Virus record (IMG/VR): IMGVR_UViG_3300036791_000775
Location: 1 to 42,531 of that record
DNA: 42,531 nt
DNA from: a virus
Direction: 5' to 3' (one strand)
Shown here: positions 1-42,531 of the stretch, piece by piece
Numbering within the stretch: the first letter of the stretch is position 1
Layout of the letters: each line of letters opens with the position of its first letter
Position numbers and translations under genes: made by a program
The notes under the pieces: model-generated
The model's database searches: none
What the model was told of the DNA's origin: nothing
The model's input: the letters and a program-made list of their open reading frames with translations, nothing else

Positions 1-1604
1 GTATCGCTCACGGTGATTGGGTTGCCCGACGATGGCTCCGTCAACATCACATAGTAGGTGAGAGTAGGATCGACCTGAAAACACAATTGACTGAGAGTGC
101 CCGGAATATCACTGAGACCGAGGGGGACTAATACCCCTCCTGCCTGCTTTACCATCGCCTTCGCAGCAGTTCCGCCCACACTCAAAGTCGGAGCGTTACC
201 ACTGGCGATCGGAAACTGCCCGCAGACCTTGTAGTTCGCCGTGAGCACGAACCCAGATGGCGTGGTGGTCGCCATCGTATAGGCCGTGCCGGTGCCAGCG
301 GCCGTCCCGATGAACTCTACTGGAGTACCACCGCCAGCCGAAGGATTGTTGACGAGAAAAGAACCAGCTCCATTTGAAGTGACAGTATAGAGGTTTCCGG
401 CAGCCAACGTCACCGACCCGGCAGCCGCCGTCACTCCAGCACTGTTGGTGATCGTATCGGTGCCCTGTGCGGTCAAAGTAGCACTGTTGGTTATAGTATT
501 GATAAAGATCCCGCCTTGTGTTCCCAAGCTGCTCAATGCCGGCATCGCAAAAGTCACACCGGCTCCCGTCACATCATAGAAGTGGCCACTAGACCAACCG
601 ACGGCCAGCAACGCGGTGGTCGGGCTCGTTGTTCCAGTAACTGTCAGACCGCCGCTCGGATATGCCGTGTTGACAAAACCAGAGACCCCCGAATTATATA
701 TGAGCGTGTATTCTTGATTGTTGTTCAGGAATTCATTGCCTGCTAGGGCACTATTTGTGCCAGCATCGCTCTGCCGATAGACCGCAATCGCGCCCAGACT
801 AAACGCATTCACCGTCATAGCACCAGTATTGTTGGTGGCCCCAGCTGCGAGGCGCACCCGCAGAGTCAATCCATCAAACAGAGCGGTCGGCGGATTCTGG
901 GGGCCAACACCACCAGCAATACTAAATACATATGCGTTACCTGCCCCGCTATTCGAAATCGTCCCAATGTAGTAGGGCACCCGTGTCGCTGCGGCCGATA
1001 TCCTACCATCAGCCTGGAGAGTTATATCGGGTGCGCTGTAATTCCCCGCCGTAGCCGCTGTATTAGGGATGAGGGCAGCAGCTATCAGGCTGCCGGTAGT
1101 CTGGACCAGGCCGTTGGTCGGCGTCGCACCGTAGACCAGGCCGGCAGCCTGTAATTGGTTCGCCGTAGCTGTCCAAGTGGGGATCGTATTGGTCCCTTGG
1201 GTGCCAGTCGCTGTGACCGTGCCGCCACCCGAACTACTTCCACAGCCAGTCCCGGTGCTCGTCATAACCCCGGAAGCGGCCTGAACGCATCCGTTAGACA
1301 AACCGCTCAGTGTAAGCCCCGTGAAGACTGGGGAATTGCCTGTACCAAGGCCCAAATTCGTCCGCGAGGTCGCCGCGCTCGCGACATCAGAGAGGTTATT
1401 GGCCTTCGTCAGAAATGTTCCGACAAGGAATGTCCCGATAGCGTTCGGCGTCGTATTGACAGCCGGGTTAGCTGTCTGGAACATTGGGATTTTTTCGGTT
1501 CCCGACAGAGCGCCGCCTGGCGAAAGCGTGTCAATCGTGTGCTGCGCCCACGCTGACAGAGGAGCCAGCAACAGTGAGGCGAGCAGCAGCAGAACCTTGC
1601 GCAT
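1..1604 (-). CDS. Tail fibre-like exported protein, runs off the left edge
   Basis: An open frame of 534 codons starts at ATG 1604 and is still open at position 1. The N-terminus is a Sec-type signal peptide (MRKVLLLLASLLLAPLSAWA, cleavage before QH). It is followed by Gly/Ser/Thr/Asn-rich, low-Cys sequence with a G-rich linker, as in phage fibre and adhesin proteins. It starts 8 nt after the stop of the gene at 1613-2692. I recognise no catalytic motif. If the window is circular, the frame continues into the 36-codon fragment at the right edge (42420-42531). Role as receptor-binding fibre is inferred from composition and from its place at the end of the tail genes. Confidence 0.75.
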   Translation of the reverse strand, partial: MRKVLLLLASLLLAPLSAWAQHTIDTLSPGGALSGTEKIPMFQTANPAVNTTPNAIGTFLVGTFLTKANNLSDVASAATSRTNLGLGTGNSPVFTGLTLSGLSNGCVQAASGVMTSTGTGCGSSSGGGTVTATGTQGTNTIPTWTATANQLQAAGLVYGATPTNGLVQTTGSLIAAALIPNTAATAGNYSAPDITLQADGRISAAATRVPYYIGTISNSGAGNAYVFSIAGGVGPQNPPTALFDGLTLRVRLAAGATNNTGAMTVNAFSLGAIAVYRQSDAGTNSALAGNEFLNNNQEYTLIYNSGVSGFVNTAYPSGGLTVTGTTSPTTALLAVGWSSGHFYDVTGAGVTFAMPALSSLGTQGGIFINTITNSATLTAQGTDTITNSAGVTAAAGSVTLAAGNLYTVTSNGAGSFLVNNPSAGGGTPVEFIGTAAGTGTAYTMATTTPSGFVLTANYKVCGQFPIASGNAPTLSVGGTAAKAMVKQAGGVLVPLGLSDIPGTLSQLCFQVDPTLTYYVMLTEPSSGNPITVSD

Positions 1605-1612
1605 GATGAATC

Positions 1613-2692
1613 TCACTGAACCAGGAATTGATCACCCGTGTTGATCAATAGTTGATCACTCGGGGTCTTGACGAGCAGATAGTTTAAAGAGACGCTGCAC
1701 GCTCCGGTCGCGAAACTGGATAACAGGCCAGTGGAATACGTTTCACACGAAGTCACTGGCGTGCAGAACGCCCCGGTACAGGCGTTCGCCACGGTTATCC
1801 CACCACTAAACCCAGCAACGGGATTTGTCACAGCGACCGTTCCCGTGGAAGCGATGGGGTTTGGGCTCAGCGTGATTCCCGCTCCGGCCGAGATGCTTGT
1901 CACGCCGCCGCCGCCCCCGCCGCCTGTTCCGCAATCCGTCGCTGTGATCCCGAGCGTGCCAAGCGGATCGGCATGAACGCAACGGAACCCGGAACCCGAG
2001 AGTGCAGTATCGACGAGCGAGGAGAACGAGCCGGCGTTGGGGGTTGTCCCGCCAATCGCCGGAGGTGCGGATAGATAGGCTGACAATGCCGTGCCGCCTA
2101 CCGACCCCGTGAAGGTGATCGGCCCTGAGAACGTGAGGTTTGCGGTGATCGTCGAGGGAAGGCTGAGGATTACCGCTCCGGTAGTCGGCGTCGCCGAGAT
2201 CTGGCCTGCGGTGCCGGCGACGCTTGATACCGCCGTTCCCGCCCCCGAGCACGACCCCCACGCCGCCATCCCACCAACACCGATCAGGCACATGCCGTTG
2301 ATGACCGGCTGAGGAACCCCGGACCCTATCGCGAAGATCAAGCCGTTGACATCGGCTTGCAGCGGCAGCGGTATCGCCGCGCCATAGGAGTTGTAGCTGA
2401 TCAGTCCCCCGCCAAGGGCGTTAGCCCCGAAGCACAGCTGATAGTAGCCGTTTGGTGCCGGGGTCGTGGGAACGTCGGTTATGCAGAAAGGCGTACCCGG
2501 CGCGGTAATCCCGAAGGTGTTGGGGTTTACGCCAGACGGTCCTCCCGCAGCGGTCCCCGCGTCCATAACGACGCCGTTGGTCGCCCACATCGTGACGTGT
2601 CTGGGCGTAACGTTCCCGGTCTGCTTTACAGCGCCTCCCTGCGCCCAAGCGATGCTCGGAAACAGTAGAAAGAGTAGAGCGAGTAATTTCAC
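1613..2692 (-). CDS. Exported fibre/tail-associated protein
   Basis: 359 aa starting at GTG 2692; the ATG one base upstream is followed at once by TGA, so it cannot serve. A clear signal peptide (MKLLALLFLLFPSIAWA, then Q) leads into Gly/Ser/Thr/Val-rich sequence with a seven-glycine linker near residue 255, and beta-rich repeats such as SISAGAGITLSP resembling fibre shaft sequence. The start region shares a 29-nt block with the start of the portal gene (28177-28205). Probably a second fibre or spike component; no enzyme motif seen. Confidence 0.7.
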   Translation of the reverse strand: MKLLALLFLLFPSIAWAQGGAVKQTGNVTPRHVTMWATNGVVMDAGTAAGGPSGVNPNTFGITAPGTPFCITDVPTTPAPNGYYQLCFGANALGGGLISYNSYGAAIPLPLQADVNGLIFAIGSGVPQPVINGMCLIGVGGMAAWGSCSGAGTAVSSVAGTAGQISATPTTGAVILSLPSTITANLTFSGPITFTGSVGGTALSAYLSAPPAIGGTTPNAGSFSSLVDTALSGSGFRCVHADPLGTLGITATDCGTGGGGGGGVTSISAGAGITLSPNPIASTGTVAVTNPVAGFSGGITVANACTGAFCTPVTSCETYSTGLLSSFATGACSVSLNYLLVKTPSDQLLINTGDQFLVQ

Positions 2693-2718
2693 ATTTCAGG
2701 CGCTGACTCCAACCTTTC
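2690..2718 (-). repeat. 29-nt leader repeat, copy 1
   Basis: Identical to 28177-28205 except for one base. On the minus strand each copy encodes the end of an upstream frame (KVGVSA, stop), then AAATGTGA, in which the GTG start of the next gene overlaps an ATG-TGA start-stop. Copy 1 precedes the exported tail protein and copy 2 the portal. Best explained as a duplicated gene-junction segment. Confidence 0.8.
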
Positions 2719-2729
2719 TTTCGGTGATT

Positions 2730-2945
2730 TCAACCGTGGCCGCCCGACGAGCCTCTGTGCTTACCGTTAGAGATGGTATTTTTCACCGCCTGCAACGGGC
2801 TCACCGCCGTATTGATCGTGACCACATCCGTCCATGCCACGTCATAGAAATAATCTACGGCACCCGTGGCGTAATATATCGTGGCGTTACGCCCGTCATA
2901 AACAAGGCGTTTCACTCCGCCCGACAGGATTAGTTCAACCGCCAT
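2730..2945 (-). CDS. Small protein, possibly frameshifted at its 3' end
   Basis: 71 aa as read (MAVELILSGGVKRLVYDGRN and on), starting one base before the TAA of the preceding gene. The last part (GKHRGSSGGHG) looks unnatural. The next reading frame gives STEARRAATVEITERKVGVSA and ends at 2696, with the same KVGVSA ending as the gene upstream of the portal. A run of five A (minus strand, near 2773) is where a one-base slip would join the frames. Either a +1 frameshift product, an assembly error or a real short protein. Function unknown; the middle (IYYATGAVDYFYDVAWTDVV) is aromatic and acidic. Confidence 0.55.
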   Translation of the reverse strand: MAVELILSGGVKRLVYDGRNATIYYATGAVDYFYDVAWTDVVTINTAVSPLQAVKNTISNGKHRGSSGGHG

Positions 2946-3080
2946 TTACATCCCTCTTTTTGAGAGCCGAGTCTGCAACTGCGCATGAGACTCGGCCGAC
3001 CACGCTATCAGCGCGACGAGGAACGCGAGCATCCGCAATTTCATTTCTGCACCCCAACCTTTCTCGTTTTGCTCGCTCAT
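2946..3080 (-). CDS. Small exported or membrane peptide
   Basis: 44 aa from ATG 3080, which overlaps the previous stop as ATGA. A second start at ATG 3044 (MKLRMLAFLVALIAWSAESH) gives a 32-aa product beginning directly with a signal-peptide-like segment and a possible AQ cleavage site. That second ATG has its own SD-like GGTTGGGG 7 nt upstream and is the better fit to an exported peptide. Lies in a run of small genes that could be a lysis cassette (spanin-like role possible, unproven). Confidence 0.55.
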   Translation of the reverse strand: MSEQNEKGWGAEMKLRMLAFLVALIAWSAESHAQLQTRLSKRGM

Positions 3081-3397
3081 TTCGTCTCGCCTGGGATAGA
3101 TAGATTCTGTTCCCTGCACCAATCCAGCTTCGCCCCCTGCGGACAAACCCCTTTGGCCATAGGCGGTATGCTCTTCCACACCTCAGCCCACCAGGCTTTG
3201 GTGGCCTTGCCTTCCGCTTCGGTTCGCTTCATCACATCAAGGAAATACTGAAGCTGGGCTTGCAGCATTTCAGCGCGATCGTGCTCTACTTGGAGATCAG
3301 ATGGCGGCGGCGAATCAGGGACGGCCTGCGCCCAAGCCGGCAATCCAATCCCAAGGGTTACGGCAAAGACGGGAACCGTGAGGGCGATACGGTTCAC
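3077..3397 (-). CDS. Exported protein, spanin-like position
   Basis: 106 aa from GTG 3397, which overlaps the preceding stop as GTGA. N-terminal signal peptide (MNRIALTVPVFAVTLGIGLP, cleavage near AWAQA). The mature part is charged and helical, with a probable coiled coil around residues 38-65 and two cysteines near the C-terminus (GVCPQG, WCREQ). Size, export signal and position just after a two-TM protein fit an Rz-like periplasmic lysis factor, but no specific motif proves it. Confidence 0.55.
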   Translation of the reverse strand: MNRIALTVPVFAVTLGIGLPAWAQAVPDSPPPSDLQVEHDRAEMLQAQLQYFLDVMKRTEAEGKATKAWWAEVWKSIPPMAKGVCPQGAKLDWCREQNLSIPGETK

Positions 3398-3561
3398 GAG
3401 CGTCGGCTACGGCGTTTTGAGCGAGAGGAGGATCGCGTTGGCTTGTGCGCGAAGTCCTTCAACTGTTTCTCACTCATCCCGCTATCTGTTCTCTTTCCGG
3501 CGCGCTTGCGAGCAAGTTCGGCGCCCGCCCATCGTCTCTGAGCCTCGCTCTCTGCCGGCAT
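3394..3561 (-). CDS. Small basic phage protein (DUF3008-like)
   Basis: 55 aa (MPAESEAQRRWAGAELARKR and on, then GMSEKQLKDFAHKP). The pattern SEAQRR..GAEL.RK.AGK.T..GMSE.QL.DFA matches a common small phage family of unknown function (DUF3008-like, from memory). Its ATG overlaps the preceding TGA (TGATG), and its stop overlaps the GTG of the next gene by four bases. The C-terminus is Arg/Ser-rich. Found by reading; too short for a simple ORF filter. Confidence 0.7.
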   Translation of the reverse strand: MPAESEAQRRWAGAELARKRAGKRTDSGMSEKQLKDFAHKPTRSSSRSKRRSRRS

Positions 3562-3887
3562 CAGCCAACTCCCCGTCTGAGCCAGAGGCAGATCAGAATA
3601 AACGCTCCGTACATCCCGAGGCCCGTGAGCTGCAGTGTGGTCGGCTGCTCAATTACCATAACCCAGAGCGCAAAGACAGAGCCGGCGAGAGCCAGGTCCA
3701 CCAGCGACGCAAGGGCTACCACAGTCCGCTGCGACAGCGCCCTGAGCGCCATCATCAGCATACCTGTGATTCGATCAAGGTTTTGTGACGATGGCTGCTG
3801 TACGGGCCGCGGAGGAGCTGCCTGGATCAGATCTGGAACCGGCTCGTCATCGCCGACCGGCTTGAGGCGGTTAGTCTGCGCCATCAT
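3561..3887 (-). CDS. Two-TM membrane protein, holin candidate
   Basis: 108 aa. A soluble Pro-rich N-terminus of about 40 residues is followed by two hydrophobic segments (about 54-78, VVALASLVDLALAGSVFALWV, and 84-103, LTGLGMYGAFILICLWL) and a short basic tail. Two helices with a tight turn and a basic end are usual for class II-like holins. Coupled to neighbours on both sides by ATGA and TGATG overlaps. Confidence 0.5.
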   Translation of the reverse strand: MMAQTNRLKPVGDDEPVPDLIQAAPPRPVQQPSSQNLDRITGMLMMALRALSQRTVVALASLVDLALAGSVFALWVMVIEQPTTLQLTGLGMYGAFILICLWLRRGVG

Positions 3888-4195
3888 TCGCCCTCTCCGA
3901 CGTGAGGCAATTTCTCAAGATCGTTTGTCGCATCGTTGAGTTGCCGGGCAACCCAGGTATCTTTCTTGTGCCCCTCTCTCTGAGACGCCGCGATCCGCTC
4001 TTTGAGCGACACGATAGACCCGTCGTCAGGTTCTTCCGGAAGGTTCTTCTCGGCCCGCGTCACGCCGATGTGAAAACTCGCTAGTGCTTTGAACGATTCG
4101 AGGCGGAATTTCGGATCGTTAGACTTCGCCGCCTCTTCCAATACCTGTCGAGCGAGTTCGGTCAGCCTGGGGCCGATGCTCTTGGCGCGGCTCAT
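3884..4195 (-). CDS. Small helical protein of unknown function
   Basis: 103 aa, charged and predicted mostly helical (MSRAKSIGPRLTELARQVLE, later SLKERIAASQREGHKKDTWV). No motif recognised. It overlaps the stop of the internal virion protein gene and the start of the holin-like gene by four bases each, so it is translationally coupled between virion and lysis-like genes. Confidence 0.65.
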   Translation of the reverse strand: MSRAKSIGPRLTELARQVLEEAAKSNDPKFRLESFKALASFHIGVTRAEKNLPEEPDDGSIVSLKERIAASQREGHKKDTWVARQLNDATNDLEKLPHVGEGE

Positions 4196-6270
4196 CGCGG
4201 AATATCCCGCAGCATGCCCCCCGCGCCACTGAGCAAGCCCCCAGGCGTGTCTGCCAATGTCAGATCAGGGTTTGTCAGGATCTTGGCTACTTCCATATTG
4301 AGTTTTTCATTGTTGCGAATTCCAAGACCCTTCGATGCCCGGATTAACGGCAGGGCGGCTCCCCTTACGTTCCCCATAATCGCGTGCCCCAACCCATGCA
4401 CCAGATCCATGCCACTACCAGCGGCATCGGCCGCATGACGCTCGGCAGTCTGCGATCCCCTCATCACATCGGTGCCAGTCTCGAACATCGTCCTCTCTGT
4501 GTCTATGGTTTGGGCAAATCTCTGAAACTCAGCGTCGCTATCAAATAATAATCTCAATCGCCGCAGTTCATCCGGAGTGTTGATTACCCGTTTTGATGGG
4601 TCAGCAGAGAGCGGCGTCTTCCTAACGTCCTCCACAGCCTTGCTGGCAGCGCTCAGCTTGAATAATTCCTTGTCGGCTTTTGACATAGCGCCAAAGTCAG
4701 CAGCCAAATCCTCCATGGGGATCGTGAAAATCTTCTTCCCGAGCTGCAACGCGCGGATGCTGTCCGAGTCACCTGACCACGCATCATTAGCAGTCTTCCA
4801 TGCTGGATTGAGATTGTACCCCTCTTGCTCAAATGCCTTAAGGTTCAACCAAAGACTGCGGCCAGCCTTCGACAAGGCTCCCGTCAACTTGTCGCGCTCG
4901 TCATCAACTTTCGCCGCCATCCCCTCCTTGGCGACTTGCAATAACTTCATCGTCGGAACGGCACCCACGACAGGTTCGCCGTTCTCCTCCCCGACGATTG
5001 CATATTCGGTCGGGTTAAATGGCCTTGCCTCAGTTACTGCGTCACGCCGCTCCATCTTGAGTCCACGTCGAACGCCCTCTTGCCAGTCAGGGAGATTCAG
5101 AAATTCCTGGAGACGAGGACTCCATACCGCACCTGGCGCATTCGCAGTCCCATCATCTTGAGCGCGTCTCAGGCGATTCCTCGTCTCATCGGCCGCTTGG
5201 CGAGCCTCGGAAAGAGCCTTGGTAGCAAGCTTGATCTTTTGCGCCGCATCGCCCGCCCCTCTATTTGCTCCAGATGCCGCGTAAACGTTCCCCGCTGTAC
5301 TCTGCCTGCCAGCGGCCTGAGTGGCTTCGTTCTGGGCGTCCGCGAGCGCTTTCCCAGCGGCTTTCTCTGTCGCTGACGCTTTGTTGAAGGCGTTAGCAAA
5401 TTGAGTCTCCAACGGAGCAAGGCTGCCGCCCGCCGTTGCTTCTTCCCATAATGGCCGCGCTCTCTCGGAGCGTTGTGCAATCAGATCTTTAGTCGCCTGC
5501 TTATAGGAACCCGTAGCGATGTTTTCACCTATCGCCTTCTCGATACGTGTCCCCGCCGCCGTGTTGAGATGATCTAGGGTCAGATCAGTGCTGCGGCCCT
5601 TGTAGAACTTCTCCATATAAGCAGCAGGCTCGCCGCCCGACCGATAAATCGTGCCCGCCAAACGCCGGATAGGACGCCCCCCAACATCGGATAGCGTCAG
5701 AGGCTGACCTTCCTGCCTTGCCTTGCTGATTTTATCGATAGCATCAAGAGCGGTTACTTCCGACTCTCCCTGTCGGAAAGTCTGGTTTACGAGGTGCTGG
5801 GCCTGCGGCGTCGGCTTAGAGGATCGACCCTGCATTATCGCCTCTCGTGCGGGCGATAATACCTGTCCCGGCACCCCTTTGATGGGCATTTGCGACGCAC
5901 CAAGAGAGCCAGCGAAAGCTTCGGGCATCGCCGCAACATCGCGCCCCAGCCTGCCGGTCGACGACAATGCCTCGCGTGTGCCGCCTACAACACCAGCTAG
6001 AATGTCTGCCGCCTCGCGGAACGGCTGTGTCACAACAGAGACAGGCCCGTCGATCTTCGCCCCACCACCGTAGTCTTGGGAAAACCCGCGGCCGAATGCT
6101 CCGAACATGCCCTCTTGTGCGGGAGGATTGGCAAGGGCGCGCTCGCGCTCGGCTGGGCCGGCGACAGGAGATTTGCTCGCTGCTCCGTAGCGTTCCCATG
6201 GGTTACGCGAAGGAGCCGCTTGCTCTGCGTGCTGGTATTTGGTCCAGGGACCGGCTTGCTGATCGGCCAT
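4192..6270 (-). CDS. Large internal virion protein
   Basis: 692 aa from ATG 6270, chosen because it overlaps the previous TAA (TAATG) and has GGAAG 8 nt upstream; a GTG-type extension to 6285 would only add five residues. The N-terminus carries short NPW/GPW motifs (AGPWTKYQ, RNPWERYG), then a long Ala/Glu/Arg-rich helical body, with coiled coil likely at about residues 280-370. Size, helix content and position next to the transglycosylase-bearing virion protein fit an ejected core protein comparable to T7 gp15/gp16 in role only. Confidence 0.7.
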   Translation of the reverse strand: MADQQAGPWTKYQHAEQAAPSRNPWERYGAASKSPVAGPAERERALANPPAQEGMFGAFGRGFSQDYGGGAKIDGPVSVVTQPFREAADILAGVVGGTREALSSTGRLGRDVAAMPEAFAGSLGASQMPIKGVPGQVLSPAREAIMQGRSSKPTPQAQHLVNQTFRQGESEVTALDAIDKISKARQEGQPLTLSDVGGRPIRRLAGTIYRSGGEPAAYMEKFYKGRSTDLTLDHLNTAAGTRIEKAIGENIATGSYKQATKDLIAQRSERARPLWEEATAGGSLAPLETQFANAFNKASATEKAAGKALADAQNEATQAAGRQSTAGNVYAASGANRGAGDAAQKIKLATKALSEARQAADETRNRLRRAQDDGTANAPGAVWSPRLQEFLNLPDWQEGVRRGLKMERRDAVTEARPFNPTEYAIVGEENGEPVVGAVPTMKLLQVAKEGMAAKVDDERDKLTGALSKAGRSLWLNLKAFEQEGYNLNPAWKTANDAWSGDSDSIRALQLGKKIFTIPMEDLAADFGAMSKADKELFKLSAASKAVEDVRKTPLSADPSKRVINTPDELRRLRLLFDSDAEFQRFAQTIDTERTMFETGTDVMRGSQTAERHAADAAGSGMDLVHGLGHAIMGNVRGAALPLIRASKGLGIRNNEKLNMEVAKILTNPDLTLADTPGGLLSGAGGMLRDIPR

Positions 6271-8567
6271 TATTGGGGCTTCCAACTCTTTGGATCTTTG
6301 GGATCGCCGCCCTGGAATACGAAGCCGTCTTCAACGGTTCCCGGCTTGGGCCTGCCAGGCGCAGAATAATCCGCCCCCCCAGCATCTCCAGATCCACCAA
6401 CATCACCGAATATCTGCCGTGATTTGTCGGTTAGCAGATTGTTCCGGAAATATTCCTGCCGCTTCGGGTCGCCTTGTGCGTATTGCTGTTGCAATGCATT
6501 GAAACGACCGGCCACAAAGCGATCCAACACTTGAAGGACGCCCTTCCCCTGCTCTGGCGAAAAGAAGTCAGCAAGTCGACTCTGCATCCCCTCTCGATCC
6601 GCCTCGGTCCCGCCCGTGGTCGTCAAAAGCCTCACCACTTCGTCAGCCATGATATCTCGGCCGGCGCGGAAGTTGGTAACTTCCGGTTTGCCGAGTTCCA
6701 CAGCTATCCTATTCGCAATCTGATTGGCACGCGGGATTTGTCCATTATTCAGCGCAGCGAAATATTCTCTCGCCAGCGAAAGGTGATCGGCAACAGTGTT
6801 GAGCGACACCACTTGCCGTCCCAGAACGCCGCTGGCAAATCCTCCTTCAAGGGACTGAACACGCCTATACTCTCCCATCGCGTCCGCCAATTCCGATGAA
6901 GTAGCTTGCGGATTCTCTTTCTTGAACTGCTGCATGAACATCGCAGGGGCACTTCGGGCTTGACCCACCCCTTTCCCGTGAACGGCATTGAAATCCTCGA
7001 CGGCCTGCTCGGCAGCCTTGATCTGATCCGGATCACCGGTCGCTCGCGCAATTTGAAGATCGCTGAACAAGTCCCTCTGCTCATCGCTGGTTTGTCGGTC
7101 TGCCGCTATTTTCTCGCGAGACTTCCGGTCCTCGTCATATCGCTTTATGTCGTCTGCGTGGAACCGAGCTTGCTTGGCAAGATTCTCGGACGACTCGTGC
7201 ATCTGCCAGACCTTCATCCAATTGCCTTCGCGGAGCGCGGCGGCGGATTGGTCCATCTGGTAGCCGGCGAACAGCGTTTGCAGATGCGCCGCCTTCTCGT
7301 TGTCGGCCATCCGCTGATCCTCAAGGATGTTGCGGATTTCGTTGTTCTGGATGTTGACGAGTTTCAACGCTCCGTCAGTCTGCATGTCCCAAATGTGGAA
7401 AGCCCGATCGTAGGCTTCCTTGTTCCCTTGGTTCATCCCGTCCAACGCACCGGACATAGCAGTCAAAGCCCCAGTGAGAGGCTGGGCCGCTCTGCCCCCA
7501 GCAAAAGCCGCCAGCGCCATGATGATGCCGCCGAACCCCGCGAAAGCATCGGTAGGCTGGTAAACCGTGGGAGACTTCAGGAGTTTGTCGTATTGCTCCG
7601 TTGCGCGGCGGGAAGCATCGTGCGCCTCGTGCAGCATCTCCATGCGCTCGGCCGATCCTGCGGGGGCTTTCTCCGCTGCCGCAAGGTACTCTGCGCGATC
7701 AGCCTCGATCCTGCGGGCATCCCTCTCGCCCTGGCGCAGGAATTCGTCCGCCATGCCTCGGCCCCAGGATTGGTTGCCGTACATGGTCTGATCGCTTTCG
7801 CTCCCCTTGCCGAGCGAGGTCCATGTCGTCTTCAATCCAGGGATAATCTCATCCAGATGATGATCTCTTAGATCACTGAGCAAATCGCGGCCTGTATTAT
7901 TTTTGTAGTCTCGTTGCGCCAGCCACCACGAAGCCTTGGCTTGCGGAACCTGAGAGAAATCCGCCAACCCAAGCGCCTTCTGCGCATCATGCCAAGAGTC
8001 CGGCTGAAAACTCCATGCGCCAGCGGCGTGAGTTGGCTTCCCGGTGTCTCTTCCGATATCGCCCTTCCAGCCAAGATCGGCTGGGTGAGCGGAAAAATCG
8101 GAAAATGTGGACCCGTTATATAAATTGTTGTAGTTTGGGCCTTCCCCTTTCGCGATTAAGTTCATTAGACCAACGGCTTCTGGAGGAATCTCTGCCTTCT
8201 GGGCTATATCCTGAGTTATTGGCCCGGAATATGTCGCATCGGCCAGCGACCGCTTAAAGGTTTCCGATCCTGATGGCCCGCGAGCCTCACCCTTCTCTTT
8301 CCACATCGGGACATTTTGACCCGTAGCGGGATCGGAGCCATGGGTGTCGGGCGGCTGTCCATTCCGTCTCAATTGTCCTGATGCATCACGGGCAAATCCA
8401 GGCGCCAAAGCGCCAGAGCCGCGCTGCACTGCTTTCCCATATGGAGTACCTTCGGCACCTATGCCTGGCGTGAGCGGAGCGGCCCCCGTCGCCAAACCCC
8501 CGGCTGCAAGCAGCGGCGGCGGCGCAAGCCCCGCATCATCGGCAGCAGTTAGGCCAGCGTCAGGCAT
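6270..8567 (-). CDS. Internal virion protein with lytic transglycosylase domain
   Basis: 765 aa. Residues about 130-225 resemble the lambda-R/COG4678 muramidase fold: a probable catalytic Glu142 in AKGEGPNYNNLYNG, then THAAGAWSFQPDSWHDA (about 180-196) and a FSQ..QA segment. The rest is a hydrophobic Ala/Gly stretch (about 345-385, possible membrane-interacting part) and long charged helices. This suggests a virion-associated enzyme that opens peptidoglycan during DNA entry. The start is uncertain: ATG 8567 lacks a good SD, but a 9-codon ORF beginning in the TAATG overlap at 8590 ends just inside it, so re-initiation is plausible. Confidence 0.8.
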   Translation of the reverse strand: MPDAGLTAADDAGLAPPPLLAAGGLATGAAPLTPGIGAEGTPYGKAVQRGSGALAPGFARDASGQLRRNGQPPDTHGSDPATGQNVPMWKEKGEARGPSGSETFKRSLADATYSGPITQDIAQKAEIPPEAVGLMNLIAKGEGPNYNNLYNGSTFSDFSAHPADLGWKGDIGRDTGKPTHAAGAWSFQPDSWHDAQKALGLADFSQVPQAKASWWLAQRDYKNNTGRDLLSDLRDHHLDEIIPGLKTTWTSLGKGSESDQTMYGNQSWGRGMADEFLRQGERDARRIEADRAEYLAAAEKAPAGSAERMEMLHEAHDASRRATEQYDKLLKSPTVYQPTDAFAGFGGIIMALAAFAGGRAAQPLTGALTAMSGALDGMNQGNKEAYDRAFHIWDMQTDGALKLVNIQNNEIRNILEDQRMADNEKAAHLQTLFAGYQMDQSAAALREGNWMKVWQMHESSENLAKQARFHADDIKRYDEDRKSREKIAADRQTSDEQRDLFSDLQIARATGDPDQIKAAEQAVEDFNAVHGKGVGQARSAPAMFMQQFKKENPQATSSELADAMGEYRRVQSLEGGFASGVLGRQVVSLNTVADHLSLAREYFAALNNGQIPRANQIANRIAVELGKPEVTNFRAGRDIMADEVVRLLTTTGGTEADREGMQSRLADFFSPEQGKGVLQVLDRFVAGRFNALQQQYAQGDPKRQEYFRNNLLTDKSRQIFGDVGGSGDAGGADYSAPGRPKPGTVEDGFVFQGGDPKDPKSWKPQ

Positions 8568-8588
8568 CGGCGATGGGAGGTTTGCCCA

Positions 8589-9920
8589 TTACCCGTTCGC
8601 CGCCGCAGCATAAGCCGGCGGCGTGTAGCCCGCCCCAGCCAGAGATCTGGCAAACCCGTAAAGCGCGTTGCGATATTGCTCGTCTCGTTGCATCTGCGCG
8701 TTCAGGACGGCGTTATAGTCGTTACCCGCGATGCCCGAAAACTTGGCGCCGCTCTGCAACAGGTTGTTCGCGATCTCGAATTGTTGGGCCGATGCGTTCT
8801 GCTTGATCTGCGAGATTTTGTCAGCCTCCATCGTGGATCCCTCAAGACCGAGTTTCCCGTAAGCCGATTTGGTTTCAGCGATGGCGGCATTGGTAGAGGC
8901 GTTCACTTCCTGCTGCGCGCCTGGCGGCAAGATTCCCGTGCTGAGCGGGGACGTGAGTTGTGTCGCGGTCCCCTGCGCCGCTGCCCCGAGATTGCCGAGA
9001 TTGGTTTCTGCCGGGAACGGCGGGTTCCCCTTGAGAAGCTGGGATCCGAACAATCCGGCCGTGAGCAATGCGCCGGGGTGATTGAGCGCCCAATCGCCCG
9101 CCTTGCCGGCAAAACCCCCGACACCTCCCCCTCCAGCGACGGCAGAATCAAGCGCCCCTACCCCCGTCCCGGTCGGATCTGCTGCGACATCAGCCGCTAC
9201 CTGTTGAGCGGGGGTAAAAGCATTGTACGCCTCTGCTGATGGAAGGCCACCGCCTGGCGTTCCTGCCGCTGCCGTCAACCCTGGACCGCCGGGCGAGATC
9301 GTTGCCGGCGCTGTCTCGGCCGGCGCCCCCACGGTTCCCGCAGATCCCGGATAAATAGCCCCCGTATACACATCAGCACCGGCCGGCGGCCCCTGCAAAG
9401 TGAAATCCGGAGAGACAGCGCTCGGTGGAGGAGTGCCACCTAAGAATCCTCCCCCGGCAGGCGATGCCGCTGTCGGTGCCGATATCCCACTAACGTCAGG
9501 CCCGGTAACCAGCGGAGGCGTCGCGGCGAGCGGCGTTGTCGTTTGGGTTGCTGCTGGCGTTACGGCAAGGAGATTACCCGTCTCGCCCGCAAGACCAGGG
9601 ACCGCGCCGGACGCAGCGCCAAGGCCAGATACCGCATCCGGTAGCCCCGCGATTGCGGAGTCGGACAAACCGGCTAGGGCTGGAGCCGTCGCAGCAAGCG
9701 GCGTTGCAGCGGACGTGGCGCCCGCGAGCACGCCCTCACCGGCCGTTGATCCCAGGAAATCGGCCGCGGTCAGCCCTCCAGCGGTATCCGCAAGTGTCGC
9801 CGCTGTCCCGCCCGCGGCTGCTTCCGCAGGAAGAATCGCCGGGAGAAGCTCCGGAGCCGCAAGGCCGGCGGTGCCAAGCGCGAGCGGCGCAAGAATATCT
9901 AGAAACCCCGGTTTGGCCAG
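8589..9920 (-). CDS. Ala/Gly-rich internal virion protein, probable CTG start
   Basis: From GTG 9731 the product is 380 aa, but the frame is open and protein-like upstream: AKPGFLDILAPLALGTAGLA begins at CTG 9920, which has GGGAG 7 nt before it. That gives 443 aa and a 22-nt overlap with the preceding gene. The body is low-complexity Ala/Gly/Pro; the C-terminal 120 residues (from about 325) are a charged helix-forming region with QQEVNASTNAAIAETKSAYG. Typical of core proteins that leave the capsid with the DNA. No enzyme motif. Confidence 0.7.
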   Translation of the reverse strand: MAKPGFLDILAPLALGTAGLAAPELLPAILPAEAAAGGTAATLADTAGGLTAADFLGSTAGEGVLAGATSAATPLAATAPALAGLSDSAIAGLPDAVSGLGAASGAVPGLAGETGNLLAVTPAATQTTTPLAATPPLVTGPDVSGISAPTAASPAGGGFLGGTPPPSAVSPDFTLQGPPAGADVYTGAIYPGSAGTVGAPAETAPATISPGGPGLTAAAGTPGGGLPSAEAYNAFTPAQQVAADVAADPTGTGVGALDSAVAGGGGVGGFAGKAGDWALNHPGALLTAGLFGSQLLKGNPPFPAETNLGNLGAAAQGTATQLTSPLSTGILPPGAQQEVNASTNAAIAETKSAYGKLGLEGSTMEADKISQIKQNASAQQFEIANNLLQSGAKFSGIAGNDYNAVLNAQMQRDEQYRNALYGFARSLAGAGYTPPAYAAAANG

Positions 9921-10381
9921 AGGTTTGCTCCCTTGGAAAGGGGTGTATGATATCCTGGAAGATCCAACATGTAACTAGAGTGCTGTCTTGCCGACCCAAG
10001 CCGACGCACAAGTGGTCCCAGATCGCACCCCGTTGTCTCGGCCGCGAAGTCCAGCCGCCAGCAGCCTCGCTCAATTGCCCACGCATAGATTGCCCGCACG
10101 AGCGCGAGTAATTGCGGTGCGGATCGCCGATCCTCGCGCGCCGAGCATATCAGAAGCACCTCGGCCTGCCGTTTACCGGGCGCGTAGAACCGCTCGCCGC
10201 ACACCGCGACGCACCATGCGTCTTCGGTCCGCAGGATCGCCACGTCATCATTGTGGATCATCGCCGCGCCCCATCTGAGGGCTGCATCACGATCGAAAGC
10301 GGCATACTTACGTTCCGCAACTCCGATGATCCAAGGCAAGTCTCGCGGAGCCGCACGCCACACAGCGGTCATTCGCGGCAC
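9899..10381 (-). CDS. GNAT-like acetyltransferase-type virion gene
   Basis: 160 aa. The order beta-alpha-beta with RTEDAWCVAVCGERFYAPGK, then a helix LLALVRAIYAWAIERGCWRL and DLGPLVRRLGSARQHSSYML recalls small GNAT-like proteins encoded among podovirus internal virion genes. The acetyl-CoA loop (Q/RxxGxG/A) is not clear, so catalytic activity is doubtful. Start ATG 10381 overlaps the zinc-ribbon gene by 13 nt. Confidence 0.5.
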   Translation of the reverse strand: MPRMTAVWRAAPRDLPWIIGVAERKYAAFDRDAALRWGAAMIHNDDVAILRTEDAWCVAVCGERFYAPGKRQAEVLLICSAREDRRSAPQLLALVRAIYAWAIERGCWRLDFAAETTGCDLGPLVRRLGSARQHSSYMLDLPGYHTPLSKGANLWPNRGF

Positions 10382-10554
10382 CCATCATAATTCCATGCTT
10401 CAGCCGCGGCCAGTTTGGCAAGCTCCGGCGTGTTGCCATTGGCAGTGGGACCATCAGCACGGCAACTCAAGCAAGCGATCCATTTCGTATGAGAACTACC
10501 CCTGATCTCAAGTTCCTCGCTTCCGCAAAAAGGACATCGGGCTAGGTTATTCAT
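10369..10554 (-). CDS. Lar-like zinc-ribbon protein
   Basis: 61 aa with CPFCGS (C7, C10) and CLSCRADGP (C28, C31), then a helix ending EAWN. This matches the Lar family of small phage/prophage proteins, of which Rac Lar alleviates type I restriction; other family members are uncharacterised. Function here is therefore tentative. It overlaps both neighbours by a few bases. Confidence 0.7.
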   Translation of the reverse strand: MNNLARCPFCGSEELEIRGSSHTKWIACLSCRADGPTANGNTPELAKLAAAEAWNYDGCRE

Positions 10555-10805
10555 AGCGGCTCGCCCGGCATCCTTGGAACGAGTTTATATTTGCGGAGCA
10601 CGCCATAGTGCCCAACTTCTCCAATCGCCTTAGAGACGGCTTCAGGAGCCTTAATGCCCATCGCCGCAAATGCAGCGGCGCGCGCACCGAACTCAGCGGC
10701 CCCCATAACCCCCTCGCCCGATGGGGCGGCCTCGTAAGCGCCATAGAAAGCCTCTATGATCTCATCAAGTAAAGCATCATCGATGATCGGATCATCTTCG
10801 CTCAT
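10551..10805 (-). CDS. Small acidic protein of unknown function
   Basis: 84 aa, acidic at the N-terminus (MSEDDPIIDDALLDEIIEAF), Ala-rich in the middle. No motif recognised. ATGA overlaps on both sides place it in the same operon as the zinc ribbon and the 168-aa protein upstream. Confidence 0.65.
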   Translation of the reverse strand: MSEDDPIIDDALLDEIIEAFYGAYEAAPSGEGVMGAAEFGARAAAFAAMGIKAPEAVSKAIGEVGHYGVLRKYKLVPRMPGEPL

Positions 10806-11308
10806 AGGATCAAACTCACCTCGATGTCCTCGTGCGCCGCGAGACTTCGGGCGATTTCATTCGACACGCAGTCGGAATTCCTATCGATAATGTATCGGCT
10901 CGCCCCGAGACTTTTGGCCCATTTCCCTGTGTCTCGGTAAATCGCAAACCCCTCCCGATCGTATTTGTGCTCTTTCGGTTCCTCTAGGAACAGGAACACT
11001 TCCTCTGCGATCGGGAGCGCGTCGAGTTCCGTTCGGACAATCCGGCTGAGCCCGACTCCGTGAGGGGTCTTCGCGAGATAGTGCGAGTTCGATCCGATCC
11101 ATGCCCGCAACCGGCCGGAGAACGTCGCATGTGACAGATGCGGCCACTTTGCGGCGAGGCGATCCACCAGCCATTGCCCGCGAGGCGACATCGCATCGAC
11201 CAACAAAAACCTGGACACCAGAATGACCGACGATTGCGTTGGTTCACTTAATGATTCCGATTCCCTATTTCGCCTAGGGTACGGTTGATGCCCAACTGCA
11301 AATGGCAT
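10802..11308 (-). CDS. Protein of unknown function, first gene left of the pentamer array
   Basis: 168 aa from ATG 11308, which has AAGGG 7 nt upstream. A downstream ATG at 11191 (MSPRGQWLVDRLAAKWPHLS) would give 129 aa and begins with the more protein-like sequence. The middle (ATFSGRLRAWIGSNSHYLAK) and the end (ASRYIIDRNSDCVSNEIARS) are mixed alpha/beta. Not recognised. It diverges from the 213-aa gene; the upstream pentamer array lies in the shared intergenic region. Confidence 0.6.
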   Translation of the reverse strand: MPFAVGHQPYPRRNRESESLSEPTQSSVILVSRFLLVDAMSPRGQWLVDRLAAKWPHLSHATFSGRLRAWIGSNSHYLAKTPHGVGLSRIVRTELDALPIAEEVFLFLEEPKEHKYDREGFAIYRDTGKWAKSLGASRYIIDRNSDCVSNEIARSLAAHEDIEVSLIL

Positions 11309-11323
11309 AGAATGACCCTTATT

Positions 11324-11433
11324 GCGGTTCGGTACGGAAGGCTAGGGTAAGGTCGCGTCTGCTACGGCATGGTGCGGTGAATTATGGTAAGGTCCGCTCC
11401 GTTCCGGATAGGACTGGCTAGGTGAGGTAAGGC
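11324..11433 (+). repeat. Degenerate pentamer array NNGGT, 22 units
   Basis: Read in 5-nt steps from 11324: GCGGT TCGGT ACGGA AGGCT and so on to AAGGC. Position 3 is G in 20 of 22 units, position 4 is G in 17, position 5 is T in 16; positions 1 and 2 vary freely. The phase never slips. No ORF explains it, and codon periodicity would be 3, not 5. It ends two bases before a TTGACA box. A matching array in the same orientation follows the gene (12238-12387). Confidence 0.85.
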
Positions 11434-11435
11434 GC

Positions 11436-11468
11436 TTGACACGCACATGATCGTGTGCATGTCATAAC
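11436..11468 (+). promoter_or_regulatory. Sigma70-like promoter with internal palindrome
   Basis: A perfect -35 TTGACA (11436-11441) is followed by candidate -10 boxes TGTCAT (11460-11465, spacing 18) or CATAAC (11463-11468, spacing 21). Between them lies an inverted repeat GCACA-TGATCG-TGTGC (11443-11458), well placed for a repressor operator. It would drive the 213-aa gene. Confidence 0.55.
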
Positions 11469-11517
11469 ACATGGCGGCGGACACCGCTAGAGAGCGTGAC
11501 ATCGCGGACAATCGAGA

Positions 11518-11591
11518 TCCCTCGTCCCGGTGTTGCGTAACAGCAACCCCTGTTCCTTCACGTTCCGGGCGTGTCCGGCCGGGACGAGGGA
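11518..11591 (+). promoter_or_regulatory. 5' leader stem-loop covering the ribosome-binding site
   Basis: A 13-bp perfect inverted repeat, TCCCTCGTCCCGG (11518-11530) with CCGGGACGAGGGA (11579-11591), encloses 48 nt that holds a smaller hairpin (GTTGC gtaaca GCAAC). The 3' arm includes most of the SD GAGGGAG (11586-11592), which sits 10 nt before ATG 11603. Folding would hide the SD, so translation of the 213-aa protein may be controlled by RNA structure or a ligand/protein that opens it. Confidence 0.65.
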
Positions 11592-11602
11592 GATATTTAG
11601 CT

Positions 11603-12244
11603 ATGGCAAGGTCAACTACGAAAACGGCAGAAGTCATCGCGATTGGCGGCGACGTTCCGACGAACGGCGGCTCCGAGACAATCCTATCTGGCGAACCGTA
11701 TATCGCGACCGTGCGTATCACAGGCACGGCAGATTATCTGTTCCACGCGTGGAACGTCGAGGCTGTTGCGGCAAAAGCGGTGGCCGCCAAGGGCTCTAAG
11801 GCCAAAAAGAGCGACGATCTCGAAAGCTACGTCTACCGCGATGACGCAGGATTCCTAGCGATCCCTGGCGAGCAATTGCGGATGTCCATCGTCAACGCCG
11901 CGAGGTACCAGCAAGATCCGCGTTCTCCTCGCAAGTCGGCTATGGATTTGTTCAAGGCAAGCTTGGTTGTCTTGACCGCCCGGGCTCGCGTGTTGCCGAA
12001 CACGAAAGAATGGCACTACGAGCACAAGTGCAGAGTCGTTGTTCAAAGAAACGCTATCACACGCACGCGACCAGCTCTCAAAACAGGATGGTCAGTAGAA
12101 TGGGATATTCAGGTATTACAGCCTGAATACGTACCGCCCATTCTCTTGAACGATACTATCACTAAGGCAGGGATCTTCTGCTGTCTTGGCGATTTCAGAC
12201 CAACGTATGGAAGATTTCAGCTTACATCATTTTCGATCCGGTAA
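11603..12244 (+). CDS. 213-aa protein of unknown function, flanked by pentamer arrays
   Basis: Start ATG 11603 has SD GAGGGAG 10 nt upstream; the longer frame from 11471 would run through the leader stem and is rejected. N-terminus: YIATVRITGTADYLFHAWN, then an Ala/Lys stretch (AVAAKAVAAKGSKAKK), an ESYVYRDDAGFLAIPGEQLR segment, QDPRSPRKSAMDLFKASLVV, and a C-terminus GDFRPTYGRFQLTSFSI. I believe similar unnamed proteins occur in other phages, but I know of no function. The hydrophobic-PG-x-x-LR motif near the middle recalls RAMP/Cas7-type nucleic-acid-binding proteins; this is a weak, unverified resemblance. It is alone on the plus strand inside the late operon, which with the arrays suggests a separately regulated unit that binds the arrays or their RNA. 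Confidence 0.85.
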   Translation: MARSTTKTAEVIAIGGDVPTNGGSETILSGEPYIATVRITGTADYLFHAWNVEAVAAKAVAAKGSKAKKSDDLESYVYRDDAGFLAIPGEQLRMSIVNAARYQQDPRSPRKSAMDLFKASLVVLTARARVLPNTKEWHYEHKCRVVVQRNAITRTRPALKTGWSVEWDIQVLQPEYVPPILLNDTITKAGIFCCLGDFRPTYGRFQLTSFSIR

Positions 12245-12387
12245 GGCACGGCGCGCACCGGAGTGGTGCGTTGGGTTAGGCTTAGGTGAGACGCAGTGTG
12301 GTCGTGTCGGGTTGACATTGGTTCGCCAAGGCCTGCTGTGGCATGGTGTGGAGAGGTAGGGTAGGATGGGATTCGGTATGGTCGGCT
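12238..12387 (+). repeat. Degenerate pentamer array NNGGT, 30 units
   Basis: Begins in the last codons of the 213-aa gene (CCGGT) and runs to CGGCT at the stop of the convergent gene, filling the whole intergenic space. Position 3 is G in 27 of 30 units, position 4 G in 19, position 5 T in 20, with no phase slip. Same orientation as the upstream array, so it would be the 3' UTR of the 213-aa mRNA. TTGACA at 12312-12317 falls inside it by chance or as a weak -35. Confidence 0.85.
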
Positions 12388-12646
12388 ATCTCTTTCTCTT
12401 CGCCACTTCGTCGATGAGCGCACGCCGCCGCTGGGTTTGTTGGTCGATCATCCTCTTGGCGAAAATCTCAGATTGCAGCTTTGCGGGATTCGCCTTCCAT
12501 TGTTTTTCAATCTCGTCGCATTCGGGTAGCGTATAACCTGGGGAACCGGCATTTACAAAATCAACCCGGCACAACTCGTAGGCTACCTTCAATCGATCCT
12601 CCGGCGACATCTGCGCCGCGAGGATACGGGGGATGGCCCTTCTCAA
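12386..12646 (-). CDS. Small charged protein of unknown function
   Basis: 86 aa from TTG 12646, or 74 aa from ATG 12610 (MSPEDRLKVAYELCRVDFVN), the more convincing start. Helical and charged with a basic C-terminus (RRRALIDEVAKRKR). Its stop touches the end of the 30-unit pentamer array. No family recognised. Confidence 0.6.
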   Translation of the reverse strand: MRRAIPRILAAQMSPEDRLKVAYELCRVDFVNAGSPGYTLPECDEIEKQWKANPAKLQSEIFAKRMIDQQTQRRRALIDEVAKRKR

Positions 12647-12655
12647 ATCCCATAG

Positions 12656-12814
12656 CTAACCGATGCGCTGAAATTTGCGGAGCATGCGACGATACATCCA
12701 ATCATCAAGCCTCTCCATTACCCACACACAGCCAAACACAAGCACGAGTTCTATGAGGACTCCAACAATTACCGTTATCAGCAATGCGACACAGACCTGA
12801 ACCCCTATCGACAT
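12656..12814 (-). CDS. Small single-TM membrane protein
   Basis: 52 aa: one long hydrophobic segment (GVQVCVALLITVIVGVLIEL continuing to about residue 33) followed by a basic, amphipathic tail (RLDDWMYRRMLRKFQRIG). The ATG overlaps the preceding stop as TGATG, showing translational coupling. Could be a membrane lesion or assembly helper; function unknown. Absent from length-filtered ORF lists. Confidence 0.65.
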   Translation of the reverse strand: MSIGVQVCVALLITVIVGVLIELVLVFGCVWVMERLDDWMYRRMLRKFQRIG

Positions 12815-13161
12815 CAAGTCACTCCCAATTTCGCCTCAGCCTGGTAATGCTCGATAAAGTGCTGTTGTATCCACGATGATAATTGCGCTTCGTCCTGGAA
12901 ATCAAGGCTCGTCAGATCCTCTCCCTGGATGCCGAGGATCTCGTTCTGCACATTATGGACAGATTGGTGGTTGAGCCCCCACGTCAAAAGCCCGCCCGCG
13001 AAAAGAGGAATCGGGTCCAAAACGTATTGCGGGATGATCATACCCTTCATCTGGTCGAACACCGCGGCAGCGATCTTGCGATGTGAGTCTTGATTGGCAA
13101 AACTAAATTGCCCGATCAGGTTTTGATCGCGTGGCAGGTTCAGTAACGTAGCTAAACTCAC
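12814..13161 (-). CDS. Small structural-type protein
   Basis: 115 aa from GTG 13161 (VSLATLLNLPRDQNLIGQFS), preferred over the ORF's far start at 13212 because that would overlap the previous gene by 29 nt and begin with unnatural sequence; AGG lies 11 nt upstream. Content: DQMKGMIIPQYVLDPIPLFA, then HNVQNEILGIQGEDLTSLDF and an acidic end. Its position right after a large tail protein suggests a tail/assembly role; not recognised. Confidence 0.65.
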   Translation of the reverse strand: MSLATLLNLPRDQNLIGQFSFANQDSHRKIAAAVFDQMKGMIIPQYVLDPIPLFAGGLLTWGLNHQSVHNVQNEILGIQGEDLTSLDFQDEAQLSSWIQQHFIEHYQAEAKLGVT

Positions 13162-13183
13162 GGCTAGGTATACCTGATTGTCA

Positions 13184-15472
13184 TTACACGTTCGTCTCAA
13201 AGGTCTGGGCAATCATCGTCATCGATAGGATAGCGGCGTCGCTCGCTTCTGTCTGCACCGAGATCCCGAGGAGTCTGCCGCTGTTTCCGAGCGGGATCGG
13301 GCCGAACACATCAAATAATGATGTGCCAGGCACAGAGACTGTCACAGCTGGCGAACTGTTGGTTTCATTGTCGCACGTTACTCTGAGAGTGATCGTGCTC
13401 CCGGTACCGTTTTGGATGATCCCCAAAAGTCTAAGCATCTGCTTGGTGAAGTAGTACCCAGGATTCGCCCAGAGTTTCGATTGGACTGTTTTCGTTACCG
13501 CCGTGCTCGGATTGGTGAACAGCGGGTAAATGCTCGTGCCGTCTGTCCCCCAGGCGCTGAGCGCAGAATTGAACTTGAGCCCCGAAATGTAAGTCAGGTT
13601 GATATTTTGGATGGCGGTGAACCAGATTTTGCCGTTCCAGATCAGCAGTTTGTTCGTCCGTACTCCCGTCACCTGATCGATGATAGGCAGCAACAGCACA
13701 TAAACCCTGATCGAGCCGTAAAGATCAGCAACGGCCGAGGAATAGTTATCCGTGTTGTTCGGCACGGCGAACGGCGGCAGGACGGTGTTGTAGATCCCGT
13801 CGAGCTGATCGCTGATCTTCGTCACCGACCCACCGTAAGAGACGTAAACGCCAGTGGGGTTCGCGAACACGATGTTCCGCTGATAGACCTGCGCCGAGCT
13901 CGGCCAGGGAGATCCGGTTTGCGGATCGGCGTTCGTATTGGTGAAAGTCGTGTTGACGACCGGAGGTGTTCCCAACTGCGACGTGTTGACACCCGAAATG
14001 TAATTCAGTGAGCCGTCGCCGCCCAGATACAGAAACCCGTTCGACTGCTTCAGAAAATGATACCCTACCTGCAGGAACGAATCGAGCGCGGGGAAAGCCC
14101 CGGCACCATCCGAGGGACGGAAATCAGACGGATCTCCCGAAGCTGAGAATAGGGTTCGATTAAGCGGTGGCGGCACTGATGAGGCAGGGGCCGCGCCATT
14201 CGTCACCCAGACGCGCGAGAACGCGATCTCGACTCCCGTCCCGCTGATCCCGAACGGCATCAACGCCAATGTCGCCGAGGCCCCGTTGTTGCCGCCTGAG
14301 AACTGCAGCAGGGCGACGGTGTATCCGAAGCCGGGATTGACGAGAACGAGGTTCGCCACACCGCCGCCGGATATCTGAGCCTCAACCTGAGCGCCGGTCC
14401 CGTCGCCGATCACGGTCACCACCGGGGGTGTCATGTATCCGTTGCCTGGATTAGACAAAAACACGGAACTGAGTTGACCGAAGCTGATTTCCGCCGTACC
14501 GGCAAAGCCGGTCCCGGTCGACGTTGGGTCGGTAACACCTATCGTTGGAAGCGAAGTGTAGCCTGACCCAGGCGTGACGACCGTGATGCCAGTGATAACC
14601 CCGGCTTGCGCCACGAGCGCGACGCTCGCTCCCGAGCCGCCGCCGCCAGTAACTGTCGCGTAACTCGACGACGAATACCGCTGACCTCCATTAAGCACCT
14701 GGACGCCGGAAAGACCACCGCCCGCGCCGACCGTGGAGGCCCCTCCGATGGCGGTATTGTCTGATCCTCCTCCGGTGATCGACAAGACCACGAAATCCCC
14801 CACAGCGAATCCGCTGCCGGGATTCGTTATGACGATATTGTCGATCGACCCATTTGCTGTTACTGCGGAAAACCCGACTCCGTGCCCGCCGCCAGTGGTC
14901 GCTACGTTGAACGTCGGCGCTGATGAGTAGTTCTCCCCCGAATTGGTTATGGTGACGACGGGGGATATTCCCCCCGCAGTAAACAGATTGGTCCCATCCC
15001 AGAGCCAATAACCGTTCAGCTGCGGCGCGGCGAAAATCAGATAAAGCGCGCCCCAGTCGGAAAACCCGAGAATGGTCGAGGGATTTATGATCGTACCCGG
15101 CGGCGCGATCTGCGTGACTATGGTGGTGCCCCCGACTCCGCCGACTGCCGATTGCAGTGAGCCATCAGAAAGCAGGATGGCGCACACAAAGGTATCGTTC
15201 AGAACACCCCAGCCAAACCAGACGATCGTCTCGACCCCCAGTGGCGGCACAGTGTAAAACGCCGGGCTGTGATCCCAGATGGTCCGCAGAAACGACGGCC
15301 CAAACGGCACCCAGCCGTCACAGATCGACATCTCCGTGTCTTTGATCGACGGGCGAGGAACATGAGTGTTCAGCCCCTCGAAGACTTCAAACGGTATTGG
15401 GAACTGATTGGACGGGAACCCCGGAGTCTGGGGCGGACGCGCTGGAAGTGACGCGCCGCCTCGTTCACTCAT
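13184..15472 (-). CDS. Large tail protein with GxGY repeat modules
   Basis: 762 aa. N-terminal about 150 and C-terminal about 330 residues are beta-rich (FEVFEGLNTHVPRPSIKDTE; GIYNTVLPPFAVPNNTDNYS), as in podovirus tail hub/stabilisation proteins. Between about 165 and 400 lie at least five modules of 30-40 residues with the pattern NPGSGF/Y...P.V.VTGGG.GA, e.g. TPGSGYTSLPTIGVTD and NPGNGYMTPPVVTVIG. The same module is seen in 18869-19939 and 22224-23066. ATG 15472 follows the TAA of the tailspike gene directly. Confidence 0.75.
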   Translation of the reverse strand: MSERGGASLPARPPQTPGFPSNQFPIPFEVFEGLNTHVPRPSIKDTEMSICDGWVPFGPSFLRTIWDHSPAFYTVPPLGVETIVWFGWGVLNDTFVCAILLSDGSLQSAVGGVGGTTIVTQIAPPGTIINPSTILGFSDWGALYLIFAAPQLNGYWLWDGTNLFTAGGISPVVTITNSGENYSSAPTFNVATTGGGHGVGFSAVTANGSIDNIVITNPGSGFAVGDFVVLSITGGGSDNTAIGGASTVGAGGGLSGVQVLNGGQRYSSSSYATVTGGGGSGASVALVAQAGVITGITVVTPGSGYTSLPTIGVTDPTSTGTGFAGTAEISFGQLSSVFLSNPGNGYMTPPVVTVIGDGTGAQVEAQISGGGVANLVLVNPGFGYTVALLQFSGGNNGASATLALMPFGISGTGVEIAFSRVWVTNGAAPASSVPPPLNRTLFSASGDPSDFRPSDGAGAFPALDSFLQVGYHFLKQSNGFLYLGGDGSLNYISGVNTSQLGTPPVVNTTFTNTNADPQTGSPWPSSAQVYQRNIVFANPTGVYVSYGGSVTKISDQLDGIYNTVLPPFAVPNNTDNYSSAVADLYGSIRVYVLLLPIIDQVTGVRTNKLLIWNGKIWFTAIQNINLTYISGLKFNSALSAWGTDGTSIYPLFTNPSTAVTKTVQSKLWANPGYYFTKQMLRLLGIIQNGTGSTITLRVTCDNETNSSPAVTVSVPGTSLFDVFGPIPLGNSGRLLGISVQTEASDAAILSMTMIAQTFETNV

Positions 15473-17065
15473 TTAATTCGGCACCACGAGGGCGCGGAAT
15501 CCGGTGCCGCCGCTATTTGGCGCGCCAACTGATACATTGTGGAGCGCCGTGGATGTTCCGTTATTGTACAACACAGCGATACCTGTATTGCCGCTGATCG
15601 GCGTAGAGGTACTTACCACCAAGACGCTCTGCCCACTGACCTTGGCATTCAGCGGGCTATTGACAACGACAGAGCCGCTTCCAAGCGCCTGTAACTGTAA
15701 ATTAGCTGTAGATGCGCCATTCAACGTGCCGGGGGCTATTAGGGCATCGTTCGCCACATTGCTAAGTTCCACATAAGACGACCCGGTCAGAAATGGCCCC
15801 GAGGCGACCTGTGCCGCAACGCCGCCAGCAACGTTCTGCACCAGGAGATTAGTTCCAGTCTCCAGCTTGATCGTTCCGTTCCCCAGCGCCATCAGCGCCA
15901 GATTGCCGTTGATCGCCCCGTTCGACGCGCCGGTTCGGATCTGCGCCTCACTCAACGACGGATCTGCTGCCAGCGTTACGTAAGGCATCAGGGAACTCGG
16001 TACTGCCGTGTTGCCAGAAATTGCAGCTAGAACGGTCTTAGACCCATTGTAGAAGATCGCCCCCCCATCCTGAAATGTCAGCCCTATGGCATCGGCAGTG
16101 GTATCGACAAAGCTTTGCACCCAGGAAGTGGTGGTATCGGTGTTGTCGATAGTCCATCGGATCATTGAGGCGGCCGGCAGGTTGATCGCGTACAAGTCTC
16201 CGCCGTGGCTGGTCAGCCCGTTAGCATCAAAGACGATCCCCTTGTCAAATGCGGCGCCGTTGTTGCCAATCCCCATTGCTGCCGAGCACGCATGAAGGGA
16301 ACTAGCATAGCTGGTCGCGGCCAACTCGCCGCCACAGAACACCCACAAGTCGGCTGTCAGCCCCACCGGAAACATATGGTAGGAATTGATCGGCACCACC
16401 GTCCCGAGATTGCCGATATCCCATTCGGAGTCAGTGATGGTGCCGGCTCCAGGAGCCCGAACCGCCGTATGGTACCCTCCCCAACTAGCTTGCACCGTTG
16501 TCGTGTTGTCGTTGAATTGGAGGGTTGCAACCCCCATTGAGCAGCAGCCCTGAGTGCCGTTGTCGCTGGTGCGCGACGCAAAGAAACTCCCCATCTCCCC
16601 GTTCTGACTGTACGACAGAAGCTGACCGTTGTTCTCAAGATAGCGGAAGATTCCAGCGTTGATAGCCGGGTCGCCAACCCAAGTGCAGTTGCTAACGCAG
16701 TTGCCATTGCTACCATCGTATTTGTTGGTAGTTTTGCCGAGAAACAGCCGATCGCCGGCACGATTTAGCACGTTGGCCCCACCGCTGGGCCAGAAGATGC
16801 CTGTTGGCGTCCCATCGCCTAAAGATGCGCTTCCCGTCCATACCGGCACGTAAGTCGGCACCCCTGAGCCTGTTATTTTGGTTGCTACAGACGCATCTAG
16901 ATTAGCGATCGAATTCGCCAGATTATTGAGTCCCGACGCCGGCAGCGGGCACCCGTCCACGAACGGCGGCGCGGAAATGTTAGGGTTTGGAGAGGGACAC
17001 GCACCCAACGCTCCGCCCGCGGCGCCGAGCAGGCAGAAAACGCTGAAGATCAAGCTCTTCGTCAT
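15473..17065 (-). CDS. Tailspike/fibre paralogue 1 with signal peptide
   Basis: 530 aa. Signal peptide (MTKSLIFSVFCLLGAAGGAL) ending in LGAC, which fits a lipobox. Residues 23-56 (CPSPNPNISAPPFVDG, then CPLPASGLNNLANSIANL) are nearly identical to the next gene, after which the two diverge completely. The rest is beta-rich with many G/N/T, consistent with an intramolecular-fold spike or fibre. ATG overlaps the stop of the upstream spike gene (ATGA). Receptor binding is inferred. Confidence 0.75.
   Translation of the reverse strand: MTKSLIFSVFCLLGAAGGALGACPSPNPNISAPPFVDGCPLPASGLNNLANSIANLDASVATKITGSGVPTYVPVWTGSASLGDGTPTGIFWPSGGANVLNRAGDRLFLGKTTNKYDGSNGNCVSNCTWVGDPAINAGIFRYLENNGQLLSYSQNGEMGSFFASRTSDNGTQGCCSMGVATLQFNDNTTTVQASWGGYHTAVRAPGAGTITDSEWDIGNLGTVVPINSYHMFPVGLTADLWVFCGGELAATSYASSLHACSAAMGIGNNGAAFDKGIVFDANGLTSHGGDLYAINLPAASMIRWTIDNTDTTTSWVQSFVDTTADAIGLTFQDGGAIFYNGSKTVLAAISGNTAVPSSLMPYVTLAADPSLSEAQIRTGASNGAINGNLALMALGNGTIKLETGTNLLVQNVAGGVAAQVASGPFLTGSSYVELSNVANDALIAPGTLNGASTANLQLQALGSGSVVVNSPLNAKVSGQSVLVVSTSTPISGNTGIAVLYNNGTSTALHNVSVGAPNSGGTGFRALVVPN
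16898..16999 (-). repeat. Duplicated spike N-terminal module, copy 1
   Basis: Encodes residues 23-56 of the 530-aa protein. DNA is closely similar to 18637-18738, including a 20-nt or longer identical run (ATTATTGAGTCCCGACGCCG on the plus strand). Shared anchor with different distal parts is the usual mark of exchangeable tailspikes. Confidence 0.85.
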
Positions 17066-18804
17066 GGACAGACTCCAAGCGCGCCAGCGTTATTCCAAAT
17101 TGTACCCGTAGGTTGCCCAGAGCAGGATGTCGGTAAACCAACCACATTGACGATCAGTTTGCCGCCGACCGAGTTAACCGACATCAGGTTCGCTCCATTG
17201 ACGGGCAGCAGATTGATGCCGCCGGCATCGGATTCGATGTTCATCTCGGTGTTCAGGTTACGGCCGACAAATCCCGTCCGTGTGCCGTTCGGCAGGAAAA
17301 AATCGACTGACCCCGTGACAGTGCCGACCCCACCCGGCATCAATGACACGCACCCATCGATCGTCGTCCCTTGGTTTAGACACACGCCAACCTGCTGCAT
17401 CTCTTCATAACCCTGCGTGCTGTCGAGGCCAGGACCAAGCACGTTACCCGCACCCGCCGCTGGGCGGATATTGCGATAGGCCGTACCCGCAAGCGTGAAC
17501 GAGGAACCCGCCGCTACCTTGAACGCCGTGCCGCCCGTCGCAAACGCGGAGTACTTCTGCACATCGATATCGCTGAGCCGCACCGTACCTCTGACCGCCA
17601 TCAGGGTCTGCACGAAGCCTGCCTGAACGTGCGAGAACGAGGCAGCCGCCTGATCCGACGACAAGTCGAAAAAATTCGGCTGCAAACCGGCGCACGCCGT
17701 GGCCGTGCTGGTGGACGTATCCGCATAAGCGAGGACATTGGTCAGCGCCATCGACGCCGCCGTGCCGTTGCCGTTTGGCATCGCGATGCCGGCGCAGACC
17801 TCGTTAAACGAAATATTCGTCAGTTGCAGATTGCCGGCGGCAAAAGTTATGGGGCCAAACCCAGACGTGACGGTAGAATTTGTCAACTGGATAGACCGAT
17901 ACGACAAGCCAAATTCGACGCCGTTAGCCTGCGCGTTTGCTAGATAGTTGACATCCCAATCGATCTTGTGCGTCTCCATATAGGAGATCACGGGGGCGCT
18001 CAGGTTCCAATAGGGGTAATACCGCAAATTCGCCATATAGAGTGTGTTGTCGATATTGTGAAAGCGAGTGCCGGCATCGAAACACCCGTTGAACCAGACG
18101 TTTGTCAGCTGCGTCTGAATGCCTGCGATCCCGTTCGCCGGCCCCTCAAGGTCGATGCACTTGTCGGCAGCGGTTATCGACACGCGATCGATAGCCCAAC
18201 CATTGGCCGGAGAGGTGACCAGGATCGTGTACGGATAGAGTGTCGGGTGCCAGCCGGTGCCGACCGGGGGCTGATTGTAGATGAAATTCAGGCTGAGGAC
18301 AGCGCTGCCTGTGCCATTGATCGTCAGGCAGGGATTAGTAAGGTCGGCGCACTGCACCCATGATCCCGATTTCGTCCAATCCGTTAACGCGAAATTAGTG
18401 TATCCGGTGCCTATCCCGCCGGCAACGCCGGTCAAGACGACATTAGCGGGCAGCGTAATGCCGGAATTAAGAACGCAAGAGTGTCCCGTCGCCGGCACAT
18501 AAACTGTTCCTCCTGTCCCTCCGAACGAGTTCATAGCCGCAGTGAAAGCGGCGCTGTCGTTTGTTGTACCGTCGCATTTGGCCCCGAAGCGCGCATCCGT
18601 AACGATGACATTGCCCTTGGTCGCCACGATGGCTGATAGATTGGCAATCGAGGTGGCGAGATTATTGAGTCCCGACGCCGGAAGTGGGCACCCGTCCACA
18701 AACGGAGGTGCCGAGATATTCGGATTTGGACTTGGGCACACTAAAGCCGACGCCCCGCCCGTGCTGCAAAGCAGGAAGAGAATAGCCGCAAGCAAGCGCT
18801 TCAT
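17062..18804 (-). CDS. Pectate lyase-fold tailspike with signal peptide
   Basis: 580 aa. Signal peptide (MKRLLAAILFLLCSTGGASA), shared anchor at residues 23-56, then VTDARFGAKCDGTTNDSAAF...GGTVYVPATG at about 69-108. This is the standard N-terminal motif of pectate-lyase superfamily beta-helix spikes (Pfam Pectate_lyase_3 type). The following repeated L.N...F/W patterns fit a right-handed beta-helix. Such spikes bind and often cut surface polysaccharide; catalytic residues cannot be named from sequence alone. Confidence 0.85.
   Translation of the reverse strand: MKRLLAAILFLLCSTGGASALVCPSPNPNISAPPFVDGCPLPASGLNNLATSIANLSAIVATKGNVIVTDARFGAKCDGTTNDSAAFTAAMNSFGGTGGTVYVPATGHSCVLNSGITLPANVVLTGVAGGIGTGYTNFALTDWTKSGSWVQCADLTNPCLTINGTGSAVLSLNFIYNQPPVGTGWHPTLYPYTILVTSPANGWAIDRVSITAADKCIDLEGPANGIAGIQTQLTNVWFNGCFDAGTRFHNIDNTLYMANLRYYPYWNLSAPVISYMETHKIDWDVNYLANAQANGVEFGLSYRSIQLTNSTVTSGFGPITFAAGNLQLTNISFNEVCAGIAMPNGNGTAASMALTNVLAYADTSTSTATACAGLQPNFFDLSSDQAAASFSHVQAGFVQTLMAVRGTVRLSDIDVQKYSAFATGGTAFKVAAGSSFTLAGTAYRNIRPAAGAGNVLGPGLDSTQGYEEMQQVGVCLNQGTTIDGCVSLMPGGVGTVTGSVDFFLPNGTRTGFVGRNLNTEMNIESDAGGINLLPVNGANLMSVNSVGGKLIVNVVGLPTSCSGQPTGTIWNNAGALGVCP
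18637..18738 (-). repeat. Duplicated spike N-terminal module, copy 2
   Basis: Encodes residues 23-56 of the 580-aa spike and is the partner of 16898-16999. Differences are mostly third-base changes, so the protein anchor is under selection. Confidence 0.85.
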
Positions 18805-18821
18805 TTACACGCCAGATCCCA

Positions 18822-18854
18822 TTATGACGGCGATGATGAAACAATGTATCGCAT
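18822..18854 (-). CDS. 10-codon leader ORF with strong SD
   Basis: Encodes MRYIVSSSPS. The SD AGGAGG lies 9 nt before ATG 18854, directly after the stop of the connector-like gene, and nothing else in this 64-nt gap uses it. Another frame here (YAIHCFIIAVIMGSGV) ends at the TAA just before the spike start. May be a leader peptide or simply the ribosome loading site for the spike gene. Confidence 0.3.
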   Translation of the reverse strand: MRYIVSSSPS

Positions 18855-18868
18855 AGCTGCGGCCCTCC

Positions 18869-19939
18869 TTAGCACGAGAGCGCGTGTATTAGCAGCGGCA
18901 CAATAGCCGCTACCCACCAAATGAATCTCCCGTAAATGTTGTTGATCCTTGACGGCCTCGTCCATGCCGAGTATTTATGCGAATAATCATTGAACATCTC
19001 GCGGTAATACCTCGCAGAGTTTAAATTCTGAATCTCTTCGTAGCAAAGGGCGGCTGCGACCCAGGGGACTGAGTCCGTCCACGGCTCGGGAAGCGCCTCG
19101 GGGGATTCGTCCGATTCCAGGTCTGCCGGAAGACACAACGCATCGACATCGAACTGATAGGCTGTGTTTGGGATCGGATAGAACAAGAGGTTTCCCGTAG
19201 ACCCTTGCTGTAGCTGTGTGTACATCGTCGGCACGTAGAGGTACTGCCGAGGATATTGCCGAATGAATGCCTGATAAACCGAAAATGGATAGTACGGCAG
19301 AGAGTAGCGATAGTTTGAATAAATGATGGATACATCCAGCACAGCAAACACTGACTTGATACCTGGAAATGTCAGTATCGGGAAATCCTCGAACGCGTAG
19401 GTCTCTTGCTGAAATGCGGTAATGCTCAGCGGTTCGGTCTGCACCGAGAGCATTGCGCCGACGCCCCCTCCCGTTGGAACGGGAGGGGATGCGATCGACC
19501 CGAGCACATCGGGTCCGCCGAGAATGGACACGCCCAGGATGAATACCTGAGCCTCTTCCGGTGTGGCGAAATCGATGATCGACGCGGTCGGCTGGAAATA
19601 CCCAGCTCCCCCGAACGTCACTGAGACATTGGTGATTTGCCCGCTGATTTGCTGCGCTGCGGCCGTAGCTTGCGCCCCCCCAGGATAGGGAAGCTGCCCG
19701 TTGGGGCTATCGGGAGGCGAGATCACGACCACCGGGTTATGGTACATCGCGCCGGGGTTTAGGATGTCGATTCCGACGATCGCCCCAGATGTTGGGGGCA
19801 CTCTTCTTATGGATTGGGAGCGGAGTGCGACCTCGCGGCGGGCGCGGTTCACATAACTCCAAATATCTGGTTCCGATATGTGACCCATTTTGGGATCACG
19901 CAAAAAGCGCCGAACTTGGCGGGCGTAATCAAACAGCAT
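18869..19939 (-). CDS. Head-tail connector-like protein, paralogue C
   Basis: 356 aa. N-terminus MLFDYARQVRRFLRDPKMGH...IWSYVNRARREV and the C-terminal half (DALCLPADLESDESPEALPE, then PWTDSVPWVAAALCYEE) align with the proteins at 20182-20901 and 21537-22205. An extra central insert carries GxGY modules (FGGAGYFQPTASIIDF). In this place, between capsid and spikes, these should be adaptor/tail-tube proteins (role of T7 gp11, inferred). Ends with a hydrophobic helix. Confidence 0.7.
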   Translation of the reverse strand: MLFDYARQVRRFLRDPKMGHISEPDIWSYVNRARREVALRSQSIRRVPPTSGAIVGIDILNPGAMYHNPVVVISPPDSPNGQLPYPGGAQATAAAQQISGQITNVSVTFGGAGYFQPTASIIDFATPEEAQVFILGVSILGGPDVLGSIASPPVPTGGGVGAMLSVQTEPLSITAFQQETYAFEDFPILTFPGIKSVFAVLDVSIIYSNYRYSLPYYPFSVYQAFIRQYPRQYLYVPTMYTQLQQGSTGNLLFYPIPNTAYQFDVDALCLPADLESDESPEALPEPWTDSVPWVAAALCYEEIQNLNSARYYREMFNDYSHKYSAWTRPSRINNIYGRFIWWVAAIVPLLIHALSC

Positions 19940-20213
19940 CGGGTTCGGGCACCTTCTCCCGCATGCTCGTGACCTGATGACGCTGCCTGTCCTGTTGCCG
20001 CGCTAGGCGTGATCCTCGTCGGTGTGAATTATCGTGCCAGAACTTGCACCAGCCTCCTACCTGGATGTCGCCCTCGACGATCTCACAGGAGTAAGCGCGC
20101 TCTACCTCGAACCACTTGCACTCGCCGCAGCGGTCGCCGTCTGGCTTGGCCTTTCCGTAGTCGGCCTCTTGTTTCGTCTTCTTAGCCACCGCCGCGCCCT
20201 TGGCTGATGCCAT
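19929..20213 (-). CDS. HiPIP-like four-cysteine protein
   Basis: 94 aa from ATG 20213; GTG 20189 with AAGGG upstream is an alternative that reduces the overlap with the previous gene. C29-x2-C32-x10-C43-x12-C56 with DRCGECKWFE and VGGWCKFW matches the layout of high-potential iron-sulfur proteins (CxxC, C, GWC.xW). Known HiPIPs are bacterial electron carriers; phage homologues lie among structural genes and have no known function. It could hold a 4Fe-4S cluster or zinc. Confidence 0.6.
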   Translation of the reverse strand: MASAKGAAVAKKTKQEADYGKAKPDGDRCGECKWFEVERAYSCEIVEGDIQVGGWCKFWHDNSHRRGSRLARQQDRQRHQVTSMREKVPEPDAV

Positions 20214-20901
20214 ACCGATTGGCGTTGGCGAGATCCGGCCCCTGGCTCTGGATGTGTGGCAGCACTTGAGATGTCGCCCCTGTGCGAGCCCGCCCCATCA
20301 GCTGCTCATAGCGTTGCAGCATGTCGTCCGGTTTGGTGTCGGGTGCCGGGCGAGTCATCATCGCGATCCACGCCGCGTAGAACGGCACCGGGATCGTCCA
20401 CAGAAGCGGGATCGCCTCGGGGGTGGTGTCGTCAGCCAGCGGGACCGGCAGACAAACCGTGTCGAGGTTGAGTACGTAATCGGTGGCTAGGAGGTTGATC
20501 CACAGGGTGCCGGAAACCCCCTGGCCCTGCTGCGCGAACTCTCGCGGCTCGCCTGCCGCCGGCACTGGCTGGTTTAGGGTGTAGAGTTGATACCAAGACC
20601 ACGCGCGGGGATAGACGAGCTTGTGTCCAACATCCCCGATGCTGAAACTCCCCATCCTCACATTCAGAACCGAACCAAACCCGGCCGTAACATTCGGAGC
20701 GGAAATCGTGATCAGAGCGAACGGATAACTCTGGGAATCGGCGACTACATTTAGTGACGAATAGTCCACCAAACACTCGGCTTCCCCTGCCACCTGATTG
20801 CGCGCCTCGTTGATGTAGTTGATCAAGTCGCCGTCGCGCAGCCACTTGAACATCTCGTCGCCAAGCAAAAGCCGGGCGCGCTGTTGATACGCGACAAGCA
20901 T
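20182..20901 (-). CDS. Head-tail connector-like protein, paralogue B
   Basis: 239 aa from ATG 20901 (MLVAYQQRARLLLGDEMFKW), selected over 20925 because all three paralogues then begin ML..Y. Shares QQGQGVSGTLWI, LNLDTVCLPVPLADDTTPEA and the P..WT..VPF.AAW block with paralogue A. Ends in a Gly-rich tail. Probably forms part of the neck ring. Confidence 0.75.
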   Translation of the reverse strand: MLVAYQQRARLLLGDEMFKWLRDGDLINYINEARNQVAGEAECLVDYSSLNVVADSQSYPFALITISAPNVTAGFGSVLNVRMGSFSIGDVGHKLVYPRAWSWYQLYTLNQPVPAAGEPREFAQQGQGVSGTLWINLLATDYVLNLDTVCLPVPLADDTTPEAIPLLWTIPVPFYAAWIAMMTRPAPDTKPDDMLQRYEQLMGRARTGATSQVLPHIQSQGPDLANANRYGISQGRGGG

Positions 20902-20939
20902 CAGGCGTACTCTCTCGGCGCACACACACGGAGACGGCG

Positions 20940-21128
20940 ATGATCAAAATCGACGACCTCACCCCCCCGGAACTGGAACGGTACGAGCGAGGCGAGGCTG
21001 TCTGGAGGCAGCATCCTCGCGACCCCGCCAAGCCTTACGAGGTTTCTGGCGAATGGGTTCAAAAAATATCGCTCGGCCGAACCTACGAGGAATGGCTGGA
21101 AGATCCCGCGAACAAGATTGGTTACTAG
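20940..21128 (+). CDS. Small acidic plus-strand protein
   Basis: 62 aa (MIKIDDLTPPELERYERGEA, later EEWLEDPANKIGY) with GGAGA 5 nt before ATG 20940. The composition is natural and acidic, unlike the opposite-strand frames. It lies in the only gap between connector-like genes B and A, pointing against the operon. Could be a moron gene or an antisense regulator of the operon; function unknown. Confidence 0.6.
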   Translation: MIKIDDLTPPELERYERGEAVWRQHPRDPAKPYEVSGEWVQKISLGRTYEEWLEDPANKIGY

Positions 21129-21196
21129 CAATGCGTGACAACTCCGCTGACCAACGCAGCCGCGCACAACGCCGCAATAACGAACGCTCTTTTCAT
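21125..21196 (-). CDS. 23-aa hydrophobic peptide
   Basis: Encodes MKRAFVIAALCAAALVSGVV plus THC: basic start, hydrophobic core, terminal Cys. AAAGG lies 8 nt before the ATG, which comes 17 nt after the stop of the 102-aa gene. It resembles a free signal peptide or toxin-like membrane peptide. Its end overlaps the end of the plus-strand gene by four bases. Confidence 0.45.
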   Translation of the reverse strand: MKRAFVIAALCAAALVSGVVTHC

Positions 21197-21213
21197 CTTA
21201 CCCGCCTTTCCCA

Positions 21214-21522
21214 TCAGCCGCCCTTCAGGGCATCGTCTACCTTCGGCTTCAGCAAGGCTGCCGCGCGGCTGATAATATCCATTGCCCGATCATCTCTTGG
21301 AAAGAGCAATTGCCGCACAGTTTCATTACCCGCCAGGTCGCACAGCGCATCCTGGACAGATTGCGAGTGCCATGCCCATTCGTCAGGGTCGCGCTTCAAC
21401 CGGCGAGCCTCGGCTTTGAGCCGTAGAGAGAGAACATTCGCGAGTGTAATGATCGAGTCGACCAAGCCGATCGTGATTCCGTCTCGCGATGCAGCGTCAA
21501 TCTCGTCCGCTTCCTCTATCAT
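21214..21522 (-). CDS. Small helical protein between connector paralogues
   Basis: 102 aa, acidic start (MIEEADEIDAASRDGITIGL), helical with LSLRLKAEARRLKRDPDEWA. No family recognised. Sits 14 nt after connector-like gene A, in the same operon. Confidence 0.65.
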   Translation of the reverse strand: MIEEADEIDAASRDGITIGLVDSIITLANVLSLRLKAEARRLKRDPDEWAWHSQSVQDALCDLAGNETVRQLLFPRDDRAMDIISRAAALLKPKVDDALKGG

Positions 21523-21536
21523 CCTAACCTACCATC

Positions 21537-22205
21537 TCATCCGCCTTGTTGCAGGCGAAGCCCGCGATCCATTGGCATGCTCGACGGCAGTTCGCTCGGG
21601 GTAACTCCCATTCTCGCCAACCGCATCATGATTTGCTCGTATCGCTGGAACATCATGTCGGCGTCCGCCTGACGCTGGGCGTTCATCATGCAAAGCCAAG
21701 TCGCCCAGAACGGCACCGCATCAGTCCACGGATAAGGGATCGCTTCCGGCGTGCTGTCGTCTATCAATGGCTCCGGGAGACACACCGCATCGAACAACGC
21801 CGTAACTGATGCGGTCGGAATGGGTGCAAAAAACACTGTCCCCGACACGCCTTGGCCTTGCTGCGCCATAATCCGTGGGGTTCCATTGCCGCTGCGCCCG
21901 AGATAGTACGCCGCGAACCATTCAAAGGGCCGAACGTCGAGAGGCTGCGGACCGATTGAGCCGGAGCGAATTGCAATCACAGTCGGGAGCGACGGATTTT
22001 CCGTGCTGATCGAACTGAACGAATAGCCTTGTACTGCGGGCGACAAGGCAAGGACTCCAGTCGCGCGAATGCACTCGCCTTCCGCCGCGACTTGCGCTCG
22101 CGCCGAGTTGATATTGGCGTCGAGTTGAGGGGTTGATATTAGCGGGACGACGGACGTGGCTGCTTGGAACAGCTGGAGGGTCGCTGTCTCATAGGCTGTG
22201 AGCAC
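21537..22205 (-). CDS. Head-tail connector-like protein, paralogue A
   Basis: 222 aa from GTG 22205 (MLTAYETATLQLFQAATSVV). Contains AQQGQGVSGTVFFAPIP and LFDAVCLPEPLIDDSTPEAI followed by PYPWTDAVPFWATW, the same blocks as paralogue B. Three diverged copies in a row suggest stacked or hetero-oligomeric neck rings. Confidence 0.75.
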   Translation of the reverse strand: MLTAYETATLQLFQAATSVVPLISTPQLDANINSARAQVAAEGECIRATGVLALSPAVQGYSFSSISTENPSLPTVIAIRSGSIGPQPLDVRPFEWFAAYYLGRSGNGTPRIMAQQGQGVSGTVFFAPIPTASVTALFDAVCLPEPLIDDSTPEAIPYPWTDAVPFWATWLCMMNAQRQADADMMFQRYEQIMMRLARMGVTPSELPSSMPMDRGLRLQQGG

Positions 22206-22223
22206 GACACCTCCGGACTCCGG

Positions 22224-23066
22224 TCAGAGGGACTGGATCGTCACAACGTCATTGGCAGCGGCGACCACTGCTGCCGGGTTAGTCGTCGCCGTGGCGAGGG
22301 TGCCGACGCCGTTCACGGCAAGTGTTGGTGCGGTCGTCAACAGCTGACCGCCGCTCACCAGCAGAGCCGCTGTCAACGTCCCGGCGCCGGTCAAGGCAAC
22401 AGTGAAGGCTGCCGGGACAATCGCCGTGCTCGGGTCGGTCGGATCGCTGTAGAGGATGACCGGAGGAGCAACCAGATACCCCGCCCCCGCAGTGCGGATC
22501 GTGATCGATGCCACAGTGCCTGCCGTACCGCCCGAGCCTAGCGCTGCGGTTGCAGTTGCCTGAACACCAGGCGGCGGGGGATTTGGAATGAATACGATCG
22601 GCGGCTTGGTGTAGCCGGACCCTGGTGTGACCTGCGTGAAGGTGCCGAGCGCGCCCCCGACGATTGCCGCCCATGTCGAGTTCCCGGTCCCAGCCGTGAT
22701 CGTCGTCGAAGACTGGACGTAACCCGACCCGGCAGCGGTAACAAGACCGCCGTACCACCAATCCGACAGATTGGCGATGCGCCAGGAAAACCCGTCCGAT
22801 CTGACGTAAGTGCCCCACGACGCACCTGGGCCGAGAAGGTTGGTCCATTGCTGCGTGACCGGGTTCAGCCATTGGAGGGCCGAGACCGCTCCGGTGACGG
22901 AGACGATCCACTGACCGGCCGGCATGTAGAGAGTCTCCGCCGGACCCAGCGAAACACCATTCGATGGACCGGTGAACGGCGCGATCCCCTGCAGGAACTG
23001 GTGCGCCGCATACGGCTCCTGCGGGAGCGGCAAGCCTTGACCGGGACCAGCGATAAACTGAGGCAT
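22224..23066 (-). CDS. Virion structural protein with GxGY modules
   Basis: 280 aa. N-terminal half contains LYMPAGQWIVSVTGAVSALQ and Trp-rich sequence; from about residue 110 come repeats GSGYVQSS, TPGSGYTKPPIVFIPNP and TAGAGYLVAPPVILYSDP. Follows the capsid gene and a 33-codon ORF (TAATG overlap). A head decoration or neck fibre is likely. Confidence 0.7.
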   Translation of the reverse strand: MPQFIAGPGQGLPLPQEPYAAHQFLQGIAPFTGPSNGVSLGPAETLYMPAGQWIVSVTGAVSALQWLNPVTQQWTNLLGPGASWGTYVRSDGFSWRIANLSDWWYGGLVTAAGSGYVQSSTTITAGTGNSTWAAIVGGALGTFTQVTPGSGYTKPPIVFIPNPPPPGVQATATAALGSGGTAGTVASITIRTAGAGYLVAPPVILYSDPTDPSTAIVPAAFTVALTGAGTLTAALLVSGGQLLTTAPTLAVNGVGTLATATTNPAAVVAAANDVVTIQSL

Positions 23067-23167
23067 TACGTTGTTGCTCCCTGACGGGACAGCATGGCAT
23101 TGTGCTGATGGTTACGCATTACAGAAAGCCACTCCGATGCCTGCATCTCTGACACTGCTAGAGCCAT
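23066..23167 (-). CDS. 33-aa peptide between capsid and structural gene
   Basis: MALAVSEMQASEWLSVMRNH, then QHNAMLSRQGATT. It starts 3 nt after the capsid stop and its TAA overlaps the next ATG, so translation would pass smoothly through all three genes. Amphipathic helix likely. Function unknown. Confidence 0.5.
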   Translation of the reverse strand: MALAVSEMQASEWLSVMRNHQHNAMLSRQGATT

Positions 23168-23170
23168 TTC

Positions 23171-24208
23171 TCAGAATGCGGCCGAGGATACACCTACTAC
23201 TTGTGCATTAGCGACTGGCTTCGCCGTCAGGATGTTATAGCCCGTAACTACGACGCCCTGCTGTCCAATCTGACCCAGCGGCACCAGCGAGTAGAAGCCG
23301 CTGAAATCGAACATGGCATCCTCGGATGCGTACATATTCGTGTAGCGGGCATTTACAAAGAAGACGAACCCCTTGGGGCAGAAGTGATCGGCGTAGAGCG
23401 GGACTCCAGCGACATTGAGGTTCGGGAACGAGGACCGGACCGGAGTGCCCATCGCGTATTCGCGGCCGGGATCTTTAAAGATCGTCTCGGTCCCGACGAA
23501 ATCGTTGTTGAGGGTCGCGAAATCGCCGGGATACATGACACCGAATGTCGGCGCCTCGCCACCCGATGCATTGACGATCTGCAGGATCTGGCTCGACATC
23601 GTGGCGCGCGTGTACCCGGCGGTTCCTGGATTGCCGGTACCGGACGCCGCCGTATAGTACTGACTCTGCCACGCCGTGTTGCCGGGGGCGTTGCGGTTGA
23701 TGCCGCCATACACTGCAACGTTCGTGCCGTTGTCGAAGGCATCGACGAACGAGTTCGGCAGCAGCGAATTGGCGGTGTTGTTGCTGAAGATCAACCCGCC
23801 CATATTTTGTACGGTGACGCTCCACACGTCATTCATCCGCGCCTTAAGGATCGAGATTTCTCGATCGGTCGCTTGGATGATCGTCTCGCCAAACGGCAAT
23901 GGTACGGGCACAACCCAATAGGCCAGCGGAAACTGCGCGTTCTGGATGCCGGGAGTGATGACCGGGGAATTGAACCCGCCGCCATACCCGACGAACTGCC
24001 CCTGAACCATGCTGTTCATCTGCGTCGGGATCGTCACCTGAGACAATCCGCCCGCCGCCTTCTGCGCTCCACCGAGCATGTAGAACAGAGTCGGCGTCGC
24101 GAAATACACTTGGACGAAGAGACGAGGCACGAAAGCGCGGCGGTTCGCTGCGGTCAACTCAGAGTAGAGTGATCCAGTTGGGACTACACCTTGGCCGGGC
24201 AAAGGCAA
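23171..24208 (-). CDS. Major capsid protein
   Basis: 345 aa from TTG 24208, with a strong SD AAGGAG 6 nt upstream. It follows the scaffold genes and has the composition of an HK97-fold capsid protein without long N-terminal arm: PRLFVQVYFATPTLFYMLGG, TQMNSMVQGQFVGYGGG, FPLAYWVVPVPLPFGETIIQ, and a C-terminal SGFYSLVPLGQIGQQG. Similar to capsid proteins of podovirus-like metagenomic phages; assignment rests on order (portal, scaffold, capsid) and composition. Confidence 0.85.
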   Translation of the reverse strand: MPLPGQGVVPTGSLYSELTAANRRAFVPRLFVQVYFATPTLFYMLGGAQKAAGGLSQVTIPTQMNSMVQGQFVGYGGGFNSPVITPGIQNAQFPLAYWVVPVPLPFGETIIQATDREISILKARMNDVWSVTVQNMGGLIFSNNTANSLLPNSFVDAFDNGTNVAVYGGINRNAPGNTAWQSQYYTAASGTGNPGTAGYTRATMSSQILQIVNASGGEAPTFGVMYPGDFATLNNDFVGTETIFKDPGREYAMGTPVRSSFPNLNVAGVPLYADHFCPKGFVFFVNARYTNMYASEDAMFDFSGFYSLVPLGQIGQQGVVVTGYNILTAKPVANAQVVGVSSAAF

Positions 24209-24242
24209 CGCGGTCTCCTTTACAACTTAAGTTACGAACCCA

Positions 24243-24392
24243 TCAGCGCTGCCGCCTGTCGGCGTTCGGGACGTGCTTCACGTCACCCGGAGGATCGGGA
24301 TTGATCGGCGGCGGCATCGGCGCCGTCATAGGAGTTACCGCCGGATCGCGATCGGTTGCCTTTGGAGGTGCCGGGGTTTGAAAGATGCTCAT
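24243..24392 (-). CDS. 49-aa Pro-rich protein
   Basis: MSIFQTPAPPKATDRDPAVT, Pro-rich middle, ends GDVKHVPNADRRQR. ATG overlaps the scaffold stop (ATGA). The HVPNA ending also occurs in the 56-aa protein upstream of the scaffold, so the two may be related. Probably a minor capsid or assembly peptide. Confidence 0.6.
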   Translation of the reverse strand: MSIFQTPAPPKATDRDPAVTPMTAPMPPPINPDPPGDVKHVPNADRRQR

Positions 24393-24961
24393 CGCTTGTT
24401 GCGCACCGCAGCGAGAGCTTCTGGGATGGCCTGAGCCAGAAAGGCGTCTTCGTTGCCCTCCAGCAACGCGTTCAAATCCGGCGGACGGGTTTCCTTGGCG
24501 CCGAAGAAATCCCATCGCTGACCACCGGTCGTCACGGGTTCCGGCGGCGGATTCTCGCGTTCAAAAGCGGGGATCGCGATACGGTGATCCGCGACGCCGT
24601 GCGCTTCCATGAACTTTTCGAGTTTTTCGAGCCCTTCCGGGGTATAGCCGGCGGCCCGCGCGGCCGACTGCGATTGGGTCCATCGTGCGTTTAACCGATC
24701 TCGGCTGTCGCGCTCCTCGCGATCGGTTTTTTCCTTCGCTGTTTCCTCGCGGAATTTGCTGAACTCGCCGAGGATCTCGGTTTTGAATGCGTCGAGCGAA
24801 GACCGGAGCGTGATCTCCGGGTGTGCCGCTTCCGGATGCTGCAAGGCGTGCGCCTCAAGCAGCTTCTCGCGTACTTTCGGATCTTTCCAGCCTTGCTGAA
24901 CAGCCGTGTAAACCTGCTGGTAGGCACGCCACTCCGTCTCGTCGACTTCGACCTTCGCCAT
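24389..24961 (-). CDS. Scaffolding protein
   Basis: 190 aa, highly charged and helical, with coiled coil likely at about 55-100 (FKTEILGEFSKFREETAKEK) and an acidic-aromatic C-terminal part ending in a basic tail (EALAAVRNKR). Composition, size and place directly before the capsid gene are those of capsid scaffolds. Confidence 0.8.
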   Translation of the reverse strand: MAKVEVDETEWRAYQQVYTAVQQGWKDPKVREKLLEAHALQHPEAAHPEITLRSSLDAFKTEILGEFSKFREETAKEKTDREERDSRDRLNARWTQSQSAARAAGYTPEGLEKLEKFMEAHGVADHRIAIPAFERENPPPEPVTTGGQRWDFFGAKETRPPDLNALLEGNEDAFLAQAIPEALAAVRNKR

Positions 24962-25131
24962 CAGGTTTTCGATCCTGCATTCGGAACATGCTGGATGCCG
25001 AGATCAGCGGACTGAGAAGGCGTCGGCTTCGTCTTGGTCATTGTGTCCATGTCTTCCAGAGGGACACGTACGATCTGCGCGTCACGCTTCGGGAGAGATT
25101 TCGTATTGTCCTGGAAAATATTGACTGGCAT
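24961..25131 (-). CDS. 56-aa protein upstream of scaffold
   Basis: MPVNIFQDNTKSLPKRDAQI, later LGIQHVPNAGSKT. Stop and scaffold start overlap as TGATG. Shares N-terminal (.IFQ) and C-terminal (HVPNA) features with the 49-aa protein on the other side of the scaffold. Not recognised. Confidence 0.6.
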   Translation of the reverse strand: MPVNIFQDNTKSLPKRDAQIVRVPLEDMDTMTKTKPTPSQSADLGIQHVPNAGSKT

Positions 25132-25140
25132 CGGATTACC

Positions 25141-25578
25141 TCATGCCGCCATTGCGGGAGGAGAAGGAGGCGCTCCCCCTGGAGGAGCTCCGGGAGGTGC
25201 GCCTGGCGGCGCCCCGGGACGCGGGGGTTGACCGCCGCGCATCTGCGCAACGTTCATCGAATTCTGCCGGTTCTTGAGCATGATCTTTTGCAGGACCGAA
25301 TTCTCGATCCCGGAAGAGACCGCTCCGGGCGGAACGTGCTTGGCGAGTTTCGGCAAGACGCTGTGAACCGTGCGCCCGGCTTCGTCGCCCATACCGAGCA
25401 TCGGCAGAGCTTCTTCCAGAACATGGACGGCCACGGCAAGGTGCGCCAATCCTGCGGCTTGCTCGCCGCGGTTGGCCACGGGCATCGTCGCAGGCGATGG
25501 TCCCGTTGCGGGAGCCTGCGGCGGTGCCGTTGGGGCAGCGCCACCCATGCCGGCGGGATTTGGAGCCCCGTCGGCCAT
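25141..25578 (-). CDS. Pro/Ala-rich head assembly protein
   Basis: 145 aa. Low-complexity Pro/Gly/Ala ends flank a folded helical centre (about 35-115) containing HLAVAVHVLEEALPMLGMGD and SVLPKLAKHVPPGA. ATG 25578 has AGGCGG upstream. Proteins of this build often precede the scaffold in podovirus-like genomes; role unproven. Confidence 0.65.
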   Translation of the reverse strand: MADGAPNPAGMGGAAPTAPPQAPATGPSPATMPVANRGEQAAGLAHLAVAVHVLEEALPMLGMGDEAGRTVHSVLPKLAKHVPPGAVSSGIENSVLQKIMLKNRQNSMNVAQMRGGQPPRPGAPPGAPPGAPPGGAPPSPPAMAA

Positions 25579-25581
25579 GAT

Positions 25582-25623
25582 CTAGCGCCGCCTGTAAGAA
25601 CGGCGCATGCGATGCCGAATCAT
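25582..25623 (-). CDS. Micro-ORF, basic peptide 3
   Basis: MIRHRMRRSYRRR, 13 aa with 7 Arg. Its ATG overlaps the stop of peptide 2 by four bases and its stop is 3 nt before the next structural gene. No SD of its own; coupling would be needed. Confidence 0.35.
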   Translation of the reverse strand: MIRHRMRRSYRRR

Positions 25624-25667
25624 TTCGGCACTCGCTTGGGCTGCTTTTTCCGCTTGTAGCGGATCAT
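25620..25667 (-). CDS. Micro-ORF, basic peptide 2
   Basis: MIRYKRKKQPKRVPK, 15 aa with 8 Lys/Arg. Starts 3 nt after the stop of peptide 1 and overlaps peptide 3. Small basic peptides such as microvirus gpJ neutralise packaged DNA; whether these do is a guess. Confidence 0.4.
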   Translation of the reverse strand: MIRYKRKKQPKRVPK

Positions 25668-25670
25668 GAC

Positions 25671-25727
25671 TTACCGCTTGCGGCCGCGCTTGTGACGCCG
25701 GCTGCGGACACCTGGGATCGTAAACAT
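25671..25727 (-). CDS. Micro-ORF, basic peptide 1
   Basis: MFTIPGVRSRRHKRGRKR, 18 aa with 9 basic residues counting His. GGAG lies 9 nt before the ATG, making it the best supported of the three. Confidence 0.45.
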   Translation of the reverse strand: MFTIPGVRSRRHKRGRKR

Positions 25728-25844
25728 CGAGGACCACTCCACTCGGTTGCACACGCTCGCGATGAGCCGGCGATGCTGTGCGCAGACGGAGCGGATCTCA
25801 CAATCTTGTTGCTAATGAAATACCATGAGGCTACATAAGGGAGT

Positions 25845-26036
25845 GTGATCAACGGCGAAGACAAACGAGCGAAACTAGATCCGAAAACGCTCGCCTATGA
25901 GTTGGGTGTCCACTTGGACACGCTCAGAAACTGGCGCAGAAGGCGGGTCGGACCAGCCTACTACCGGGAAGTCAACCGGATCTACTATTACCGAGAGGAC
26001 ATAGAGGCATGGCGGCAAAGCGCAAAGTGGGGGTAA
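25845..26036 (+). CDS. HTH DNA-binding protein (MerR/excisionase-like)
   Basis: 63 aa from GTG 25845. PKTLAYELGVHLDTLRNWRR is a helix-turn-helix of the MerR/AlpA/Xis type; RIYYYREDIEAWRQSAK is the usual wing and last helix. First gene of a three-gene plus-strand group inside the late operon; may control it. A weak promoter-like TTGCTA-17-TACATA precedes it. Confidence 0.75.
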   Translation: MINGEDKRAKLDPKTLAYELGVHLDTLRNWRRRRVGPAYYREVNRIYYYREDIEAWRQSAKWG

Positions 26037-26200
26037 CCCATAAATGTACTCGGACGAGCACTTGCGTCGGCGAGGTTTCCTACGCTCCTCTTGGCGATGT
26101 CGGCGTGTGCGATTGCTGTGGAGCAGTCTACGTAATGTCAGGAACTGACATTACCGATGATGCCCAGCCGGCGCCACGGGCATCCGATGCCAAAACTTAG
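26009..26200 (+). CDS. Small Cys-containing protein
   Basis: 63 aa overlapping the HTH gene by 28 nt. Cysteines at CTRTSTC and CDCCGAVYVM may form a zinc site. No family named. Middle gene of the plus-strand group. Confidence 0.5.
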   Translation: MAAKRKVGVTHKCTRTSTCVGEVSYAPLGDVGVCDCCGAVYVMSGTDITDDAQPAPRASDAKT

Positions 26201-26591
26201 AAATGGCCCATGCGTCGGCGGATTTTTCGATGGGGAATGGACAGGCAGATATGACGAATATTCCACTACGCTTATATTACCGATACCTACGCTTGCCAGC
26301 TTCGTAAACCCGGAATTTATCCCAAACACCATAGAAATCAAAAAGGAGATTTACGTTTGGGACGAAATCCAATTCCCTGCTGATATGTTGGCCATCGGTT
26401 TTTGGCGCGCGAATAATCTTCCGAGAATCGAGGCCTTCCGCATGCTGCTGCACGGCTATAGGCCGACTACTTCTTACTTTGACGCTATCGATGATGTCCG
26501 TGCCCCGCCAAAACCTTTGCCTTCTCCTCGGGAGGAAGGGACTCCAGCAAAGCCTGCTGCTTCTCCTCCTTCTCCTTCAGACGCTGAATAA
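26187..26591 (+). CDS. Protein of unknown function, 3' end antisense to portal
   Basis: 134 aa from ATG 26187 (MPKLRNGPCVGGFFDGEWTG), preferred to 26157 for its natural N-terminus. Folded-looking to about residue 100, then a Pro-rich tail (APPKPLPSPREEGTPAKPAA) that is exactly antisense to the last 36 codons of the portal gene. The tail may be only an overlap by-product. Function unknown. Confidence 0.6.
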   Translation: MPKLRNGPCVGGFFDGEWTGRYDEYSTTLILPIPTLASFVNPEFIPNTIEIKKEIYVWDEIQFPADMLAIGFWRANNLPRIEAFRMLLHGYRPTTSYFDAIDDVRAPPKPLPSPREEGTPAKPAASPPSPSDAE

Positions 26592-28179
26592 GCTTGTCTT
26601 TGTGCTGGAAGGGCAAATCCTCGATAGCCGATTCGCCCGTGATGAACCCGGCCTTGACGCCGAAGCTGATCAGGTTCGCGTTGTCGTCATGGTAGATCGG
26701 CGAGGACGAGTGCGAGTCTACTGAAACCCGGCGATCATCCGGCAAACTGTTCAGCAGAAATTCCCCCTCCTCCTTGGTTTCGGCATTCGCCCAATAGACC
26801 TTGGCGTCTTTGGCCTCCATTGCCGCAAGGGTAGCGTCCCCTCGTTCGGCGCATTGCCTCTCGACCAAGAGGGACCGGTCGCGCAGATGCGGGCTCGCCA
26901 TCCGCTTCAGGGTGTCGGCATGGACTCCGGCGCGAACACCAGGCTCGCCCTCGCCGGATAGAATATTGGCGAACCCCGAGACGCGATCCATCATCCACAG
27001 GATCTCTTTAATAAGCGGGACGAATTCGGGAGGAAGTTTCGGCGTCAGGTCAACAGCCGATGATCCTGGCGGCATGGACATGAACCCGCTGCCCCGGTGC
27101 TTTACGTACTCCTCATCCGACAGCCCATCCATGCCTGGGAAGGCGTAGAAGCCATCCGCCTGGTTGCCGACAATTCGTTTGATGTCGTCGAGGTGCGTGG
27201 TCAGCCACTCCTGCAGCATCATCAGATCAGTGATTTCCGAGCGGCCCCAAAAATAATCTGTGACCTCGTTCGGCTGGATCAATCCATAGGGCAAGGTATC
27301 GGGGGCGAACAGGTTGCAGTGCTTGAAACGCGGCGCGATCAGGATGTCCGGTTCGCATATCTGCACCGTCGTCCAATCATCATGCCGTTCGTCGTCCTTA
27401 ATCCACACTTCGTGCAGCGGAAACAATTCGGCCGCGACCGTGGGCCCGAGTGTGGCGAAGTTCGGATCGCTGGTGAGCTGCACCACTCCCCCCGGCTGCG
27501 GGCGCGCAGCGTTCTGCAAACTCACATCGAGCACAGCAGTGGACAGCACTTGGTGCATGACCGAGTTCGGCATACCCACTCCGGCTTCCTTGGTCGAAGA
27601 GGCGATGATCCGGGCAAACAGTTTCTCGGCATCCGGCAGATTCCGAACCCGGCGCCAGACTTCGGGCTTTGACAGGTAGACCGTCTCCATGACGGCTTCC
27701 TGGTCGGAGAGCGCGTTTGCCCCTTCATTGTAGACGGCAAATGCCCACGGCTGCACGAGACGCGCGCCAACGTCATGCTTCCCGCCATTCTCTTTTGACA
27801 AATTCTTGAGAATGCAGGCACCGTAACTCAATGCCTCGAAGACGCCGCGCCCAAACAGGATATCGATGTTTTTGCGCTCCCATTCCCGACTGAGCGCGCG
27901 GGCCGCCATCGCACCTTTGTCCTGAATGTCCTTCGGATAATGCTGCTCGAAGTCGATCTGGAACCGCAGCTCGCTCGGGCTCATCAGGTGAGAGGCGGTG
28001 CGCTGGAGATGCGACCACAGGACATTGGCCAGCGCGAGAGGGCCGGACGGGCGCGCGGTCTCCCGCCACTGACCATACACGCGATAGGCCGCTGCCCGCT
28101 GGCTCTGCGAGGCCCGGCAAATATCTATGATGTCGAGGGTCTGCTTGGTGAGGTCTTTGGCGTTGTCGGCGAGGATCAC
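26485..28179 (-). CDS. Portal (head-tail connector) protein
   Basis: 564 aa from GTG 28179. Pattern of a T7-like portal: helical N-terminus (AKDLTKQTLDIIDICRASQS), RTASHLMSPSELRFQIDF, SYGACILKN, FHDD-like ERHDDWTTVQICEPDILIAP, YGLIQPNEVTDYFWGRSEIT, then a long helical crown (PFQHKDKLIQRLKEKEEKQQ). Forms the dodecameric gate for DNA. Length is normal for the family. The start overlaps an ATG-TGA start-stop and shares the 29-nt leader repeat. Confidence 0.9.
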   Translation of the reverse strand: MILADNAKDLTKQTLDIIDICRASQSQRAAAYRVYGQWRETARPSGPLALANVLWSHLQRTASHLMSPSELRFQIDFEQHYPKDIQDKGAMAARALSREWERKNIDILFGRGVFEALSYGACILKNLSKENGGKHDVGARLVQPWAFAVYNEGANALSDQEAVMETVYLSKPEVWRRVRNLPDAEKLFARIIASSTKEAGVGMPNSVMHQVLSTAVLDVSLQNAARPQPGGVVQLTSDPNFATLGPTVAAELFPLHEVWIKDDERHDDWTTVQICEPDILIAPRFKHCNLFAPDTLPYGLIQPNEVTDYFWGRSEITDLMMLQEWLTTHLDDIKRIVGNQADGFYAFPGMDGLSDEEYVKHRGSGFMSMPPGSSAVDLTPKLPPEFVPLIKEILWMMDRVSGFANILSGEGEPGVRAGVHADTLKRMASPHLRDRSLLVERQCAERGDATLAAMEAKDAKVYWANAETKEEGEFLLNSLPDDRRVSVDSHSSSPIYHDDNANLISFGVKAGFITGESAIEDLPFQHKDKLIQRLKEKEEKQQALLESLPPEEKAKVLAGHGHHR

Positions 28180-28205
28180 ATTTTAGGCGCTGACTCCAAC
28201 CTTTC
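28177..28205 (-). repeat. 29-nt leader repeat, copy 2
   Basis: One mismatch to 2690-2718. It codes GKVGVSA-stop for the 94-aa gene and supplies the start of the portal gene. Confidence 0.8.
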
Positions 28206-28467
28206 CTGCAAGCTGCTCGTCGATAATCACGTAATCAGACTCCTGATCAAGCGCTGGCCCTATGTACTTTGCCAGGCACAGCGAAGGGAAACCTCCACAA
28301 TATCCCCACCTTACCCAATGACCACCCTCCGTGGGTCCATTTCGTTCATCGTTTACCCACTCGGCCCTTTCATAGAAACCCTCGTATTCAGGCTCGTCCG
28401 GCAGAAGGTTGGTCTTTATGACATGCCATTTTAAATGCCGATATTGCGGGGGGACAAAGCAGCTCAT
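28183..28467 (-). CDS. 94-aa protein of unknown function
   Basis: MSCFVPPQYRHLKWHVIKTN, Trp-rich middle (EGGHWVRWGYCGGF), ends EQLAGKVGVSA. ATG overlaps the preceding TGA. The KVGVSA ending recurs in the alternative frame at 2696-2718. Between a zinc-ribbon head protein and portal; not recognised. Confidence 0.65.
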   Translation of the reverse strand: MSCFVPPQYRHLKWHVIKTNLLPDEPEYEGFYERAEWVNDERNGPTEGGHWVRWGYCGGFPSLCLAKYIGPALDQESDYVIIDEQLAGKVGVSA

Positions 28468-29024
28468 TTCTTATTCAGCCTCCCCTCTTGCTCTACTGCG
28501 CGCGCCAGCGAGGCATGGCTCCCCACGATCCTGTCGCGCGTCGCCACACCGGCATGCGGGAAAGATCCTGTGTGCGCGGCGGCGGCGTACTCGATCCCGG
28601 TAGCCCCCGCCATCGGCGCATAGCCTCCCCCGATCGGCTGGGCCGTCCCCTGATTGAGCTTCATGAACTCGCTCACGTAGTTCGGAGGAGGGGAATATTT
28701 CGCCGCGACATCGCCTTCTCTCTGATTGTCGTGCAGATCGGTGATCTTGGTATGGCTGTAGTCGGACGCGGAGCCGCCGCCATGCTGGGCCATCATTTCC
28801 ATCCGCGCCTCGGAAGACCTCTCCATCTGCCGATATACCTGATCTTGGCCCTTGCCGAGCTGCGTACCGATCCGCGGAGCTTGGGGGACGAACACCGGCT
28901 CCTCGCCGATCATCGAGGCATGACAGAGTTCACATTCGTCGGGGGGCGGCATGTCGTTGGGATGATGAAGATAGCGGAACACGCCGTTGCAATCGGGGCA
29001 CAGGTACGAGCGGAAGACAGCCAT
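28464..29024 (-). CDS. Zinc-ribbon head-associated protein
   Basis: 186 aa. CPDCNGVFRYLHHPNDMPPP followed by ECELC gives a CxxC...CxxC ribbon (residues 9-34), as in FmdB-type regulators. The C-terminal part is Gly/Ala/Ser-rich with helices (MERSSEARMEMMAQHGGGSA). Located between TerL and portal, so a packaging or head protein is more likely than a regulator. Confidence 0.65.
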   Translation of the reverse strand: MAVFRSYLCPDCNGVFRYLHHPNDMPPPDECELCHASMIGEEPVFVPQAPRIGTQLGKGQDQVYRQMERSSEARMEMMAQHGGGSASDYSHTKITDLHDNQREGDVAAKYSPPPNYVSEFMKLNQGTAQPIGGGYAPMAGATGIEYAAAAHTGSFPHAGVATRDRIVGSHASLARAVEQEGRLNKK

Positions 29025-29263
29025 CAGCTGAAGTCTCGTGCTACGTCACGAATGGCCGCAACATATTTAGCGGCGCATTCGTCACACAATGTGTCATCTA
29101 CTATGCCCAGCCGGATCAGCCGTTGATAAGCAACGTGCTCAGAGGCGTGATTATCCGCTGACCAATAAGCATGAAGAGCACGCCCCCGTTCGGAGACGAA
29201 ACCATCCTCATGATCCAGCCATTCCCGGAGCAGCTCAGACATTTTCTTACCGTAATCCATCAC
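29024..29263 (-). CDS. Small protein of unknown function
   Basis: 79 aa, acidic and helical (MMDYGKKMSELLREWLDHED), with one CDEC motif. Coupled on both sides (ATGA at 29260-29263, TGATG at 29024). No family recognised. Confidence 0.65.
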   Translation of the reverse strand: MMDYGKKMSELLREWLDHEDGFVSERGRALHAYWSADNHASEHVAYQRLIRLGIVDDTLCDECAAKYVAAIRDVARDFS

Positions 29264-29658
29264 CGGCTCTTTGCGGCTTCCTTCACCGCATCCCAGAATT
29301 TGTCCTCAGCCTGAGAACCTTCGGCTGCCGCCGGAGCGGCACATCCGGGGTTCCCAGGCTGAGTGCCCGCCGAGGGCAGGGCCGCCAGTGTTCCGGCACT
29401 GCGCTGTCTCTGACGCGCCAGGGCTCGGGCTTGCGCCCTTTTGTGGTTGCGGAATGTGCGTGCTGCACGATCGCGCGTAACAGCTATCGCCTCGTCGCAG
29501 GCTTCTTTCAACCATTGCTCGTGCAGCTCTTCCTGATGAATCGTCAGAAAGAGGCGGGCCACATCGAAAATCGTCCCCGGCTGGTGATGCGCATGAGCGT
29601 GCGGACCAGCGCCGAGCATCCGGAGGATTTCATCCTTGGTTTTCCCGCCCCACGTCAT
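29260..29658 (-). CDS. Small packaging-region protein
   Basis: 132 aa from ATG 29658, which overlaps the TerL stop by four bases (MTWGGKTKDEILRMLGAGPH). Helical centre with IHQEELHEQWLKEACDEAIA and an Arg-rich stretch (RTFRNHKRAQARALARQRQR), then a disordered Ala/Gly tail. Directly after TerL; a DNA-binding helper is possible, though small terminases usually precede TerL. Confidence 0.6.
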   Translation of the reverse strand: MTWGGKTKDEILRMLGAGPHAHAHHQPGTIFDVARLFLTIHQEELHEQWLKEACDEAIAVTRDRAARTFRNHKRAQARALARQRQRSAGTLAALPSAGTQPGNPGCAAPAAAEGSQAEDKFWDAVKEAAKSR

Positions 29659-31625
29659 CGCCTTCTCGCCCATCTCGGCCGCCCCATCATCTGCCGCCCG
29701 ATCATAGCACGCTGGGTCTGCTTCACTTTGAAAAAGTCGCTCAATTGATATTGCCGGAAGAGTTGATACTGGTCAGCAACTGAAAGAGCGCGCTTGGCCA
29801 CGTCCGCCGCTTTTGTGCGGCCGCCCGCCATCAGGGAGCGCTGGACTCGCTCTTCCCAACATCGCGCACCCAGCGCCAGCGTGAAGATCCGGTCATCGTG
29901 TTTCTTGCCCTCGGCCTTGATTTGATCGCCGTCTCGGGTGATCGAGCGCGCTTCCTCCAGTGTTTCCTGGCTGCGCACCAGCATCGTGCCATTGTGGATA
30001 AAGTCGCGCAGGCGCTCCATGATCGCGATTTTCAATTGTGTCGTGGTCTTCCAATGATACGAATGCCCCGACGTCATGCTGTCGGAACGCGTGTAGTGAT
30101 ATTGCCTTAAATTATTTATCATGTCCGTTATACCGCGCTCCCGGGCAGCAGCAGCGTAATAGCCCGTGCGGATCGCCCTTACTAATTGTCCCATCTCGCG
30201 CCAAACAGCCTCGCCAGGACCGTTCAACTCGACTATCTGGTAAACCGCCGACCCGGAATAAAGCCCATAATAGGCCCCGAGCGTCTCGACGAGCCAAGCG
30301 AACTGGTGCGTCGGGGTTGAGGCATTGGCATACTCACAGACCTGTTCGATTTGATCGGCATAGCAACGCAGCACTTCGATGGCGCTGCGGTCGTTCTTCT
30401 CGTCGTGCCCGAAGGCCGGATCGGCCGCCACAACATACGTTGCATCAGGCTGCGGTTCTTCCCACAGCTTCAATTGGCACTCGCGCCACGTCCGGGCCGG
30501 CTCGATCATCGAGGTAAAGAAATCCACGCCCGGCCAGAACTTGAACGCCTGGTATTTGTGCGGGACCGCCTGCGCCATGCGCTCGGATAGTTTGACCGAA
30601 TCGAAGAACGTCGATCCCGTGGCCATGAAACATTCGTCTTCGGTCCACGGCTGCTCCTGGATCTGCATGCTGTCTTCGGGATCGTCTTTGTCGCGCTCCC
30701 GAGCCGGGTCCATCTTCCGGCGATACCACGCCAATTGTTCCCGACTGATATCCCAGCCGTAGCGCTTCTTGACTTCAGAGATGCGCTTCAATTCGTCGCC
30801 GGCCGGCTCGGGAGAGCCGTATCTCTCCCACATCGCCGTGCCCCGGCGAATAACTTGGGTGTCCTTTAGGTTCCATCCGAGGAAGCACGTTCGCTGGTTC
30901 AGATCGTCGGCCAGCGCTTCCTGCCACATCTGGTGCCAGGCGTTGAAGCCTCGGCCGGTCGACTCCTTTATATAAAGGCGGTTCTCGTATTCTTCCGCCA
31001 GAGACTGCTTGAGGGCGACGATCCCCTCATCATTGTCCCAGGAACAAAGCTCGCTCGCCAAAAGCATGTTGATGCCGCTCGACCGGCCGAGCACACCCGA
31101 CGATTTTGAGGTCCGCACGCCCGCGCTCATGAAGCGGATCAGCGATCCGTTTTCGAGCGTCATCATGTAGCGGTTCAAGGTGCGGATGCGCGGGAACTTA
31201 ACCGAGCGCGGAAGGCTGCGGATCATCGCCTCGATTTCGAGACGGGCTTCCTCCTTATGCGAGTCGGTGTCGAAAACCATGGCGCCCCGCAAACCGTCAT
31301 GGATGCCCATCCAGAAGGTGCCGAGAGCGCGTGCCTCGGTCGTCACACCCAGCTGGCGTGATTTCAATATGCTGAAGTCGTGGATGTCCTCGGCGAGCCC
31401 GTCCCAGATCGTACGGAGAAAAACCTTCTGCGACTGGTAGCGATGTTCGGCCAGAACCGTGTCGCCACCAGTTTCCTTTGAGGCGAACTTTACCTGCGAG
31501 GTAAAAATCTCATAGGCTTCCTCGTAGGCTTGGACTTTATCGGGGTTCCAGCCGCCTGCTGCTGCTGATGCGCTCAGCTCTTTCCAACCTTTCTGCTCGA
31601 CCGAAGTTCTCACCGGCCCCCTCAC
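29655..31625 (-). CDS. terL: Terminase large subunit
   Basis: 656 aa from GTG 31625. ATPase: Walker A-like KSRQLGVTT (88-96), Walker B INMLLASE with catalytic E192. Nuclease: VVAADPAFGHDEK (D402), VELNGP (E467) and KKHDDRI (D577/D578), the three acidic sites of the RNase H-like fold. It cuts and pumps DNA through the portal. The first 30 codons overlap the zinc-finger gene by 89 nt, so a later start is possible, but no in-frame start with good SD is seen soon after. Confidence 0.95.
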   Translation of the reverse strand: MRGPVRTSVEQKGWKELSASAAAGGWNPDKVQAYEEAYEIFTSQVKFASKETGGDTVLAEHRYQSQKVFLRTIWDGLAEDIHDFSILKSRQLGVTTEARALGTFWMGIHDGLRGAMVFDTDSHKEEARLEIEAMIRSLPRSVKFPRIRTLNRYMMTLENGSLIRFMSAGVRTSKSSGVLGRSSGINMLLASELCSWDNDEGIVALKQSLAEEYENRLYIKESTGRGFNAWHQMWQEALADDLNQRTCFLGWNLKDTQVIRRGTAMWERYGSPEPAGDELKRISEVKKRYGWDISREQLAWYRRKMDPARERDKDDPEDSMQIQEQPWTEDECFMATGSTFFDSVKLSERMAQAVPHKYQAFKFWPGVDFFTSMIEPARTWRECQLKLWEEPQPDATYVVAADPAFGHDEKNDRSAIEVLRCYADQIEQVCEYANASTPTHQFAWLVETLGAYYGLYSGSAVYQIVELNGPGEAVWREMGQLVRAIRTGYYAAAARERGITDMINNLRQYHYTRSDSMTSGHSYHWKTTTQLKIAIMERLRDFIHNGTMLVRSQETLEEARSITRDGDQIKAEGKKHDDRIFTLALGARCWEERVQRSLMAGGRTKAADVAKRALSVADQYQLFRQYQLSDFFKVKQTQRAMIGRQMMGRPRWARRR

Positions 31626-31755
31626 AGCACGAAGCCACTCCCCCGATACAGTCGGGGCAAGGTACCGAGACTTCAGGCAACCATCGGTCTAGTTTGGTCT
31701 CGTCCACCCAAAAACACTTGATGGTTCCCGCACCCCGGCACGTTGGACAGATCAT
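31537..31755 (-). CDS. Small DnaJ-type zinc-finger protein
   Basis: 72 aa from ATG 31755 (ATGA overlap). CPTCRGAGTIKCFW and VPCPDCIGGVASCCEG resemble the CxxCxGxG motifs of the DnaJ cysteine-rich domain. The basic C-terminus (RAERLERAERISSSRRLEPR) is in the part that overlaps TerL. Confidence 0.65.
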   Translation of the reverse strand: MICPTCRGAGTIKCFWVDETKLDRWLPEVSVPCPDCIGGVASCCEGAGENFGRAERLERAERISSSRRLEPR

Positions 31756-32006
31756 CGAGAGCAAACGATCTCGCCGAATCCGTTCGGCCGACAGCGCGTC
31801 TCCGGGAGCAACGGCCCGCGATTGATCGTGTAGCCGCCCTGCCACTCGGGGTTAGGCCGCACATGGATCTCTTGATCGAGCGGACCTCGCTGGACATTGT
31901 AGCCGCCCCCGTTCCACTGCGGATTAGGCCGGACGGTGTAATCATTTTGCGCCGCAGCCGAGCCCGCCAAACCGATGATCACGCAAGCAGCTGCGAGCAT
32001 CTTCAT
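31752..32006 (-). CDS. Exported protein with two tandem repeats
   Basis: 84 aa; strong SD GGAGG 7 nt before ATG 32006. Signal peptide MKMLAAACVIIGLAGSAAA then QN. The mature part has two copies of about 23 residues: YTVRPNPQWNGGGYNVQRGP and IHVRPNPEWQGGYTINRGPL, then a Cys-containing end. A secreted or periplasmic product in the late operon; role unknown. Confidence 0.7.
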   Translation of the reverse strand: MKMLAAACVIIGLAGSAAAQNDYTVRPNPQWNGGGYNVQRGPLDQEIHVRPNPEWQGGYTINRGPLLPETRCRPNGFGEIVCSR

Positions 32007-32010
32007 TGAT

Positions 32011-32250
32011 CTACCTCCGGAACGGATCGTTGCTGCGGGCGCGCTCCTCGAACTCCCGTGCCGCGATGGTAACCGCAGCTGTGATCGTGGACCAGAAGAG
32101 CGCCAGATCGTGCGCCTGCTTCACGAGCAGGATCTCCAGCGGATCACCGCCGTCGGGGGGAACCAGCAACACCGCCCCGGCAAACTCGGCGGGCTCGTTG
32201 CGCTCGATCCGAGCGGCCATGTCTCGGAAGGCGTCAGCCGGGGATTTCAT
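32011..32250 (-). CDS. Small protein of unknown function
   Basis: 79 aa (MKSPADAFRDMAARIERNEP), with LALFWSTITAAVTIAAREFE as a possible amphipathic or membrane-skimming helix. ATGA overlap with the gene before. Confidence 0.65.
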   Translation of the reverse strand: MKSPADAFRDMAARIERNEPAEFAGAVLLVPPDGGDPLEILLVKQAHDLALFWSTITAAVTIAAREFEERARSNDPFRR

Positions 32251-32417
32251 CCTGGTAAATATGGCGGATTAGGACGCTTCGGGAAATCTTCTTCGTATAA
32301 CTCATCTTTGGTGTCTGGCGAGATGAACGTCCTAGACAGCAGCTCGATCCGAGCGAGCCGCTGGTCCATTGCCTTCAGCAACTCGGCTATCTCTCGGAGG
32401 TAGTGCTCGCTGATCAT
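32247..32417 (-). CDS. Small helical protein
   Basis: 56 aa from ATG 32417 (MISEHYLREIAELLKAMDQR), one base after the previous TGA; the frame upstream of this ATG is not protein-like. One charged helix, then a Pro-rich acidic end (EEDFPKRPNPPYLPG). Confidence 0.6.
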   Translation of the reverse strand: MISEHYLREIAELLKAMDQRLARIELLSRTFISPDTKDELYEEDFPKRPNPPYLPG

Positions 32418-32418
32418 T

Positions 32419-32610
32419 TCAAATTTCCCATTCGGCGAGTACGCATGTCCACCGGTCGTCCAGGTTAAACCGCCGCCGCGCTTCCTCGGGCGACGCGGCA
32501 ATGGCTATACGCCGCTGATCGCCAAACGAAAGCAACCACAAACGCTTTGCCTTGAGCGCTGCCTCGATGTCGCCAATGGTTGTCCACGGTGTTCCGTCTT
32601 CAGTCGTCAT
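32419..32610 (-). CDS. Small protein of unknown function
   Basis: 63 aa from ATG 32610 (MTTEDGTPWTTIGDIEAALK), overlapping the holin-like gene by 11 nt. The part SFGDQRRIAIAASPEEARRR looks like a compact alpha/beta fold. No family named. Confidence 0.6.
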   Translation of the reverse strand: MTTEDGTPWTTIGDIEAALKAKRLWLLSFGDQRRIAIAASPEEARRRFNLDDRWTCVLAEWEI

Positions 32611-32863
32611 TGCTTCCGACCCCAGTTGAAGGCGCGCTGCCGGGCGTCGAAGCAGCGATAATATCATCTTTCCTCTCCGAGCCGGCCGACGAGCCGAAGA
32701 ACCAATTCACCGCAGTAGTGGCGTTCGCTATAATTGCTCCAGCAATAAGAAGCTGCAATTGCTGATCCTTGTCCCAGACGGCAAACAGACAAGCCGCGAT
32801 CAGAAGAAACTGAGTTACGATCGCGAGCCCGATCCGGCCACCTACAGTCAAACTGTTCATCAA
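32600..32863 (-). CDS. Two-TM protein, holin-like
   Basis: 87 aa. TM1 about 10-29 (RIGLAIVTQFLLIAACLFAV), TM2 about 38-57 (LLIAGAIIANATTAVNWFFG), followed by SSAGSERKDDII. The FFGSS.GS..K ending after the last helix is common in small phage holin-like proteins. With 3561-3887 and 41873-42061 this is one of three holin candidates, and in my view the best. Confidence 0.6.
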   Translation of the reverse strand: MMNSLTVGGRIGLAIVTQFLLIAACLFAVWDKDQQLQLLIAGAIIANATTAVNWFFGSSAGSERKDDIIAASTPGSAPSTGVGSNDD

Positions 32864-33073
32864 TCACACATATCGGTGCCCGTATTTCCCTCTCACATGC
32901 GCGTGAAGCGCCTTCCCTATCGAAGCTGACGAGAGCACCGTGGCCGCGGCCGTCGGCGGCACCCCTTCGTAAACCGCCGTCCGCCCCGAGGAGTACTTCA
33001 CATGCAGTTCCTCCGTCTCGGGATCATAGCCGATCTCGTCCACAAACGAGGAATAAACCGAGCGCATCTCCAT
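32864..33073 (-). CDS. KTSC-domain protein
   Basis: 69 aa from ATG 33073, one base after the preceding TGA. VYSSFVDEIGYDPETEELHV, a GRTAVYEGVP strand and SASIGKALHAHVRGKYGHRY match the KTSC domain, a small fold of unknown function in phages and bacteria, thought to bind nucleic acid or proteins. Confidence 0.75.
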   Translation of the reverse strand: MEMRSVYSSFVDEIGYDPETEELHVKYSSGRTAVYEGVPPTAAATVLSSASIGKALHAHVRGKYGHRYV

Positions 33074-33074
33074 T

Positions 33075-33326
33075 TCAGTATTCCGCCCAAAGACGCACTC
33101 GGCCATGCTTCTCTATAGCCTCGATCAGTTCCCTGTAAGGATTTTTCTCCGGCTCGGACTCATTAAAAGTGGCCGACATCCCCTCCAAAGCGTTAACGTG
33201 CTCCTGCCCGGCCTCGCCCGGCACATGAAGTCCTATAGACGAGAGGGTTTCCATGAAGCGCTGCGGCACCAGAGTATAAAGAGTCTTCGCAGACCGCGGA
33301 ATCGGCTCCCAGCAAATCCTCATCAA
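33075..33326 (-). CDS. Small protein of unknown function
   Basis: 83 aa (MMRICWEPIPRSAKTLYTLV), acidic C-terminal helix (NPYRELIEAIEKHGRVRLWA). ATGA overlap at the start. Not recognised. Confidence 0.65.
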   Translation of the reverse strand: MMRICWEPIPRSAKTLYTLVPQRFMETLSSIGLHVPGEAGQEHVNALEGMSATFNESEPEKNPYRELIEAIEKHGRVRLWAEY

Positions 33327-33508
33327 TCATCCATCGGGGCTGCAAACTTGAGCGGGCGCAGCACGCCGCCATCGTCCTTGACGAAGACCTGCCGGGTGGT
33401 CGCGACGAAGATCATCCCGTGATACTCGATCATGCTGACGATCGGATCGGGAGGGGACAACGCAAGCGAGCCGGGCGGCTGTGGAAGGAACTCGTCCAGC
33501 GCCATCAT
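33323..33508 (-). CDS. Small protein of unknown function
   Basis: 61 aa from ATG 33508 (ATGA overlap). MMALDEFLPQPPGSLALSPP, then beta-rich IEYHGMIFVATTRQVFVKDD. Looks like a short beta-sandwich or propeller-blade segment. Confidence 0.6.
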   Translation of the reverse strand: MMALDEFLPQPPGSLALSPPDPIVSMIEYHGMIFVATTRQVFVKDDGGVLRPLKFAAPMDD

Positions 33509-33747
33509 GCATCCTCCAGCCGGAAGGAGTATCCTTCCTTCATGTTCTGCGGATAGCCGGCATAGATCTCCCCAATGATCTCGCCGTTCCACAGAACATC
33601 ATAGATCTCCAACCCTCCGGGGCTCTTGAATCGGCAGTGCGTGTCGATCCCTTCGGTGAGATCCTCACCGTCTTTCTGAAACCAACATCTTTGATCAGCC
33701 ATCGCGCACTCCAAACCATCGGGAAGAATTACCCTATAACTCTCCAC
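33505..33747 (-). CDS. Small protein of unknown function
   Basis: 80 aa from GTG 33747, overlapping the previous gene by 19 nt. Beta-rich (YRVILPDGLECAMADQRCWF) with an acidic end. Not recognised. Confidence 0.6.
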   Translation of the reverse strand: MESYRVILPDGLECAMADQRCWFQKDGEDLTEGIDTHCRFKSPGGLEIYDVLWNGEIIGEIYAGYPQNMKEGYSFRLEDA

Positions 33748-33917
33748 TCGGCCCTGCTCAGCATCGCCCTTACATGATCGAGCCGGCGAAGCAAGGCGGC
33801 GATCTCATAAAACCCGACCTCGCGCATCTTGATCGGCGTGAAGCCCGCCAGCTCCTTACGCATTCGTTCCTCAATCGCTCTGTCGGATTCGCTCCAAACG
33901 CCGATATCATTACTCAT
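33729..33917 (-). CDS. Small helical protein
   Basis: 62 aa (MSNDIGVWSESDRAIEERMR), helical, with AALLRRLDHVRAMLSRAEWR. Not recognised. Confidence 0.6.
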   Translation of the reverse strand: MSNDIGVWSESDRAIEERMRKELAGFTPIKMREVGFYEIAALLRRLDHVRAMLSRAEWRVIG

Positions 33918-33975
33918 CTGCGCTCTCCTTCATCCGATCAGCCCCCGCTCTATCCCATTCCTTATATATAGACAC
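33910..33975 (-). CDS. Possible 21-codon ORF
   Basis: From GTG 33975: SIYKEWDRAGADRMKESADE after the start. It fills the only gap in this stretch, and its TAA overlaps the next ATG. The SD (GAGG) is 16 nt away, so support is modest. Confidence 0.35.
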   Translation of the reverse strand: MSIYKEWDRAGADRMKESADE

Positions 33976-33978
33976 ACA

Positions 33979-34203
33979 TCAGCACCGTGACCTCGGGAAG
34001 CGCCGCTCGAACGCTAACGGCTGATCAAAAGGGCATGGATCGGAATGATGCCGACTCCACTTCAAAGTCATCCCATCCGGCAGATCTTGTCTCTCCCCCG
34101 AAGTCACGTAGCGGCGCACACGCCTAGCCCAAGCCAACAGAGACTCGTCGTCACCTTTGGGACAAAACTCATGATTGATCTCGATCAGACTGCGATTGCT
34201 CAT
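33979..34203 (-). CDS. Small basic protein
   Basis: 74 aa (MSNRSLIEINHEFCPKGDDE), Arg/His-rich second half with two Cys. Starts directly after the previous TGA. Not recognised. Confidence 0.6.
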   Translation of the reverse strand: MSNRSLIEINHEFCPKGDDESLLAWARRVRRYVTSGERQDLPDGMTLKWSRHHSDPCPFDQPLAFERRFPRSRC

Positions 34204-34377
34204 TCACTTCCCCTCCCGCCTCCGCTCATTAACCGCATCGCAGATCAAACGAGCATCCTCGCCCCCATCAGGCCGCGCCAGCCAGCAAATAACCGTCGCC
34301 ACCGATCTATAACCAGACCCCTCATCAACCTCCTCTATCCGAAGCGGAGAACCCGCAGCTATTCGCCAAATCTTCAT
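34204..34377 (-). CDS. Small protein of unknown function
   Basis: 57 aa from ATG 34377 (ATGA overlap): MKIWRIAAGSPLRIEEVDEG, CWLARPDGGEDARLICDAVN. The longer frame to 34503 is Gly-rich antisense-type sequence and is rejected. Confidence 0.65.
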   Translation of the reverse strand: MKIWRIAAGSPLRIEEVDEGSGYRSVATVICWLARPDGGEDARLICDAVNERRREGK

Positions 34378-34766
34378 CGCCCCTCCCGCCTCCGATGCCG
34401 ATACGCCGCCGCTCGCTCCGCCGCCGTCATCGGTCGCTCCGGATACTCTAACTCCTCCCGTGACGCCGGGACGCGTGACGGCTCCGCTCCAGGGCCAATC
34501 CACACTTCGTCACGTGACGTGACGCTCGAACGCGCCGGAATAAACCGAGAAAACCTATTATTCTGCAATACGATAGGCAAAAGAACCTCGTCGTGCTCTA
34601 TCACCGTACTCCCGTCACGCAGCCGTATAACCCGAGGCTTCCGATACTCCCCGTCACGGATGCCACGCGACCACTCGCAATCACACAAAAACCACGGACT
34701 CCCCGCCTTATCGCAATAAAAACAACGCACTGTCTCAGACCTCTTGCTCCGATGCGGCTCAGACAT
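34374..34766 (-). CDS. First gene of late operon; Cys-motif protein
   Basis: 130 aa from ATG 34766 (MSEPHRSKRSETVRCFYCDK). A start at TTG 34838 would lie upstream of the promoter's predicted transcription start. CFYC and CDC may bind zinc (WFLCDCEWS). Arg-rich end MTAAERAAAYRHRRREGR. Could be a DNA-binding protein; unknown. Confidence 0.6.
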   Translation of the reverse strand: MSEPHRSKRSETVRCFYCDKAGSPWFLCDCEWSRGIRDGEYRKPRVIRLRDGSTVIEHDEVLLPIVLQNNRFSRFIPARSSVTSRDEVWIGPGAEPSRVPASREELEYPERPMTAAERAAAYRHRRREGR

Positions 34767-34893
34767 CTTCCCACTCTCGTCGGCTCCCACCAAAACCTCC
34801 GTCACGCGACATACACTAAACCCGTCACGAAAGGTCAATAATACTGCCGCTTCGTGACGCCGTCCGTAACGTAACGCCTAAAGTGACGTGACG
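34458..34893. repeat. Cluster of CGTGACG/CGTCACG motifs
   Basis: About ten copies of CGTGACG or its complement, plus CGTAACG variants, in about 430 bp, e.g. CGTCACGTGACGTGACG at 34508 and GTGACGTGACGCAAG near 34880. Copies occur both in the first late gene and in the divergent control region, beyond what coding needs. May be binding sites for a regulator or replication initiator. Confidence 0.5.
34810..34838 (-). promoter_or_regulatory. Candidate late-operon promoter
   Basis: On the minus strand TTGACC (34838-34833), 17-nt spacer, TGTATG (34815-34810). It would start RNA near 34803, upstream of ATG 34766. A CGTGACG motif lies in the spacer. The -10 match is weak. Confidence 0.45.
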
Positions 34894-35118
34894 CAAGAAA
34901 CTTCCGGGGGGCCACTAACATGGGGGTACTCGCGATCGGCCACACCGCGTCCCGACGCCTGCGCGGGCGGGCAGCTCAGCCGGACCCGCCTAGCCTTGCG
35001 GTCGCAGAAGGATGGACACGCCATCCCCTGATCTGGTATTCGGGATAATGACTGTTATCCCGCGAACAATAAGCCAAAACCCTAGGCTTTCCGCCATTTC
35101 CTGTGTACTAACGCATGC
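34839..35118. other. Divergent control region
   Basis: 280 nt without a gene between the leftward late operon and the rightward early genes. It holds CGTGACG sites (to 34893), a G-run CCGGGGGGCC and ATGGGGG, a GC hairpin GGCGGG...CCCGCC (34966-34990), and the palindrome at 35041. Candidate for origin, packaging site or switch operator; nothing proves which. Confidence 0.45.
35041..35062. promoter_or_regulatory. Palindromic operator CGGGATAA-n6-TTATCCCG
   Basis: Perfect 8-bp arms, 6-nt spacer TGACTG. Its left arm contains a -10-like GATAAT (plus strand, 35044-35049) without a good -35. Size and symmetry fit a dimeric repressor site, perhaps for the HTH protein encoded at 35119. Confidence 0.6.
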
Positions 35119-35613
35119 GTGAGCGCAAGCCCGCCATCTCCCGCGCAACGTCAGCCTGCCTCGCTTCCGCCAGGCCTGACGCCAACACTCGCTGGCCGCT
35201 GGGGGCTTTGGCTCTTAGGCCAGCGTCAGCACCACCGAGCTTTACGGCGTGGTTTCTGGTTCAGAACTACCGCACAAAAATCGTTGGCTGACAGAGTTCT
35301 TCGGTTGATAGTTCCTTGGCCTATTTGGCGTTATCCTGGGCGGAGACAGGCGTTGGCTGAGCTTGTTGGTGTTTCGCGGCCCACGGCGGCGAAATACATT
35401 AACGGTCAAGCTCGCATGCCTTTGCGCAGGCGGGAGCGGTTAGCGGCGTATTTGCGGGCGGATCTGGCTGAGCGGCTTGAGGTAATCCGGTTGCTTGAGA
35501 TGCCGGATGAGCGGGACGAGAAGATAGCTCGGAATCGCCGGCGGGATTTGGCGAAGGCGCAGGCAGCGAGTAGGGAGCGGCGGGTTAAGCGGGTGCGGGA
35601 CCAGACCGGTTAG
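35119..35613 (+). CDS. HTH DNA-binding protein, possible repressor
   Basis: 164 aa from GTG 35119. RRQALAELVGVSRPTAAKYI (about 76-95) is a helix-turn-helix, followed by NGQARMPLRRRERLAAYLRA and a long basic helix (ARNRRRDLAKAQAASRERRV). The N-terminal 50 residues are Pro/Arg-rich and look disordered; the true start could be later. First gene rightward of the control region. Confidence 0.65.
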   Translation: MSASPPSPAQRQPASLPPGLTPTLAGRWGLWLLGQRQHHRALRRGFWFRTTAQKSLADRVLRLIVPWPIWRYPGRRQALAELVGVSRPTAAKYINGQARMPLRRRERLAAYLRADLAERLEVIRLLEMPDERDEKIARNRRRDLAKAQAASRERRVKRVRDQTG

Positions 35614-35733
35614 CACGTTTCGGGAACTTGCGTGAGAATCCATAGGGCATAGTCCTTGAAACATCCGTAGGTCACATATCTGTTGCGCTTGGCTGCTGAG
35701 GCCCCTATTTTGTGACGTAGCAGATGGGCGCTG

Positions 35734-35745
35734 GGCCCGCTGCGG
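35734..35745 (+). repeat. 12-nt direct repeat, copy 1
   Basis: GGCCCGCTGCGG; the second copy is at 35931-35942. The pair brackets the 53-aa gene. Could be the footprint of a small insertion. Confidence 0.5.
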
Positions 35746-35764
35746 ATGGTCGAAAGGGCCTTAG

Positions 35765-35926
35765 ATGAAAGACTACCTAGTCACGATAGCGGGCACATGG
35801 ATCGGCCAAGGCGGCTTTGAGAGCGTGACGGAAGCCCTCGATTGGGCAACCAAGACATGGGCGCTTGGAACAGCTGTCGAGATCTGGGACATCGACGGCA
35901 ATCTCGCGTGGTTAGGCTCGCTATGA
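35765..35926 (+). CDS. 53-aa protein of unknown function
   Basis: MKDYLVTIAGTWIGQGGFES, then TEALDWATKTWALGTAVEIW and a short acidic end. AAAGGG lies 6 nt before the ATG. Compact beta-alpha-beta-like build with five Trp. No family recognised. Confidence 0.65.
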   Translation: MKDYLVTIAGTWIGQGGFESVTEALDWATKTWALGTAVEIWDIDGNLAWLGSL

Positions 35927-35930
35927 CCAT

Positions 35931-35942
35931 GGCCCGCTGCGG
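35931..35942 (+). repeat. 12-nt direct repeat, copy 2
   Basis: Same GGCCCGCTGCGG as 35734-35745, just after the stop of the 53-aa gene. Confidence 0.5.
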
Positions 35943-35991
35943 CGAAGTGTGATCGTATCGTCGAGAAATATCGCTGATCCCATTACCATTC

Positions 35992-36012
35992 GGCCGGGCA
36001 TAGGGTCCGGCC
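35992..36012 (+). terminator. Hairpin before ardC, terminator- or control-like
   Basis: GGCCGG-n9-CCGGCC followed by TTAA, no T-run. A second small hairpin CGGG-AGTGA-CCCG just after it puts the ardC SD GGGAG in its stem and loop. May slow transcription or translation into ardC. Confidence 0.4.
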
Positions 36013-36033
36013 TTAACCGGGAGTGACCCGAAA

Positions 36034-36930
36034 ATGGCAGACATCTATCAAACAGTTACGGATCGGATCGTCGCTCAAATCGAGCAGGGCGCTGGCGCAC
36101 TGCGTATGCCGTGGCACTCGCGGCATGGCGCGAGTGAAATGAGCTTGCCGCACAATGTGACCGGCCGGGCATATCGCGGCGTTAACGTTCCTGTCCTATG
36201 GGCGACAGCTGCGGCATTTGGCTACGAGTCGTCGATTTGGGCGACTTACAACCAATGGCAGGAACGCGGGTGTCAGGTACGCAAGGGCGAGAAATCGGCC
36301 ATGATTGTTTTCTGGAAATCAATCGCTGTTTCGTCAAAGGGCGATGATGGCGAAGATAATGATGAAACTCGGCTGATCGCTAAGGCGTATTTCGTATTCA
36401 ACGCGGCACAGGTCGATGGATTCGACGAATCGAAGATCACCAAGGCACCGCAATCGGTTGAGGATCTTTCCGAGGATCAGCGGATAGCGTCAGCCGAGTC
36501 ATTCTTCGCAGGAACCGGCTCCGTTGTGCGGCATGGCGGAAACAAAGCGTTTTACACATCCGGCGGTGATTATGTGCAAATGCCGGAATTCGGCCAGTTT
36601 ACCGATCCGCAAGCCTACTATGCCGTGCTCGGACATGAACATGTTCATTGGACGGGAGCCAGTTCCCGGCTTGATCGGCAATTCGGAGCGCGATTTGGCG
36701 ATCAGGCTTACGCTTTCGAGGAATTGGTTGCAGAGCTCGGAGCGGCATATCTGTGCGCTGTTCTCGGGCTTGCGAATGAGCCGCGCGAGGATCATGCGTC
36801 TTATATCGCTTCATGGCTCCGGACGCTGAAAGGCGACAAAAAGGCGATCTTCACGGCCGCGAGCAAAGCACAGGCCGCTGTTGACTACCTGCAGTCGTTG
36901 CAGGCTTCCGAAACACGGTCAGCGGCATAG
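36034..36930 (+). CDS. ardC: ArdC-family antirestriction protein
   Basis: 298 aa. N-terminal ssDNA-binding domain (about 1-125) with MPWH, GRAYRGVNVPVLW, WATYNQWQERGCQVRKGEKS; C-terminal zincin-like metallopeptidase with HEHVHWTG (H201, H205) and EELVAELGAAYL as the third-ligand helix (about 229-240). ArdC of plasmid pSa protects incoming DNA against type I restriction. Complete and of normal length. Starts the rightward accessory group. Confidence 0.92.
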   Translation: MADIYQTVTDRIVAQIEQGAGALRMPWHSRHGASEMSLPHNVTGRAYRGVNVPVLWATAAAFGYESSIWATYNQWQERGCQVRKGEKSAMIVFWKSIAVSSKGDDGEDNDETRLIAKAYFVFNAAQVDGFDESKITKAPQSVEDLSEDQRIASAESFFAGTGSVVRHGGNKAFYTSGGDYVQMPEFGQFTDPQAYYAVLGHEHVHWTGASSRLDRQFGARFGDQAYAFEELVAELGAAYLCAVLGLANEPREDHASYIASWLRTLKGDKKAIFTAASKAQAAVDYLQSLQASETRSAA

Positions 36931-36938
36931 GTGCGGCG

Positions 36939-37244
36939 ATGGCAACAGCGAAAACCCTTCACTTCCATGACGATGTGCCCTTGTTTGGCGTGTGGAACAT
37001 GGATAATCGACAGTTCAACTCAGCTTTCCCGGGCATCAAAGGAATGCGGGCGGACAGCTTTTCGCGATGGGTCGGATATGCGAGCGAAAGCGCGCGATCG
37101 TCTGATCCTGTTCTGCCCGTAACGCGGCGCATCTACTACAAGCGCAACCCGTCGCTACACAAATGCGATGCTCGTTGTCAGCACGCAAAAGGGCATGAAT
37201 GCGAATGCAGCTGCGGCGGGAAGAATCACGGGATCGGGAGCTGA
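36939..37244 (+). CDS. Small protein with Cys-rich C-terminus
   Basis: 101 aa, 8 nt after ardC. Basic middle and a metal-binding-type end CDARCQHAKGHECECSCGGK followed by NHG. This C..RC..A.G..C.C.CGG.NHG ending occurs in small phage proteins of unknown function (from memory). Confidence 0.7.
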   Translation: MATAKTLHFHDDVPLFGVWNMDNRQFNSAFPGIKGMRADSFSRWVGYASESARSSDPVLPVTRRIYYKRNPSLHKCDARCQHAKGHECECSCGGKNHGIGS

Positions 37245-37245
37245 G

Positions 37246-37353
37246 ATGGCAGATATCTATCAATTCATCATGGCGGTTCAATTCGTCCTTGCCGGCGGGA
37301 TCGGCTGCTGCGCCGGATTGCTCTTAGGCCTCGGGATCGGCGGGAGATGGTAA
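37246..37353 (+). CDS. 35-aa membrane peptide
   Basis: MADIYQFIMAVQFVLAGGIG, then CCAGLLLGLGIGGRW: one Gly-rich TM helix. The first 18-19 nt match the start of ardC (MADIYQ). Starts at the ATG right after the stop of the Cys-rich gene. Confidence 0.65.
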   Translation: MADIYQFIMAVQFVLAGGIGCCAGLLLGLGIGGRW

Positions 37354-37354
37354 A

Positions 37355-37624
37355 ATGGCACAGAGCATAACCTCAGCCGATCTCATACGGGCCGCGGGCG
37401 AGGCGCTGTACGGCCTTCGTTACGAGTCTGACCTTGCGATAGCTCTCGATGTGAACAGGCGCACCGTGCGGCGCTGGAAGAGCGGCGAGGACGAGCCTAA
37501 GCCTGGCGTATGGAGTGACCTGTTGGCGCTGATGGACAAGCGCGCCGGCATGGTTGAAGAGCTCGTCGACGAAATCTCCAAAAGAATCCAAGCTCACCAC
37601 GCGCACGGTTTTGACTGGTGCTGA
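37355..37624 (+). CDS. HTH protein (Cro-like)
   Basis: 89 aa. YESDLAIALDVNRRTVRRWK (about 23-42) is a helix-turn-helix, with WKSGEDEPKPGVWSDLLALM as usual continuation in small phage regulators. Starts one base after the previous stop. Confidence 0.8.
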   Translation: MAQSITSADLIRAAGEALYGLRYESDLAIALDVNRRTVRRWKSGEDEPKPGVWSDLLALMDKRAGMVEELVDEISKRIQAHHAHGFDWC

Positions 37625-37694
37625 GGCCAAGAAGGTAGCCGCTATACTTTCGGCCTATCGGATTGCCGCATATCAGCACAACACGCCCTCGTAG
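37554..37694 (+). CDS. Possible overlapping ORF in another frame
   Basis: From TTG 37554: KSSSTKSPKESKLTTRTVLT, then GAEAKKVAAILSAYRIAAYQHNTPS. The second half lies beyond the HTH stop and looks coding (Ala/Lys helix). The start is unclear; it could begin at a later TTG or be a frameshift product of the HTH gene. Confidence 0.35.
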   Translation: MKSSSTKSPKESKLTTRTVLTGAEAKKVAAILSAYRIAAYQHNTPS

Positions 37695-37695
37695 G

Positions 37696-37761
37696 ATGCG
37701 ATCGGCGATTACGATACCGCCCTATTCTCTTATCGTTGATGAGCAGGAGCAAACCCCATGA
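37696..37761 (+). CDS. 21-codon ORF overlapping the next start
   Basis: MRSAITIPPYSLIVDEQEQT plus P. Its end runs through the first start cassette and overlaps ATG 37758 by four bases. May act as a leader for the series of small genes. Confidence 0.3.
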   Translation: MRSAITIPPYSLIVDEQEQTP

Positions 37762-38009
37762 ACATCATTGACAAGCGGCTGACGCTCAAAGCGTCCACCG
37801 AAATAGCGCGCCATTTCGTACGTACTTATGTCGACACGGGAAGAGAATGGGACTTGAGCAGTATCGCGCTGCCGTATGGCTGGGAACTGCGAGGATGCGA
37901 GGATTCCGACTTCCATCCGCCGACGATCGGCAATGTGGCGCACGCCATTCGATCCTCTGCGCGGTGCTGGTATGAGGTCGACGGACCATCCTCAGAGCAC
38001 TCTAGATGA
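37758..38009 (+). CDS. Small protein of unknown function
   Basis: 83 aa (MNIIDKRLTLKASTEIARHF), ends RCWYEVDGPSSEHSR; its TGA lies in the next cassette. No family recognised. Confidence 0.7.
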   Translation: MNIIDKRLTLKASTEIARHFVRTYVDTGREWDLSSIALPYGWELRGCEDSDFHPPTIGNVAHAIRSSARCWYEVDGPSSEHSR

Positions 38010-38024
38010 GCAGGAGTCAAACCA

Positions 38025-38207
38025 ATGAATGATATGGAACTATATACCTTCTACACGCTCGCCGAAAAAGCCTACGTCGGCGGCTTGATCGACCTCGACA
38101 CGTGGCGTGATATCCGCGCTCTTTGGGGATCAGATGAGCAAAAGCGCCAAGCCGATCGTGTCGACGGCTATGACCGCGATGATTTCGGCGAATCTCCCGA
38201 TTATTGA
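38025..38207 (+). CDS. Small acidic protein
   Basis: 60 aa (MNDMELYTFYTLAEKAYVGG), helical, very acidic end (DGYDRDDFGESPDY). Preceded by cassette copy 2. Confidence 0.65.
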   Translation: MNDMELYTFYTLAEKAYVGGLIDLDTWRDIRALWGSDEQKRQADRVDGYDRDDFGESPDY

Positions 38208-38226
38208 TGAGCAGGAGTCGAAATCC

Positions 38227-38460
38227 ATGAATAACACGACCTGGCAAATCGCCGCGCAACGCTATCTCGCCCGTCTCGCCCAAATCGAATATCAAATCGG
38301 AATTGCGGCGCACAACAAAGCCGGCCGCGTGTCCCGCACCTATCGGCATTCGCCATCGCAATATCATCGGGATTTGATCGAGTTGCTTGGCGCGAATGAC
38401 GAGCGCGGATTCAAGGCGCTCAAAGGCGAACAAGGCTACGCCAGCGCAATCAAAGTATGA
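38227..38460 (+). CDS. Small protein of unknown function
   Basis: 77 aa (MNNTTWQIAAQRYLARLAQI), basic and helical. Cassette copy 3 precedes it. An ORF beginning further upstream is rejected because it reads through the cassette. Confidence 0.65.
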   Translation: MNNTTWQIAAQRYLARLAQIEYQIGIAAHNKAGRVSRTYRHSPSQYHRDLIELLGANDERGFKALKGEQGYASAIKV

Positions 38461-38470
38461 GGAGTGAGCA

Positions 38471-38653
38471 ATGACCACGAAGACGGATCTTCGAACCCTG
38501 ATCGAGGAAGAATTGCGGCAGCGGGTAAGGCGTGGCGAGGAACCCGGTTTACACACCAGCACCGATTTCAAGGCGGTAGCGGAGAAGACCGCAGAGCGGC
38601 GTCCTGCGCGACGGAAGCCTTATCCCCAATTCGATCGTGATCCGATCCGATGA
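38471..38653 (+). CDS. Small basic protein
   Basis: 60 aa (MTTKTDLRTLIEEELRQRVR), Arg/Lys-rich end RRPARRKPYPQFDRDPIR. SD GGAG from a diverged cassette. Confidence 0.65.
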   Translation: MTTKTDLRTLIEEELRQRVRRGEEPGLHTSTDFKAVAEKTAERRPARRKPYPQFDRDPIR

Positions 38654-38700
38654 TCAAGCTACTGGTTCCTACCGGCAAGTTCGCGCCCCAACGAGGATGA
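38650..38700 (+). CDS. 16-codon ORF
   Basis: MIKLLVPTGKFAPQRG. ATG overlaps the previous TGA and its own TGA is the one inside the next cassette, the same layout as the real genes here. Short, so uncertain. Confidence 0.4.
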   Translation: MIKLLVPTGKFAPQRG

Positions 38701-38716
38701 GCAGGAGCGAAATCCA

Positions 38717-39094
38717 ATGACACCAGATATGATTTGTCCAATCTGCGGATCGCTGCTTTCGGCTGTAACGTTAACATGCGTTCGCGGCGAGTATTGCAAA
38801 CCACCCGGACATTTCCGGGAGAGTCCACATGAGCGCGCGCGGCGCTTGCGTGACGCAAGCAAGCCATATCCCGAAACACGTGACGTCAAAACTATCCGCG
38901 CAGATCTTCGCACGCTTCGCGTCGAGATGCTCTCGCTCGGGATCAAGAAAACATCTCCGTTTAACGGCGGAATGGATCGCGAGACGCAACGCTGCAATGA
39001 ACGCAGGTTTGCTCTCGAAACAGAGCTGGCAATGTGGCAGCCGACCAACCCAGGCCCATCCGATCCATGGAATAATGCAGATTGTCGAGGATGA
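38717..39094 (+). CDS. Zinc-finger-type small protein
   Basis: 125 aa. CPICGS near the start and later CVRGEYC could bind zinc. The remainder is charged helix (TIRADLRTLRVEMLSLGIKK). A perfect palindrome GCTTGCG-TGA-CGCAAGC lies inside the gene at 38844-38860. Confidence 0.65.
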   Translation: MTPDMICPICGSLLSAVTLTCVRGEYCKPPGHFRESPHERARRLRDASKPYPETRDVKTIRADLRTLRVEMLSLGIKKTSPFNGGMDRETQRCNERRFALETELAMWQPTNPGPSDPWNNADCRG

Positions 39095-39110
39095 GAAGGA
39101 GCGAAATCCA

Positions 39111-39272
39111 ATGAACAAAATCTGCAACTGGTGCAATAAACCGATCCGCGGGACGCGCCACGATCCCAATGACCAGAACGAGCAGCGGGAATTACATCCC
39201 GCATGCCGAGAAGAACTCGACCGGGATCTTAATGAATTCCACAATTCTCTTCCTCCATCAGATCCCCGATGA
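39111..39272 (+). CDS. Small CxxC protein
   Basis: 53 aa: CNWCNKPIRGTRHDPNDQNE then HPACREELDRDLNEFHNSLP. C-x2-C...H-x2-C is a probable zinc site. Cassette copy precedes it and its TGA lies in the next. Confidence 0.7.
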   Translation: MNKICNWCNKPIRGTRHDPNDQNEQRELHPACREELDRDLNEFHNSLPPSDPR

Positions 39273-39288
39273 GCAGGAGCGAAATCCA

Positions 39289-39426
39289 ATGCAAATAGGA
39301 ATGGATACAACGGCCGAGTGGATCTTGTTGTGGTACGGCGAGGTCGAATGGCATGAATATTTCGGGATGCGCTTTGCTTATCCACACCCTAGAGGTTTAG
39401 CCGAATATTGGAGGCAAAATGCCTGA
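39289..39426 (+). CDS. 45-aa aromatic protein
   Basis: MQIGMDTTAEWILLWYGEVE, then WHEYFGMRFAYPHPRGLAEY: 10 aromatic residues or more. Ends 8 nt inside the next gene. Unknown. Confidence 0.6.
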   Translation: MQIGMDTTAEWILLWYGEVEWHEYFGMRFAYPHPRGLAEYWRQNA

Positions 39427-39676
39427 TTTCGAACCGGAGCCCGAGCAAATAGCGGAATTCGCCAGATGGCTCGGCTCAGATCAAATCAAACAAGAGCTCG
39501 CGCAGCTAATGCCGAAACTCGGCGGACCGCCAGCGGCCCGCGAAAATAGGATAGCCGACGTGGCTAGCGTACTCCTCATCGTCGCGGCCGTTCGCAGCGA
39601 ACTAAAGAAAATCAGCATTAATGACGAGCCAGAGATGGCACTAGATGATCGCCAGGACTATTGGCTTATCCCGTGA
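39419..39676 (+). CDS. Small acidic protein
   Basis: 85 aa (MPDFEPEPEQIAEFARWLGS), helical, acidic; a hydrophobic helix VASVLLIVAAVRSELKKI in the middle. Unknown. Confidence 0.65.
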   Translation: MPDFEPEPEQIAEFARWLGSDQIKQELAQLMPKLGGPPAARENRIADVASVLLIVAAVRSELKKISINDEPEMALDDRQDYWLIP

Positions 39677-39707
39677 TCCATCATGATGAGGAAAGAGCGA
39701 GACCCAA

Positions 39708-39953
39708 ATGACTGAATCAGATGCGCGCACGTTCGCTTCTCAGATAATCGACGACGCGCTCATAGAAACACGCACCTGGTCGACCGCTGAGGTGCGCCGG
39801 GTGATGAATGAAGCGGTCGCCATCGTGAAAGAGGCATGTGCGCGAGTCGCCGACGAAGCCGCTCGGCTCGCCGACGAGGATGACGCGAACCACCCGGTTG
39901 CCGTTGCCCGCATCATCGCCCGCAAGATCCGGGCACTGGAGCTTTGCTGCTAA
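39708..39953 (+). CDS. Small Ala-rich helical protein
   Basis: 81 aa (MTESDARTFASQIIDDALIE), long helix with EACARVADEAARLADEDDAN. Last of the rightward genes; overlaps the convergent GcrA-like gene by 4 nt. Confidence 0.7.
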   Translation: MTESDARTFASQIIDDALIETRTWSTAEVRRVMNEAVAIVKEACARVADEAARLADEDDANHPVAVARIIARKIRALELCC

Positions 39954-40324
39954 CTACGAAACGAAGGTCTGCAGGCTGTCTCCGCGAGCACTGCGTCTAT
40001 GCGGTCGTGGAGCGCCTGCAGCCGGCTCATCGTCGTAGAGCCGTCATATTCGCATTCGTATTTACGTAACCGGTCGAGTTTCCCGATGACGGCGTTCTTC
40101 GTCACGCCGAGCTGCTGACCGATCTGCTTCATCCGGATATCTCCCGATTGAGTCAGTTCCCGCAGAACTGCAACTCGTTCTGATGGCCAGCTCGCACTAA
40201 GCCCGGATAGGGGACGGTGGCCATTACGCCTCGGCCGGTATGCGCGGTCGTAGCAACCACCGCACAAGCCTCTCGCGTGGATCTTCCGAGTCCGCTTGCA
40301 GTCCGGGCACTCTAGGACTGTCAT
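39950..40324 (-). CDS. GcrA-family regulator with zinc N-terminus
   Basis: 124 aa. N-terminal C6-x2-C9...C21-x2-C24 (CPDCKRTRKIHARGLCGGC), then a GcrA-type HTH: SERVAVLRELTQSGDIRMKQ and LGVTKNAVIGKLDRLR (about 72-87). GcrA controls cell-cycle promoters at methylated GANTC sites in alphaproteobacteria, so this suggests the host group and a means to steer host or phage transcription. The zinc knuckle in front is not part of host GcrA. Confidence 0.8.
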   Translation of the reverse strand: MTVLECPDCKRTRKIHARGLCGGCYDRAYRPRRNGHRPLSGLSASWPSERVAVLRELTQSGDIRMKQIGQQLGVTKNAVIGKLDRLRKYECEYDGSTTMSRLQALHDRIDAVLAETACRPSFRS

Positions 40325-40338
40325 AACCTTTTCCTTTC

Positions 40339-40761
40339 CTAAATTCCCGCAGATGGATAATCATCGGTTGTATCGATAGCCCAATCAGGAACACAACAAC
40401 CCGGGTTGCGGTCCCGGTAAGCCGCTAGGATCGCTTCCCGACGTTTTTCTGCCTCGCGTTGTTCCCGAATCTCGGCCATGCGCGCGAGGTCGGGAAGACC
40501 GCTCGCCTCTTTCCATGTCTTCCCCTCCATCAGCATTTGCCATTTCACAGAGCCGCCGTGAGCGCCGCAGCTGTGGCAATGATACCGGCCCTCGCCCACT
40601 CGATTCTGGTAGACGTGAAATGATGGGTGCCTGTCGTTGTGAAATGGGCAAATTCCTCTCCACGTTCTTCCGACCTTCCGTAGCCTTACTTTCCGAGATA
40701 TCTCTACCGCTAGAGACTCTCCGTCTAACGCACCTGGTCGGTGGGACTCTTGTGAACCCAT
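40339..40761 (-). CDS. Stand-alone CHC2 zinc-finger (DnaG-type) protein
   Basis: 140 aa, SD GGAGG 6 nt before ATG 40761. C38-x2-H41...C62-x2-C65 in CPFHNDRHPSFHVY and YHCHSCGAHGG is the primase zinc-binding domain. No TOPRIM or helicase domain follows; the rest is a charged helix and a Cys pair. It may recruit or modulate host primase, since the window has no replicase of its own. Confidence 0.85.
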   Translation of the reverse strand: MGSQESHRPGALDGESLAVEISRKVRLRKVGRTWRGICPFHNDRHPSFHVYQNRVGEGRYHCHSCGAHGGSVKWQMLMEGKTWKEASGLPDLARMAEIREQREAEKRREAILAAYRDRNPGCCVPDWAIDTTDDYPSAGI

Positions 40762-40826
40762 GGTTCACCTCCTTTCTTCCTTACCTTGATCATGCGCCTT
40801 CAGTTTAGATCCGGGCTCGTGGCATA

Positions 40827-40850
40827 GCTTTGACTCCGAAGAGCCAAAGC
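40827..40850 (-). promoter_or_regulatory. RNA hairpin with cUUCGg tetraloop
   Basis: On the minus strand GCTTTGGCTC-TTCG-GAGTCAAAGC: 10-bp stem with one G-U pair and a very stable loop. No T-run follows, so an mRNA-processing or stability element between genes is more likely than a terminator. Confidence 0.55.
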
Positions 40851-40870
40851 GTCTGCACCTTTCAGATGAG

Positions 40871-41053
40871 TCACGGGTGCGAGACATAGATGGATCGACG
40901 CAACCCTGTTGTGGGAAAAGGTAGGTCAGCGGTCACCTTTTTATGCGCGCTTGTATGGCTCGGAACCATCCCGCGCCGATCCATCAGCGCTAGGACTGTC
41001 TGCAGGTCGCGGCCACGCGGAGCCTGCTCACTTGGTCTTGCCGTCTTTGCCAT
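40871..41053 (-). CDS. Small basic protein of unknown function
   Basis: 60 aa (MAKTARPSEQAPRGRDLQTV). Basic, Pro-containing, no motif. The start overlaps the possible read-through extension of the zinc-ribbon gene. The SD is weak. Confidence 0.45.
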   Translation of the reverse strand: MAKTARPSEQAPRGRDLQTVLALMDRRGMVPSHTSAHKKVTADLPFPTTGLRRSIYVSHP

Positions 41054-41135
41054 CCGCCCGTCTTAGGGCGAGGAACGAGGTCGGTCCCCCTCCTGTATTG
41101 GGGGTCGCGGTTACGTTCTCTTCAGGGGCTGTTTC

Positions 41136-41390
41136 TCATAGGGGCAGCAAACCTCGCTCTCTCAGATCAGCTAGCTGCCGGGCATCCAGGTCGTGATTGA
41201 TCGTGGGTTTGACCTTCGCCGATTCGTAATGCTGAACATGCCTGCATCGGCGACAACAGTCCCAGAATCGGAAATAGTAATGCCCAGGTCGCGGCTGCCA
41301 ATCTTTGCTATGTGAGTACCTCACCATAGCCCGGCCGCAATGTGGGCAATAATTTCCTTTCCCACGGACTTCGCGCTTGCGTTTTTTCAC
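41136..41390 (-). CDS. Zinc-ribbon protein
   Basis: 84 aa: CPHCGRAMVRYSHSK, later CCRRCRHVQHYESAKV, a basic N-terminus (MKKRKREVRGKG). Overlaps the preceding stop as ATGA. After its TGA the same frame stays open for 35 codons (to 41028) with coding-like sequence (ETAPEENVTATPNTGGGPTS). Confidence 0.75.
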   Translation of the reverse strand: MKKRKREVRGKGNYCPHCGRAMVRYSHSKDWQPRPGHYYFRFWDCCRRCRHVQHYESAKVKPTINHDLDARQLADLRERGLLPL

Positions 41391-41689
41391 AACCGTCTCA
41401 CGGCCGCGAGCGCAGCGGCCTGGAAACGATCGTGAGTAGTTTTGTCGGTGATCTCGACCAGATTGCGGTAGACCGTCTTGCCGTCGCGATCTGTGAATTT
41501 ATCGAACGGTAACGACACCCATTCTCTGTCGTCTTTCTTCATCCATAAGCAGGTGATTTTGAGATGCCACGCGGGGATCTCGATATCTACCTTGCCTATG
41601 ACCGCGCCCTTGTCGATACGGCGCAGGTTCGACGCGGTGATTCCGCTCTTGCCTTTTCCGTTCGGGGGGCTTAGATGATCGTTAGTCAT
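41387..41689 (-). CDS. Conserved-type small phage protein
   Basis: 100 aa: VIGKVDIEIPAWHLKITCLW, KKDDREWVSLPFDKFTDRDG, and a helix TTHDRFQAAALAAVRRL. This strand-rich build with the DRFQAAAL helix resembles small phage proteins seen near replication genes (from memory); a nucleic-acid-binding role is possible. Confidence 0.7.
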   Translation of the reverse strand: MTNDHLSPPNGKGKSGITASNLRRIDKGAVIGKVDIEIPAWHLKITCLWMKKDDREWVSLPFDKFTDRDGKTVYRNLVEITDKTTHDRFQAAALAAVRRL

Positions 41690-41748
41690 TCGCGCCGGTC
41701 GGTCGGTTGCGTATGTCGAGGCCGGCGAGGTGCTACTCCCGGCCTCAT
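41686..41748 (-). CDS. 20-codon Pro/Arg-rich ORF
   Basis: MRPGVAPRRPRHTQPTDRRE; AAAAGG just upstream and ATGA overlap with the next gene. It spans the hairpin at 41718-41746. Low support. Confidence 0.25.
   Translation of the reverse strand: MRPGVAPRRPRHTQPTDRRE
41718..41746. terminator. 8-bp inverted repeat GAGGCCGG...CCGGCCTC
   Basis: Perfect arms with 13-nt loop. On the plus strand it is followed by ATCCTTTTC, a weak T-run, so it could stop rightward transcription. On the minus strand it is a leader hairpin 28 nt before the 100-aa gene. Confidence 0.4.
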
Positions 41749-41775
41749 CCTTTTCTGCCTATCTGTGAGCGGCTG

Positions 41776-41847
41776 TCAAGAGCGACGATCGGCGTCAAGA
41801 TCTCCCTCGCGCCACGGCGATTGGCAGTTTGGCCATCGCAAATTCAT
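41776..41847 (-). CDS. 23-codon ORF with strong SD
   Basis: MNLRWPNCQSPWREGDLDAD then RRS. GGAGG is 7 nt before ATG 41847. Fills most of the gap between the membrane protein and the 100-aa gene. Confidence 0.4.
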   Translation of the reverse strand: MNLRWPNCQSPWREGDLDADRRS

Positions 41848-41872
41848 CCCCAAACCTCCGTGGTCCCTTTGT

Positions 41873-42061
41873 TCAACCATGCAATGGCGGCCCGAATTCC
41901 TTCCAGCCGAGCACCAGAAACAGCACGAAGAGGATCACATGCCCAGGCCAAGCCGGCCACGGCACCCCGGGCCATGGCGGCCCGAGAACCAGCCACAACA
42001 GCATCAAGATCCAGAACAGTAATCCCAGACTCATCGCGCGCTTCTCACAGAAAATAACCAA
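41873..42061 (-). CDS. Small membrane protein, holin-like
   Basis: 62 aa from TTG 42061, or 53 aa from ATG 42034 (MSLGLLFWILMLLWLVLGPP). Two hydrophobic segments joined by a Pro/Trp turn (PWPGVPWPAWPG), second HVILFVLFLVLGWKEFG. The frame is open further upstream with plausible sequence (KIPLAGIIWTLVIFCEKRA), so the start is uncertain. Confidence 0.6.
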   Translation of the reverse strand: MVIFCEKRAMSLGLLFWILMLLWLVLGPPWPGVPWPAWPGHVILFVLFLVLGWKEFGPPLHG

Positions 42062-42113
42062 TGTCCAGATGATCCCTGCCAGCGGGATTTTGCCATCCCC
42101 AAGTTCTCCTAGT

Positions 42114-42386
42114 TTAAGCTCTTCCCTGTCTTTCGCGAACTTCAGCGGTCGGCGCCAGCCGGTTGATCTCCGAAATCGACAGCGGCTTGCGCCAGCTCAC
42201 CGAAATCGGCAGGTGGCCAAACCTGGCGAGCGCCACGTCATCGGGCAAAACCTCCTCGAACAACGGCTCGTCGGTACCGAGCCCGAAAAAGATCCGGTCC
42301 CTGATCCGTTCCATGCGGCGGCGGCGCGTCGTACTCCAACGGAGCACAGACAGAGGACCATCCTCGGTATGAGCCGCGAGGCTCAA
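42114..42386 (-). CDS. Protein of unknown function after the tail fibre fragment
   Basis: 90 aa from TTG 42386 (MSLAAHTEDGPLSVLRWSTT). The same frame is open back to the TGA of the fragment to its right, with RYAGGRPLWQ as natural-looking upstream sequence but no standard start. Contains IFFGLGTDEPLFEEVLPDDV and a basic middle. Not recognised. Confidence 0.55.
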   Translation of the reverse strand: MSLAAHTEDGPLSVLRWSTTRRRRMERIRDRIFFGLGTDEPLFEEVLPDDVALARFGHLPISVSWRKPLSISEINRLAPTAEVRERQGRA

Positions 42387-42419
42387 CTGCCAAAGCGGAC
42401 GGCCCCCTGCATAGCGCGT

Positions 42420-42531
42420 TCACTCGAGGCCGAGATTCACAGTGAGGCAAGCGCTGACGGTGCGGTCCTCGAGCCAATAATGACCGCCGACGATCTGGCG
42501 CTCGGGATCGAACACCGGGTGCGCCAATGCG
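42420..42531 (-). CDS. C-terminal fragment of a protein entering from the right edge
   Basis: 36 codons, ALAHPVFDPERQIVGGHYWL then EDRTVSACLTVNLGLE, stop at 42420. Its frame matches that of the open fibre gene at position 1, so on a circular molecule the two would be one gene (about 571 codons). Confidence 0.65.
   Translation of the reverse strand, partial: ALAHPVFDPERQIVGGHYWLEDRTVSACLTVNLGLE

What the first reader, a model, noticed from the sequence alone, without database searches (positions are those of the whole stretch)
11324..12387. Two phase-locked NNGGT pentamer arrays flanking an unknown 213-aa protein
Seen: 22 units before and 30 units after the gene, all in the same orientation, 47 of 52 with G at position 3, and no phase slip over 110 and 150 nt. 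This is not a codon pattern, tandem duplication (units differ) or CRISPR. Known comparison: the TRAP ring binds GAG/UAG triplets spaced by 2 nt, i.e. also a 5-nt pitch; RAMP and annealing proteins bind a fixed number of nucleotides per subunit. Inference: the 213-aa protein forms a ring or filament that binds one GGT per subunit on RNA or ssDNA, for autoregulation, protection of the genome or origin marking.
Basis: partly seen in the sequence, partly recalled or inferred. Interest (0 to 1): 0.92.

Follow-up and report, generated by a model that had tools for sequence, protein, structure and literature searches.

The report
Phage VIPR guide-RNA cassette with target
The two strange five-letter repeat arrays and the protein between them are a recently described kind of phage weapon (VIPR), in which every repeat carries two letters of an interrupted guide; here one guide matches perfectly a gene in a sister phage, while the phage's own copy of that gene is spelled so that it escapes.

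Summary
Two phase-locked pentamer arrays (22 units at 11326-11435, 30 units at 12240-12389) flank a 213-aa gene (11603-12244, +). They are the two strongest period-5 sites of the window and are absent from shuffles. The unit is GGY-NN. Of 104 loci of the window's clade, 99 carry such arrays on the gene's sense strand.

The protein is a RAMP. Its family profile hits one solved chain, SUSP1 Vipr (PDB 36pp, E 2.8e-12), and its predicted fold matches Csm3/Cas7 proteins. The locus is therefore a VIPR system (PMC13142463), whose RNAs read DNA by a 'skip one, read two' code. TRAP-like autoregulation and origin marking are not supported.

New here: (i) the skip-1 code is recovered independently in this clade (136 matches of at least 9/10 units, against 2, 2 and 3 for other skips). 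(ii) The first ten units of array 1 match 10/10 the gene next to the cassette in a sister phage (L125) that lacks the cassette. (iii) The window's own copy encodes the same peptide except one Ile-to-Leu change, yet matches only 5/10, because all four Ser/Arg/Leu codons are switched to their other codon family (p = 3e-4). Self-avoidance by recoding is inferred.

The parts
11285..11313 (+). Promoter-like site TTGATG-17-TAGAAT; transcript would start at about 11320, at the first unit of array 1
   Evidence: Consensus scan, 9 of 12 matches; such sites occur about once per shuffle of this region, so weak alone
11321..11435 (+). Array 1: unit 0 (ATTGC) plus 22 GGY-NN pentamers; presumed vrRNA repeat tract
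   Evidence: Period-5 power 23.0 against shuffle maximum 12.8; units listed
11321..11370 (+). Guide segment, units 0-9 of array 1: GC TC AC AG AG AA CG CT AC AT
   Evidence: 10/10 skip-1 match to L125 3462-3491
11437..11464 (+). Hairpin directly after array 1, candidate vrRNA 3' tail
   Evidence: Fold of 11436-11605, z -5.0 for the whole leader; 50 nt after the array z -2.1
11603..12244 (+). vipr gene, 213 aa RAMP protein
   Evidence: Profile hit to SUSP1 Vipr, PDB 36pp, E 2.8e-12; predicted fold matches Csm3/Cas7
12240..12389 (+). Array 2: 30 GGY-NN pentamers, starting on the vipr stop codon; no target found
   Evidence: Period-5 power 19.6 against shuffle maximum 8.9; units
10802..11308 (-). 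Gene A (168 aa, unknown function), neighbour of the cassette; its homologue in L125 is the guide target
   Evidence: 79.7% identity to L125 3074-3589; no Pfam or PHROG hit
11193..11222 (-). Own site homologous to the target; same peptide except Ile/Leu, but only 5/10 units match the guide
   Evidence: Codon comparison; family switches 4 of 4 inside, 3 of 38 outside, p = 3.1e-4

Best explanation
The locus is a VIPR system carried as a cassette between two genes of a tailed phage. Array 1 (and probably array 2) is transcribed as a vrRNA. Vipr subunits line up on it, one per GGY-NN pentamer, as Cas7-type RAMPs do on crRNA. They hold GGY and display NN, so that each unit reads two bases of dsDNA and skips one. 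The first ten units of array 1 address codons 34-43 of gene A in a sister phage that lacks the cassette; binding there would block transcription of gene A and of genes behind it, favouring the cassette carrier in mixed infection. The carrier's own gene A escapes because the Ser, Arg and two Leu codons in the site are switched to their other codon family, the kind of synonymous change that alters the two read positions. Shown here: arrays, RAMP homology and predicted fold, skip-1 code in the clade, the 10/10 match, the own-site mismatch. Inferred: transcription, RNP formation, repression, benefit in competition, and selection as the cause of the recoding.
For: Arrays far above shuffles and in 99 of 104 clade loci on the gene's sense strand; GGY-NN consensus; only PDB hit is SUSP1 Vipr, E 2.8e-12; Foldseek top hits are Cas7-11, Csm3 and type VII Cas7; skip-1 gives 136 matches of at least 9/10 and 23 of 10/10 against 2/2/3 and 0/0/0 for skips 0/2/3; the one guide hit that lies in a sister phage extends to 10 contiguous units in the gene beside the cassette, in wobble register; own site matches 5/10 with 4 of 4 six-fold codons switched. 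Mechanism of homologues shown experimentally in PMC13142463.
Against: No expression data for this locus. Arrays of 22 and 30 units are longer than the 9-16 reported, so processing is unknown. Array 2 has no hairpin after it and no target; units 10-22 of array 1 have none either. No vap gene beside vipr. One sister phage only; the 5' part of gene A is generally more divergent, so recoding could partly be drift.
Confidence: 0.9

Rival explanations
1. TRAP-like autoregulation: the protein forms a ring or filament on GGY repeats of its own mRNA and controls its own expression; the NN positions mean nothing.
For: Arrays flank the gene on its sense strand, array 1 is in the leader; the leader is highly structured.
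Against: The fold is RAMP, not TRAP. NN positions carry information: skip-1 targets are found far above the other skips and for the window itself. Autoregulation as a side effect is not excluded.
Confidence: 0.04
2. The VIPR identity is right, but the L125 match and the own-site mismatch are coincidence: the real targets are elsewhere and gene A simply diverged.
For: A single target; the 5' part of gene A is more divergent, with two of the three outside switches also there; 64 other pattern hits were chance-like.
Against: Ten contiguous units (20 bases) in a sister phage of 24.7 kb, no match of at least 7/8 under skips 0, 2 or 3 in the 9.3 kb tested at that level; the only hit contig of 65 that shares other genes with the window; wobble register; 4 of 4 codon switches.
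Confidence: 0.05
3. The arrays are binding tracts for a recombination or packaging protein (ssDNA annealing filament, origin or pac marking).
For: Strict 5-nt pitch suits a filament protein; some relatives sit near a RusA-like resolvase gene (own reading).
Against: Arrays are always on the gene's sense strand and move with the gene in unrelated genomic settings; homology to Vipr, not to annealing proteins.
Confidence: 0.01

Closest known systems
VIPR systems, in particular that of Escherichia phage SUSP1 (PMC13142463; Vipr structure PDB 36pp)
   Same: RAMP protein of about 200 aa with matching profile; GGY-NN repeats beside the gene; skip-1 code; targets in other phages and in other VIPR loci
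   Different: Arrays of 22 and 30 units instead of 9-16; no vap gene adjacent; array 2 without a hairpin tail; target is the gene next to the cassette in a sister phage; own allele recoded
Cas7/Csm3 backbone of class 1 CRISPR-Cas
   Same: Predicted RAMP fold, one subunit per fixed number of guide nucleotides
   Different: 5-nt pitch with three fixed bases instead of 6-nt with one flipped; no CRISPR repeats, no cas genes; single small protein
Homing endonuclease cassettes of phages (marker exclusion), as a functional analogy
   Same: A cassette beside a gene acts against the cassette-less allele of a sister phage and spares its own
   Different: RNA-guided binding protein with no nuclease seen; no evidence of copying into the target
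TRAP (trp RNA-binding attenuation protein)
   Same: 5-nt pitch of the RNA repeats
   Different: Different fold; repeats there are (G/U)AG; no guide function

Membership tests
VIPR | Vipr protein: ancestral-type RAMP | tested here: met
   Only PDB profile hit is SUSP1 Vipr, E 2.8e-12; Foldseek top hits Cas7-11, Csm3, type VII
VIPR | Tandem GGY/NN repeats beside vipr, GGY conserved and NN free | tested here: met
VIPR | 9-16 repeats per vrRNA | tested here: inconclusive
   Arrays have 22 and 30 units; RNA ends unknown; matched guide stretches are 9-16 units and 10 in the window
VIPR | Structured 3' tail after the repeats | tested here: inconclusive
   Hairpin after array 1 and enrichment in the clade; none after array 2
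VIPR | vap accessory gene (typical, not universal) | tested here: not met
   No + strand gene beside vipr other than itself; feature is described as typical only
VIPR | 1-nt-skip target code | tested here: met
   Clade: 136 against 2, 2, 3 matches; window: 10/10 in L125
VIPR | vrRNA expression, RNP with Vipr, transcriptional repression | not testable with these tools
   Needs RNA sequencing and reporter assays
CRISPR-Cas | CRISPR repeats and cas genes | tested here: not met
   Units differ; no PADLOC hit for the protein; neighbours are phage genes without cas matches
TRAP | TRAP fold and (G/U)AG repeats | tested here: not met
   RAMP fold; GGY repeats

The most novel reading that the evidence does not exclude
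The cassette is an allelic-exclusion element: its guide addresses the neighbouring gene of the cassette-less sister allele, and the carrier protects itself by switching Ser, Arg and Leu codons between families, the kind of synonymous change that a skip-the-wobble code can see. The same footprint appears in the clade: one array (L089) reads the conserved G-loop codons of other vipr genes (at least 80% match in 31 of 89 loci) while its own vipr, with AGG/AGA arginines, matches 6/12; AGR codons are twofold enriched at these two arginines (35/146 against 134/1092, p = 2.8e-4).
Probability: 0.5. Interest if true: 0.78.

Novelty: new member of a known kind. Interest (0 to 1): 0.62.

Why it matters
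VIPR was reported in 2026 with two experimentally studied clades. This locus and its clade of more than 200 relatives confirm the skip-1 code by comparison alone, in long-array systems distant from the models. It gives a natural triplet of guide, target and own allele, and it suggests how a carrier avoids hitting itself: six-fold degenerate codons are the loophole in a code that ignores the wobble base. That can be tested with a simple reporter.

Tried and rejected
Pfam, NCBIfam and PADLOC gave no usable hit for the protein, and Rfam none for the locus. A single-protein scan of viral contigs found nothing; the pair alignment with L002 was needed; the 12-member alignment was too diverse to search with. 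A second, overlapping array phase in long arrays is explained by N = G before GG (own reading), so no staggered arrays are claimed. Five further 8-unit guide patterns of the window gave 49 viral hits without a convincing extension or kinship; L117 and L134, with 3 of 8 flanking units matching, are near the chance level. No other target of at least 7/8 was found in the 24.7-kb L125 contig. In one search the window's own site was printed one base out of register; the correct comparison is. The match of array 2 near L125 3557 (5/8) is at background.

Full report
Observation. The window has two arrays of pentamers on the + strand, 22 units at 11326-11435 and 30 units at 12240-12389, flanking a 213-aa gene at 11603-12244. 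They are the two strongest period-5 sites for G in the window (power 23.0 and 19.6; shuffle maxima 12.8 and 8.9); a segment scanner finds nothing else on either strand and nothing in 20 shuffles. The unit is GGY-NN: position 3 is a pyrimidine in 45 of 52 units and never G, and positions 4-5 are free.

Relatives. The protein matches PHROG 4652 (unknown function). The closest named homologue is in Phage DSL-LC04 (50.5%), with distant ones in Gordonia, Mycobacterium, Felixounavirus (including SUSP1), Pseudomonas and Vibrio phages. GG-period-5 arrays lie beside the gene, on its strand, in 10 of the 12 homologue loci first examined; the two Vibrio loci have a GCA-type period-5 motif instead. A scan with the window/L002 alignment gave 227 relatives in viral contigs (80 kept) and 22 in genomes. 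Of 104 clade loci (window and L002 included), 99 have arrays on the + strand, up to 118 units long.

Identity. A text search found a 2026 preprint (PMC13142463; read) describing VIPR: a phage RAMP protein, vrRNAs of 9-16 YNNGG repeats, and recognition of dsDNA by NN pairs with one skipped base. The profile of 49 relatives hits one PDB sequence only, SUSP1 Vipr (36pp, E 2.8e-12). The AlphaFold2 model (pLDDT 85.4) has Cas7-11, Csm3 and type VII Cas7 proteins as its best Foldseek matches (E 9e-7 and weaker, TM about 0.5). The window is a VIPR locus. A vap gene is absent next to it.

Test of the code in this clade. NN strings of 277 arrays (6221 units) were compared with 1.2 Mb of loci with arrays masked. 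Ten-unit matches of at least 9 units: 2, 136, 2 and 3 for skips of 0, 1, 2 and 3 bases; perfect ones 0, 23, 0, 0. The skip-1 matches come from 10 arrays and 23 guide windows (many target rows are homologous sites, so they are not independent), against 2, 2 and 2 arrays for the other skips. Matches run co-linearly over 9-16 units and tolerate non-GG units. This search space is the neighbourhood of vipr genes, so it favours targets near them. One array (L089) reads, on the antisense strand, the conserved G-loop codons of vipr (AGRL.GLADFRPTYGRF): at least 80% match in 31 of 89 loci, but 6/12 in its own vipr, which has AGG and AGA arginines there.

Target of the window. Six 8-unit patterns were scanned against 2.9 million viral contigs, giving 65 hits. 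Only one hit contig, L125, shares other genes with the window (57-95% amino-acid identity over seven ORFs). There the match lies in the homologue of gene A (10802-11308), next to the cassette, and extends to ten contiguous units, 0-9 of array 1. The read bases are codon positions 1-2 and the skipped base is the wobble. The part of L125 around the site has no vipr and no array; genes A and B abut.

Self-avoidance. The window encodes LVSRFLLVDA where L125 encodes IVSRFLLVDA. The guide demands ATx GTx AGx CGx TTx CTx CTx GTx GAx GCx. L125 fits all ten; the window has CTG GTG TCC AGG TTT TTG TTG GTC GAT GCG and fits five. Four mismatches are synonymous, Ser AGT/TCC, Arg CGC/AGG, Leu CTG/TTG and CTC/TTG; one is Ile/Leu. 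Of 42 conserved Ser/Arg/Leu codons of gene A, 7 switch family: 4 of 4 inside the site and 3 of 38 outside (p = 3.1e-4). Two of the three outside lie in the same 5' part of the gene, so locally higher divergence contributes and the p-value is optimistic. At the two G-loop arginines of the clade AGR codons are 24% against 12% elsewhere (p = 2.8e-4; related sequences are not independent). Recoding as self-protection is the reading I favour; it is an inference.

Anatomy. A promoter-like site (11285-11313) would start a transcript at about 11320, at unit 0 (such sites also occur by chance). Array 1 is followed by a strong hairpin, and the leader up to vipr is unusually structured (z -5.0). Across the clade the 50 nt after arrays are more structured than controls, but array 2 of the window lacks this.

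Mechanism, shown and inferred. Shown by sequence: arrays, RAMP homology, skip-1 code, target, own-site mismatch. Taken from the preprint for homologues: RNP formation, dsDNA binding, transcriptional repression, action against competing phages. Inferred for this locus: all of the latter, and that gene A and the genes behind it are silenced in the sister phage. What gene A does is unknown.

Verdict. A real, well-conserved feature and a new member of a very recently described kind, with a natural target and a probable self-avoidance rule that the main text of the preprint does not mention (its supplement could not be read).

Noticed in passing
L003 2432, 2553, 2662; L005 1525; L006 1672, 3005, 3123; L008 2787, 2922, 4243, 4386: Eleven tRNA-like mini-elements (T-arm with GTTCGANTC loop inside an acceptor-like stem, no D or anticodon arm) lie between VIPR arrays of Gordonia and Mycobacterium phages; they may be cut by RNase P/Z to release single vrRNAs. 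No Rfam hit; the preprint's main text names hammerhead ribozymes but no tRNA-like elements.
   Followed up: partly
L009 2810-3020 and 3600-3840; L010 near 3726-3800: Vibrio phage relatives have period-5 arrays with a GCA-type motif instead of GGY, repeated behind a common GGGGTAAAACTCAA leader in L009.
   Followed up: partly
L087 (around 1053-1900 and 3128-3720): Continuous pentamer arrays of up to 118 units, far longer than 9-16; how they are processed is unclear.
   Followed up: no
window 12615-12653 against L125 3550-3589: Sequence to the right of the cassette resembles the start of gene A of L125 (GHPPYPR), as if the 5' end of gene A had been duplicated when the cassette came in.
   Followed up: partly
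window 36034-36930 (+): ArdC-type anti-restriction protein with zincin-like metallopeptidase domain (PHROG 7245, E 1e-96).
   Followed up: no
L023, L033, L064, L065: Clade members with an intact vipr but no clear GGY array; possibly decayed or with a different motif.
   Followed up: partly
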